Source: Gemmatimonadota bacterium (GTDB taxonomy: Bacteria > Gemmatimonadota > Gemmatimonadetes > Palauibacterales > Palauibacteraceae). From it: 46,327 nucleotides of DNA. Position 1 is the stretch's first letter. Each line of letters begins with the position of its first letter. The translations under genes and the position numbers were made by a program. Of this stretch, positions 1 to 46,327 are shown in pieces. The notes below the pieces were generated by a model. That model was not told where the DNA came from and did no database searches. It saw nothing but the letters and a program-made list of their open reading frames with translations. Location of the stretch: contig JAOTZH010000004.1 of NCBI GenBank assembly GCA_029861425.1, positions 1 to 46,327 on the forward strand, given 5' to 3'.

Positions 1-1961
1 GCGACGTACATCTGCTCGCCCTCCTCGATCGGAACGCGGTGGTCGGCCTCCCCGTGCACGAACATCGTGGGAGTCGAGACCCCCTTCGCGTGAATGATCG
101 GGGACGACCGGAGCAGGTTCTCGAGACCGCGCTCCTCCCACGGTGGGCCGAAGAACTCGCTCTCCTTCGTACGCGGGATATCGGCGACTCCGTAGTCGCT
201 GACCCAGTTCGAGATCGAAGCCCCCGCGATGGCAGCCGCGAAGCGGTCCGTTTGTGTGATCACCCAGTTCGTCAGATAGCCCCCGTAGGAGTACCCGGTG
301 ACGCCCATGCGAGCCCGGTCGATCTCGTAGTTCTCGAGGGCGTGATCCACCCCCGCCATCACGTCATCGTAGTCGTTGAAGCCCCAACCGCCCCACGTGC
401 CCCAACGGAAGTCCTCACCGTAGCCGGTCGAAGCCCGGGGATTCGTGTACAGCACCATGTAGCCATTCGCGGCGAGCAACTGGTGCGGAAACGAGAAGCT
501 GTTGCCGTAGGCCCCGTGCGGACCGCCGTGGATCTCGAGGATCATGGGGCGCGCGACACCGCCCGCACGATATCCGCGGGCCGGCAGCATCCACCCCTCG
601 ATCCGGGTCCCGTCGGGGCTGTCGAACAGGAGTCGGTCCGGGGAGGAGAGATCCAGCTCGGCGAGGAGCACCGCGTTCACGGCGCTCAGCCGGATCTCTT
701 CGCCGCCGCCGATCTCCGCGCTCCAGATGTCTCCGGGCCGCGTCGGGTCCGTCGCCGCGAACGCCATCCGTGTGTGGTCCGCCGAAAAGGAGAACCCGCC
801 CAGGCGTCGGTCGCCGGCGGTGAGCTGCTCCACCTCCCCGCCCAAACCCGGCACGCGGAAGAGGTGCGAGTTGCCCCCGATGGACGAGGTGAAGTAGACG
901 TGCCCGTCGGGGCCCCATGTAGGGGCTCCAGGGATGAAGTCCCACATCGCCGTGAGGTTCACCGGCGAGCCTCCCCCCGGACGGATCACGAACAGGTCCG
1001 AGGGTGCACCCCGACCGCGCTCCTCGCGGATAATCACGTCGAGGCTCTCGCTCCCCCGTACCACGATCGCCGCGCCATCCGGCGACCAGGAAGGACTGGC
1101 GTAGTTGAACTCGTCGTCCGTGAACCGTTCGACGTTCCCCGCCAGGTCGACGGTCCACAGATCGGCCCGTTCGTAGCTGTGCTCGTCGCGCTGGAACTCA
1201 TCCGCAGTGAACGCGAACCGCGTGCCGTCGGTGCTCCATTCCGCGCCCTGCACGTCGACGCCGAGCCCGGTCAGCCGTCTCACGGCCCCTCCCGCCGCGT
1301 CCATGACATGGAGCTCGCGGGGGGGAGTCGCGGAAGGGTCCCTGGGGTCGGGCAGGTACCCACGCCGGTCGAACCGGTAGTTCATCCAGTCGTAGACGCT
1401 GCCATCGAACCGCTCGACCGTCTTCCGTTCGAACTCGGACTCGTAGGTCGGCTCCGCCGCCGGATCCGGCGGCGTGGGACGCGTGAACGCGATCCGTTCC
1501 CCGTCGGGGCTGAAGATCGGCGTTCCTCCCAGGCCGTCGAGCTGGAAGGCCTCGCCCGCGGGACGGTCCATTCGTAGAAGCCAGGTGCTGCCGGTCATCG
1601 ATCCGTCCGGCGTCGGCCGCCGGGACGTGAACGCGAGCATGTTGCCGTCGGGACTCCACCGGGGCGACGAAGCGCTGAAGCTCGGGCTCGTCAGACGCAT
1701 GGGCTCGGTCGACCCGTCAGAAGCGGTAAGCCAGACCTCGCTGTGTCTCCGGTTTTCCTCCTCGAGCACGCTCGTCACGACGAACGCGACCTGCGAACCG
1801 TCCGGCGAGATGGCAGGAGACCCCACGTCCTTGAACCGGTAGTAGTCTTCGATCTCGAGCGGGCGGCCCTGGGCCACCGCGGTCGAGGGGACCTGGAACG
1901 CTGCCCCGAAGGCCGCGACAGTGACGAGAAACTGAAAACGTGCGGCGCGAGGTATCATCAT
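1..1961 (-). CDS. S9 family peptidase (acylaminoacyl/dipeptidyl peptidase type), 3' end outside window
   Basis: Secreted serine peptidase of the prolyl oligopeptidase family, expected to trim oligopeptides in the periplasm or outside the cell. Two ATG codons stand in tandem at 1961 and 1958, and GGAGG lies just upstream; the second is better spaced. The N-terminus is a signal peptide ending near AVAQG. A TolB/WD40-like beta-propeller region with SPDG repeats follows, then the alpha/beta hydrolase domain. The nucleophile motif G-Y-S-Y-G-G puts the catalytic Ser near residue 558 and the acid Asp near 640 in H-G-E-A-D-H-R-V-P. The catalytic His would lie beyond base 1, so the gene is cut by the window edge. 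It starts 14 nt after the PQQ dehydrogenase stop on the same strand, which suggests co-transcription. The family is clear; the exact specificity is not. Confidence 0.93.
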   Translation of the reverse strand, partial: MMIPRAARFQFLVTVAAFGAAFQVPSTAVAQGRPLEIEDYYRFKDVGSPAISPDGSQVAFVVTSVLEEENRRHSEVWLTASDGSTEPMRLTSPSFSASSPRWSPDGNMLAFTSRRPTPDGSMTGSTWLLRMDRPAGEAFQLDGLGGTPIFSPDGERIAFTRPTPPDPAAEPTYESEFERKTVERFDGSVYDWMNYRFDRRGYLPDPRDPSATPPRELHVMDAAGGAVRRLTGLGVDVQGAEWSTDGTRFAFTADEFQRDEHSYERADLWTVDLAGNVERFTDDEFNYASPSWSPDGAAIVVRGSESLDVIIREERGRGAPSDLFVIRPGGGSPVNLTAMWDFIPGAPTWGPDGHVYFTSSIGGNSHLFRVPGLGGEVEQLTAGDRRLGGFSFSADHTRMAFAATDPTRPGDIWSAEIGGGEEIRLSAVNAVLLAELDLSSPDRLLFDSPDGTRIEGWMLPARGYRAGGVARPMILEIHGGPHGAYGNSFSFPHQLLAANGYMVLYTNPRASTGYGEDFRWGTWGGWGFNDYDDVMAGVDHALENYEIDRARMGVTGYSYGGYLTNWVITQTDRFAAAIAGASISNWVSDYGVADIPRTKESEFFGPPWEERGLENLLRSSPIIHAKGVSTPTMFVHGEADHRVPIEEGEQMYV

Positions 1962-1975
1962 GAACCTCCGGAGAA

Positions 1976-3868
1976 TCAGCGGGGTTTTCGGTAAGCCAAC
2001 AGCAGGTTGCCGGGCATCTCGTTGAACATGTCGTAGCCCGACATGACCAGCACAGTGCCTCGCGCGACCACGGGGCCGGGGCCGTCGATCGAACCGCCAC
2101 GACCGGGGACGCCGTTGACGGTCTCGAACTCCTGAGCCGTGTCGATGTCCCAGAGCAGCGTCCCGTCCTCGGTCGACCACGCCCGCATGTGGCCGTCGAG
2201 ACTGCCGGCCAGAACGGCGCCTTCGATGGCGGTCGCGGCCGCCGAGAAGAACGGCTGACACCCCGGCCGGCCCCCGCACACGGTCATGTCCGGCTCCGCC
2301 TTCCAGATGACCTCGCCGGCACCCAGGTCGAGCGCGTAGACGCCGGTCCCGACGGGCTCGGTTCCGCTCGGGTGGGATAGCTCCCCGGTCCGCGGGTCTC
2401 GCATTACCGCGAACGGGTTGTCCGAGTTCGGGACGTACACCCGGCGTTCATCCGCGGCGATGCCCCAATGGACGCCGCCCAGGGCGCTTCCCTTCCCGAC
2501 CTTCTTCGCCCAAAGGAGCTCGCCGTCGGCGTCCGGGTCGAACGCCCAGACCATCCCGGACTTCTGTCCGGCCACCAGGACCTGGCTCCCATCCGCCTGC
2601 GTGGCGATGATCGGCGACATTCCGAAGTCGAAGTCGGGGCCCGAGTCGACCGGACAGTTCTCGAAGTTCTGGCCGACGGTGCACGCCATGTTCCATGCGT
2701 CGCCGGAAGTGCCCTGGTGCGACCACCGCACCTCCCCGCTCTCCATCTCGATCGCGATGATCGCATCGCTCGTTTCGGTGGCCGGGTGCGTGTAGTTCTC
2801 GCCCGTCCCCACATACAGAAGTCCCCGATCGGCGTCGACGGTCGGGCTGGACCAGATCGGCGCGCCGGACGGACCGAACGTCCGGGTGCCGAGCTCGTTC
2901 TCTCCCACCGGCCGCGCTTCTTCCGCCACGGTTCGGAACCGCCACAGCTCGTCTCCCGTCTCGGCCGACAACGCCACGATGCCGCCGGATGACGTGCAGC
3001 ACTCGTACTCCGGGTTCCCGGCCGAGACGATCTCCATGCTCGAGAGCGGGACGAAGACCTTGCCGTCATGCAGCGTGACCGTCCCGGTGTTCGTGTGATC
3101 TGCGTGAGTCGCCGTGGATCGCCGCCACAACAGCTCGCCGCTCGCGGCGTCGATGGCGTATGCGTTGGCACGGAAGTCCGAGAAGAACGCCGTCTGCCCC
3201 CCGCCCGGGCCGTCTCCGATCGCGATCCCGCCGCGAACCGCGGCCTCGGCGGGGAAGACCCAGTGCACGCAGCCGGTCTCGAGATCGATCGAGTACACCT
3301 CGCCGTACGCGGAACCGATGAGCACCCGATCCCCCACCACGGCGGGCTTCGACCTTACCTGCCCGGCGTCGGGGAACGCGAAAGCCCACGCCAGCTCGAG
3401 GTCGCCGAGGTCACCCGAATCGACCCCGGCGGTCGCGGCGTTCCGATATCCGGCCTCTCCGTGGCCTCCACCCCACCCGGACCAATGCACCTCTCCGCGC
3501 CCGGAGGGCGAGGCGGAGCAGAACGCGGCCTCGGGCATCCGGGTCTCCGTCAACTCCTTGCCAGTCAGCCATTCCGCTACAGCGACCCGCTCGTCGGCGC
3601 TCAGGTCCTCCCCGTGGCGTCGCATCCGTCCCGACGTGAGAGCCGTGAGGATCGCGCGAGGGTTCATGGCGGTCAGCGAGGTAATTCGCGGCGCCCGCGC
3701 CGATTCATCGCCGGAATGACACCCGTTGCAGGTCGACTCGTAGACCGTGTGTCCGACGCTTCCGTCGGCGGGCGGCGGAGCGAGGAGCGGGCGTTCCTGT
3801 GCCCCCAGAGCGACCGGTGCGACCAGAAGAGTCAACGCCGTCAGCGCGACGACTCGATCAGATTTCAT
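1976..3868 (-). CDS. Cytochrome c / PQQ-binding beta-propeller dehydrogenase (polyvinyl-alcohol dehydrogenase-like)
   Basis: Exported quinoprotein-type oxidoreductase of 630 aa. A signal peptide (about residues 1-23) is followed by a single c-type heme motif C-N-G-C-H at 47-51. From about residue 150 there are repeated propeller blades with the W-x-F/S-x-D tryptophan-docking pattern of PQQ enzymes (for example E-L-A-W-A-F, A-S-G-E-L-L-W, G-E-V-R-W-S). An N-terminal heme domain before the PQQ propeller is the arrangement known from polyvinyl-alcohol dehydrogenases, which pass electrons from an alcohol to the respiratory chain. The substrate cannot be read from the sequence. The S9 peptidase follows 14 nt downstream. 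Some members of this fold are non-catalytic, so enzymatic activity is inferred from the heme plus propeller combination. Confidence 0.88.
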   Translation of the reverse strand: MKSDRVVALTALTLLVAPVALGAQERPLLAPPPADGSVGHTVYESTCNGCHSGDESARAPRITSLTAMNPRAILTALTSGRMRRHGEDLSADERVAVAEWLTGKELTETRMPEAAFCSASPSGRGEVHWSGWGGGHGEAGYRNAATAGVDSGDLGDLELAWAFAFPDAGQVRSKPAVVGDRVLIGSAYGEVYSIDLETGCVHWVFPAEAAVRGGIAIGDGPGGGQTAFFSDFRANAYAIDAASGELLWRRSTATHADHTNTGTVTLHDGKVFVPLSSMEIVSAGNPEYECCTSSGGIVALSAETGDELWRFRTVAEEARPVGENELGTRTFGPSGAPIWSSPTVDADRGLLYVGTGENYTHPATETSDAIIAIEMESGEVRWSHQGTSGDAWNMACTVGQNFENCPVDSGPDFDFGMSPIIATQADGSQVLVAGQKSGMVWAFDPDADGELLWAKKVGKGSALGGVHWGIAADERRVYVPNSDNPFAVMRDPRTGELSHPSGTEPVGTGVYALDLGAGEVIWKAEPDMTVCGGRPGCQPFFSAAATAIEGAVLAGSLDGHMRAWSTEDGTLLWDIDTAQEFETVNGVPGRGGSIDGPGPVVARGTVLVMSGYDMFNEMPGNLLLAYRKPR

Positions 3869-3914
3869 GAGACCTCTGTGGGGTGGTGTTCCGAATCGAG
3901 GCGCAGGAAAGCGC

Positions 3915-4886
3915 TCACAGCTCCTCTTCGATGATGGTCGCCAGCTCGTCTGCCCGCCGCCATTCCGCTTCGATGCTGGCTGCCCGGGCGGCCAGCCGCC
4001 ACCGTTCCGCCCGATCGTTCACCGCCATCTCGAGGGCGAGCCGCTCCACACGGGTCATCGCGTGGAGCGGCAGCCCCCGCGCCGCGAGTCGCTCCATGAA
4101 GCCGTCCGCCGGGCCGGCCGCCTCGATCAGCGCCACCGCACGGTCGAGCTCGTCCTTCGTAGCGCCGTTGACATTGTGCCAGGCCAGGACCCTCCTCAGC
4201 AGGGGCTCGACGAGTTGCGGCGCGAAGCGGTGCGCCTGGTCGGTGGCCCACGGATCGCAGCGGACGCACGGCATCCCGACCCCGGTCTGGCCGTCCCCGT
4301 CGGTGAACAGCGACAGATCTCCGCACTTCATGAAGAACAATCGGATGAGGACGCTGCCGCAGCTCGGACACGGAGCCCGGCCCTCCCACGCAGTGCCCCC
4401 GAATCGACGCCAGCGAAGCACCTCGACGGTGCGGTTCGCGGCACGCGAGAAATCTCCGGTCACCGATGAGAGACCGACTATCATCCCGACGGAGGAGACG
4501 GCCGAGTACGTGGCCGTGGCGACCCGCGTCGCCGGACTCGCGAAGCGGTCGCGACGGCGGCGCAGGGTCGAGCCGTAACGCCACCAGGCGGCTTCAAGAC
4601 GGGGAGGTCGCCCGACGCGAATCAGCTCCCGGTCACCGGCCTGCAACAGCGCGACGTGATCGGTCTGGAACAGCATCCGTGCCCGATCGAACGCGACGCG
4701 CTCCAGTGCCTCGATCGCGCCCGACGGTACCTCCGACGGCCACATGTTCCAACCGTGACACCGAGAGCAGATGGTCCACACCCGTTCGCGCTCGGGGTCG
4801 AACGCGATCCGAACGCTCCGCGAGGCCGGGTGGATGCCGGTGGTTCCGCCGAGCGCATGCCCGCAGTAAAGGCAACGGCTGTGCAT
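3915..4886 (-). CDS. Cysteine-rich zinc-ribbon protein of unknown function
   Basis: Protein of 323 aa when started at the ATG at 4886. The open frame continues upstream, but into a 148-bp gap shared with a divergent gene, and it begins to look protein-like only at M-H-S-R-C. Four C-x-x-C knuckles are visible, at about residues 5/8, 40/43, 173/176 and 207/210, which suggests two zinc sites, one from each pair. Between them is a basic region and a weakly hydrophobic stretch near residues 125-143. The C-terminal third is helical and charged. I recognise no named family. No Shine-Dalgarno sequence is evident for the chosen start, and ATG at 4952 is an alternative. It lies 46 bp upstream of the PQQ dehydrogenase on the same strand, so an operon is possible but unproven. 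Confidence 0.72.
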   Translation of the reverse strand: MHSRCLYCGHALGGTTGIHPASRSVRIAFDPERERVWTICSRCHGWNMWPSEVPSGAIEALERVAFDRARMLFQTDHVALLQAGDRELIRVGRPPRLEAAWWRYGSTLRRRRDRFASPATRVATATYSAVSSVGMIVGLSSVTGDFSRAANRTVEVLRWRRFGGTAWEGRAPCPSCGSVLIRLFFMKCGDLSLFTDGDGQTGVGMPCVRCDPWATDQAHRFAPQLVEPLLRRVLAWHNVNGATKDELDRAVALIEAAGPADGFMERLAARGLPLHAMTRVERLALEMAVNDRAERWRLAARAASIEAEWRRADELATIIEEEL

Positions 4887-5034
4887 GCCCGAAACGTGAG
4901 GAGACGCCCCCGGCGTGACAAGCGCCCGCGCCGATCGACGCCGACCCGCCATCGAGGGGTCAGGGTTTCGCCCGCCCGTACGTTTTGTTCCTGGACACGT
5001 CGAAGTCCCCCCGCACGAACGGAGATGAACGCAC
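4887..5034. promoter_or_regulatory. Divergent intergenic region
   Basis: 148 bp between the start of the zinc-ribbon protein (minus) and the start of the SGNH hydrolase (plus). It must hold the promoters for both directions, but I cannot identify convincing -35/-10 boxes. A GGAG at 5021-5024 serves the plus-strand gene. Confidence 0.4.
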
Positions 5035-5775
5035 GTGATGATCCGAACACTCGTCCTGGCCGCGGCCGTCGCGGGCACCGGCTGCAACGCCGCGGCGCTC
5101 GGGCCACCGGACGCCGACCTGAGCATCCTCTTCGTGGGGAACAGCCTGACGTACACCAACGACCTCCCTGGCATGCTCGAGCGGATGCTCGAGGCCTATG
5201 GTGACGTTGGAGAGGTCCATGTGGAGTCGGTCGCTTTCCCGAACTTCGGGCTACCGGACCACTGGGCGGAGGGCTCGGCTCTCCAGCGGATTCGGACCGG
5301 CGGATGGGACTACGTGGTCATCCAGCAGGGCCCGTCCGCGACCGAGGGTCGGCCGTCGCTGCTGGAGTACAGCGAGCGCTTCGCCACCGAAGTGGCCGAG
5401 GACGGAGGCAGGCTGGCCCTCTACATGGTCTGGCCGGCGACGAACCGGTTTTTCGATTTCGACGGCGTCGCGGATTCCTATGCGACAGCCGCCTCCGAGA
5501 ACGGCGCCCTCCTGTTCCCCGCAGGGGAGGCCTGGCGCGAGGCATGGGCGATCGACGCGGGGCTCGACCTCTACAGCGCGGACGGGTTCCACCCGTCGCT
5601 CCTGGGCACGCACCTGGCAGCCCTCGTGATGTTCGAGCAGCTCACCGGGCGCGACCCGAGGACGCTGCCGGCGGAGATCCCCACCTCGAGTGGCACGGTG
5701 ACGCTCATGATCGAGCTGGGGGATGTTCTGCACGACGCCGCGGTCGCCGCGAACGCTAAACACGCGCTCCCGTAG
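5035..5775 (+). CDS. SGNH/GDSL-type hydrolase, probable lipoprotein
   Basis: Small exported hydrolase of 246 aa, likely acting on an ester or acetyl group at the cell surface. The first 17 residues form a short hydrophobic leader ending in A-G-T-G-C, a weak lipobox. Block I of the SGNH fold is F-V-G-N-S-L-T-Y with Ser37. The C-terminal D-G-F-H-P-S supplies the catalytic Asp183 and His186. The region between has the alternating strand/helix pattern of the fold. The start is GTG at 5035 or ATG at 5038, both after GGAG at 5021. The next gene begins 76 nt downstream on the same strand. The substrate is unknown; similar proteins are often annotated only as SGNH/GDSL hydrolase. Confidence 0.83.
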   Translation: MMIRTLVLAAAVAGTGCNAAALGPPDADLSILFVGNSLTYTNDLPGMLERMLEAYGDVGEVHVESVAFPNFGLPDHWAEGSALQRIRTGGWDYVVIQQGPSATEGRPSLLEYSERFATEVAEDGGRLALYMVWPATNRFFDFDGVADSYATAASENGALLFPAGEAWREAWAIDAGLDLYSADGFHPSLLGTHLAALVMFEQLTGRDPRTLPAEIPTSSGTVTLMIELGDVLHDAAVAANAKHALP

Positions 5776-5851
5776 ACCGCGGCCTCTGGTCGTTTCCCGC
5801 CCTCGCGGGCATTTTCGGACCGTTCCGACTACCCGTGCCCGAGAGGTCCGA

Positions 5852-6964
5852 ATGACGACGTCGACTCGCCGCCTCCAGGCGGTCGTGCTCTTTGCCGCCA
5901 GCGCCTGCCTCGCACTCACGATGCCGCTCGCGGCCCAGGATCCGTCCCCCGCGCAGATCGACGCGGTCTTTGCCGATTTCGACGCGGCGAGCTCTCCAGG
6001 GTGCGCGCTGGGGGTCTATCGAGATGGCGAGCTGGTGTATGAGAAGGGTTACGGCATGGCCAACCTCGACTGGGGCATCGAGATCGATCCGTCGACCGTG
6101 TTCTACGTGGGGTCGGTCTCGAAACAGTTCACCGCCGCCGCGATCGCCCTGCTTGCCCGCGGCGGGCAGCTCTCGCTGAACGACGACATCCGGGAGTTCC
6201 TGCCCGAGCTACCGGAGTACGACACTCCGGTGACGGTCGGGCACCTCGTGCATCACACCGGCGGCATGATGGACATGTACGCCGCCATGATGGACTCGGG
6301 CATGAACATCTTCGACCCGATCGAGAATGGCGAGGCGGTCGAAGTCCTGGCGTCAAAACCGCTCGACTTCGAGCCGGGAGACAGATTCAGCTACAGCAAC
6401 GGCGGCTACTTTCTGCTGTCGCAGATCGTCGAGCGGGCGAGCGGCATGTCGTTCACGGAATTCACGACGACGAACCTCTTCGAGCCGCTCGGGATGGGAG
6501 ATACCCATTTCCACGGGGATGCCGGGCATATCGTCCCGCGGCGGGCGATGAGCTACGAGGGCGGGAATTCCGGTGAACTCAGACAGAACTACGTGTCGAC
6601 GTTCGGCTTCGTCGGACAGGGCGGCTTGTATACGACGGTCGGAGACCTGATCAAATGGGACCGAAACTTCTACGAGAGCCGCGTCGGCGGGGCGGGATTC
6701 ACGGAGTTCGTGGAAACCCGGGGCGTGCTGAATGGCGGAGAAACGATCGACTACGCGTTCGGCCTCCGACACGCGGTATATCGCGGACAACACACGGTCG
6801 GACATTCCGGCGGCATGATGGGGTTTCGGGCGTACATGGAGCGGTTCCCGGACCAGCGGTTCACGGTCTCGGCCCTCTGTAATCAGTCGGAGATCGACCC
6901 CGGAGTGCTCGCTCGAAAGGTCGCCGATCTCTATCTGGCCGACGTGCTCGAGTCCGGCTCCTGA
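5852..6964 (+). CDS. Serine hydrolase, class C beta-lactamase family
   Basis: Secreted penicillin-binding-protein-like hydrolase of 370 aa. A signal peptide (about 1-29, ending L-A-A-Q) is followed by the active-site S-V-S-K at 88-91, the second motif Y-S-N at 181-183, and H-S-G-G at 318-321 in place of the K-T-G box, as in many esterase or D-aminopeptidase members. The ATG at 5852 is chosen because GAGAGG precedes it and a leader peptide follows; the frame is open further upstream without protein-like sequence. Likely roles are peptidoglycan-related peptidase or esterase; antibiotic resistance is not implied. It is followed 31 nt later by the methyltransferase gene. Confidence 0.92.
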   Translation: MTTSTRRLQAVVLFAASACLALTMPLAAQDPSPAQIDAVFADFDAASSPGCALGVYRDGELVYEKGYGMANLDWGIEIDPSTVFYVGSVSKQFTAAAIALLARGGQLSLNDDIREFLPELPEYDTPVTVGHLVHHTGGMMDMYAAMMDSGMNIFDPIENGEAVEVLASKPLDFEPGDRFSYSNGGYFLLSQIVERASGMSFTEFTTTNLFEPLGMGDTHFHGDAGHIVPRRAMSYEGGNSGELRQNYVSTFGFVGQGGLYTTVGDLIKWDRNFYESRVGGAGFTEFVETRGVLNGGETIDYAFGLRHAVYRGQHTVGHSGGMMGFRAYMERFPDQRFTVSALCNQSEIDPGVLARKVADLYLADVLESGS

Positions 6965-6995
6965 CCACCACGCGAATGGAGGAAGGCGAACAGCG

Positions 6996-7781
6996 ATGAC
7001 GATGACAGTCCGTCCGGCGGCAGTCGATGCAAAGGAACTCCGCGCCGGAATCAGCGCGAAGTACGAGGAAGTCGCGTTGACACCCGAGAAGGGTTTTCAC
7101 TTCCATACGGGGACGCCCCTCGCGGCGATGCTCGAGTACGACGCGGCGATGGTCGATTGGCTGCCCGCGGGGACCGTCGCTTCGTTCGCGGGAACCGGGA
7201 ACCCGTTCTCGATGGGTGATCTCGAACCCGGGGAGACCGTCCTCGATATCGGTTGCGGCGCCGGCATGGATACGCTGATCGCGGCGAAGCAGGTGGGACC
7301 GGATGGCCAAGTCGTCGCGGTCGATATGACGGCCGCAATGCTGGGCAAGGCACGTCGCGGAGCCGGGGAAGCGGGGCTCTCCAACATCAGTTTCCGAGAA
7401 GGCCTCGCCGAGAGTCTCCCGGCCGACGACGCAACCATCGATGTCGTCATCTCGAACGGCGTGGTCAACCTGTGCCCGGACAAGATCCGAACCATGAAGG
7501 AAGTCCACCGGGTGCTCAGGCCGGGAGGCCGATTCCAGATCGCCGACATCGTCGTCCACAAGGAGGTGCCCCAGGGCGCCAAGGACGACATCGAGCTCTG
7601 GTCCGGCTGAATCGCGGGGGCTCTGCTGGAAGCAGAGTGGAACTGGGTTCTCGATCATGTGGGCTTTGACGGCGTGCGTTGGGGCAGGCAGATCGACGTG
7701 TTCTCGGGCTCGAAGCACGAGTCGTCGGCCGCGGCCTTCGATACATTCGGCGTGACGTTCGCGGCTACCCGACGGGGCTGA
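6996..7781 (+). CDS. ArsM-like SAM-dependent methyltransferase, probable selenoprotein (in-frame TGA at 7608-7610)
   Basis: Class I SAM-dependent methyltransferase resembling the arsenite methyltransferase (ArsM) group. Motif I D-I-G-C-G-A-G is at 84-90, followed by an acidic strand end (V-A-V-D-M) and the post-motif E-V-H-R-V-L-R-P-G-G. A good Shine-Dalgarno (GGAGGAAGG) precedes the ATG. Codon 205 is TGA, but the frame then continues for 56 codons (I-A-G-A-L-L-E-A-E-W and onward) to TGA at 7779-7781. This tail matches the C-terminal part expected of the family and fills the gap up to the convergent sterol desaturase. ArsM proteins carry a conserved Cys just before G-A-L, the metalloid-binding Cys174 of the algal enzyme, and the TGA sits at that place. 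A SECIS-like hairpin follows the TGA. Only Cys87 and Cys160 are otherwise present, so arsenite as substrate is not assured. Read without Sec insertion, the product stops at 204 aa. The alternatives are a nonsense mutation or a sequencing error. Confidence 0.85.
7608..7638 (+). promoter_or_regulatory. Putative bacterial SECIS element after UGA codon
   Basis: The UGA at 7608-7610 is followed by a hairpin: CTCTGC (7621-7626), loop TGGAA (7627-7631), GCAGAG (7632-7637). All six pairs are Watson-Crick, and a G-U pair at 7620/7638 can extend the stem. The apical loop begins 16 nt after the UGA and has G at its second and third positions. Bacterial SECIS elements lie directly downstream of the Sec codon, with a similar UGA-to-loop distance and a G near the start of the loop. 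No selA, selB, selC or selD gene is in the window. Confidence 0.75.
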
Positions 7782-7787
7782 CCGAGG

Positions 7788-8606
7788 CTAGTCCTGGCGA
7801 TCTTCGGTGTGGTCTGGTCGCGGCCGGCGGCGGAACGGCATCGCGAGCATTCCGGTGAGCGTCGACCACTCCTCCCGTTCGACGTGCTCGAGGCCGAGCG
7901 ACAGATCGCTCGGATCGTCGCGGAGCCTGAAGCTCCCGAACAGGCGGTCCCACACCGACAAGACGCTCGCGTAGTTCGAGTCGGTTTCCGGCTGATAGTC
8001 CGAGTGGTGCACCCAGTGCATCCATGGTGTGACGATCAGCCACCGGAGACTCCGGTCGATGACGCCAGGGATGCGAACGTTGCTGTGGTGGAAGAGGATG
8101 ATGGGTAGAAGAACCGTCTCGTAGATCAACACCTCCTGCACCGTGAGGCCGAGCAGTGGGAGCACGGCGAGTCTTGCAAGGGACGAGAGAACGATCTCGC
8201 CCGTGTGGAAGCGAAGACCCGTCGTGACATCCAGATCGCGATCCGCGTGGTGCACGGCGTGGAATCGCCACAGGAGGGGCACGGCGTGGTTGAGCCGGTG
8301 CCAGGCATACTGCCACAGGTCGAACAGGACCACGGCCAAGATCGTCCGGGCGACACCCTCGAGCGGAAGTGCGTGAAGCAGTCCGAACGACCGCGCCGAC
8401 GCCCACTCGGTGACCAGCAACGTCGCGGCGGCAAAGACGGCGGCGTTGAGCACGGCGTTGCCCAACCCCAGTGCCAGGTTCGACACACCGTGCCGGCCGC
8501 GAGCCTGCCGCCCTTCGAACATCGGCGCGATGCCCTCGAGCATCCACAACACGGCGAGACCCGCCGCTGCGGCGGCAGGCTTGGTCAGGTCTGCGAGCTC
8601 GATCAA
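7788..8606 (-). CDS. Sterol desaturase / fatty acid hydroxylase family membrane protein
   Basis: Integral membrane di-iron hydroxylase of 272 aa. The histidine clusters that bind the two irons are visible: H-R-L-N-H at 103-107, H-A-V-H-H at 116-120, the H-H pair at 173-174, and H-W-V-H-H at 197-201. Four to five hydrophobic segments surround them. The family hydroxylates or desaturates sterols, fatty acids or alkylglycerols using O2; the substrate here is unknown. The start is TTG at 8606, preceded by GAGGAACC. The gene is convergent with the methyltransferase, with six bases between the stops. Its 5' end abuts a response-regulator relic, so it may lie at the edge of an old rearrangement. Confidence 0.9.
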   Translation of the reverse strand: MIELADLTKPAAAAAGLAVLWMLEGIAPMFEGRQARGRHGVSNLALGLGNAVLNAAVFAAATLLVTEWASARSFGLLHALPLEGVARTILAVVLFDLWQYAWHRLNHAVPLLWRFHAVHHADRDLDVTTGLRFHTGEIVLSSLARLAVLPLLGLTVQEVLIYETVLLPIILFHHSNVRIPGVIDRSLRWLIVTPWMHWVHHSDYQPETDSNYASVLSVWDRLFGSFRLRDDPSDLSLGLEHVEREEWSTLTGMLAMPFRRRPRPDHTEDRQD

Positions 8607-8608
8607 AA

Positions 8609-8713
8609 CGGTTCCTCGGGAAAGGACTCGACGGGTTTCTGAAGAAGCCCTATCAGATTCGCGAAATCCGGGAGACCCTCAAATCCGTCCTTCAGGACCG
8701 TGGGCTGGCCTGA
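8609..8713 (+). pseudogene. Relic: C-terminal end of a response-regulator receiver (REC) domain
   Basis: A 34-codon plus-strand frame ending in TGA at 8711-8713 reads R-F-L-G-K-G-L-D-G-F-L-K-K-P-Y and then I-R-E-I-R-E-T-L-K-S-V-L. This is the typical last beta-strand, conserved Lys-Pro and helix alpha-5 of a receiver domain, as found at the C-terminus of hybrid histidine kinases. No start or upstream part of the domain exists: immediately upstream the DNA belongs to the sterol desaturase gene on the other strand. I read it as a truncated remnant. No function is expected. Confidence 0.7.
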
Positions 8714-8737
8714 GGGGCAATCGTCGGCCCGATGACC

Positions 8738-9487
8738 TCAGCGGCGTGGCACCGTGATGACCTGACCGGCATAGATCCGACTTCCGTCGAGGTTGTTCGC
8801 CGCTCGTAGCTCGCGAACCGTCGTTCCGTGATCACGCGCGATCTCCCAGAGCGAGTCGCCCGAACGCACGTAATACTCCTGCTCCGCATCAGTCGAAGCC
8901 GCGGCCAGACGCTGGACGTATGTCTCGTATTGGTCCGGGAAGAGAGCCACGTGGTAGTGGGGCGGCCGCCGCTCGTAGGTCGCCTCGAGCACTCCCTTCC
9001 CCTCCAACTGCATCAGGACCCCTTCGAGCCATGAGCGGCAGGATGAGCGGCTGCTCCTGCGAAGGTCGAGAGCCATGCCGGTGGGGTGCACAGACCGGGG
9101 TGAGGCGTTCCGCGGTTGTCGGGACCAGGGCCGCGTGAGGCTCGTCACGACGAGCTTCTCTCCACAGGCGTTTCGGTACTGGCTGCCGAGCCGCTTCATG
9201 AAGAGCGCCACCGCGGGACGGGCGTAGGGCACGACGCCGGACTTGACCTCGTAGTCGGCGGTGCTTCGCACCGCCACGAGGTATCCGGCCGCCACGAACC
9301 GCCGTGCCTGCTCGGTCGTATCGAGAAACGTGTAGTCGTGCGACCGGGCCATCGAGTTCTGGCGATCGAGCGATGGCGTGGACCCGCGCAGACTCTGCGC
9401 CTCGACCGGAAACGCGGTCGCGGCGACGGCCAGCAACGCGAGCGGGCACGTGCGTGCCCGCGACCATGACTTGAACCCTGTTCTCAC
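8738..9487 (-). CDS. DUF5715-type (M15-like) peptidase with C-terminal LysM domain
   Basis: Exported cell-wall protein of 249 aa from the GTG at 9487, which is preceded by a GGGGGG run and begins a clear signal peptide (ending near V-E-A-Q). An ATG at 9586 would add 33 residues that do not look like a leader. The central domain has S-V-H-P-T-G-M-A-L-D-L (His134, Asp141) and P-H-Y-H-V (His177/His179), the zinc-ligand pattern of D-Ala-D-Ala carboxypeptidase-like M15 peptidases. Residues 206-248 form one LysM repeat (Y-Y-V-R-S-G-D-S-L-W-E-I-A to V-I-T-V-P), which binds peptidoglycan. It probably cleaves or remodels the cell wall. It is divergent from the di-heme oxidoreductase operon. Confidence 0.85.
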   Translation of the reverse strand: MRTGFKSWSRARTCPLALLAVAATAFPVEAQSLRGSTPSLDRQNSMARSHDYTFLDTTEQARRFVAAGYLVAVRSTADYEVKSGVVPYARPAVALFMKRLGSQYRNACGEKLVVTSLTRPWSRQPRNASPRSVHPTGMALDLRRSSRSSCRSWLEGVLMQLEGKGVLEATYERRPPHYHVALFPDQYETYVQRLAAASTDAEQEYYVRSGDSLWEIARDHGTTVRELRAANNLDGSRIYAGQVITVPRR

Positions 9488-9607
9488 GTACGCCCCCCGA
9501 ATACCGATTCCCCCTCCCAACGACACATAATCTTGAATGAACGTCGGCCGGATTGCCAGTTCCGAGGTCCGGACAGCGCTTGACACCCACTCGGCCCATC
9601 GCCGATA

Positions 9608-9623
9608 TTTAGCCTCGCCTAAA
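9608..9623. promoter_or_regulatory. DtxR/MntR-like metal-regulator palindrome
   Basis: The 16-bp sequence tttagcctcgcctaaa is a 7-2-7 inverted repeat (TTTAGcC-TC-GcCTAAA) with a single mismatched pair. It resembles the TTAGG-N-CCTAA type operators of iron- or manganese-sensing DtxR/IdeR/MntR regulators. It lies 60 bp before the di-heme oxidoreductase start and 121 bp before the LysM peptidase start, so it could control either or both. The assignment rests on pattern only. Confidence 0.5.
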
Positions 9624-9682
9624 AATCATGGCGGGCGCGGTGGCCCCCGCTTTTGATAAGACACACCCCATGAGAGGAATAG

Positions 9683-10906
9683 ATGCCTCGACCCGCGCGA
9701 CGGGCCAACCCGGCGCTCGCCGCATCGCTCGCGGCCCTGCTCGCCGCGTCCGCCTGCGACACGTTGTTGACGGAAGCGCCCGACTCCGGAGACGTCTTCG
9801 ATGCGCCCATCGAGGGTCTGTCGCCCGAGGAGCTGGCAGGCTTCATCGCCGGAGACGAACAGTTCGGGCTTCCCTTCAGACCCAGCACGGGCCTCGGGCC
9901 GATCTTCAACAACGTCTCGTGCGCGTCCTGTCATAGTGGAGACGGCCGCGGCCGACCGGAAAACAACCTGACGCGGATCAGCCGGGGCACCGACCCCGCC
10001 CGGGACGTGGGTGGCCCCCAAATACAGGACCGTGCGATCCCGGGAGCCGTGCCCGAGGACCTGCCACCCGGCGTCGACTCTTCCGAGCGGCTCCCGCCCG
10101 CCGTGTTCGGAGTGGGTCTGATCGAGGCCATCCCGGCGGCGGACATCCTCGCGAACGCGGATGAAAGCGATTCTGACGGCGATGGGATCTCCGGCCGGCC
10201 GAACTTCGTAGTGCCGGCCGAGTTCGTCCCGGCGAGGGAGCCCGGAGGCGGGACGGGCCTCCAGCTTGGGCGCTTCAGTCGCAAGGCACAGGTGTCGAGC
10301 CTCCTTCAGCAGACCGTTGAGGCGTACCACCAGGATATCGGCATCACTACGGATTTCCTGCCGGTCGAGAACTCGAATCCACAGGCGAGTCAGGCGACTG
10401 AAGCCGCCGATGCGATCGCCGACCCTGAGCTCCCCACGGCGCAGGTACAGCAGGTGATCGCGTACCTCCGGATGCTGCAGCCTCCCGCACCGGGCGCCGA
10501 CACCGAGAGTCGCCTCAGGGGCGAACAGCTCTTCGGGACCGTTGGCTGTGCCTCGTGTCACATTCCCGAGTTCCTGGCCGGGACGAGTCCCATTCCCGCG
10601 ATCGAAGGCCTGCCGGTCGTCCTGTATTCGGACTTGCTTCTCCATGACATGGGCGAGGGTCTGGCCGACGGACGTCCGGACGGCGACGCGACCGGACGGG
10701 AGTGGCGCACCGCTCCGCTCTGGGGACTCAGGGTCATGCGTGACTTCCTGAACGGGGAGGCCTTTCTCCTCCACGACGGCCGGGCCCGCTCGGTCGAGGA
10801 GGCGATCCTGCTCCACGGTGGAGAGGCGCGAGTCGCGCGCGACGCGTTCGACTCGCTCGGGGCGGCCGATCGAGCGGCCCTGCTCGACTTCGTCGGCAGC
10901 CGGTGA
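9683..10906 (+). CDS. Di-heme oxidoreductase (DUF1111, thiol oxidoreductase family) lipoprotein
   Basis: Periplasmic c-type cytochrome of 407 aa related to bacterial cytochrome c peroxidases. The lipobox L-A-A-S-A-C ends at Cys25. Two heme-attachment motifs are present, C-A-S-C-H at 80-84 and C-A-S-C-H at 289-293, with the conserved signature between them and a C-terminal segment with H-D-G-R-A-R. The ATG at 9683 follows AGAGGAATAG. Upstream ATGs are out of frame. The DUF1111 family is often found in iron-uptake operons, although its reaction is not settled. The Rieske gene starts 4 nt after the stop, so the two are co-transcribed. A metal-regulator-like palindrome sits upstream. Confidence 0.92.
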   Translation: MPRPARRANPALAASLAALLAASACDTLLTEAPDSGDVFDAPIEGLSPEELAGFIAGDEQFGLPFRPSTGLGPIFNNVSCASCHSGDGRGRPENNLTRISRGTDPARDVGGPQIQDRAIPGAVPEDLPPGVDSSERLPPAVFGVGLIEAIPAADILANADESDSDGDGISGRPNFVVPAEFVPAREPGGGTGLQLGRFSRKAQVSSLLQQTVEAYHQDIGITTDFLPVENSNPQASQATEAADAIADPELPTAQVQQVIAYLRMLQPPAPGADTESRLRGEQLFGTVGCASCHIPEFLAGTSPIPAIEGLPVVLYSDLLLHDMGEGLADGRPDGDATGREWRTAPLWGLRVMRDFLNGEAFLLHDGRARSVEEAILLHGGEARVARDAFDSLGAADRAALLDFVGSR

Positions 10907-10910
10907 TGCC

Positions 10911-11345
10911 ATGAGCCGGTCGTTCGAGCGCAGGGAATTCGTCCAGATTTCCGCATGCGCGGCCCTCGGGACGGGGCTTGTCGGCTGTGCCTCGCTCGCC
11001 GTCGTGTCCGTGCCGACGGGCGGAGGCCGCGCGCGGCTCGTCCTCCGCGACTATCCACAGCTCGCTTCGCCGGGCGGGTACCTGCGGGTGCAGCCGGACG
11101 ACCTCCCGCACCACCTGCTCGTGTTCGCGGGGGACGCGGGCGAGTTCACGGTGGTCTCGCCCGTCTGCACCCACCGGCAGTGCATCGTCAGTGTCGCCGG
11201 TCCGAGGCTCGTGTGTCCCTGCCACGGATCGGAGTACGAACGGGACGGCACCGTCACGATGGGTCCGGCCGAGCGTCGGCTGGATCGCTACCCGGCCGAG
11301 GTGAACGCCGCCGGCGAGCTGGTGATCGATCTGGAGGCCGTATGA
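10911..11345 (+). CDS. Rieske 2Fe-2S protein with Tat-type leader
   Basis: Small exported iron-sulfur protein of 144 aa. The N-terminus has a twin-arginine-like R-R-E-F-V-Q-I and a possible lipobox L-V-G-C (Cys26). The cluster is held by C-T-H-R-Q-C (Cys86, His88) and C-P-C-H-G-S (Cys102, His105). Cys91 and Cys104 are placed for the disulfide typical of high-potential bc1-type Rieske proteins. It probably carries electrons to or from the di-heme protein encoded 4 nt upstream. Its stop overlaps the porin start in ATGA, so translation is coupled. Confidence 0.93.
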   Translation: MSRSFERREFVQISACAALGTGLVGCASLAVVSVPTGGGRARLVLRDYPQLASPGGYLRVQPDDLPHHLLVFAGDAGEFTVVSPVCTHRQCIVSVAGPRLVCPCHGSEYERDGTVTMGPAERRLDRYPAEVNAAGELVIDLEAV

Positions 11346-12538
11346 TGACGAGCTGCCGTCGTCTTCTGCTCGCGATCATTGCGGCGACCGGAACGCTGGG
11401 ACTCGCGGCCGCCGAGGCGCAGGAGACCGGGGACGCCGCAACCCGCGACACCCTCGACCGCCCCTTCGTGCGTGGCGGGCGGGGCGACCGCCCGTACCTC
11501 TTCGACCTGGCCGGCCGACTCGCCCTGGGCGGATACGCCGAGGCACACCTCCGATACGAGCGTGAGGACGGGGTCACGGAGGATCTTGGATTCGAAGCGA
11601 AGCGCTTCAACCTCTTCTTCAACTCCCAGATCAGCGATTTCGTGCGATTCGGGGCCGAGCTCGAGTTCGAGGATGCCGCTCGTGAAGTCAAGCTCGAATT
11701 CATGACGATCGACCTGCTGCTGCACCGCGCATTCGGCGTGCGAGGCGGCATGATCCTCGTCCCTCTCGGCCGATTCAACCTCTCTCACGACAGCCCGAGA
11801 AACCCGTTCACGGACCGACCCTTGGTCTCGACCGACATCCTCTCGGTCGCGCTCTCCCAGCCGGGTCTCGGAGCATTCGGAGCGATCCCGCTCGAGGGAA
11901 CCGCGCGCTTCACATACGAGGCGTACGCGATCAACGGCTTCAACGAAGGGGTTCTCGACGACGAAGAAGGTACCCGGCTGCCCGCGGGCCGTGAGAACTT
12001 CGAGAACAACAACCGACGACTGTCGTGGGTCGGCCGAATCGCGTTCAGCCCAAACACGGACGCCGATTTCGGGATCTCGGGAATGCACGGGCAGTACAAC
12101 GTCTCGACTCTCGACGGCGAGACGATCGACGAGGGCCGCAGCGTGTCGATCGGTGCCGTGGACTGGGACTTCGACCAGGGTCTCTTCCAGATAAGCGGCG
12201 AGGCGGCCGCGGCCGAGATCGACGTGCCCGAATCGCTCGAAGGTCTGTTCGCGACCGGGCAGTGGGGCGTGTACACGGACGTCATCGTTCCGTTCGGGTC
12301 GGGATGGCTCGCCACCATGCCGCGCTCGCGGTTCGAGGCCAAGGCCAGAGTGGATTACGCCGACCTCGACCGGCACCTCCCGGGAGACGACCGGTTCCGA
12401 TTCTCGATCGGGGTCAACTTCCGTCCGACCTCCGACACGGTGTTCAAGCTCGACTACTTCAAGGGTCGAGCCCACGACCGGTTCAACAACGCCGCCGACC
12501 AGGCCGGCATCCTCTTCTCCGCGGCCACGTACTTCTAG
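11342..12538 (+). CDS. Outer-membrane porin-like beta-barrel protein
   Basis: Exported 398-aa protein starting at tandem ATG codons that overlap the Rieske stop by 4 nt. A signal peptide ends near A-E-A-Q. The mature part shows many alternating amphipathic strands (for example G-Y-A-E-A-H-L-R-Y-E, F-V-R-F-G-A-E-L-E-F, F-R-F-S-I-G-V-N-F) and ends in F at the C-terminus, as recognised by the BAM complex. It resembles phosphate-selective OprO/OprP-like porins, but I cannot assign a solute. The tight coupling to two redox proteins suggests that it brings in, or anchors, the partner of that system. Confidence 0.82.
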   Translation: MMTSCRRLLLAIIAATGTLGLAAAEAQETGDAATRDTLDRPFVRGGRGDRPYLFDLAGRLALGGYAEAHLRYEREDGVTEDLGFEAKRFNLFFNSQISDFVRFGAELEFEDAAREVKLEFMTIDLLLHRAFGVRGGMILVPLGRFNLSHDSPRNPFTDRPLVSTDILSVALSQPGLGAFGAIPLEGTARFTYEAYAINGFNEGVLDDEEGTRLPAGRENFENNNRRLSWVGRIAFSPNTDADFGISGMHGQYNVSTLDGETIDEGRSVSIGAVDWDFDQGLFQISGEAAAAEIDVPESLEGLFATGQWGVYTDVIVPFGSGWLATMPRSRFEAKARVDYADLDRHLPGDDRFRFSIGVNFRPTSDTVFKLDYFKGRAHDRFNNAADQAGILFSAATYF

Positions 12539-12603
12539 GCGGACAACCTCCCCGGCGAGATCGCGGTTGCCCGACGACGACCCGGCCGGCAAGGTGGGCG
12601 GTC

Positions 12604-13803
12604 ATGACGAGCCGCTTCGATGTCGCCGTAGTCGGCGCCGGGATCGTTGGCCTCTCCACGGCGCGAGCCATCGGGTTTGCCCGTCCGGGGCTCTCGATCG
12701 TGATCCTCGAGAAGGAAGAGGAGATCGCGACCCACCAGACGGGCCGGAACAGCGGCGTCGTCCACGCCGGCCTGTACTACCGACCGGGCTCACTCAAGGC
12801 GAGGCTGTGCGTCGAGGGCGGCCCGCGTCTGCTCGAGTTCTGTGACGAGCGCGGGATCGACACCACGCAAGCGGGCAAGATCGTCGTCGCCACGTCCGCT
12901 TCTCAGCTCCCGGCTCTCGCCGAGCTCGAGCGGCGGGCTGGCGCGAACGGGGTGCGGGTCGTCCGGGTCGGCCCGGACGAGATCTGCGAGCATGAACCGG
13001 AGGCTCGCGGCGTCGAGGGCCTTCGGGTCCCTTTTACCGGCGCGGTGGAATTCAGGGACGTGGCGCGCGCGTTCGCGGAAGACCTGATCCGTGACGGCGC
13101 CGAGGTGCGGACCGGACACGGCGTACTCTCGTCGCGATCGTCCTCGTCCGGGCGGATCCTCGAAACCGTCGGCGGGCCGATCGAGTGCTCGCTCGTGGTG
13201 AACTGCGCCGGGCTGCACGTCGACCGAATCGCTCGACTGCTGGGCACCGAACCAGGAGTGAAGGTGCTGCCTTTTCGGGGCGAGTACTGGAGTCTGACAC
13301 CGGACGCCGCCGCTCGCGTGCGCGGGCACATCTATCCGGTGCCCGACCCGCGATTCCCACACCTCGGCGTTCATTTCACGCGTGATGTCCGAGGTCGAGT
13401 GGAGATCGGGCCGAACGCCGTCTGGGCCTGGGGGCGAGAGGCATACGGACGTCTGTCCGGGAACCCGCGAGATGCGCTCGAGACCCTCTCGTATCGAGGG
13501 TTCTGGAACCTCGCCCGTCGACACTGGCGCACCGGTCTGGGGGAACAGTGGCGCTCGATGAGCCGCGCGGCGTTTGTCCGGAGAGCCCGACAACTGGTGC
13601 CTCGGCTCGACGCCCGGGACCTCGACCAGTGGCGGTCGGGCGTCCGCGCACAGGCAGTGGATACGGACGGGGCCTTGATATACGACTTCCTGATCCTCCA
13701 GAGCCCGGGCGTGGTGAACGTCATAAATGCCCCGTCCCCCGCAGCGACGTCCTGTCTCTCGATCGGCGAGCATATCGCAGCGATCGCTCTGGAGCAGTTG
13801 TGA
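12604..13803 (+). CDS. lhgO: L-2-hydroxyglutarate oxidase (FAD-dependent)
   Basis: Flavoprotein of 399 aa in the DAO family that oxidises L-2-hydroxyglutarate to 2-oxoglutarate and passes electrons to the quinone pool. The dinucleotide-binding G-A-G-I-V-G is at 11-16. Family signatures include T-G-R-N-S-G-V-V-H-A-G-L-Y-Y after the first strand-helix unit, P-F-R-G-E-Y near the middle, and a C-terminal S-P-G-V-V-N-V-I-N-A-P-S-P-A-A-T-S segment. GGTGG precedes the ATG. It starts 65 nt after the porin stop on the same strand, so it may be the last gene of that operon, or metabolically independent of it. It is convergent with the thiolase across a hairpin. Confidence 0.93.
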   Translation: MTSRFDVAVVGAGIVGLSTARAIGFARPGLSIVILEKEEEIATHQTGRNSGVVHAGLYYRPGSLKARLCVEGGPRLLEFCDERGIDTTQAGKIVVATSASQLPALAELERRAGANGVRVVRVGPDEICEHEPEARGVEGLRVPFTGAVEFRDVARAFAEDLIRDGAEVRTGHGVLSSRSSSSGRILETVGGPIECSLVVNCAGLHVDRIARLLGTEPGVKVLPFRGEYWSLTPDAAARVRGHIYPVPDPRFPHLGVHFTRDVRGRVEIGPNAVWAWGREAYGRLSGNPRDALETLSYRGFWNLARRHWRTGLGEQWRSMSRAAFVRRARQLVPRLDARDLDQWRSGVRAQAVDTDGALIYDFLILQSPGVVNVINAPSPAATSCLSIGEHIAAIALEQL

Positions 13804-13816
13804 CCTCCCCGTCCAC

Positions 13817-13848
13817 CGGGTCGGGCGGAGGGGGGCGCCCGGAACCCG
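13817..13848. terminator. Hairpin between convergent lhgO and thiolase genes
   Basis: CGGGT-CGGGCG (13817-13827) pairs with CGCCCG (13836-13841) and ACCCG (13844-13848), giving 11 bp with a two-base GA bulge and an 8-nt purine loop. It lies in the 56-bp gap between two converging stops, a place for a bidirectional terminator. No T-tract follows on either side. Confidence 0.5.
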
Positions 13849-13859
13849 ACGCGGACGGC

Positions 13860-15041
13860 CTAGAACACTTCGAAGAGACCCGCCGCGCCTTGCCCGCCCC
13901 CAATACACATCGTGCACACCACGTAGCGGGCTCCTCTTCGCTTCCCTTCCAGCAGAGCGTGTCCCACCATCCGCGCGCCGCTCATCCCGTATGGGTGGCC
14001 GATCGAGATCGCGCCGCCATTCACGTTGAGTCGCTGCTCTGGAATGCCGAGCCGATCGCGGCAGTAGATCACCTGAACGGCGAACGCCTCGTTCAGCTCC
14101 CACAGATCGACGTCGGCCATCGAGAGCCCGCTCTTCTCGAGAAGCTTCGGGACGGCAAAGACGGGACCGATTCCCATCTCGTCCGGCTCACAGCCGGCGA
14201 CGGCCAGGCCCCGGTAGGCCCCCAGCGGTTCGAGCCCGCGCCTGGAAGCGACTCCGGCCTCCATCACGACGCAGGCAGATGCCCCATCGGAGAGCTGGCT
14301 CGCGTTGCCGGCGGCGATGCGTCCGCCTTCGACGACCGGCTTGATCCGCTCGAGGTCCTCGTAGGTCGTTCCGGGCCGGTTGCCCTCGTCGAGAGCTAGC
14401 GTGACCTCCTCGAACGACACCTCGCCGGTCTCTCTGTCCGCCACGCCCTTCGTCGTGGTAATCGGAACGATCTCTTCGTCGAACCTGCACGCCTCCTGCG
14501 CCGCCGCGGTGCGGTCCTGGCTCTGAACGCCGTACCGGTCCTGGGCCTCACGCCCGATGTCGTAGCGTGCGGCAACGACTTCGGCGGTTTCGATCATCGG
14601 CATGTACGCCGCCGGGGCGTGGGCGAGGACGTTCGGATCCTTCCCGCGGTGGGTATTCATGTGCTCGTTCTGAACGAGGCTGACCGACTCGAGTCCCCCG
14701 GCCACGACCGTGTCCATTCCATCCACCACGACCTGCTTCGCCGCCGCTCCGATCGCCATCATTCCCGACGAGCACTGGCGGTCGATCGTCATGCCGGGCA
14801 CGTCGACCGGAAGCCCCGCGGCGAGCGCCGACGTGCGACCCACGTTGTATCCGGTCGACCCCTGCGGGATCGCGCACCCCATGATCACATCCTCCACCTC
14901 CGGTGCCTCCACGTCGGCTCGTCCGAGGGCGTGAGTGATCGCGTGAGCGGCGAGGGTTGGGCCTTCCGTGTTGTTGAAAGCACCACGGTACGCCTTCCCG
15001 ATCGGGGTGCGTGCGGTGGAGACGATGACGGCCTCTCTCAT
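13860..15041 (-). CDS. Acetyl-CoA C-acyltransferase (thiolase)
   Basis: Cytosolic thiolase of 393 aa for reversible cleavage or formation of 3-ketoacyl-CoA, in fatty-acid degradation or acetoacetyl-CoA synthesis. The nucleophilic Cys90 is in R-Q-C-S-S-G; the C-terminal catalytic His349 is in [10 protein letters not shown] and Cys379 in C-I-G-G-G-Q-G. The N-terminal S-T-A-R-T-P-I-G-K is typical. The ATG at 15041 matches the family start; the longer open frame upstream is not protein-like. The length is normal. No beta-oxidation partner is in the window, so FadA versus AtoB roles cannot be separated. Confidence 0.95.
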
Positions 15042-15193
15042 GGTGGCCCCTTCTGGAGTCGAACCAACGGGGGAACGCGGCAAGATCGACGACTCTGGAG
15101 GGGGCGGCCAGTCGCTTCGTTGAGCCCGTAGCACCCACCTCCTATCATCTCGGGTCCCTTGCTGATCGTTCGAAGTACAGACCGGGGTTTCAA

Positions 15194-16516
15194 ATGAGAC
15201 GCACTCTGCTCGCCGCAATGCTCTGCACGCTGGCCCTTCCTGCCTTGCCCGACCGTGTCGTGGGACAGGATCCGGATCTCGATGCGCTGGCCGACGGGCT
15301 CGAGGCCAGGGTCATCGAATGGCGCCGCGATATCCACCAGCACCCGGAGCTGTCGAACCGGGAGTTCCGAACGGCCGAGCTCGTGGCGGAGCATCTTCAG
15401 TCGCTCGGGATATCCGTGACGACGGGCGTCGCCCACACGGGAGTAGTCGGGCTCCTCGAGGGCGGGAGTCCGGGGCCGGTCGTGGCCCTGCGCGCGGACA
15501 TGGATGGGTTGCCCGTTCCCGAACGCAACGACCTGAGCTTCAGGTCGCGGGCGATTGGCGAGTACAAGGGCGAAGAGGTGCCCGTCATGCATGCCTGCGG
15601 TCACGACACGCATGTGGCGATTCTCATGGGAGTCGCGGAGGCGTTGTCTGGCATGCGCGATGAGCTGTCAGGCACGGTGAAGTTCATCTTCCAGCCGGCC
15701 GAAGAGGGACCGCCGGAAGGCGAAGAGGGAGGCGCCGAGCTCATGACGAAGGAAGGCGTGCTCGCCAATCCGGACGTCGACGCCGCGTTCGCCCTTCACA
15801 TCGCCGCGCAACAGGACGTCGGCACGGTCACCTACCGCTCGGGCCCGATGATGGCGTCGGTCCAGGACTATCGAATCCTCGTTCGCGGCCGACAGGCTCA
15901 CGGAGCCGCGCCGTGGGCCGGGGTCGATCCGATCGTGACGGCCTCCCAGATCGTCGTCGGCCTGCAGACCATCGTGTCCCGTACGCTCGACATCACGGAC
16001 AACCCGGCGATCGTCACGATCGGCAAGTTCGAGGGAGGCGTTCGGTCCAACATCATCCCCGAGGAAGTCGAGATGCTCGGGACGATTCGAACGTTCGCGC
16101 CCGAGCAGACCGAGCTGGTCCATCGCCGGATCCGAGAGATCGCGACGAATATCGGCGAGGCGGCCGGCGCCGAGGTGACCGTCGATATTCCCCACACCAT
16201 GACGTATCCGGTCACCTACAACGACCCTGACCTGACGGGCACGTCGATCGAGTCGCTCGCGCGCGTCGCCGGATCGGCGAACGTGATCGAGTCGCCCCTC
16301 ATCACCGGGGCCGAGGATTTCTCGTACTTCGCCGAGGAGGTCCCGGGTTTCTACTTCTTCCTGGGAGGCAAGCCGCTCGACATCGCGAAAGAGGACGCCG
16401 CGTCTCACCACACCCCGGATTTCTATATCGATGAGAGCGGATTGATGCTCGGGTTCAAGGGGCTCATGGCCCTCACGCTGGACTACATGAAGGCGAACGC
16501 GCCGCTCGTACCATGA
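15194..16516 (+). CDS. M20 family metallo-amidohydrolase/peptidase, exported
   Basis: Zinc-dependent amidohydrolase of 440 aa in the M20D group (hippurate hydrolase, N-acyl amino acid and IAA-amino acid hydrolases). A signal peptide covers about residues 1-24. The metal-binding elements are C-G-H-D-T-H at 135-140, P-A-E-E-G near 169, H in F-A-L-H-I, and a late H-H-T-P-D-F. The dimerisation domain has G-R-Q-A-H-G-A-A-P, with the His that reaches into the partner active site. It probably releases amino acids from N-acylated or aromatic conjugates in the periplasm. It diverges from the thiolase across 152 bp. Its stop overlaps the next ATG by 4 nt. Confidence 0.94.
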
Positions 16517-17310
16517 CCGACGAAGCCGGAGTCCCCGCTCCCACGCCGGCCGCGCCGGCGACCTGGCCCAGGAGACTCCGACCCATCGCGATCGCGGCGT
16601 TTCTGTGCCTGCCGGCTGGGGGGCTCGGCACGCGGCTGGGGCTCTGGAGCTTCGGGCTCGGCTTCGGGATCCTCGCGGCCGGCGTCCTCGTCGGCCTGGT
16701 CGCGGGTGTTGTCGGACTCGTCGTCATCGTGAAGCAGCGTCGGCTACCGCGCGAAGTGAAGACCGGCGGTCCGGAAGCGGCCGTCGTGATAGCGGTGGCC
16801 ATCATCCTGATCTTCACCCCGTTCGTCAGCACCGCGCTTCGCGTGCCGCCGATTCACCAGGTGTCGACGGACCTCGTCGATCCGCCGACCTTCAGGGCGA
16901 TCTCGGATCTTCGCGGTCCGGACGCGAATCCTGTCGTCCTCACCACGGACGGAGCGGACGCCCAGCAGGCGTACTATCCCTGGATCCGCCCCATGATCGT
17001 TCCCGTGCGAGCGGACGAGGCGTATGAGGCGGCGCTTACCGTCCTCAAAGAGCGCATGGTGCTTGCGATCGTCGCGTCCGACCCGCTCGAGCGGGTAATC
17101 GAAGCGACCGATACGAGCTTCTGGTTCGGGTTCAAGGACGATTTCGTGGTGCGAGTGAGGTTCGACCAGCGGGGGGCCCGCGTCGATGTCCGATCCATCT
17201 CGCGAGTGGGACAGGGAGATCTCGGCGTCAACGCGGATCGAGTCGGGAGGTTCTTTGCCCTCCTCGCCGAAGAGATCGGCTATGATCCGGGGCCGTTCGA
17301 AAGCCCCTAG
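16513..17310 (+). CDS. DUF1499 domain membrane protein
   Basis: Protein of 265 aa translationally coupled to the M20 gene (ATGA overlap). Three hydrophobic segments (about 24-40, 46-73 and 93-108) are followed by a soluble DUF1499 domain starting at P-P-I-H-Q-V-S-T-D. The domain signature is visible: D-P-P-x-F, an I-E-A-T-D-T-S-x-W-F-G-F-x-D-D segment, and V-D-V-R-S-I-S-R-V-G. The biochemical role of DUF1499 is unknown. It ends 4 nt before the stop of a convergent gene. Confidence 0.88.
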   Translation: MTDEAGVPAPTPAAPATWPRRLRPIAIAAFLCLPAGGLGTRLGLWSFGLGFGILAAGVLVGLVAGVVGLVVIVKQRRLPREVKTGGPEAAVVIAVAIILIFTPFVSTALRVPPIHQVSTDLVDPPTFRAISDLRGPDANPVVLTTDGADAQQAYYPWIRPMIVPVRADEAYEAALTVLKERMVLAIVASDPLERVIEATDTSFWFGFKDDFVVRVRFDQRGARVDVRSISRVGQGDLGVNADRVGRFFALLAEEIGYDPGPFESP

Positions 17311-17314
17311 CCCG

Positions 17315-18367
17315 CTACTGCTGGAGGAACGCGGCCTCGAGGTGATCACGGACCGCCACCATGGCCTGGTCCGCGTTGCGCTCGAGCCGTCTCTCCATCG
17401 CCGTCCGACGCAGGCCCCCCAGGTCACCGTCGAATCGAAGCCGCGTGACGACAGTGACGTAGGTATCCGCCGCCTCCGGATCGCCGGTCGCGGGGGAGAT
17501 CAGGATTACGCGAAGACCGGCCTGCAGATAATGGTTCGCGTAGAGCCGCTTCACTCCGATCAGGGCTCGACCGGCCTGGTTGATCGGACTGATCGCTACG
17601 TGGTTCAGCGAGACGACCGACTTCACGCCGAGGTCCTCGACCGTCCAGCTGAACCGGTCCTCGATGGCGGATTGGGCCACCTGGGGGTACCGGCTCAGGT
17701 GCCTGTGGAAGGACGCGTCGAGCTCGACGAGATACCCGGCCTGCGCGAGCAGGCCCTCGAGCCCTTCGCCCACGTGTAGCGGCTCCGCCTTGTCCGCGTA
17801 CACCGGGGCGGCCTCGTGGCCGTTGTCCCGATACGAGGCGAGGATCGCGAACATCTCGCGCCGGAAGAACCGGTTGGCATCTTCGCCCGCGGTCCGACTG
17901 TCCCAATCGACGTCGCGGTGAAGCCTCTCGATCGTCTCGGCCGGCAGCTTGAGGCCGCAGTCGCCGACCTCGCAGCGCTCGAGCTGACGCACTTCGCGGC
18001 GCTCGAGCGCGAGCCCCGCGAGATCAGCCGCACCCGGCGGGTCCGCGAATACGCCCCGTGCGTGCGCACCCTCGGCGTCGTCGACCAGGACACGTGAGTC
18101 CCGTGCCTGATCGAGGATAAAAGCCACGGGAGCTCGCATCCGCACAGCGTGCACCATCAGGAGCTCGCTCTCGTCTCCGGTGTCGACGACTCGAACGAGG
18201 GGCACCCCGGACGCCAGACGCGACAGGTCGTCGCCCGACGCGCCGGCGACGCGTCGAAGCAGCTTCCGCGTCTCGTCCTGAGCCTCGGCGGAGCGAGCGG
18301 AGAGCGGTAGCGAAACGGCCAGAAGGAGCGCGGCCGAACCGGCGGTTCGATACGTCATGCGTTTCAT
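17315..18367 (-). CDS. Exported protein of unknown function
   Basis: 350-aa protein with a clear signal peptide (positive start, hydrophobic core, A-E-A-Q near residue 30). There are no membrane segments after the leader. It contains one Cys pair in E-R-C-E-V-G-D-C, which may form a disulfide, several R/E-rich helices, and a strand-rich C-terminal half (V-V-S-L-N-H-V-A-I-S-P, L-R-V-I-L-I-S). I recognise no family. ATG at 18367 is preceded by GAGGG. It is convergent with the DUF1499 gene, four bases apart. The 143-bp gap upstream separates it from the cyanophycin locus on the same strand, so it could be the last gene of that transcript. Confidence 0.75.
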   Translation of the reverse strand: MKRMTYRTAGSAALLLAVSLPLSARSAEAQDETRKLLRRVAGASGDDLSRLASGVPLVRVVDTGDESELLMVHAVRMRAPVAFILDQARDSRVLVDDAEGAHARGVFADPPGAADLAGLALERREVRQLERCEVGDCGLKLPAETIERLHRDVDWDSRTAGEDANRFFRREMFAILASYRDNGHEAAPVYADKAEPLHVGEGLEGLLAQAGYLVELDASFHRHLSRYPQVAQSAIEDRFSWTVEDLGVKSVVSLNHVAISPINQAGRALIGVKRLYANHYLQAGLRVILISPATGDPEAADTYVTVVTRLRFDGDLGGLRRTAMERRLERNADQAMVAVRDHLEAAFLQQ

Positions 18368-18510
18368 AGACCCTCCCGCATCCCGGATGTTGCGGGGCGC
18401 GCATTGGTTGCACGACGCCGATCCGTAACGTCCGCTGTCCCGGGGGGAGGTGCAAGTTGGGGTCCGAATGGCCGCGGGGGGTCTCGGATCGCCCCAAGTC
18501 GTTCGTCTAC

Positions 18511-20205
18511 TCAGGCTTGGGGAGCCCCGGCCAGTTCGCGAAGAAACGCGATGACCTGGTCACGCTCTGCATGTGTGATAAGAAGTACGAGATCCCCCTC
18601 GCGGGCCCATTCGACGGCGGCCCGGGCCGTTTCGACCTCCGATCCGGTGTGCTGGAGGTGATCGTCGGTGGCCCCGGCCGCTCGCAACTCGGATTCGAGA
18701 ACCGCGGGGATCTCCCCTTCCTCGCGTCCCCGCAGGTATTGCGTCATCGCCTTGATCAGGACTCGATCCGGGGTCGCCTTCCACGTCGCTCGGGCGAGCG
18801 CGCGAATCGCCTCGTCGTCCCGATCGCCCGCCTGCCCCAGGGTGATGAGGCGTCGCCGGGCGGGGAGAGCGGCCGCCATCTCGAGCAGTGCGTCCATGCC
18901 GTGCGGGTTGTGGGCGAAATCGACGATGAACCGGGCCCCCGAGATCTCGAATTCGTTCAGACGACCGGGGTTGACCTCGGGAGTGCTCTCGAAGCCGCGA
19001 AGCCCGTCTCCGATCGCACGAGGATTGAGCCCGAGCTCGACGGCCACGCCGATGGCCGCGAGGGCGTTCGCGACGTTATGACGCGCCGCGCCGCCGAGCG
19101 TGACCGGCACGTCCGCGACCTCGGCGATCGCCAGCTTCTGACCCTCCGCGCTCAGAACGAGCCGTCCGCGCTCCAGGGCGCAGGCCTTCCCACCCGCGGC
19201 GATGTGCTCCACTACCAGGGGGTCCGTCGCGTCGAGCGTGAACCAGGTGATCGGCACCGACTGGGCCCCGGCATGGCTGCGGACGACCGGGTCATCCGCG
19301 TTCAGCACGAGGTGTCGGGCAGCGCGCGCGACCACGAACTTGCACTCGGCCAGCGCGTCCAGGTCGTGGACGCCGAATTCGCCCAGGTGATCCGCCGCGA
19401 CGTTGTTCACCAGCGCGACGTCCGTCCGCTCCAGCGCGAGCCCGCGGCGAAGCATTCCGCCGCGGGCCGTTTCCAGCACGGCACATTCCACCCGGGGGTG
19501 CCGCAGAACCTGCCGCGCGCCACCCGGCCCGGAGTAGTCTCCGTGGTCGAGGACCGCGTCGCCGGCCGCGATCCAGTCGGTCGACGAGATGCCCGGGACT
19601 TTCCCGGCCGCACGCACCATGGCTCCGATGAGGCGAACGGTGGTCGTCTTCCCGTTCGTGCCCGTGACCTGGGCCACCGGAACGTCGTGTACGAGATCCC
19701 ATGGGATCTCGTCGATCGGCGGGATCCCGAGCGCGGGCCACGTCAGCGATCCCGTCCCGAGACCGACCGACACGTGATCGTCATCCCAGAGGAATGCCAC
19801 ACCGTGGCGTGCCGCGGCGTGCTCGAGCTCGAGGACCCGCGGGTTCGCTTCACGGTCGATCTCGGCTCGCAGGCGTGCCGACGCCGATTGGAGGTTCTCG
19901 GCGGGATCCACACCGGACAGGTCGGCCTCGGAGGCCTCCCAGGCCCACTCGTTCACCTCGGTGGCGGCATAGAGGGAATCGATAGGAGCCCGAAAGGCGA
20001 GACTGAGCCCGCCGTGGAAGATCCGGTGACTGAGCGGAGCGTCCGCCCACCCGACCGCCGCCAGGACGTCGGTGACATGCCGCGTCCAGACAGCCACGGC
20101 TACCTGGGGATCGTCCCCCTCCTCCACGATGATGTCGAGGATGGCGGCCGGCCCATCGGTCACGATGTTGGGCCCTGTCAGGCGTCTCGAATCACGGACT
20201 TCCAT
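18511..20205 (-). CDS. CphA-like Mur ligase lacking the ATP-grasp domain
   Basis: 564-aa protein related to the N-terminal and Mur-ligase parts of cyanophycin synthetase. Residues 1-175 end in a segment (R-V-L-E-L-E-H-A-A-A-R-H-G-V then S-V-G-L-G-T-G) that echoes the CphA linker between its N domain and ATP-grasp domain. The P-loop G-T-N-G-K-T-T-T then follows directly at 182-189, so the ATP-grasp part is absent. All Mur motifs are intact: E-T-A-R-G-G, N-V-A-A-D-H-L-G, N-A-D-D-P, H-N-V-A-N-A, and D-F-A-H-N-P-H-G. It should ligate an amino acid to a carboxyl using ATP, perhaps Arg or Lys to the Asp backbone, but not add the backbone Asp. It starts 51 nt after cphA behind a GGGGGG run. Confidence 0.88.
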   Translation of the reverse strand: MEVRDSRRLTGPNIVTDGPAAILDIIVEEGDDPQVAVAVWTRHVTDVLAAVGWADAPLSHRIFHGGLSLAFRAPIDSLYAATEVNEWAWEASEADLSGVDPAENLQSASARLRAEIDREANPRVLELEHAAARHGVAFLWDDDHVSVGLGTGSLTWPALGIPPIDEIPWDLVHDVPVAQVTGTNGKTTTVRLIGAMVRAAGKVPGISSTDWIAAGDAVLDHGDYSGPGGARQVLRHPRVECAVLETARGGMLRRGLALERTDVALVNNVAADHLGEFGVHDLDALAECKFVVARAARHLVLNADDPVVRSHAGAQSVPITWFTLDATDPLVVEHIAAGGKACALERGRLVLSAEGQKLAIAEVADVPVTLGGAARHNVANALAAIGVAVELGLNPRAIGDGLRGFESTPEVNPGRLNEFEISGARFIVDFAHNPHGMDALLEMAAALPARRRLITLGQAGDRDDEAIRALARATWKATPDRVLIKAMTQYLRGREEGEIPAVLESELRAAGATDDHLQHTGSEVETARAAVEWAREGDLVLLITHAERDQVIAFLRELAGAPQA

Positions 20206-20256
20206 CGACCATTCCCCCCGGCGTGTCAGACGACCGCGAAGCTGCCGGTGGCAGCC

Positions 20257-23046
20257 CTAGTCGTTTTCCTCTTCGCGAGCGAGGCGCACGCCCCGCTCGT
20301 CGCGCACGAGGTGTTCGAACGATGGCAGATCCAGATCGGGCAGCTGCTCGACGACCTCGACTGGCGGTGCTTTGCGGGACAGCTCGGCCGGGATCGGCGT
20401 CTCGAGGTCGGGGGAGAACGTCGTGATCTGTCTCCAACTGCGCCGTATGTCATCACCCATCACGAGCAGGAGATCGCCGTACGCCGCACGGGTCAGAGCC
20501 ACATGAATGGCCTCCCGCTCGTCCGGGATCACCTCGATCGCCGACTCGTCCACGCCCTTTGCCACGAGCGCGGCCCGTAGCCGCTCCGGCACCTCGCCGG
20601 ACTCCCGTCCACGGAGATTGTCGTCACGGCGGCAGATGTAGCGCTCGAAGTGCCCGGCGCAGAGCGCCGCGATCTCGTCGATGTCCTCGTCGCGTCGATC
20701 ACCCGGCGCTCCCAGGACGCAGATCTTCTCGCCTTCCGCCCCGAGGTTGTCGACCAGCCGCACGATCGCCTCTACCGCATGGGGATTGTGCGCGTAGTCG
20801 AGAATCACCTTGAACGGGTGCTCGTCGTAGACGTTCAGCCTGCCTGGCGCCTGGAAGTAGGTCGTGTCGAAGGTCCGCAATCCCTGTCGGATGTCCTCGA
20901 GACCGACGTCCATGCTGTACGCGACCGCCGCGGCGAACATCGCGTTCTGGACGTTGTGTATCGCCTTTCCTTCCACCGTCGCGGGGATCAGGTGCGTCCA
21001 GAGGAGCGGCAGGTGCTTCCCGGCGTCGTAGATCGTGATCATGTGGCCGTTCATCCCCTCCTCGAGGACGACCGCGCGTCCATCGGCGCCGATATGCTCG
21101 CGGACCAGGGGATGCCGGGGGTTCATGGTCACGTAGCAAACGGTCTCGGCCTGCGAGTGGTCCGCCATCTTCAGACACAGCGGATCGTCCGCGTTCAACA
21201 CAGCTGCGTCCGTCGCGACCTCGACCACGACGCGCTTGACCCGCGCGAGCTCTTCGACTGTGTCGATCCCGCGAAGTCCGAGGTGGTCCGCGGCCACGTT
21301 CAGCACCGCCGCGACGTTGCAGCGGCGATACCCCATGCCGGCCCGGAGCAGCCCACCACGAGCGGTCTCCAGGACCGCGACCTCGGTCGATGGGTCTCGC
21401 AGGGCGATGCGCGCCGCCGTCGGGCCCGTCATGTCTCCGGGCACGCTCAGGTGGCCGTCGATGTAGACTCCATCCGACGTGGTCAGCCCGACCGACTTGC
21501 CGGTCATCTTCAGGATGTGCGCGACCATCCGGCTCGTGGTCGTCTTCCCGTTCGTTCCCGTGATCGAGGCGATCGGGATCCGCGACGGCGTGCCCGGCGG
21601 GAACAACATGTCCAGCACCGGCCCCGCCGCGTCGCGCGGTTCACCCTCGCTCGGTGCGACGTGCATCCGGAAACCGGGCGCGGCGTTCACCTCGCAGATA
21701 GCCCCACCGGTTTCGTGGAAAGACCGGGAGATATCGGTCGTCAGGAAGTCGATCCCGGCTACGTCGAGCCCGATGGCTCGGGCGGCCCGGGTCGCCATTT
21801 CGCGGTTGTCCGGGTGCACGTCGTCCGTGACATCCACAGCCGTCCCGCCGGTGGAGAGATTGGCCGTGGATCGCAGGTACACGACCTCGCCTTCCGGGGG
21901 TACGGTCGACCGCTCGTACCCCTTCTGCGAGAGCAGGCGGTCGGCCTGATGGTCGAATTCGAGCCGGGTCAGGACCTTCTCGTGACCCAGCCCACGGCGC
22001 GGGTCGGCGTTAACCACCTCGACCAGCTCCTCGACCGTGTGCTCGCCGTCACCCACGACATGGCCGGGGACGCGCTTCGAAGCCGCGATCAGCTCTCCGT
22101 CGATGACCAGCATCCGGTGATCGAGACCCGAGACGAAGCTCTCGACGAGAACCGTTCGGCTGTGCTCGCGCGCCTTCTCGTACGCCGTCGCGACGGCTTC
22201 AGGCTCATTCAGGTCGATCGAGACGCCGCGACCGTGGTTCGCGTTCAGAGGCTTGACGACGACGGGAACCCCGATTCGCTCCGCTGCCCGCACGGCCTCG
22301 TCAGGACCATATACGAGCCGCTGCCGCGGGACCGGCAGGCCGAGGTCGCCCAGAATCTTGTTCGTCTCTTCCTTGTCCGACGCGAGCTCGACCGCGATGT
22401 GACGCGTCTCGCCGGTGACCGTCGCCTGGATCCGCTTTCCAAGCTTCCCATGCCCGAACTGCACGAGGCTGTAGCGGTTCAGCCGGAGCCAGGGGATGTC
22501 TCTCTCCTCGGCCGCCGCGACCAGCGAGGCCGTGCTCGGTCCGAGCGCACGCCGCTGGCTCGAACGGATGAAGCGGTCGCGGGTCCCCGGCCAGTCGAAG
22601 TCCGCCTCCCGTTCGGGGCGAAGCTCCTCGGGAAGCAGATGCTCCAGGAGCTCGATCGCGAGCCGCCCGGCTCCCAGCCCGACCTCTTCGTCCTTGTACT
22701 GGTAGACGACGTCGTACTCGCCCGGATTCCCGGTACCTCTCGTCTTGCCGAACGTGACACGCGAACCGGCGATGTTCTGAAGTTCGATCGCGACGTGTTC
22801 GAGGATGTGGCCCATCCAGGTGCCGTCCTCTTCCGTGAGCCGTCGGACGAACCCGCCCGGCTCGCGGTACGAGCACCCGTGCTGATGAAGGCCTGGAAGC
22901 GCTTCGAGCAGTGCCTCGTTGAAGGGGGATCCGAGCCGCCCGCTCGGCCAATCCTCCAGCTCCTCGAGGTTCAGTGTCAGTCGAATTACCGGGAAGTGCG
23001 CGTAGAGGCTGGGGCCCAGGTAGACGGCCCGCGAGACCACCTTCAC
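20257..23046 (-). CDS. cphA: Cyanophycin synthetase
   Basis: 929-aa enzyme that builds cyanophycin, a poly-Asp backbone with Arg side chains, using ATP for both steps. An N-terminal domain carries the typical H-I-L-E-H-V-A-I-E-L-Q at 80-90. An ATP-grasp domain (about 215-480) adds Asp and includes V-V-V-K-P-L-N-A-N-H-G-R-G-V at 262-275 and C-E-V-N-A-A-P-G near 451. The Mur-ligase domain adds Arg and has the P-loop G-T-N-G-K-T-T-T at 497-504, E-T-A-R-G-G, N-V-A-A-D-H-L-G and D-Y-A-H-N-P-H-A. The start is GTG at 23046, inside a GTGA overlap with the cphB stop. The length is normal for CphA1. Cytoplasmic granule formation is expected. Confidence 0.96.
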   Translation of the reverse strand: MKVVSRAVYLGPSLYAHFPVIRLTLNLEELEDWPSGRLGSPFNEALLEALPGLHQHGCSYREPGGFVRRLTEEDGTWMGHILEHVAIELQNIAGSRVTFGKTRGTGNPGEYDVVYQYKDEEVGLGAGRLAIELLEHLLPEELRPEREADFDWPGTRDRFIRSSQRRALGPSTASLVAAAEERDIPWLRLNRYSLVQFGHGKLGKRIQATVTGETRHIAVELASDKEETNKILGDLGLPVPRQRLVYGPDEAVRAAERIGVPVVVKPLNANHGRGVSIDLNEPEAVATAYEKAREHSRTVLVESFVSGLDHRMLVIDGELIAASKRVPGHVVGDGEHTVEELVEVVNADPRRGLGHEKVLTRLEFDHQADRLLSQKGYERSTVPPEGEVVYLRSTANLSTGGTAVDVTDDVHPDNREMATRAARAIGLDVAGIDFLTTDISRSFHETGGAICEVNAAPGFRMHVAPSEGEPRDAAGPVLDMLFPPGTPSRIPIASITGTNGKTTTSRMVAHILKMTGKSVGLTTSDGVYIDGHLSVPGDMTGPTAARIALRDPSTEVAVLETARGGLLRAGMGYRRCNVAAVLNVAADHLGLRGIDTVEELARVKRVVVEVATDAAVLNADDPLCLKMADHSQAETVCYVTMNPRHPLVREHIGADGRAVVLEEGMNGHMITIYDAGKHLPLLWTHLIPATVEGKAIHNVQNAMFAAAVAYSMDVGLEDIRQGLRTFDTTYFQAPGRLNVYDEHPFKVILDYAHNPHAVEAIVRLVDNLGAEGEKICVLGAPGDRRDEDIDEIAALCAGHFERYICRRDDNLRGRESGEVPERLRAALVAKGVDESAIEVIPDEREAIHVALTRAAYGDLLLVMGDDIRRSWRQITTFSPDLETPIPAELSRKAPPVEVVEQLPDLDLPSFEHLVRDERGVRLAREEEND

Positions 23047-23885
23047 GATGCGGCCTCACGAGCGCTGTCAGTGTCGTCGCGAGGGACCGGGGGTGGCTGC
23101 GCCCGACCGGACGAGGCGTCGAAGGACGCCCCTTCGGTGAGGATGTGGACGCGGGCGTTCAGCATGCAGACCGGGTCGTGCTCGTGGGACGAGTCCATCG
23201 ACGAGTACTCGAGATCCGTCCCGTCCACGACCGTGATCGCGCCGCTCCCCCGGACGGTCAGTGTCTGGTGCGGGGCGATGAACGCCGCCGTGTCCTCATC
23301 GAGCCCGATCCCGATCAATCTCGGGTTGTACGCGATCGCGGTGAGCAGCCGTCCCAACCGGTCACGCTGTCGGAAGTGCTGGTCGATGATGAACTCGGGG
23401 GCCAGACCCAGCCCGGGCGCGAGCGTCACGGAGTCGGCCCGCGGCGTCGATCCTTCGTCGCCGAAGGCGATCATGTGCTCCGACAGAATCGCGGCGCCCG
23501 CGGACGTCCCCGCGACGTGGAGTCCGTCCTCGAGGTTACGGCGCCGGATCAGCTCGGCGAGGCCGGTCCCGCCGATCGTCGTCGACAGCTTCAGCTGGTT
23601 CCCGCCGGTGAAGAACACCCCATCCGCCCGATCCACACGCTTGAGCCATCGCGGATCGTCGCAATCGGCGCGGGTCGCGAGGGGGAGCACTCGGATCAGA
23701 GAGACGCCGAGGGCGTCGAAGACCCGCTCGTAGCGAGGCCCCGTGTCCGAAAGTCGCGAGGCGGTCGGGATGATCGCGATTCGCGCTTCACGGCCCCCGC
23801 AAACCTCCACGAAGCGTCCCAGGATGGCGGGGTCGCGGAGCCTCTCCTCGGCTCCCCCGATAGCGATGGTGTACCCGCGGCTCAT
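23043..23885 (-). CDS. cphB: Cyanophycinase (S51 family)
   Basis: 280-aa serine exopeptidase that degrades cyanophycin to beta-Asp-Arg dipeptides. The nucleophile Ser128 is in G-T-S-A-G-A-A-I-L. Other family signatures are G-G-A-E-E near the start, P-T-A-S at 40-43, F-F-T-G-G-N-Q at 91-97, and the Q-H-F-x-x-R-x-R-L-x-R-L element. No signal peptide is seen, so it is cytosolic, as needed for mobilising stored polymer. It overlaps cphA by 4 nt, so synthesis and breakdown enzymes are translated from one message. The final 35 residues form a low-complexity Pro/Ser/Arg tail of unknown role. No isoaspartyl dipeptidase gene for the next step is in the window. Confidence 0.95.
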   Translation of the reverse strand: MSRGYTIAIGGAEERLRDPAILGRFVEVCGGREARIAIIPTASRLSDTGPRYERVFDALGVSLIRVLPLATRADCDDPRWLKRVDRADGVFFTGGNQLKLSTTIGGTGLAELIRRRNLEDGLHVAGTSAGAAILSEHMIAFGDEGSTPRADSVTLAPGLGLAPEFIIDQHFRQRDRLGRLLTAIAYNPRLIGIGLDEDTAAFIAPHQTLTVRGSGAITVVDGTDLEYSSMDSSHEHDPVCMLNARVHILTEGASFDASSGRAQPPPVPRDDTDSAREAAS

Positions 23886-23974
23886 GCGTTACTCGGCGTC
23901 GCTCGTGTGCGTCGTGGTCGTTTCAGGGCGGACAGGAAGCTATCGCGGAAATGCCGCTCCCGCAGTCACCGCAG

Positions 23975-25406
23975 TCAGCGGTAGGAAAGCTCACGCTGCG
24001 TGCGGAGGAGCCCGGCTCGCATGACGTGCGTCACGGTACGGAATGCCCGCACGTCCTCGGTCGGATCGCGTTCAAGTACCAGCAAGTCGGCGAGCTTTCC
24101 CGGCTCCAGTGTGCCGAAATCGTCGAGGCGATCCATCGCGATGGCTCCGTTTCGCGTCGACATCACGATGATGTCCGACGGATCGATGCCGGCCGTCTGC
24201 ATCGCCTCCATCTCGTTGTAGATGGAAGGGCCGTGGAGAGTCAGCGGGTTCCCCGCGTCGGTGGCCGTGGCGACGGTGCCGCCCGCCTCGTGCACCCTTC
24301 GCAGGTTGTCATACATGGTCGCCCGTCTCATCCCGCCGCGCTCGAGACGGCTGTAGAAAGCCTCGGGTGACCGACCCGCCTCGGGCATGAGCGCCTGGAG
24401 CTCGGCCGTCTGCCGGAGCTTGGCCTTCGTTCCCGGATCTACAGTCGTTCGGATCGTCGATCACCGGCGGGATGTTCAGAGCGATCGAACCTCGAGCCCG
24501 GGTCCAGAACGCCCCGACGACGAGGGTCGGGGCATACACCGTGCCGTTCCGGCGGAGCAGACGGAGGAACTCGTCGTCGACCGGTTCGTTCTCGACGCTG
24601 TGGACCAGCAGCTTCGCGCCAGCGTGCAGCGCCATCGTGGCCTCGCGGAGCGAGGTGGCGTGGACGATCAGATCCAGGCCGGCCGCTCGCGCTTCCTCAC
24701 CCACCTGCATCAGCCGGGCATCAAGCTCACCCCGACGGGCGGCCGGCGGCCGCAGATACCAGACCTTGGCCGCCGTCGACCCCATATCGACCAGCTTTCG
24801 GACGCTCGACCGCACCTCCTCCTCCGTATCCATGGGGAGGAACGTGTAGAGCTCGTCATTCGCCATCAGCGCGGTGCGCGTCGCATGCGTGATGAGCGGG
24901 CCGGCCGCTCTGACGTGTGCCGCGTTCACGTCGTCGTCTGAGCTCGCGGGGAGCCCGGTCGTCCAGGGGTGCCCCCCCACGTCGTACACTGCGGTGATGC
25001 CGCTGCACAGGTACGAGCGGTGCCAGCGCTCGGGGTTGTCGCGGTTGTACTCGGACGTTTCGAGGTACGGGTAGATCTCGGGCGCGTGAAGACCGTCGGG
25101 TCGTCCGTCGATCCAGCCCGTCTGACTGAAGTGCACGTGGGCGTCGACCAGCCCCGGGGTGATGAACCGGCCCGAGACGTCGACGACCCTCGCCCCGCCC
25201 GGGATCGGGCAGGCTGCCCGTGTCCCAACGCACGCGATACGGTCGCCGTCGACGATCACCACGCCGTCGGGAAGTGGCGCCCCGCCGTTCCCGTCGACGA
25301 CGGTGCCGCCGACCAGGACGACCTCCTGGCCCGCGACGGCTCCGGACGACGTGAGAGCGGCCATGCTGGCGATAGCAATCGACGAAGCGATTCGGCGAAT
25401 CGTCAT
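23975..25406 (-). pseudogene. Secreted amidohydrolase, frameshifted near 24440-24446
   Basis: Imidazolonepropionase-like metal-dependent hydrolase in two frames. The first part starts at ATG 25406 with a signal peptide (ends A-V-A-G-Q) and has V-D-A-H-V-H-F, a Lys in A-A-K-V-W-Y, H-A-T-S and H-S-V-E-N, so the metal-site residues of the barrel are present up to D-D-P-N-D. The frame then changes. The second part continues with D-P-G-T-K-A-K-L-R-Q, the T-D-A-G-N-P metal Asp, and the C-terminal G-T-L-E-P-G-K-L-A-D-L-L-V-L. One extra base near 24440-24446 would explain the break. No slippery heptamer is visible there, so programmed shifting is unlikely. It is either a recent pseudogene or a sequencing or assembly error; joined, the length is normal. 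It lies upstream of cphB, but its leader makes a direct cyanophycin role unlikely. Confidence 0.85.
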
Positions 25407-25604
25407 GTCTCGGACCCTGCTGGAGTGAATGGGGGCGTTCGTAAGGGACGTCTCGGGCGACGAGGGCCGCAAGGCCGGTCCCGATACCGTAATGGGGGCT
25501 GTCGTGAGTCACGGCCTCCACTCAGGTTCAGCCCGTGAGCCGTTTCCCGGCTCTCTTCGGTCATCCTCATCATGTGACCGTACAACACCCAAGGAGGGAA
25601 AGAG

Positions 25605-26261
25605 ATGTCGCTTCAGATCGGAGATCAGGTCCCGGATTTCACGGCCGAGACCACGGAAGGCACCATCAACTTCCATGAGTGGATCGGTGACGGCTGGGCC
25701 GTCCTGTTCTCGCACCCCAAGGACTTCACCCCGGTCTGCACGACCGAGCTCGGTGCCGTCGCGGGCCTCAAGGACGAGTTCGCGCGCCGCAACTGCAAGA
25801 TCATGGGACTGAGCGTCGATTCCGTCGACGACCACGTCGCGTGGTCGGGTGACATCGCCGAGGCAACGGGGAACGCCGTGAACTACCCCATGGTCGGGGA
25901 CACGGAGCTGACGATCGCGAAGATGTTCGGCATGCTGCCCCACGAGGCGGGTGGGGGTGCCGACGAGCGCACCGCCGTAGACAACCAGACGGTGCGTTCG
26001 CTCTTCGTGATCGGACCGGACAAGATGATCAAGCTGATGATCACCTACCCGATGACGACGGGCCGGAATTTCCACGAGGTCCTGCGCGTCCTCGACTCGA
26101 TGCAGCTGACCCACTCGCACAAGGTGGCGACCCCGGCCAACTGGAATCAGGGGGACGACGTGATCATCGTCCCGTCGGTCTCGAACGAGGAGGCGGCCGA
26201 GAAGTACCCCGAGGGCTGGGAGACCCCGAAGCCCTATCTCCGGATCGTCGCGCACCCGTAG
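25605..26261 (+). CDS. 1-Cys peroxiredoxin (Prx6 type)
   Basis: Thiol peroxidase of 218 aa that reduces hydrogen peroxide and organic hydroperoxides in the cytosol. The peroxidatic Cys45 is in F-T-P-V-C-T-T-E, followed by the Prx6-type long C-terminal domain (P-A-N-W-N-Q-G-D-D-V-I-I-V-P and P-Y-L-R-I at the end). Only one further Cys (in R-N-C-K) is present, and it is not placed as a resolving Cys. A strong AAGGAGG precedes the ATG. A stem-loop follows the stop, so it is probably monocistronic. It diverges from the broken amidohydrolase over 198 bp. Confidence 0.96.
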   Translation: MSLQIGDQVPDFTAETTEGTINFHEWIGDGWAVLFSHPKDFTPVCTTELGAVAGLKDEFARRNCKIMGLSVDSVDDHVAWSGDIAEATGNAVNYPMVGDTELTIAKMFGMLPHEAGGGADERTAVDNQTVRSLFVIGPDKMIKLMITYPMTTGRNFHEVLRVLDSMQLTHSHKVATPANWNQGDDVIIVPSVSNEEAAEKYPEGWETPKPYLRIVAHP

Positions 26262-26293
26262 CCCCGAACGACGGCCCGAGTGGCGTAGTACTT

Positions 26294-26319
26294 ACGGGGT
26301 CCCTCTCGGGGGGCCCCGT
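26294..26319 (+). terminator. Stem-loop after peroxiredoxin gene
   Basis: ACGGGGTCCC (26294-26303) pairs over 10 positions, one of them G-U, with GGGGCCCCGT (26310-26319), leaving a 6-nt loop. It lies 33 nt after the stop. No run of T follows, so it is a hairpin-type terminator or an RNA-stabilising element rather than a textbook intrinsic terminator. Confidence 0.6.
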
Positions 26320-26388
26320 CATGCATCCTGCAAACACCGTGGACTCGCGCTCCCGGATGAGGCGAGACGGGGACGACTGGAGGCTCTA

Positions 26389-26817
26389 GTGGCGACCATC
26401 AAAGCGCATCTCGAACGCGGCACGCACGTGCGAATCTCGACCCGGGGACACGAGTGGTCCGCCGACGAGCCGATCGACCAGGGCGGCAGCAACACTGGCC
26501 CGACCCCCTACGAGATCCTCCTCGGGTCGTTGGCCGCGTGCACCTGCGTGACGCTGGCCCTGTACTGTCATCACAAGGGCATCCGGCTCGACGCGGTGGA
26601 CACGGAGTACGAGCACGACCGGATTCACGCGCGCGATTGCGAGGAGTGCGAGGACGACCGGACGGGCTTCATCGACCGCATCCAGAGCCGCGTGCGCATC
26701 TCGGGAGATCTGGACGACGCTCAGCGCGCCAGGCTCGAGCAGATCGTCGGCCGGTGTCCGGTCCACAAGACGCTCGAGAACCCGACGATCCTCCGCGACG
26801 AAGTCACGTTCGCCTGA
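26389..26817 (+). CDS. OsmC family protein
   Basis: Cytosolic thiol peroxidase-like protein of 142 aa. Family features are the P-T-P-Y-E-I-L-L-G-S-L-A-A-C-T segment with Cys51 and Cys53, and G-R-C-P-V-H-K-T-L with Cys123; in OsmC/Ohr proteins two such Cys form the peroxide-reducing pair. The start is GTG at 26389, fixed by GGAGG at 26379-26383. An extra C-E-E-C motif near 84-87 is unusual and might bind metal. The S9 peptidase gene starts 11 nt after the stop. Confidence 0.92.
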   Translation: MATIKAHLERGTHVRISTRGHEWSADEPIDQGGSNTGPTPYEILLGSLAACTCVTLALYCHHKGIRLDAVDTEYEHDRIHARDCEECEDDRTGFIDRIQSRVRISGDLDDAQRARLEQIVGRCPVHKTLENPTILRDEVTFA

Positions 26818-26828
26818 GGGAGCCCGAA

Positions 26829-29195
26829 ATGCGTAAAGCCCTGATCATCGCCGCCTCATTAGCCTGCCTCATCCCCGTCTGCGCCGCGGGCCAGGCTCTC
26901 GAGACACCGATCCGGCAGACGGCCGGGGTGGCCTCCGAGGCATCGGCGACCTTGACGCTCCGAGACGCCTCGCGAGACGACCGGTGGCTGGGACTGGCAC
27001 CGCGGGACGTTCGCTGGGCGCCAGATGGATCGGCGATCTACTTCCGCTGGAACGTGCGGCCGGGGGTCGACGACGTAGCCGAGGCGGATCCCTGGTACCG
27101 CGCCGATCGGGACGGACGCCGCGCCGAGCGTGTCGAGGACCCGACCGAGATCATGCGAATCCCCGCGGCCGCCATCGAGTGGGCACCGCAGGGGCGAGCG
27201 GCGGCCTGGAGCACCGGTTCGACGCTGTTCGTCTGGGACGGGGCCGACACTAGGCCGGCCGTGACTCTGGAGCAGGTCATCCGGTCCCCGCGCTTCTACG
27301 CCCCGGGCGTCATCGACTTCGTCGCAGGGGAGGCCCTGTATCGCTACTCGGTAGTGGATGGATCGCTGGCGATCATCGCCAGACGGACGATACGCGAGGA
27401 GCCGAAGGCGACGGCGGCGGGCGACTGGTTGGTGGAACAGCAGCGAGACCTCTTCGCCCACATCCGCGACCGGGACCAGCGGCGCGAGGCCGTAGCCGAA
27501 GCGCTTCGGCAGGGCGTCGTAACGCAGGCGATCCCTCTCCCCGCCGACCAGCGCGTGGACGACATCATGCTGTCACCTGACGGTCGATACGTGACCTTCC
27601 GATCGCGGACCCGGGCGACGAACCGTCCGCCGACCGAATACGTGGACTACGTGGACGAGTCCGGATACGCGACCGTGCGCTCCGCGCGGGCCAAGACGGG
27701 CGAACCACGCGATATCGTCGAACTGGGGATCGTCCGGCTCGATCCGCGGGTCCCCGTCGACTCGCTGGAGGTCGCCTGGGTCACGCTCGCGGAGGCGGCG
27801 GATCAGAACACGGTCCCGCACGGGCCCTACTGGAGCCCGGACGGCCGGCGCGCGCTCGTCCAGTTCATCGGCGAGGATCATCGAGACGTTTGGTTCGCGG
27901 AGCTCGACGTCGAGCGTGGGGCCGCGACCGTCATCACGCACGATCATGATGACGCCTGGATCGGGGGCCCACCGGTTCAGGCCAATTACCTCCAACCCGC
28001 CCTGCTCGAGTGGCTGGACGACGGGCGTTGGGTCTTCGCCTCCGAGCGGTCGGGCTGGAGCCACCTCTACGCTGTGGATGAATCGGGGACCGTCGCCCCG
28101 CTGACGTCCGGCGAGTGGGAAGTGCGCGCCGCAGCGCTGGCGCCCGATCGCGCGTCGTGGCTGCTGCAGACCAGCCGGGAGCACCCGTCCGACGACCATC
28201 TATATCGGATGGCAGACGGCGGCGGCCCGCTGATACCCCTGACGAGGGGCGAGGGCCGCAACGAGGGGTGGCTGTCACCCGATGGGGAGCGTCTCGCGCT
28301 GATCCGCAGTACGGCGACGAACCTGCCGGATCTCTTCCTGGACCCGATGGACGGAGAGGCTCCCCACCCGATCACTGAGAGCGGCACCGAGAGCTTTCGA
28401 GCGCTCACGCTCGCCGAGCCCGAGATCGTCTCGTTTCCGCACCCCGATGGCGACCTGATCTGGGCCGCGCTCTACACGCCCGATACGCCGCTCCCCGACC
28501 GGCCTGCGGTGATCCACGTGCACGGCGGCGGCTACCGGCAGTTCGCGCACCGCGGCTGGTCGGTCTACGGGTGGGCGCTCCACGTCGGCTTTCTCAACTA
28601 CCTCGTCCAGCAAGGTTTCACGGTGCTGGACTTCGACTACCGCGGCGGGGCCGGGTTTGGTCGGGACTACCGCGCCGATATCGCACGCTCGATGGGGCTG
28701 AAGGACGCCGATGGAGTCGCAGCGGCCGCGGAATGGCTCGCCCGCGAGCGAGGCATCGATTCGACCCGCATCGGGATGCACGGCGTCTCGTACGGCGGGT
28801 TTCTCACGCTCATGACCCTGTTCAGGCATCCCGGAATCGTCACGGCCGGCATCGCGCGAGCGTCGGTCACCGATTGGGCCCACTACTCCGACGGCTGGAC
28901 GAGCCGGATCCTCGGCGTACCGCACGAAGACCCCGAGGCGTACGAGAGATCGAGCCCGATCTACTGGGCCGACGGACTCGAGGACCACCTGCTGCTCACG
29001 CACGGTATCGTCGACGACAACGTGCATTTCCAGGACGCGGTCCGGCTCGTCCAGAAACTGATCGAGCTCGAGAAGGAGTTCGAGGTGATGTACTACCCCG
29101 TTGAGCCACACACCATCGAGACGGAGCCATCCCGGTACGACTTCGTCCGCCGCGCAATGGACTTCTTCGAGAAGCACCTCGTCGGAGATCGCTGA
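26829..29195 (+). CDS. S9 family peptidase (dipeptidyl peptidase IV-like)
   Basis: Exported serine peptidase of 788 aa. After a signal peptide (ends A-A-G-Q) comes an eight-bladed-type propeller of about 500 residues, then the alpha/beta hydrolase domain. The catalytic triad is readable: Ser654 in G-V-S-Y-G-G, Asp729 (or Asp730) in G-I-V-D-D-N-V-H, and His761 in E-P-H-T. The H-G-G-G-Y segment near 560-565 supplies the oxyanion region. It should remove dipeptides or cleave after Pro or small residues from peptides outside the cytoplasm. ATG at 26829 is used because a leader follows; the frame is open upstream into the OsmC gene. A nested hairpin begins at the stop codon. Confidence 0.94.
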   Translation: MRKALIIAASLACLIPVCAAGQALETPIRQTAGVASEASATLTLRDASRDDRWLGLAPRDVRWAPDGSAIYFRWNVRPGVDDVAEADPWYRADRDGRRAERVEDPTEIMRIPAAAIEWAPQGRAAAWSTGSTLFVWDGADTRPAVTLEQVIRSPRFYAPGVIDFVAGEALYRYSVVDGSLAIIARRTIREEPKATAAGDWLVEQQRDLFAHIRDRDQRREAVAEALRQGVVTQAIPLPADQRVDDIMLSPDGRYVTFRSRTRATNRPPTEYVDYVDESGYATVRSARAKTGEPRDIVELGIVRLDPRVPVDSLEVAWVTLAEAADQNTVPHGPYWSPDGRRALVQFIGEDHRDVWFAELDVERGAATVITHDHDDAWIGGPPVQANYLQPALLEWLDDGRWVFASERSGWSHLYAVDESGTVAPLTSGEWEVRAAALAPDRASWLLQTSREHPSDDHLYRMADGGGPLIPLTRGEGRNEGWLSPDGERLALIRSTATNLPDLFLDPMDGEAPHPITESGTESFRALTLAEPEIVSFPHPDGDLIWAALYTPDTPLPDRPAVIHVHGGGYRQFAHRGWSVYGWALHVGFLNYLVQQGFTVLDFDYRGGAGFGRDYRADIARSMGLKDADGVAAAAEWLARERGIDSTRIGMHGVSYGGFLTLMTLFRHPGIVTAGIARASVTDWAHYSDGWTSRILGVPHEDPEAYERSSPIYWADGLEDHLLLTHGIVDDNVHFQDAVRLVQKLIELEKEFEVMYYPVEPHTIETEPSRYDFVRRAMDFFEKHLVGDR

Positions 29196-29237
29196 TCGCT
29201 TGATCGCCGGTGATTCGGCGAGGGCCCCGATCAGCGA
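29189..29237 (+). terminator. Nested stem-loop at the end of the S9 gene
   Basis: TCGCTGATC (29189-29197) is perfectly complementary to GATCAGCGA (29229-29237). Inside it, TCGCCG (29204-29209) pairs with CGGCGA (29216-29221) around a GTGATT loop. The outer arm includes the stop codon. No T-tract follows. It could end the S9 transcript or shape the leader of the M14 gene, whose start is 103 nt further on. Confidence 0.55.
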
Positions 29238-29339
29238 AAGAGCGATTTCGAGTGTTGTCTTCTTCGCACCGTCGTACTGTGCGCCTGAATGCGTGACGGA
29301 CCGGTAGATCGGTCCCCGACCTACTCCGCAGGGGGAACC

Positions 29340-32303
29340 ATGCCTCGCACCACCCGTTTCTCGCGGCTCGCCGCGATCGCCTTCGTCGTACTCTCGCTCG
29401 GACCGCTCCAGGTCCACGCCCAGGCGGGTGCGAACGGCCAGGCGATTGACGAGGAATACACGCGGCTGATCGCCGAGCACCTCCAGGACGAGCGAATCAC
29501 GACCGAGCTCGTCGACCATCTGCCCGCATCCGAGACCGTGCCGACCCCGCTCGACTTCCACGGCAGGATCATCGGCACGCCCGGCGAGCTGACCTACTCG
29601 GCCGACATCAACAGATACATGCGGGCGATCGCCGACGCGTCCCCGCGCGCGGAGGTGTGGTCGATGGGGATGTCGGAGGAGGGCCGCGAGATGATCCTCA
29701 TGGTCGTCGCGGATGAGGAGACGATGGGCCGGCTCGAGGAGTACAAGGCGTACATGCACGAGCTGACGGATCCGCGCGCGACGACCGAGGAGCGTGCCCG
29801 CCAGCTGATCGAGGGCATGGCAAAACCGATCTACTGGCTCACCTCGGGGATGCATTCGACGGAGAACGGCGGACCGGAGATGCTCCAGGAGCTGGCCTAT
29901 CGGCTGGTCGTCCAGGAGTCGGACTTCGTTCGTGACATCCGCGACAACATGATCACGTTCATCACGCCGGTGATCGAGCCCGACGGGCGCGAGAAGCAGG
30001 TCGACCGCTACTACTTCAACAAGGACCGGCCCGAGGGCGAGGCGAACATCGGGCTGATGTACTGGGGCAAGTACGTCGCGCATGACAACAACCGCGACGG
30101 GATGGGGCAGTTTCTGCAGCTGACGAGAAACGTCACGAAGGTCCAGCTCGAGTGGTATCCGGTCATCATGCACGATCTGCACGAAGCGCAGAACTACCTG
30201 TACACGTCGACCGGGACCGGCCCCTACAACGAGGCGTTCGACGCGATCACGATTGGCGAGTGGTGGGTCCTGGCGGAGAACGACGTGCTCGAGATGACGA
30301 AGCGCGACGTTCCGGGGGTATGGACGTACAACTTCTACGACGGCTGGACCCCCAACTACATGTTCACGATCGCCCATGCCCACAACGCGATCGGTCGGTT
30401 CTACGAGGTCGCGGGCTACGGCCCCGACAACCGCACGCTTCGGGTGAACTCGCGGACGACGAGCCGCGAGTGGTACCGGCCGAACCCGCCACTCCCGGAG
30501 ATCCAGTGGGGGCCGCGGAACAACACGAACATCCAGCAGTCCGGCGTCCTGTTCTCGCTCAAGTACGTGGCGGACAACCCCGACTGGTTCCTCGAGAACT
30601 ACTGGATCAAGAACAAGCGCTCGATCGCCGAGGGCGTCGAGGGCGAGATCAACGGCTGGGTGATCCCGGCGGGACAGCGCAGGAGCGCCGACGCGGTCGA
30701 CGCCGTGAACGAGCTCATGAGGCAGGGACTCGAGATCCACCGGGCGGACGACGACTTCGAGGTCGGCGGCATCGAGGTGCAGGAAGGCGACTTCATCGCA
30801 CGCGGCGACCAGCCGTTCCGGACGCTGGCCGAGATGTACCTCTCGCTCCAGCAGTTCTCGCTCGACAACCCGCGGCCGTACGACGACACCGGCTGGACCT
30901 TCCAGCTGATGCGGAACATCGACCTGCTCGAGATCAAGGACACGGCCCTGTTCGAGCAGGACATGATTCTGCTCGGCTCACCGGCCAGCTACGCGGGCGG
31001 CATCGAAGGGAACGGTGACCACCTGGTTGTCGACCATACGACGGACAACAACCTGATGGCCTTCCGCTACGAGCACCCGGACGTGTTCATGCTCGCGGCC
31101 GAGTCCGACTTCGAGATGGACGACCACCAGTTCCGCGCCGGCGCGTTCATCATCCCGAACGCTGACCGCACCGTCATCGAGCCCTCACTCGAGGAGTACG
31201 GCCTCCACGCGTGGGCCACCGATGATCAGCCGGACGTGCTGACCCACGAGCTCGATCTGCCGCGGATCGGCTATTTGCACTCGTGGCGCCGGACGCAGGA
31301 CGAGGGGTGGGTACGCGCCGCACTCGACACGTACGGGATCCCCTATGACTACTTCGCGGACAAGCTCGTGGCCGAAGGCGGGCTGCGTGACCGTTACGAT
31401 GTGATCATCTACCCGCACGTCGGCGGCAGCGCGCAGTCACACCTCGACGGCGTCGCGATGACCGGCGAGCTACCGCTGCCCTACAGGAAGTCCGAGGAGA
31501 CGCCGAACTTCGGGTACATGGACGAAGCCGACGACATTCGGGGCGGGATGGGGCTCGCCGGGCTCGTGGAGCTCCAAAAGTTCGTCAACGATGGCGGCAC
31601 CCTGATCGTCGAGGGATCGACGTCGTCCATCTTCCCCGAGTTCGGGCTGACACCCGGCGTCTCGGTCGAGAGCCCCGACAACCTGGTCGCGCCCGGCTCG
31701 ATCCACCGCGGGATCATCGCCGACAAGACGAGCCCGATCGCGTATGGCTACGAGGGCGATCAGCTTCCGGTCTTCTTCAAGAACGACCTGGTCCTGAACG
31801 CCGGCGGAGGCGGTGGGCTGGGAGCGTTCGCCCGGTTCTTCCGTGGTGGCGGCCCCTGGCAGAACACCGCGCCGATGGCCAACCGGCCGGAGCTCTCCGA
31901 GTACGAGGCGTCCGAGGCTTCGGAGGAGGAGCCCGATCAGGAGGCGGGTGACGCGGCGATCATGCGCGAGATGGCCCGCTCCTTCGGACTGGGCGGTGAC
32001 GACGATGATGGCGCCCGAGTGGTGATGGCGTTCCCGCGTCAGGCCGACCAGATCCTGCTGTCAGGCACGCTCGGCGGCGGACAGGCTCTCGCGGGGAAGG
32101 CCCAGGTGGTGGACTCGCCGATCGGTGATGGCCACGTCGTGTCGTTCGCGATTCGACCGTTCTGGCGCTGGCAGACGCAGGGGACGTTCTTCCTGGGATT
32201 CAACGCGATCCTCAACTGGAACGACCTCGACGCCACCGGGGAAATCCCGGAGGAGGTCACGACCGAGGAAGACGCCGCGGCGTCGAGCGGTCCTCGCCGG
32301 TAA
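29340..32303 (+). CDS. Large exported M14-type zinc carboxypeptidase
   Basis: 987-aa secreted metallopeptidase-like protein. The signal peptide ends near V-H-A-Q. The N-terminal domain has the zinc motif H-S-T-E at 172-175 (in S-G-M-H-S-T-E-N-G-G-P-E), and H-D-L-H in V-I-M-H-D-L-H-E-A-Q is a candidate third ligand; both fit the M14 fold. The rest (about 450-987) includes a region resembling a glutamine-amidotransferase-like or beta-rich accessory fold, and an acidic stretch S-E-E-E-P-D-Q-E-A before the last domain. GGGGGAACC precedes the ATG at 29340. Substrates are probably peptides, in keeping with the S9 neighbour. The accessory domain is unassigned. Confidence 0.85.
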   Translation: MPRTTRFSRLAAIAFVVLSLGPLQVHAQAGANGQAIDEEYTRLIAEHLQDERITTELVDHLPASETVPTPLDFHGRIIGTPGELTYSADINRYMRAIADASPRAEVWSMGMSEEGREMILMVVADEETMGRLEEYKAYMHELTDPRATTEERARQLIEGMAKPIYWLTSGMHSTENGGPEMLQELAYRLVVQESDFVRDIRDNMITFITPVIEPDGREKQVDRYYFNKDRPEGEANIGLMYWGKYVAHDNNRDGMGQFLQLTRNVTKVQLEWYPVIMHDLHEAQNYLYTSTGTGPYNEAFDAITIGEWWVLAENDVLEMTKRDVPGVWTYNFYDGWTPNYMFTIAHAHNAIGRFYEVAGYGPDNRTLRVNSRTTSREWYRPNPPLPEIQWGPRNNTNIQQSGVLFSLKYVADNPDWFLENYWIKNKRSIAEGVEGEINGWVIPAGQRRSADAVDAVNELMRQGLEIHRADDDFEVGGIEVQEGDFIARGDQPFRTLAEMYLSLQQFSLDNPRPYDDTGWTFQLMRNIDLLEIKDTALFEQDMILLGSPASYAGGIEGNGDHLVVDHTTDNNLMAFRYEHPDVFMLAAESDFEMDDHQFRAGAFIIPNADRTVIEPSLEEYGLHAWATDDQPDVLTHELDLPRIGYLHSWRRTQDEGWVRAALDTYGIPYDYFADKLVAEGGLRDRYDVIIYPHVGGSAQSHLDGVAMTGELPLPYRKSEETPNFGYMDEADDIRGGMGLAGLVELQKFVNDGGTLIVEGSTSSIFPEFGLTPGVSVESPDNLVAPGSIHRGIIADKTSPIAYGYEGDQLPVFFKNDLVLNAGGGGGLGAFARFFRGGGPWQNTAPMANRPELSEYEASEASEEEPDQEAGDAAIMREMARSFGLGGDDDDGARVVMAFPRQADQILLSGTLGGGQALAGKAQVVDSPIGDGHVVSFAIRPFWRWQTQGTFFLGFNAILNWNDLDATGEIPEEVTTEEDAAASSGPRR

Positions 32304-32313
32304 GGTCCCGACT

Positions 32314-32351
32314 GCCCTCCTCCTGACCGATCAGCGCGTCAGGCGGAGGGC
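32314..32351. terminator. Bidirectional hairpin between M14 and MBL-fold genes
   Basis: GCCCTCC (32314-32320) pairs with GGAGGGC (32345-32351), and CCTGAC (32322-32327) with GTCAGG (32338-32343), separated by one mismatch and capped by a 10-nt loop. This gives 13 pairs in the 54-bp gap between two converging stops, so a two-way terminator is likely even without a T-run. Confidence 0.65.
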
Positions 32352-32357
32352 GGGCGT

Positions 32358-33320
32358 TCAACCTTCCAGCTCGCGCATCCAGGCGCCGATTGCCCGCTCG
32401 AAGTAGCCGGGGTTGAAGAGCGTCCACTCGCCCACGTCTTCCGGAAGCGAATAGAGCTCCGCGGCCTCGGCGGCCGTGCGACCGGCGACGGCCGCCCGTC
32501 TCGCGGCCGCGCCTATGTCATCCAGGATCGACTGGTATGTGGCCATATCCGCCGCATCCGCCAGCGGGCCGTGGCCCGGGACCCAGACCGTCCGTTCGTC
32601 TGCCCGGAGCGCGTCGACCGAAGCTGACAGGCGGGAGGGCGTGGCGTCCACGTAGTTCGGGAACATCTCGTTCCAGACGAGGTCGCCGCACCACGTGACC
32701 CCATCTTCCGGGAGGTCCACCACCAGATCGCTCTGGGTGTGTCCGTCGAGCGGCCGGATGATGGCGGTGCGACCGCCGAGGTCGATCTCCGTCGGGTCGT
32801 CGATCCCGATCAGCGTGACGTCCGCCCACGGCCGGGCCCGATCCGGCTCGGTGCCAGTATCGAACGACCCGGTTACTCGATCCTGGATGCTCTCGGTCAC
32901 GTGGAGCTTCGGGGACGAACTGAAACCGTCGACGCCTCGGGAATGGTCTCCGTGGTGGTGCGTCACCACCACGTGAGTCGGCACTCGACCGGCCAGTTCC
33001 TTCGCCTGCTCGGCCATCCAGACGGCGCCCTCGGGTGACGCCGTCCCCTCGACGATCAACACTCCGTTCCTCCCCCTGATGATGCCGCCGTTGGAGAGCG
33101 TGGTGTAGTCGCCGGTCAGCGGGGTCGAGATCAGGGCCCAGAGGCCGTCGCCGACCGCCTCGATCCGTCCCCAGGCCTCCTGCGCGACTACGGTGCGGCG
33201 TGGGGCGGCCCAGAGACGAGCCGCAGTGGGTCCCGCGAATGCGGCTGTGGCCGACAGATAGGCGGCGCAGGACCCCGATCGGACGACAAACTCTCTGCGC
33301 GAGAGGTCGCAGGCGGTCAT
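32358..33320 (-). CDS. Exported MBL-fold metallo-hydrolase
   Basis: 320-aa protein with a Tat-type leader (S-R-R-E-F-V-V-R-S-G) followed by a metallo-beta-lactamase fold. The zinc motif H-H-H-G-D-H is at 121-126. Further ligands are likely in D-G-H-T-Q-S-D and in the Asp of W-C-G-D-L-V-W, and a late P-G-H-G-P. It resembles the quinoprotein-relay SoxH/cyclase-type MBL hydrolases; the substrate is unknown, and a lactamase role is possible but not indicated. ATG at 33320 is chosen to expose the leader. It converges with the M14 gene across a strong hairpin. Confidence 0.9.
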   Translation of the reverse strand: MTACDLSRREFVVRSGSCAAYLSATAAFAGPTAARLWAAPRRTVVAQEAWGRIEAVGDGLWALISTPLTGDYTTLSNGGIIRGRNGVLIVEGTASPEGAVWMAEQAKELAGRVPTHVVVTHHHGDHSRGVDGFSSSPKLHVTESIQDRVTGSFDTGTEPDRARPWADVTLIGIDDPTEIDLGGRTAIIRPLDGHTQSDLVVDLPEDGVTWCGDLVWNEMFPNYVDATPSRLSASVDALRADERTVWVPGHGPLADAADMATYQSILDDIGAAARRAAVAGRTAAEAAELYSLPEDVGEWTLFNPGYFERAIGAWMRELEG

Positions 33321-33407
33321 ATGAGTCTCCGGCGGCTGCGGGAATGGGGCGCGGACCAAGATGGGGCGCCGCCCGACCGTGGGGGAGGGCCGCCGAAGTC
33401 GCGATCG

Positions 33408-33800
33408 TCAGCCGGCGATCGGTGTGTCGCTGTTCCAGATGTTGCGGGAGAGGCTCCAGCTGTCGTCCGGGTTCCGCTCCCAGATCATCAGCATCTTACC
33501 GGTATCCGCGCCGCCGCTCCCGTCGGGGGCCGTCATCTCCATGGCGTAGGCGCCTCTTACGTACCCGATGTCGCCGCTCACCTTGATCTCTAGCGGCGTG
33601 ATGCGGGTGTCGGTCTCGAAGTGGCCGAGGATCGTCTCGTGCCAGGCCTTTACGTCCGCATGACCGTGTCTCGGCGGTTCGTGCGGAGGCAGGGTGACGG
33701 GCTCTCGTGTGAACAGGGACATCACCTGCCGCACGTCGCCATTCGAGAAGGCCTCGGCCAGGGCCTGGACGCCCGCCGAGATGGTCGCCCGATGGTTCAT
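33408..33800 (-). CDS. NTF2-like / SnoaL-type protein (DUF4440-like)
   Basis: Small cytosolic protein of 130 aa with the alpha-plus-beta cone pattern of the NTF2-like superfamily: two N-terminal helices (A-L-A-E-A-F-S-N-G-D), a strand with the P-P-H loop, then a curved sheet ending in W-S-L-S-R-N-I-W-N-S-D. The superfamily covers ketosteroid-isomerase-like enzymes and non-catalytic binders, so function is not assigned. ATG at 33800 is the natural start. It is upstream of the MBL-fold gene on the same strand, 87 bp away, and diverges from the DUF3179 gene. Confidence 0.83.
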   Translation of the reverse strand: MNHRATISAGVQALAEAFSNGDVRQVMSLFTREPVTLPPHEPPRHGHADVKAWHETILGHFETDTRITPLEIKVSGDIGYVRGAYAMEMTAPDGSGGADTGKMLMIWERNPDDSWSLSRNIWNSDTPIAG

Positions 33801-34143
33801 GCACGTCTCCCACGGTATGTGAGCGGCGTCATTGCCGCCCGTTGGACCCGTCGAAGCAGTTGGGCTGCAAACGGTTCGACAACGGGCTTCGCACATCTCG
33901 TGCGCGATGCCCTGGACCGTGGGATTTCGCCGTGCGTCAAGGGAAACCGGCTCCGCGCGGTCGCTTGCGGTGTCGGCGTACTGTGCAAACCGTTCACGGC
34001 TGTCGGCACTTCGTGCCTTGTCGGCCGACCTCGGGAACCGAGTCCCGCCGCCCCCGGTTCTTGAGATGGCTCACCGGGACCGCCCGCTCGAGCACACTCT
34101 CGCGCCGGGTACCCGGCCGTCGCTTCCGCCCTGGAGAGTCCGC
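33801..34143. other. 343-bp divergent intergenic region
   Basis: No convincing gene. Short frames on both strands lack family features and good starts. A 5-bp perfect hairpin GGCAC-TTC-GTGCC lies at 34005-34017. The region must contain promoters for the NTF2-like gene and the DUF3179 gene, but no clear boxes can be named. GGAGAG at its right edge is the ribosome binding site of the DUF3179 gene. Confidence 0.45.
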
Positions 34144-35298
34144 ATGACGTCGGTGTTATCGAGGACGCTTCTGTTCGCCGTCTTTGCCGTCTCGCCGGCG
34201 TGCGGTCAGGCGGCCTCGTCCGGTGGCGGTAGTGACTCGGCTAGCGTGGCTCGTGCTCTCGCGGGCGGCGATCGCTGGCTCACCGACTTCTCGCGGATCA
34301 CCGTCCCGCCAGGCGAGATCGTCTCGGGCGGACCACCCAAGGACGGCATACCGTCGATCGATTCACCGAAGTTCGAGTCCGCGGCGGCGGCCGACCGCTG
34401 GCTCGAGCCACGGGAGCCAGTGATCGTCCTGGAGCTGGGCGACGAGGTCCGCGCCTACCCCCTCCGGATCCTCATGCGCCACGAGATCGTGAACGACGAG
34501 ATCGCCGGACAGCCGGTGGTCGTCACGTACTGCCCGCTCTGCAATACCTCGCTGGTATTCGACGGCATGGTCAATGGTCGGCGATCGGACTTCGGGACGA
34601 CCGGACGGCTACGTCACTCGGACCTGGTCATGTACGACCGGCAGACGGAGACGTGGTGGCAGCAGGCGAGTGGCGAGGCGATCGTCGGCGAGCTCATGGG
34701 GACGGTACTCGACTTCCTGCCTGCGAACACCGTGTCCTGGGAGATGGCCCGGGAACTCTACCCCGACCTGTCGGTGCTCTCGCGGGACACGGGCTACGGA
34801 GCGGCGTACGGCGCGAACCCCTACGTGGGGTACGACACACAGCGCGGTCCCTACGCTCCGTTCTTTTCGCTCCAGATCGACGATCGGTTCCCCGCTCTCG
34901 ACCGCGTTGTCGCCGTCGACCTCGGCTCCGGTTGGGCCGCGCCCTTTTCGGAGCTCTCACGCACCGGCGTGGCGGAAGCCGAAATCGATGGTGCCCCGTT
35001 CGTCGCTTTCTGGGAGTCCGGAGTCGCGAGCGCCGTCGACGCGAGGACCGTGGCCGGGGGGAGAGACATCGGTGCGAGCGCGACCTATGACCGACGCGTC
35101 AATGATCGCACGCTTACGTTCGAGCGTACGGACGGCCGTTTCGTGGATAGGGAGACGGAATCGACGTGGGACTTCGCGGGTCGCGCGGTCTCGGGGCCGC
35201 TGACCGGCGAGCGTCTGACTCCGATCCCGCACGGAAACCACTTCTGGTTCGCGTGGGCAGCCTTTCGGCCCGGCACGGAGGTGTGGCGAGCGCCCTAG
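34144..35298 (+). CDS. DUF3179 domain lipoprotein
   Basis: 384-aa exported protein. The leader ends in V-S-P-A-C-G, a lipobox with Cys20. The DUF3179 core shows A-Y-P-L-R-I-L-M-R-H-E-I-V-N-D, T-Y-C-P-L-C-N-T-S-L-V-F-D, and S-D-L-V-M-Y-D-R-Q-T-x-T-W-W-Q-Q, all characteristic of this family. The C-P-L-C pair and neighbouring His suggest a metal site, but the family function is not known. ATG at 34144 follows CTGGAGAGTC; the frame is open further upstream without protein-like content. Confidence 0.92.
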   Translation: MTSVLSRTLLFAVFAVSPACGQAASSGGGSDSASVARALAGGDRWLTDFSRITVPPGEIVSGGPPKDGIPSIDSPKFESAAAADRWLEPREPVIVLELGDEVRAYPLRILMRHEIVNDEIAGQPVVVTYCPLCNTSLVFDGMVNGRRSDFGTTGRLRHSDLVMYDRQTETWWQQASGEAIVGELMGTVLDFLPANTVSWEMARELYPDLSVLSRDTGYGAAYGANPYVGYDTQRGPYAPFFSLQIDDRFPALDRVVAVDLGSGWAAPFSELSRTGVAEAEIDGAPFVAFWESGVASAVDARTVAGGRDIGASATYDRRVNDRTLTFERTDGRFVDRETESTWDFAGRAVSGPLTGERLTPIPHGNHFWFAWAAFRPGTEVWRAP

Positions 35299-35599
35299 GC
35301 AGACGCGGCTGGCGTGGGGGGACCGCCGGGACGGCCCGCCCGCCCACCTCGCTTCAGGTCCGCGCTTCGATCCTCGCCCGGGCGAACTGGATGAAGCGCT
35401 CGAACGTCTCCTCGAACGGGTGCAGCCGACCCTGCTCATCAGCGCAGTACGCGCAAAGCGGCCCTGACTCGGGAGTCGCCTGGTTGCCGGGTGAGGGTCC
35501 GTCCCACCAGCTTTTGCGCGGCACCCCGACCGTTCCGAGACTCCGCCGGAGCGGTCTCCGCCGACGGCGGACCCTCGACCTAACCGAGGCTCGTACATT
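35299..35599. other. Intergenic region before the barrel protein gene
   Basis: 301 bp. The minus strand of its middle part encodes a possible small C-x-x-C protein (35354-35524). Apart from that I see only GC-rich sequence with short inverted repeats such as CTCCGCCGGAG near 35551. Promoters for the 901-aa gene should lie between 35525 and 35599. Confidence 0.4.
35354..35524 (-). CDS. Possible small zinc-ribbon-like protein (or fragment)
   Basis: A 56-codon minus-strand frame from GTG at 35524 encodes P-L-C-A-Y-C-A-D-E-Q-G-R-L followed by a helix (F-E-E-T-F-E-R-F-I-Q-F-A-R). The pattern C-x-x-C-x-D-E-x-G-x-L plus a helix resembles the second half of small putative zinc-ribbon proteins (PF12674-like), which normally begin with another C-x-x-C-G-M-P-M knuckle. 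That first knuckle is missing, so this is a truncated gene or a shorter variant. No clear ribosome binding site precedes the GTG. The reading is supported only by this similarity. Confidence 0.45.
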   Translation of the reverse strand: MPRKSWWDGPSPGNQATPESGPLCAYCADEQGRLHPFEETFERFIQFARARIEART

Positions 35600-38305
35600 T
35601 TGGGCAAACCCGACTCCCGACGCGGCTGGAAATCGCTGGCGCTGGTCGCCATCGCCGTCATCGTCTTTTCCCCGCCGAAGATGGCGGCTGCTCAGATCGC
35701 AAAATTCCCCCCGCCGCAGGGTGCGACCACCCACACGGTGATCCCGGGTGAGCGGTACCAGAACGGCGGGCTTTCCCGGTGGTTTCTCGGCGCCGGATAC
35801 CGGGACATCTGGGCGATGCCGATCGAGATCCCCGTGCTGGACATGGACACCACCTACGGGGGGCTGACACCGGTCGAGACCGGCGGGTACGGGCAGTCGT
35901 TCACCCTCGAGTTCCTCGGTGCGGACGGACTCGAATACGCCGTCCGGTCGCTCGACAAGGACCCGACACGCCGGCTGGCCCCGGAGTTTCAGGGCACGGT
36001 GGTCGCCGCCATCGTTCAGGATCAAATCTCGGCGTTCCTGCCTTCCGCGGGTCTGATCGTCGATCCGTTGCTCGACGCAGCGGGGCTTCTCTATCCCCGA
36101 CACACGCTCGTGGTGGTGCCCGACGATCCGCGCCTCGGCGAGTTCAGGGAGGTGTACGCGGGGCTCGTCGGAATGCTCGTCGACCGGCCGCAGGAGGGGC
36201 CTGATAACACCCCTGGTTTCGCGGGATCCGACCGGGTTTCGGGCACGGACAATTTCCTCGAGCACCTCGAGGAGGGGGCCTGCAATCGCGCCGACGCACG
36301 TGAGTACCTCGAGGCGCGGCTGATCGACATGCTGATCGGCGACCGGGATCGGCATGCTGGTCAGTGGACCTGGGCTCGTTTCCCCGAGGGCGACGGCTGT
36401 TACGTGTGGCGGCCGATCCCCGAGGACCGGGACCAGGCGTTCATCCTTCACGACGGCGCACTGATGTCGATGTACCGGCTCGCTCGGCCCCAGCAGACCC
36501 GCTTCGGTCCGGACCATTCGAGCCTGCTCGGCATCACGTTCAACGGGTGGGAGCTCGACCGGCAGATCCTGGTCGAGCTCGACGAGCCCGTCTGGGCGAC
36601 AGTCGCAGAGGAGCTCCGCGAGGAGCTGACTGACGAAGTCATCGACGCGGCCGTTCGGCGGCTACCGGCGGGGCACTACGAGCTGGTCGGCGAGTTCATC
36701 GCCGCGTCGCTGAAGGCGCGACGCGAGACGCTCCTTCCCGAGGCCCTCGCCTACTACCGGATGATCTCCAGGGCGGCGGAGATCAAGGTCACCGACCGGC
36801 CCGAGCTGGCGGTGTTCGAGCACCACGACAACGGCAACCTGACCCTCACGATCCGTTATCTCGAGGGGCCCCGGAGCGATGCCCCTTACTTCGAGCGGAC
36901 GTTCTACGAATCGACCACCGATGAAGTGCGTCTCTTCCTCCAGGGCGGCGATGACCAGGTCGAGGTGATCGGGTCATCCGGCCGGATCAGGGTGAGGGCG
37001 ATCGGCGGGGGCGGGGACGACCGGTACGAGAACCGGTCGGCATCCAGTGCCAGCATGACGCGGTTCTATGACGATCGCGGCGACAACGCGTTCGTCGGGC
37101 CGGCAACGGTCGACGAGAGTTCCTTCGAGCGACCGCCCTCGGCGAATCTCGTTCACCGGTACGCGACGGATTGGGGGAGCGTCAAGCGCATCATCCCGGA
37201 CATCGGCTACTCGCCCGATCTGGGGCTCGAGATCGGATTCGACGCGAGCATGGATCGATACGGGTTCCGGAAGGTCCCGTGGGCGTCGCAGCACGGATTG
37301 GCAGCCCAGATCTCCACGATCGGACCCGAGTTCGACGCCGCCTGGAACTCGCGGTGGAGGGAGTCGCTCGGGCGCGGCGACTTCTTGCTCCGCGCGGAGT
37401 ATTCGGGTGGGAACATCCTTCGCTTCCACGGCTTTGGGAACGGCACCGAGATCCTCGATGAGGGCGAGGTCATCGTCGGCGGAGAGACCATCGAGATCGA
37501 TTCAGATTTCTACAAGGTTCGCCAGAGCGAGATCGTCCTCGCCCCGGCGATCGAGTGGTCATGGGGCCGCTGGGGAGCACGCGCACCCGACGAGGAGAAT
37601 CGACCGGAGTTCCGCCCGGAGGTCCGGCTCGGGATCAGCCCGGTCTTGAAACACGCGAATGCACCGGCGGATGAGAACGAGGAGCGCTTCATCGGGACCC
37701 TCGACCCGCAGCCGCTCGGACTGGGGAGCTTCGGCCAGCTTGGCCTCGAGGCGTGGTTCGAGGTCGACACACGCGACAAGGCCGGATACCCGATGTCGGG
37801 ATTCCGACTCCAGAGCCTCGCCGACTTCTGGGCGGCGGCCTGGGACGCCGAAGACTCGTTTGGCGGATTCACCGGGGCGCTCTCGGGGTTTGTGACGCCC
37901 GGGGGGTCCCGTCGTGCCCCGACGCTGGCCGTACGGGTCGGCGGGCAGAAAGTCTGGGGCGAATTCCCGTTCCACCAGGCCGCGTTCATCGGCGGCTCGC
38001 AGACGTTGCGGGGATACTTCAAACAGCGCTACGCCGGCGACGCTTCAGCCTTCGCGAACGCGGAGATCCGGCTGCCCATCTCGCAGTTCATGCTGCTCTT
38101 CCCCACCGAGTTCGGGATCCACGGGGTCGCCGATCTGGGCCGCGTCTTCTACGACGGAGACCCCGACGATGCGGACACCTGGCACACGGGGTTCGGGGGC
38201 GGAATCTGGCTGTCTCTATTCAACCGGACACAGACGCTGAGCGCGACGCTCGTACAGGGAGACGACCTGCTCGGCTTCTATCTGCAGACGGGCTTCATGT
38301 TCTAG
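35600..38305 (+). CDS. Kinase-like segment fused to BamA-like (surface antigen) beta-barrel
   Basis: 901-aa outer-membrane protein beginning at TTG 35600 with a basic, then hydrophobic leader (about 6-32). Residues about 95-420 contain elements of an atypical kinase fold: Y-A-V-R-S-L-D-K at 113-120, G-D-R-D-R-H at 247-252 and P-E-D-R-D-Q at 274-279, as in HipA/CotH/FAM20-like catalytic and metal-binding loops. Residues about 540-901 are amphipathic strands of an Omp85-family barrel, with G-G-S-Q-T-L-R-G-Y at about 804-812 (the conserved L-R-G motif region), ending in G-F-M-F. Similar proteins in Bacteroidota carry a D-W-D-R-H-E segment next to a surface-antigen domain. Whether it has ATP-dependent activity outside the cytoplasm is doubtful. 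It is convergent with the propeller gene. Confidence 0.8.
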   Translation: MGKPDSRRGWKSLALVAIAVIVFSPPKMAAAQIAKFPPPQGATTHTVIPGERYQNGGLSRWFLGAGYRDIWAMPIEIPVLDMDTTYGGLTPVETGGYGQSFTLEFLGADGLEYAVRSLDKDPTRRLAPEFQGTVVAAIVQDQISAFLPSAGLIVDPLLDAAGLLYPRHTLVVVPDDPRLGEFREVYAGLVGMLVDRPQEGPDNTPGFAGSDRVSGTDNFLEHLEEGACNRADAREYLEARLIDMLIGDRDRHAGQWTWARFPEGDGCYVWRPIPEDRDQAFILHDGALMSMYRLARPQQTRFGPDHSSLLGITFNGWELDRQILVELDEPVWATVAEELREELTDEVIDAAVRRLPAGHYELVGEFIAASLKARRETLLPEALAYYRMISRAAEIKVTDRPELAVFEHHDNGNLTLTIRYLEGPRSDAPYFERTFYESTTDEVRLFLQGGDDQVEVIGSSGRIRVRAIGGGGDDRYENRSASSASMTRFYDDRGDNAFVGPATVDESSFERPPSANLVHRYATDWGSVKRIIPDIGYSPDLGLEIGFDASMDRYGFRKVPWASQHGLAAQISTIGPEFDAAWNSRWRESLGRGDFLLRAEYSGGNILRFHGFGNGTEILDEGEVIVGGETIEIDSDFYKVRQSEIVLAPAIEWSWGRWGARAPDEENRPEFRPEVRLGISPVLKHANAPADENEERFIGTLDPQPLGLGSFGQLGLEAWFEVDTRDKAGYPMSGFRLQSLADFWAAAWDAEDSFGGFTGALSGFVTPGGSRRAPTLAVRVGGQKVWGEFPFHQAAFIGGSQTLRGYFKQRYAGDASAFANAEIRLPISQFMLLFPTEFGIHGVADLGRVFYDGDPDDADTWHTGFGGGIWLSLFNRTQTLSATLVQGDDLLGFYLQTGFMF

Positions 38306-38312
38306 ATCGCCC

Positions 38313-38329
38313 GGCGGCCCAGGGCCGTC
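38313..38329. terminator. Short GC hairpin between convergent genes
   Basis: GGCGGCC (38313-38319) pairs with GGCCGTC (38323-38329) over seven positions (one G-T) around a 3-nt loop, within the 30-bp gap between two converging stops. Likely a weak two-way terminator. Confidence 0.4.
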
Positions 38330-38335
38330 CGACGG

Positions 38336-39232
38336 CTACTCGGGTGGTCTCGGCGGGTACACCGTGATGCGCGCTCGGGCGCCCCGACCCTCGTCCGCGA
38401 TCAAGAGACGACCCATGGCGTCGAGAATCACCCCCTCCGCCTGCGGATGACGGTCTGCGTCCAGGCGACCGCCTCCCAGCACCACTCCCTCGCGCGTCAT
38501 GGAGACGACCGCCCGGTCCTGCGCGGCGATGAGCACGTAGTCGCCGGACATCGGATCACGAGCGATCCCTGAGGCCGCGAAACCACGCTGATCGGTGGCC
38601 TCTTCCACATGCTCGAGCGGGACGGAGAGCGGCGGGTCGACGAGCTCCCGTGTCGCGAGTGACCAGCGGAAGACGGTCACGCTCGACTCGAGCGATGAAT
38701 CCCTGGCGGTCTTGCAGAGGATGAGAAGCGTGTCGTCCATGTGCTCGTGGGCGAGGCCTTCCACCTCGCACCACCGTCCGATGCCGGTGCCGTAGGTGTT
38801 GTAGAGGACCCGTTCGTCGTCCGCCCCCTCACGGCTCTCGTAGATCCGCCCGTCGCTCGTGACGAGATAGAAACGCTCTCCCGCGATCGCGAGCCCTTCG
38901 AAGTCGGCACGGGCGAGCTGATCCCCCATCGCGAACGCCTTGATCATCTCTGTGCGATCGACATCGAGCTCGTAGATCACCGCCCGTTCGTCATCGTGAG
39001 CGAACAGTCGGCCGTCAGGGGAGACGGCGAGACCCGATATCTCGGTCAATCGGCCCGGAAGACGCCAGAATTCGGCGGGTCCGGCCAGATCGAAGCGGAC
39101 GAGAGGATCGGTGACCGGCCCCTCGCGTGCTGGGGTCTCCTGGGCCGTCAGCGCCGCCGCCCACAGCAAGACCGCGACCGCGGGGGGCGCCAGGACACCC
39201 GGCGTGGCGAGACGACTCCGCGTCGGCTTCAA
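38336..39232 (-). CDS. Exported SdiA-regulated-type beta-propeller protein
   Basis: 298-aa secreted protein. The leader (A-V-A-V-L-L-W-A-A-A-L-T-A-Q) follows a TTG at 39232, which starts two bases after the DUF4956 stop; this start is chosen because no ATG or GTG offers a leader. The mature part has propeller blades with the E-I-S-G-L-A, D-F-E-G-L-A and E-V-E-G-L-A repeats and D-x-x-R signatures seen in SdiA-regulated and esterase-like phytase families. It probably binds a ligand or metal; catalysis is uncertain. Tight linkage suggests it works with the DUF4956 membrane protein. Confidence 0.82.
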   Translation of the reverse strand: MKPTRSRLATPGVLAPPAVAVLLWAAALTAQETPAREGPVTDPLVRFDLAGPAEFWRLPGRLTEISGLAVSPDGRLFAHDDERAVIYELDVDRTEMIKAFAMGDQLARADFEGLAIAGERFYLVTSDGRIYESREGADDERVLYNTYGTGIGRWCEVEGLAHEHMDDTLLILCKTARDSSLESSVTVFRWSLATRELVDPPLSVPLEHVEEATDQRGFAASGIARDPMSGDYVLIAAQDRAVVSMTREGVVLGGGRLDADRHPQAEGVILDAMGRLLIADEGRGARARITVYPPRPPE

Positions 39233-39234
39233 GA

Positions 39235-40329
39235 TCAGGTCGGGGGGAGCGTCCAGTAAGCGGACCCGCCGTCTTTCGCCTTCGAGATCTTGAGGTTCCG
39301 GAACTGAGCCGCGAGGACACAGCGCCCGGTCAGGCGCCGCAGGGTCTCGATCAGCTCGCTCCCATCCTCGTCGCGCTCGAGCCCGACGAGATACTCGAGC
39401 GTGGCGGTGCCGTCCGCTTCGAGAGCCGACTCGGCGAGGGTCGCCTTCTGGCTGTTCTCCTCGACCACCTGCGTAATCACATCGATGCAGTCGTCCGGCG
39501 TATCGGTCACCACGACGAGAAGACCGGAGTAGTTCTTGGCGGCCTTTCCGGCATCCTCGATCTGCTGTCGCAATCGATCCCGTCGCTCCGCTATTTCCTC
39601 GAGGCTCTGCGGGGTCAGCGACGAGAGGACTTCGGGACCGATCGTGAGGTCGCCGCGGCCCGCGCCCGGCGTGTTGCCGACGCCAGCCAGAACGTCTCCG
39701 ATTGCGAGTCGCGGGGCTCGAGTGCCCTGGTCCGCGTAGATGTTCCCGAACTGGAACCGCCACATCACGAGCACGAGGTAGTTGAAGAACGCGGTCGAGA
39801 CGGCCGCGATGCCGAGCGCCTGGACCCCCGCCGCGAGCGCCGTCCCGATCGCGAGGAAGATGTAGACCGCGTCCTTCGTGTCTTTGAGCGTGTTTCGGAA
39901 CCTCACAGCCGCGACGATTCCGGCGAGACTGAAGGCAAGCGCGACCGAGTCCTGAACGACGATCACGAGTGCGGTCACGGCCACGGGAAGGATGACGACC
40001 GTGTGGACGACGGACTCGTCGTATCCCTGGCGCTGGCGCGTGATGATGTAGATCCAGACGACCGGAACCAGAAGAATCAGACCACCGCTCACGGCGAAGA
40101 GGGTGAAGAGGAGGGAGTCCCGGCCGGACCGCATCGAGCCACTGGTCACACCGACCGACTCTCCGCCGCCCAACAGACCCCGCTGCGCGAGCTCGCTGAG
40201 GCGTTCGCCCGAGAACGCCTCGATGATGGGCGGATAGACCTTCGCGAGAGCCCAGGTCAGCAGGCCCACCACGATGTAGTACAGCGTCAGTTTGAGGACT
40301 GCGCGCCAGAAACCGTCGCCCTGTGCCAT
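39235..40329 (-). CDS. DUF4956 domain membrane protein
   Basis: 364-aa inner-membrane protein. Hydrophobic segments lie at about 13-33, 72-95, 108-125, 127-141 and 155-185. The family signature F-S-L-A-G-I-V-A-A-V-R-F-R-N and T-L-K-D-T-K-D-A-V-Y-I-F between the last two segments is intact. A soluble C-terminal half with a coiled, charged stretch (E-E-I-A-E-R-R-D-R-L-R-Q-Q) is followed by an alpha/beta-like fold. DUF4956 proteins often neighbour polyphosphate polymerase (VTC) or CotH-like kinases; neither is adjacent here. Exact role unknown. ATG at 40329. Confidence 0.92.
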   Translation of the reverse strand: MAQGDGFWRAVLKLTLYYIVVGLLTWALAKVYPPIIEAFSGERLSELAQRGLLGGGESVGVTSGSMRSGRDSLLFTLFAVSGGLILLVPVVWIYIITRQRQGYDESVVHTVVILPVAVTALVIVVQDSVALAFSLAGIVAAVRFRNTLKDTKDAVYIFLAIGTALAAGVQALGIAAVSTAFFNYLVLVMWRFQFGNIYADQGTRAPRLAIGDVLAGVGNTPGAGRGDLTIGPEVLSSLTPQSLEEIAERRDRLRQQIEDAGKAAKNYSGLLVVVTDTPDDCIDVITQVVEENSQKATLAESALEADGTATLEYLVGLERDEDGSELIETLRRLTGRCVLAAQFRNLKISKAKDGGSAYWTLPPT

Positions 40330-40417
40330 GAAGTCTCCCGCCGTTCATCGCTCGATGTGACCGGGGATGCTAAACCCATGCCGGTGCGGCGCGCGAACCC
40401 GGCCGTTGCGAAACCGC

Positions 40418-41254
40418 CTACGGCTCGAAGTCGAGCGGGCTCCTCGGACAGAAGTGCGGCGAGAGGTCGAGCACGTCACGGAGCGGCCTTATGTGTCCGG
40501 CTCCGACGATCACGAGGACACGCCGGTCGTCCGGTTCCGTGATCCGGGCGATGTGGTGTGCCATCCGGACGTTGCGCTCGTACCACCTCGACATCAGGTC
40601 CGCGCCGCCGTAGTTGGTGCCCTCGCCGGCGATCAGGTGGGCGTACATGAGTCTGTTGCCTTCGTTTCGAAGCGCGGCTTCCGAGTTCTCGTGACGCAGG
40701 TACTCCAGAAGCGTCGACTCGGCGAGCAGGAGGTCGTCCGCCCTCGAGGATCTGGCCACGGCGATCCCGATCGAACTGTTTCGGGCCCTGATCTCCGGGT
40801 GTCGCTCGTAGAAGGCGGAGATCGAGTCGTTACCGATTCCTATTCGGTAGTCGATCGCATACACGTCCTCGTGGCCCAGGGCCGCGGCCGTCCGGAATCC
40901 GAGTTGCTGAACCTCGTTCGCCGACGGCTCGATCTCGCCGTTCCGGAACGTCTGGTAGGATTCACGGAGGTCGGCCCGGTCCGCCCAGGCGACCTCGACC
41001 GCGATTCGATCGGGCGCCATGCCCCGCAGCCAGGAGACCACATCCGGCATCTCCGCCTGGCGACGCTCGCTCAGCATGTTGTCGACATCGCGCTCGAGGT
41101 CGTCGCTGGACCCCTCCATGTGGAAGGTTCCGAAGAGAACCACCTCGACCTCGGCCTCGCCGCATGCCGGCCAGCCGGGTGCTTGCCCCGATGCGCCCTG
41201 CGCGGTCAGGTAGGTGCAGAGCGTGAGGAGGACTGCGCTCGGGATCCGGAGCAT
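40418..41254 (-). CDS. DUF5694 (TraB/PrgY-like) exported protein
   Basis: 278-aa secreted protein. The leader ends near G-A-S-G-Q. The F-G-T-F-H-M segment near residue 42, the C-terminal G-A-G-H-I-R-P-L and an internal D-R-I-A-V-E-V are features of the DUF5694/TraB-like erythromycin-esterase-related group, whose conserved His and Glu suggest a hydrolase. No substrate is known. ATG at 41254 is used because GAGGAA precedes it and a leader follows. It diverges from the second serine hydrolase across 100 bp. Confidence 0.84.
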   Translation of the reverse strand: MLRIPSAVLLTLCTYLTAQGASGQAPGWPACGEAEVEVVLFGTFHMEGSSDDLERDVDNMLSERRQAEMPDVVSWLRGMAPDRIAVEVAWADRADLRESYQTFRNGEIEPSANEVQQLGFRTAAALGHEDVYAIDYRIGIGNDSISAFYERHPEIRARNSSIGIAVARSSRADDLLLAESTLLEYLRHENSEAALRNEGNRLMYAHLIAGEGTNYGGADLMSRWYERNVRMAHHIARITEPDDRRVLVIVGAGHIRPLRDVLDLSPHFCPRSPLDFEP

Positions 41255-41354
41255 GGGAGGTTCCTCTGTTTCCTGGTATCGGCCACACCGTTGAGATCGA
41301 ACGGCCCCGACCACGGTTGGGAACGGGACATGGCTCCACCGCGGAAAGGACCAC
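41255..41354. promoter_or_regulatory. Divergent promoter region
   Basis: 100 bp between the DUF5694 start (minus) and the serine hydrolase start (plus). Both promoters should be here; I cannot name the boxes. GGAAAGGA lies just before the plus-strand ATG as its ribosome binding site. Confidence 0.35.
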
Positions 41355-42557
41355 ATGAACACCACGAGACTATTCCGTCGTTCGATCGCGGCTTGCGCCG
41401 GTGTCATGCTTTCCATCTCGGGCGCCTTCGGACAAGAGGCGCCGTGGCCGACTGGCGGATGGGTCGCTGCGAATCCTGCCGCCCACGGATTGGACGCCGC
41501 GCCGCTCGAGGGGCTCGACGCCCGCATCCGGGCCGGCGACTTCGGGTACATCGACCGGCTCGTCGTCGTCCGAGACGGTTTTCTCGTGGTGGACGAGCGT
41601 TACGCCGTGGACTACGAAGAGGTGAGCCGGGGCCGCACGAGCGCGATCGGCTGCGGCTTCGGGTGCTCCGACCCGTCCTGGGACCACCAGTTCAATTACT
41701 TGCACCCGGACTGGCATCCCTACTACCAGGGCCGGGACGTCCACACCCTCCAGTCCGTCACCAAATCCGTGTCCGCCACGCTAATCGGCGTTGCGATCGA
41801 GCGAGGGGAGATCGTGGGGGTAGACGTGCCGATCCTCCCGTTCCTCGTGAACTACGATCTTTCCGATGCCCCGTCCGGACTCCACGAGGCGACGCTGGAT
41901 GACCTGCTCACCATGCGCACCGGCATCGAGTGGCACGAGACGGACCGTCCGATGGATGACTCGAACACGACGATCCTGCTGGAGCGGAGCGACGACTGGG
42001 TGCAGTTCACGCTCCGGCAGCCGATGGATGCCGCTCCGGGTGAGAAGTGGGCGTATAACTCCGGCGGCAGCCAGCTGATGTCGGCGATCCTGAAGGCATC
42101 GACCGGGCAAACGATGGATCAGTATGCCGAGGACCATCTCTTCGGCCCTCTCGGGATCGACGACTTCTTCTGGAAGATCACACCGGCCGGGCTTCCGGAC
42201 GCGCTCGGGGGTCTCTATCTGGAGGCCCTGGACCTGGCGAAGATCGGCTATCTGTATTTGAAGGATGGGGTGTGGCATGGCCGGCGGATTCTGCCGGAGG
42301 GCTGGGTACGGGCGGCGACTTCGCGACGTGTCGAGAGCCCCGGCTATGGGTATCAGTGGTGGCGCCCCGATCCCGGCGGGGTCGAGGTCTGGGCAGGCCA
42401 GGGGTTCGGCGGCCAGTTCCTCCTCGTGCTCCCGGCCTACGACGTCGTCGCGGTCATCAACAGCTGGAACCAGTTCGGCGGACGACCCGGCAACCTGCGA
42501 GACGCGCTCGTCGCCGCGGTCGTCGAATCACTGGGAGGGACCGGCCCGGGGCGCTGA
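41355..42557 (+). CDS. Serine hydrolase, class C beta-lactamase family (second copy)
   Basis: Secreted 400-aa hydrolase. The signal peptide ends near G-A-F-G-Q. Active-site S-V-T-K is at 134-137 and Y-N-S at 234-236. The third motif is replaced by a G-Q-G-F-G-G segment. It has an unusual insertion before the active site, rich in Cys, Asp and Trp (G-C-G-F-G-C-S-D near 99-106), which may form a disulfide. It differs strongly from the first hydrolase at 5852-6964, so the two are paralogues of old origin. The substrate is unknown. It converges with the GMC oxidoreductase gene, 32 bp apart. Confidence 0.92.
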   Translation: MNTTRLFRRSIAACAGVMLSISGAFGQEAPWPTGGWVAANPAAHGLDAAPLEGLDARIRAGDFGYIDRLVVVRDGFLVVDERYAVDYEEVSRGRTSAIGCGFGCSDPSWDHQFNYLHPDWHPYYQGRDVHTLQSVTKSVSATLIGVAIERGEIVGVDVPILPFLVNYDLSDAPSGLHEATLDDLLTMRTGIEWHETDRPMDDSNTTILLERSDDWVQFTLRQPMDAAPGEKWAYNSGGSQLMSAILKASTGQTMDQYAEDHLFGPLGIDDFFWKITPAGLPDALGGLYLEALDLAKIGYLYLKDGVWHGRRILPEGWVRAATSRRVESPGYGYQWWRPDPGGVEVWAGQGFGGQFLLVLPAYDVVAVINSWNQFGGRPGNLRDALVAAVVESLGGTGPGR

Positions 42558-42589
42558 GCCGACCTCCGGGCGGGGCGAAGATCCGACGC

Positions 42590-44179
42590 TCAGTCGCGAG
42601 CGCGGAACGCGGTCGCGATCTCTTCCGCGGACCGCAGCGAGAGCGCGGCAAAGGTGGGCGTTCCGTTGGCACACCCGCCGGAACTCATCGTGGGTGCCCC
42701 GACGACGAATAGATTCTCGTGGTCGTGAGTACGGCCGTAAGAATCCGTCACGCTCGTGGCCGGATCGTCACCCATGCGGCAGCCGCCACCCGGGTGTTCC
42801 ATCGTGTAGGAGAGGCGAGACGAGAGGAGCTCGCCGTCCCCCGCCCTCGCCATGTGCTCAAAAAGCGCGTGCATGGTCTCGTGAGTGTGCGCCCGTAAAT
42901 CCAGCGATTCCTGGGCGTCCCTGAAGTCGATCCGGGGGAGCGGATCCCCGTACCGGTTGGTCGTGGTGTCGAGCCTGAGCCTGCTGTCACGGTCCGGGAT
43001 GACGTCGTAGTAGCCGCGGAGCCGCGCGGTCGAGCGACCCGTCCGCGACCGCCACTCGTCCATCACGGCGTCTCCGAACTGCAACCCACCGTCCGACCCC
43101 CGCAGGTGCGCCTCCCTCCCGACAGTCGAGTCCCAGATCCTCAGATCGTGCCGTATGTAGCGATCCAGCGGGCCCGGGCGGGCATGCATGCGTGAGACCA
43201 GCGAGTTCGTCTGGAACATCCCTGGATAGAGCTCGAGGGGCAGGTCCACCTGGCCAGACATGTAGGGATGGCCTGTCATGTACCTGCCGACCATGTCCGA
43301 CCGATTCGCCAGGCCATCCGGGAATCGGCTGTTTGCCGACAGGAGCAGCAGATGCGGGCTCCAGGCGTGTCCGGCCGCGAGGACGAACGTCGACGCCCTG
43401 AACTCGACGGGGCTGGCGGGGGCGTTTCGGTCTACCGCGCTGGCGACGGCGATCCGGCCGGACGAGTCCTCGAGCTCGAGCCGCCGAACCAGCGTTTCCG
43501 TGAAGAGACGCACACGTCCGGTGTCGATCAGGCCGTCCAGCGTCTCGTCGGGGGTGTACTTCGCGCCGGTCGGGCAGATGTGACAGGTGTCGCAGCGGCG
43601 GCAGATGTTCCTCCCGTACGCTCCGGTGGTGGCCTTGGCCCACGGCATCGTCCAGAACGGGATCCCCGCGTCCGCCCCCCACTCCTTCAGGCGCTCGAGA
43701 TTATACGAGAGGGGCAGCGGCGGCATCGGGTACCCGGCCGAGCGGGGATCGTACTCGGGCGGACCCGGCTCCCCCGCGACCCCGATCCGGTGCTCGAAGT
43801 CGTGGTAGTAGGGCTCGAGGTCGTCGTACGAGATCGGCCAGTCGGTTCCGATGCCATAGAGCGATCTCTGGCGGAAGTCCTCCGGCGAGAAGCGGGGGCA
43901 CGCGCTGTCCCAGTGCATGGCGCACCCACCGACGACCATGGAGCGATACATGAGGCCTTCGCCGGTCTGGTCCTCGATGTGATCGTCGACCCAGGGATTC
44001 TCCCCGTAGTCGATGAAGCGGCGGCGACGCCTGAGCCGCTCACGGACCGGGGTGGTCCGCCCGCCCGCCTCGACCATCACGATGTCTACATCCGCGAGCT
44101 CCGACAGGCGCGCCGCGGTGAGGATTCCCGTGATCCCCGACCCGATGATGCAGACGTCGGCCTCGATCGCCCGGATCAC
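42590..44179 (-). CDS. GMC oxidoreductase, FAD-dependent dehydrogenase large subunit
   Basis: 529-aa flavoprotein of the glucose-methanol-choline family that oxidises a sugar or alcohol. The FAD motif G-S-G-I-T-G is near 13-18. It contains C-R-R-C-D-T-C-H-I-C-P at about 193-203, a cysteine pattern close to the one that binds a 3Fe-4S cluster beside FAD in bacterial FAD-glucose dehydrogenases. The C-terminal signatures P-G-G-G-C-R-M-G and G-G-C-A-N-G-T-P-T-F are intact. The start is GTG at 44179, 22 nt after the subunit-3 stop. It has no leader of its own and is expected to be exported with its Tat partner. Confidence 0.92.
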   Translation of the reverse strand: MIRAIEADVCIIGSGITGILTAARLSELADVDIVMVEAGGRTTPVRERLRRRRRFIDYGENPWVDDHIEDQTGEGLMYRSMVVGGCAMHWDSACPRFSPEDFRQRSLYGIGTDWPISYDDLEPYYHDFEHRIGVAGEPGPPEYDPRSAGYPMPPLPLSYNLERLKEWGADAGIPFWTMPWAKATTGAYGRNICRRCDTCHICPTGAKYTPDETLDGLIDTGRVRLFTETLVRRLELEDSSGRIAVASAVDRNAPASPVEFRASTFVLAAGHAWSPHLLLLSANSRFPDGLANRSDMVGRYMTGHPYMSGQVDLPLELYPGMFQTNSLVSRMHARPGPLDRYIRHDLRIWDSTVGREAHLRGSDGGLQFGDAVMDEWRSRTGRSTARLRGYYDVIPDRDSRLRLDTTTNRYGDPLPRIDFRDAQESLDLRAHTHETMHALFEHMARAGDGELLSSRLSYTMEHPGGGCRMGDDPATSVTDSYGRTHDHENLFVVGAPTMSSGGCANGTPTFAALSLRSAEEIATAFRARD

Positions 44180-44201
44180 GGACGCGCCACTCGACGCGTC
44201 C

Positions 44202-44795
44202 TCACCCCGACACCGGCGGCGGCGCTTCACCCGCGGTGGCGGTCGTGCGGCAGGACAGCTTGTCGATCTCGACCCCGTAGCAGCGGTTCGCGGCATCCGG
44301 CGAACCGAAGTAGTGCGCCATCACGGCCACGGCGATGTGCTCCGCTCGTGCGGGCTCCGGGAACCCCGGGCCGGCGTCGGTGATGGCGCCGGCCAGCAGG
44401 GCCCTCCGCTCCTCCACGGCTGTATCTGCGAAGCCGGTGCCGGCCTGCTCGCGGGACACCGCGTCCAGCGCGTCCAGCTGCGCGGACCACTCGGGCTCGC
44501 GGTCCGGAGGGCCACGCGGGATTACCCATCCGCCGTAGGGGTGGACGAGCTCTGCGTCGGGCTCGAACCGTTCCCACCAGAGCTCGAAGGCGGTGACCGC
44601 CCGTTCCCGCCCGGACTCGCCGAGCGATTCGGGGAGAACCGCCTCCGCCACCGCACGAAGCAACGCCGGGTCGAGCGCCCCGGGACGCACCTCGCCGGAG
44701 GACGGCGAACCGGAAAGGGGCTCATCGTCGGCCAACATTGCCGCTGAAACGACCGCGGCGGATCGTTTGAAGAACGTCCGGCGATCTGGGGTCAT
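44202..44795 (-). CDS. Gluconate 2-dehydrogenase subunit 3 family protein
   Basis: 197-aa Tat-exported small subunit (R-R-T-F-F-K-R-S-A-A-V-V leader). The mature part is helical with A-V-A-E-A-V-L-P-E-S and A-V-M-A-H-Y-F-G-S-P, typical of the family that escorts GMC dehydrogenases to the periplasm. It is directly upstream of the GMC subunit in the same operon. The usual third partner, a multi-heme cytochrome c, is not adjacent. Confidence 0.9.
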   Translation of the reverse strand: MTPDRRTFFKRSAAVVSAAMLADDEPLSGSPSSGEVRPGALDPALLRAVAEAVLPESLGESGRERAVTAFELWWERFEPDAELVHPYGGWVIPRGPPDREPEWSAQLDALDAVSREQAGTGFADTAVEERRALLAGAITDAGPGFPEPARAEHIAVAVMAHYFGSPDAANRCYGVEIDKLSCRTTATAGEAPPPVSG

Positions 44796-44876
44796 GCTGT
44801 CATGCTACGAGCGAAGCGGCGTGCCGCGCGACCGCGCCATGTGGTTGGAGGCCCGCGGATCCGCAGGTCGAAGCCC

Positions 44877-45779
44877 CTAGGACCCGCCGTCGTCGGTGAC
44901 GACCGCGGTGGCCACGCTCACTTCCGCCGCCTCGAAATAGCCGAGCGCGCGACGGTCGGGGGTCGTTTCGTTCCGCACGTTGCCGCGGATGTTCGCGGGC
45001 GGGATCGAGAACGGATCGCCCGACCCGAGGGCGTTCTGCTCGAAGAGGGCGAGATAGTAGTCATATGCAGCTCGTGAGAGCGCGACCTGCCGGATTTCCA
45101 CCCGCTGACCCAGCTCGATCGCCACTTCATCGTTCGGCTGATACGCGAGCACCGCCTGCCCGTCGTAGAACTCGTCCTTGCTGATGAGGTTGAACGCGTT
45201 TCCGGGATCCGGAAGCAGCTCGTTTCGGCCGTCGACGATCTGCTCCCAGAGGTAGAAGTTCTCCACTCCCGACGGATCGATGAAGTCGATGGTGGAGCGA
45301 TACCCCTCGATCTCCGTTATCAGGGTCTCCTCCTCGAAGACGAAGTACAGCCGATCGATCGGCGGCACCGCCCCGGCGGTCGCGGAGGCGGTGTACGTGT
45401 CGCCTTCCCAATCGATCGAGATCGAGTACGTGCGGCCGATCGCCGCCGGCAGGCTCGCGGTCGTGTAGGTCCCGGGAGACGTCTCGGCCAGGGGAAACAC
45501 TCCGCCCTGATCATCCGTGACTACGACCGCCGCCCCCGTGGCAGGAGGCGTCGGGGCGTTGCTGAAGAACTCGTCCGTGGTCGTCAGCCGAATCGCTTGA
45601 TCGCCAGTAGGGTTCTCCTTCACGAGCTCGATCCGACCCTCGACCACCAGACGTGTCGGACCCTCGTCGAGTTCCACATCGATGATGCGTTCACACGCCG
45701 TTGAACCGGCCGCCGTGACGAGAGTCGCGACGATCGCGAGTGGGCGTCCCCAGGCCCTGTGTGTCGATCCGAGTCTCAT
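44877..45779 (-). CDS. DUF4249 lipoprotein
   Basis: 300-aa exported lipoprotein with a lipobox in A-G-S-T-A-C (Cys29), then the family pattern D-V-E-L-D-x-G-P-x-x-L-V-V-E-G-R-I and beta-sandwich repeats (T-G-A-A-V-V-V-T-D-D, Y-S-I-S-I-D-W-E-G). DUF4249 proteins accompany TonB-dependent receptors and probably act as surface binding partners, in analogy to SusD-like proteins. Its ATG overlaps the receptor stop by one base (TAATG), so translation is coupled. Confidence 0.9.
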   Translation of the reverse strand: MRLGSTHRAWGRPLAIVATLVTAAGSTACERIIDVELDEGPTRLVVEGRIELVKENPTGDQAIRLTTTDEFFSNAPTPPATGAAVVVTDDQGGVFPLAETSPGTYTTASLPAAIGRTYSISIDWEGDTYTASATAGAVPPIDRLYFVFEEETLITEIEGYRSTIDFIDPSGVENFYLWEQIVDGRNELLPDPGNAFNLISKDEFYDGQAVLAYQPNDEVAIELGQRVEIRQVALSRAAYDYYLALFEQNALGSGDPFSIPPANIRGNVRNETTPDRRALGYFEAAEVSVATAVVTDDGGS

Positions 45780-46327
45780 TAGAAGAAGAACCTGTAGCTG
45801 ATGCTCGGGACGATGCCGAACACGGAGAACTGGGCTGCTTCCGTCACGAAGGGCGTGTCCTGGCTCTGCCTGAACGAGAGCGCCTGCGCGTTGAAGCGGT
45901 TGTAGACGTTGAAGATTCCGAACTGAAGCTCGTTCTTCGTGAACTTCTTGGTGAACGACAGATCGAGCCGGTGGTAGGCCGGTAGCCTCTCCGCGTTCCG
46001 CGGGCCGAACTCGCTGAGGATCACCCCGCCGAACTCGTAGCGCGAGGCGGGATACGTCGTCGGGAGACCGCTCGCATAGACGAAGTTCGCGCCGAGAGTC
46101 CAGCTGTCACTGAGCGGATAGATCCCGGTGAACGTGATGTCTTGCGTGCGGTCGTAAGGGGCGGCATACCACTGGCCGTCGTTGATCCCGGGGTCCGCCG
46201 GCGTGATGCCGGGCGAACGCTGGTCGGCGTTCGCGTACGTGTAGCTCGCCCACCCCTGGAGCTTGCCGCGGTTCTTCCGCAGCAGCGCCTCGAAGCCGTA
46301 ACCACGCCCCGCCGCCGGTAAGATCGT
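45779..46327 (-). CDS. TonB-dependent receptor, C-terminal part only
   Basis: The last 182 codons of an outer-membrane TonB-dependent receptor whose 5' part lies beyond the window. Barrel strands are clear (G-W-A-S-Y-T-Y-A-N-A, T-L-G-A-N-F-V-Y-A-S-G, L-Q-F-G-I-F-N-V-Y-N-R-F-N), and the protein ends in S-Y-R-F-F-F, the aromatic BAM signal. The N-V-Y-N-R-F-N strand before the end is typical of the CarboxypepD-like-domain receptors of the SusC-related group. Linked to the DUF4249 gene by a 1-nt overlap. The substrate is unknown. Confidence 0.9.
   Translation of the reverse strand, partial: TILPAAGRGYGFEALLRKNRGKLQGWASYTYANADQRSPGITPADPGINDGQWYAAPYDRTQDITFTGIYPLSDSWTLGANFVYASGLPTTYPASRYEFGGVILSEFGPRNAERLPAYHRLDLSFTKKFTKNELQFGIFNVYNRFNAQALSFRQSQDTPFVTEAAQFSVFGIVPSISYRFFF

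Follow-up and report, generated by a model that had tools for sequence, protein, structure and literature searches.

The window analysed here is the whole stretch of 46,327 nucleotides from Gemmatimonadota contig JAOTZH010000004.1, and the gene of interest lies on its forward strand at positions 6996 to 7778. The frame opens with an ATG at 6996, meets an in-frame TGA at codon 205 (7608-7610) and runs on for 56 codons to a terminal stop TGA at 7779-7781; a convergent gene for a fatty-acid hydroxylase ends at 7788, 6 nt past that stop. Read with selenocysteine (Sec) at the internal TGA, the gene encodes a stand-alone ArsM-like SAM methyltransferase of 261 residues, as judged from the frame, from Pfam matches of the N-terminal part to Methyltransf_31, Methyltransf_25 and Methyltransf_11 (Methyltransf_31 at 116 bits) and from homologues that align on both sides of the TGA. 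A purine-rich stretch resembling a ribosome binding site, GGAGGAAGG, was recognized by eye at 6978-6986 on the same strand, and the upstream gene, coding for a beta-lactamase-fold serine hydrolase (5723-6964, forward strand), stops 31 nt before the ATG and is possibly co-transcribed with the methyltransferase gene. On recheck, the positions given in the original prediction for the frame, the TGA, the second stop, the convergent gap and the hairpin discussed below were all correct. We also considered the terminal TGA at 7779 as a second Sec codon and rejected it: most homologues are 255-266 residues long and end near there (L057 and L059 are longer, and for some the start is uncertain or the contig stops within the gene), and any extension would overlap the hydroxylase gene in antisense. 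Elsewhere in the window there are a PQQ-type beta-propeller with a cytochrome domain (1976-3868), a DUF5715 and LysM protein (8738-9586) and an FAD-dependent oxidoreductase of the DAO type (12025-13803).

Sixty genomes from the window's own genome outward through its genus, family, order and class were searched for homologues, and among the matches listed 13 carried one internal TGA, spread over 12 genomes with the window's own included; the TGA stood at the same codon in all 12 aligned matches, with conserved blocks on both sides. A blind survey then used residues 1-203 as query against one genome each of 84,980 species, so that codon 205 played no part, with the peptide patterns SFAG[VT]GNP[HF] and V[LV]D[LV]GSGAG; the first pattern is biased towards the Sec clade, though column 205 was unused. 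From 431 confirmed stretches the 80 best were kept, so that the shares among them are not those of all genomes; TGA was found at codon 205 in 33 loci, a Cys codon in 3 loci without the other two arsenic-site cysteines (the lone-Cys loci), and the remaining 44 were Cys ArsM-type proteins. Together with the window and with 10 Sec and 15 Cys relatives from the 60-genome search, these made 106 rows, with TGA in 44 and Cys in 62 at column 205; the 10 and 15 relatives were chosen with their state known, so 26 of the 106 rows are not blind, and the rows are related, hence their counts are not independent. Four rows were left out (L015, on the same contig as L090; L021; L022; and the fragment L034), and the L068 row, which is one column out of register (T, N, G), was counted as Sec by eye. 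The Sec loci are labelled as Chloroflexota and its classes, Thermomicrobiaceae, Gemmatimonadota, Actinomycetota groups, Alphaproteobacteria, Acidobacteria, Planctomycetota and Nitrospirae, and the Sec rows span about eight phyla. The pattern of TGA at codon 205 is far more than chance. It was suggested originally that homologues be examined for Cys or TGA at this position, and exactly this pairing was found; the contrary outcome named there, an unrelated residue without Cys/Sec variation, did not occur.

Downstream of the TGA, on the same strand at 7620-7638, lies a hairpin of 8 pairs with the loop GGA (7628-7630), 17 nt after the UGA, and a folding energy of -10.3 kcal/mol. The perfect 6-bp stem first described (7621-7626 with 7632-7637) extends to 7620-7627 with 7631-7638, and its claimed bacterial SECIS geometry was borne out by the bSECIS rules, which we coded anew as they are given in PMC13188914 (loop of 3-9 nt with a G in the first two positions, spacing of 16-37 nt, energy of -7.5 kcal/mol or lower). 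Folded alone, the hairpin is moderately unusual (z -1.5, with 14 of 200 shuffles of 56 nt as good), and an energy of -10.3 kcal/mol is reached by 2.5% of synonymous shuffles of the window gene. A single-sequence fold is too weak as proof of a SECIS element, and therefore tests on the family were used in its place. Using 43 of the 44 Sec rows (L018 was left out where its contig ends), 38 genes passed the bSECIS rules compared to 4.8 expected from synonymous-codon shuffles, and 5 failed, whereas none of the 45 Cys homologues tested passed, these being 42 of the 44 Cys loci (without L127 and L132) and the 3 lone-Cys loci, without the 15 Cys relatives. In an ungapped alignment of the 43 segments, 89.0% of the cells were pairing against 73.8% in shuffles, both sides were changed in 43 cells against 14.3, and the covariation score was 0.434 against 0.196 +/- 0.020, with none of 500 shuffles as high. 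Two of the five covariation measures were weaker, namely pairs with double changes (6 versus 4.3, 37 of 500 shuffles as high) and further pair types (14 versus 11.6, 44 of 500 as high). At one pair, 23 sequences have G-C and 16 have the reverse, C-G. Versions of the structure slid along the alignment scored at most 0.147, but a structure drawn from the same sequences tends to beat its slides, and kinship among the rows inflates the comparison with shuffled alignments; we therefore give most weight to the control with Cys homologues and to the shuffles of synonymous codons.

The genome carrying the window also contains most of the machinery for Sec decoding. Because the tRNA-Sec, selB and selD families match in all 14 control genomes at E <= 0.001, only matches over the family cut-offs were counted. 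On this basis a tRNA-Sec with anticodon tca was found at 79.7 bits (cut-off 47; ARAGORN agrees), selB at 311.9 bits (cut-off 242, model positions 1-338) and selD at 243 bits (cut-off 125). The C-terminal part of selB lies at the start of the contig with the tRNA-Sec, and both contigs share the residues LHAADR. The profile search did not find selA in this draft genome, which is 90% complete in 291 contigs; a match of only 31 bits, in an open reading frame with a lipoprotein-like start (on contig C219), was rejected as selA. All 16 of the same-genus genomes have selA over the cut-off. The complete set of genes for which the original prediction had proposed a search was thus recovered except for selA, and the lack of Sec machinery that would have spoken against it did not materialize. 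Two further genes in this genome have a TGA at standard Sec places, a formate dehydrogenase-like gene with SRAUHAPT (L140, below its family's cut-off) and an AhpD-like gene with CRYU (L139). From the machinery together with these two TGAs, Sec decoding is very probably in use in the window's genome. The conserved coding on both sides of the TGA, the SECIS element and the Sec machinery uphold the claim of a selenoprotein, and the sequence support for a real selenoprotein is excellent.

A structural model of the protein (AlphaFold, 12 sequences, mean pLDDT 88.4) found arsenic methyltransferase chains as its thirteen best matches when Foldseek was run against the PDB only, and the structure search and the profile alignment both place the SAM-methyltransferase fold closest to ArsM. 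The similarity to CmArsM (4fr0, 4kw7, 6cx6) and CrArsM (5evj) extends to a TM-score of about 0.6-0.7 and 28-31% identity, although the window protein has 261 residues against 377-387 in those chains. In the profile alignment to CmArsM, counted by hand, Cys224 lies over Sec205, Cys72 over Val/Thr67 and Cys174 over Gly155. The suggestion that Sec stands in place of the conserved metalloid-binding Cys therefore agrees with the alignment, since Sec205 is the Cys224 position. The other two cysteines are lost relative to CmArsM and CrArsM, at the codons for Thr67 (7194-7196) and Gly155 (7458-7460), and the two Cys that the window protein does have, 87 and 160, are elsewhere than the ArsM site positions. 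Equivalents of Cys72 and Cys174 are absent in all 44 Sec rows (L068 by eye), with Thr/Val and Gly instead, whereas each of the 59 Cys-group rows has Cys174 and Cys224, and 58 have Cys72 as well. A further difference is the clade-specific motif FHFxxG, seen in most Sec rows where many ArsMs have a Cys pair; in the window protein it is FHFHTG, residues 34-39, placed at 7095-7112 by computation from the frame. Of the 44 Sec rows, 39 have His at position 35 and 1 has a CC pair within its first 130 residues, a pair found there in 41 of 59 Cys-ArsM rows. Methylation of arsenite by CmArsM needs Cys 72, 174 and 224, and that of methylarsenite needs 174 plus 224 (PMC6950371); a rule given in PMC5552862 expects ArsM enzymes to have at least three of the four cysteines 44, 72, 174 and 224, of which the window protein keeps only the 224 place, as Sec. 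The implied picture of an ArsM with a better metalloid ligand is therefore not the natural one, as the Cys72 and Cys174 equivalents are missing in the Sec rows.

Selenoproteins of this kind have been recorded before. An arsenite methyltransferase with the motif UxxG is an experimentally verified selenoprotein (Fomenko et al. 2007, as listed in PMC13188914), arsenite methyltransferase is named as a selenoprotein in PMC2398784 (2008) and PMC9312934 (2022), and the catalogue in PMC13188914 has an entry PRK11873/NF008823 with the motif UxxG, one Sec and the representative WP_011987699.1. The window protein resembles this entry in its superfamily, its single Sec and its U-I-A-G, which fits UxxG and has its Sec where a PRK11873-like protein aligns with Cys224; WP_011987699.1 itself was compared by its catalogue description. 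Since the published catalogue lists Sec-ArsM with UxxG, the kind is already known and the window gene is a new member of it. The novelty implied at first is not supported, as there are in addition NCBIfam models for Sec-ArsM fusions, three families of which PMC13188914 credits to Haft and Tolstoy 2025. The window protein scored best against the NCBIfam models ArsM_AhpD_UU, PRK11873, ArsM_DUF2284_UU and MTase_UXPK_star but reached the curated cut-off of none of them. It scored 222 bits against NF008823 (cut-off 263), a cut-off reached by none of ten further members (8 Sec, 2 lone-Cys; best 248.7). The scores were 236.6 against a cut-off of 510 for ArsM_AhpD_UU (NF041537), 220.8 against 575 for ArsM_DUF2284_UU (NF041536) and 220.2 against 460 for MTase_UXPK_star (NF047649). 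These three fusion models match within residues 3-233 of the window protein, the matches ending at residue 228-233, and unlike them it has no second domain or second Sec. Because these models score among the best, the methyltransferase halves of the three fusion families may belong to the same Sec clade.

The gene neighbourhoods of the family point partly away from arsenic. A crude picker of open reading frames yielded 131 frames within two genes of the 33 Sec and 3 lone-Cys loci of the clade (36 in all). Filtering kept 119 of them, all but 9 of which (110) were scanned; for comparison, 148 of 156 frames were scanned around 42 Cys-ArsM loci (without L132 and L133). The clade neighbours (110 frames) matched 98 families, and the 25 of these that were listed include rhodanese (6), OsmC (5), ArsR-type HTH (4), TPR (4), DsrE (3), metallo-beta-lactamase (3), MFS (3) and other methyltransferases (3), but neither ArsP nor SBF/ACR3. 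Among the 25 listed of 146 for the Cys-ArsM neighbours (148 frames) there were ArsR-type HTH (9), ArsP permease (5), sigma-70 regions (5) and SBF symporters (2), and none of the sulfur families. Profile counts by locus, 36 clade against 42 Cys-ArsM, were 5 versus 0 for OsmC (two of the five being the lone-Cys loci L061 and L077, and one the outlier L102), 3 versus 0 for DsrE (one being L061) and 5 versus 0 for a rhodanese/metallo-beta-lactamase profile, the seed of which also matches the rhodanese domain of ArsR-type proteins. Three proteins (L055, L059, L073) have the metallo-beta-lactamase and rhodanese pair, which we take to be persulfide-dioxygenase-like. A seed profile built on ArsR plus rhodanese did not separate the groups (6 of 36 versus 7 of 42 loci), presumably because it also matches plain ArsR genes. 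ArsR-type regulators with a C-terminal rhodanese domain lie directly 5' of three Sec genes (L056:3873-4535, L059:175-852, L072:5312-5977), which suggests them as candidate sensors of sulfane sulfur. Neither sulfur nor arsenic genes were present among the ten frames scanned around the window gene, and the sulfur context therefore rests on other species.

From these sequence comparisons we consider it highly probable that the gene encodes a Sec205 selenoprotein, a SAM methyltransferase of the ArsM superfamily that would act on one soft substrate atom through a lone selenolate. SelB and tRNA-Sec would read the UGA at 7608 as Sec, aided by the hairpin at 7620-7638, and the predicted product would be the stand-alone protein of 261 residues with Sec205 at the Cys224 place. 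By comparison of the sequences, the selenolate of Sec205 is the only chalcogen of the ArsM substrate site kept in the Sec clade. It would bind or activate one soft atom of the substrate beside the methyl group of SAM, and that atom would then accept the methyl. As to what this substrate is, sulfur or selenium species come nearest to an even chance in our estimate, an arsenical is a tentative candidate and anything else is rather unlikely; between a reduced-sulfur species and inorganic arsenite, we infer a slight advantage for the former. Binding of a sulfur species by a single selenolate deserves serious consideration beside arsenic, and perhaps, although we would put it at well under even chances, the members of the Sec clade are selenium-dependent methyltransferases of reduced sulfur (sulfide, persulfide or a thiol) or of selenide and not arsenic enzymes, in which one selenolate would take the place of the three-thiol arsenic site and the enzyme would work beside rhodaneses, OsmC, DsrE and persulfide-dioxygenase-like proteins. 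The name arsenite methyltransferase is doubtful for the Sec clade because Cys72 and Cys174 are lost and the families listed for its neighbours include sulfur-type ones but not ArsP or ACR3.

It is also possible, though we hold this only tentatively, that the selenoprotein is still a methyltransferase of As(III) or methylarsenite, with Sec205 joined by ligands other than Cys, such as His35, or by small thiols. Its fold and best structural matches (5evj, 4fr0, 6cx6) are those of arsenic methyltransferases, His35 is conserved, and ArsR-type genes are near some Sec loci; as such regulators lie beside both groups, there is room for arsenic. Moreover, TtArsM of Thermus thermophilus is likewise a single-cysteine enzyme without the usual partners, though with Cys and not Sec, and it methylates arsenite with that one Cys and two proposed His ligands (PMC8649762), so that loss of the partners is compatible with arsenic. 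What speaks against an arsenic substrate is that the partners required in CmArsM (PMC6950371) are lost in every Sec row, and that ArsP and SBF/ACR3, found beside the Cys-ArsM genes, are not among the families listed for the clade. Neither the missing arsenic cysteines nor the sulfur neighbours of Sec-ArsMs were described in the literature covered, which did not include the most relevant paper.

In a maximum likelihood tree of the 106 rows, a branch (100/99) separates 43 Sec and the 3 lone-Cys rows from the rest. The window gene does not join the other Gemmatimonadota rows but forms a group (100/99) with three rows labelled Chloroflexota and one from an unclassified bacterium, and the protein to which its product is most similar, at 69% identity, is from Chloroflexota. 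Among 16 same-genus genomes, 15 gave no match better than E 1e-13, and the other (G004) has only the 5' part (L034:1495-1860, residues 2-123, 70% identity), with no Sec part of the gene at that locus. Lateral transfer from a source near Chloroflexota is the simplest account and the probable origin of the gene; its rarity in the genus indicates that it is recent here, and it may be under weak selection. This rarity, the fragment in G004 and the failure to find selA in the draft are what could be expected if the TGA at 7608 were an ordinary stop, giving a truncated protein of 204 residues or a decaying gene with the downstream frame as a relic. We regard this as very improbable given the TGA at the same codon in 44 rows and about eight phyla, the conserved downstream residues, the covarying SECIS element, and the Sec machinery and further TGAs at Sec places in the genome. 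Decoding of TGA as another amino acid such as Trp through a changed code would also leave frames open across the TGA, but it is negligible in our estimation because TGA ends the window frame at 7779 as well as other family members and the tRNA-Sec with anticodon tca is a dedicated one.

For a Sec205 methyltransferase, a gene finder that halts at the TGA drops the residue on which the enzyme would depend, and homologues that are read through may enter arsenic surveys as arsenite methyltransferases, though without the usual arsenic site. If the substrate is a sulfur species, the catalogued name would be wrong across about eight phyla, and bacteria would methylate sulfur species with selenium, on which we found no study in the literature searched. 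The Sec clade and its three lone-Cys relatives also form a clean set for asking why Sec replaces Cys after loss of the partner thiols. One of these relatives, an Anaerolineae homologue nested in the Sec clade, has TGC for the TGA (L061:6604-6606) and no SECIS-like hairpin, and is probably a natural reversion from Sec to Cys. A Chloroflexi protein (L102) has TGA at the same codon (6472-6474) with Leu and Gly at the other two sites; it is a long branch, a Sec row on the Cys-ArsM side of the tree, and a second origin of Sec or a misplacement is possible. Finally, three Thorarchaeota proteins (L085, L088, L089) share the SFAG motif with the Sec clade and yet have all three cysteines (SFAGCGNP, SNC, GC), and are possibly an intermediate form.
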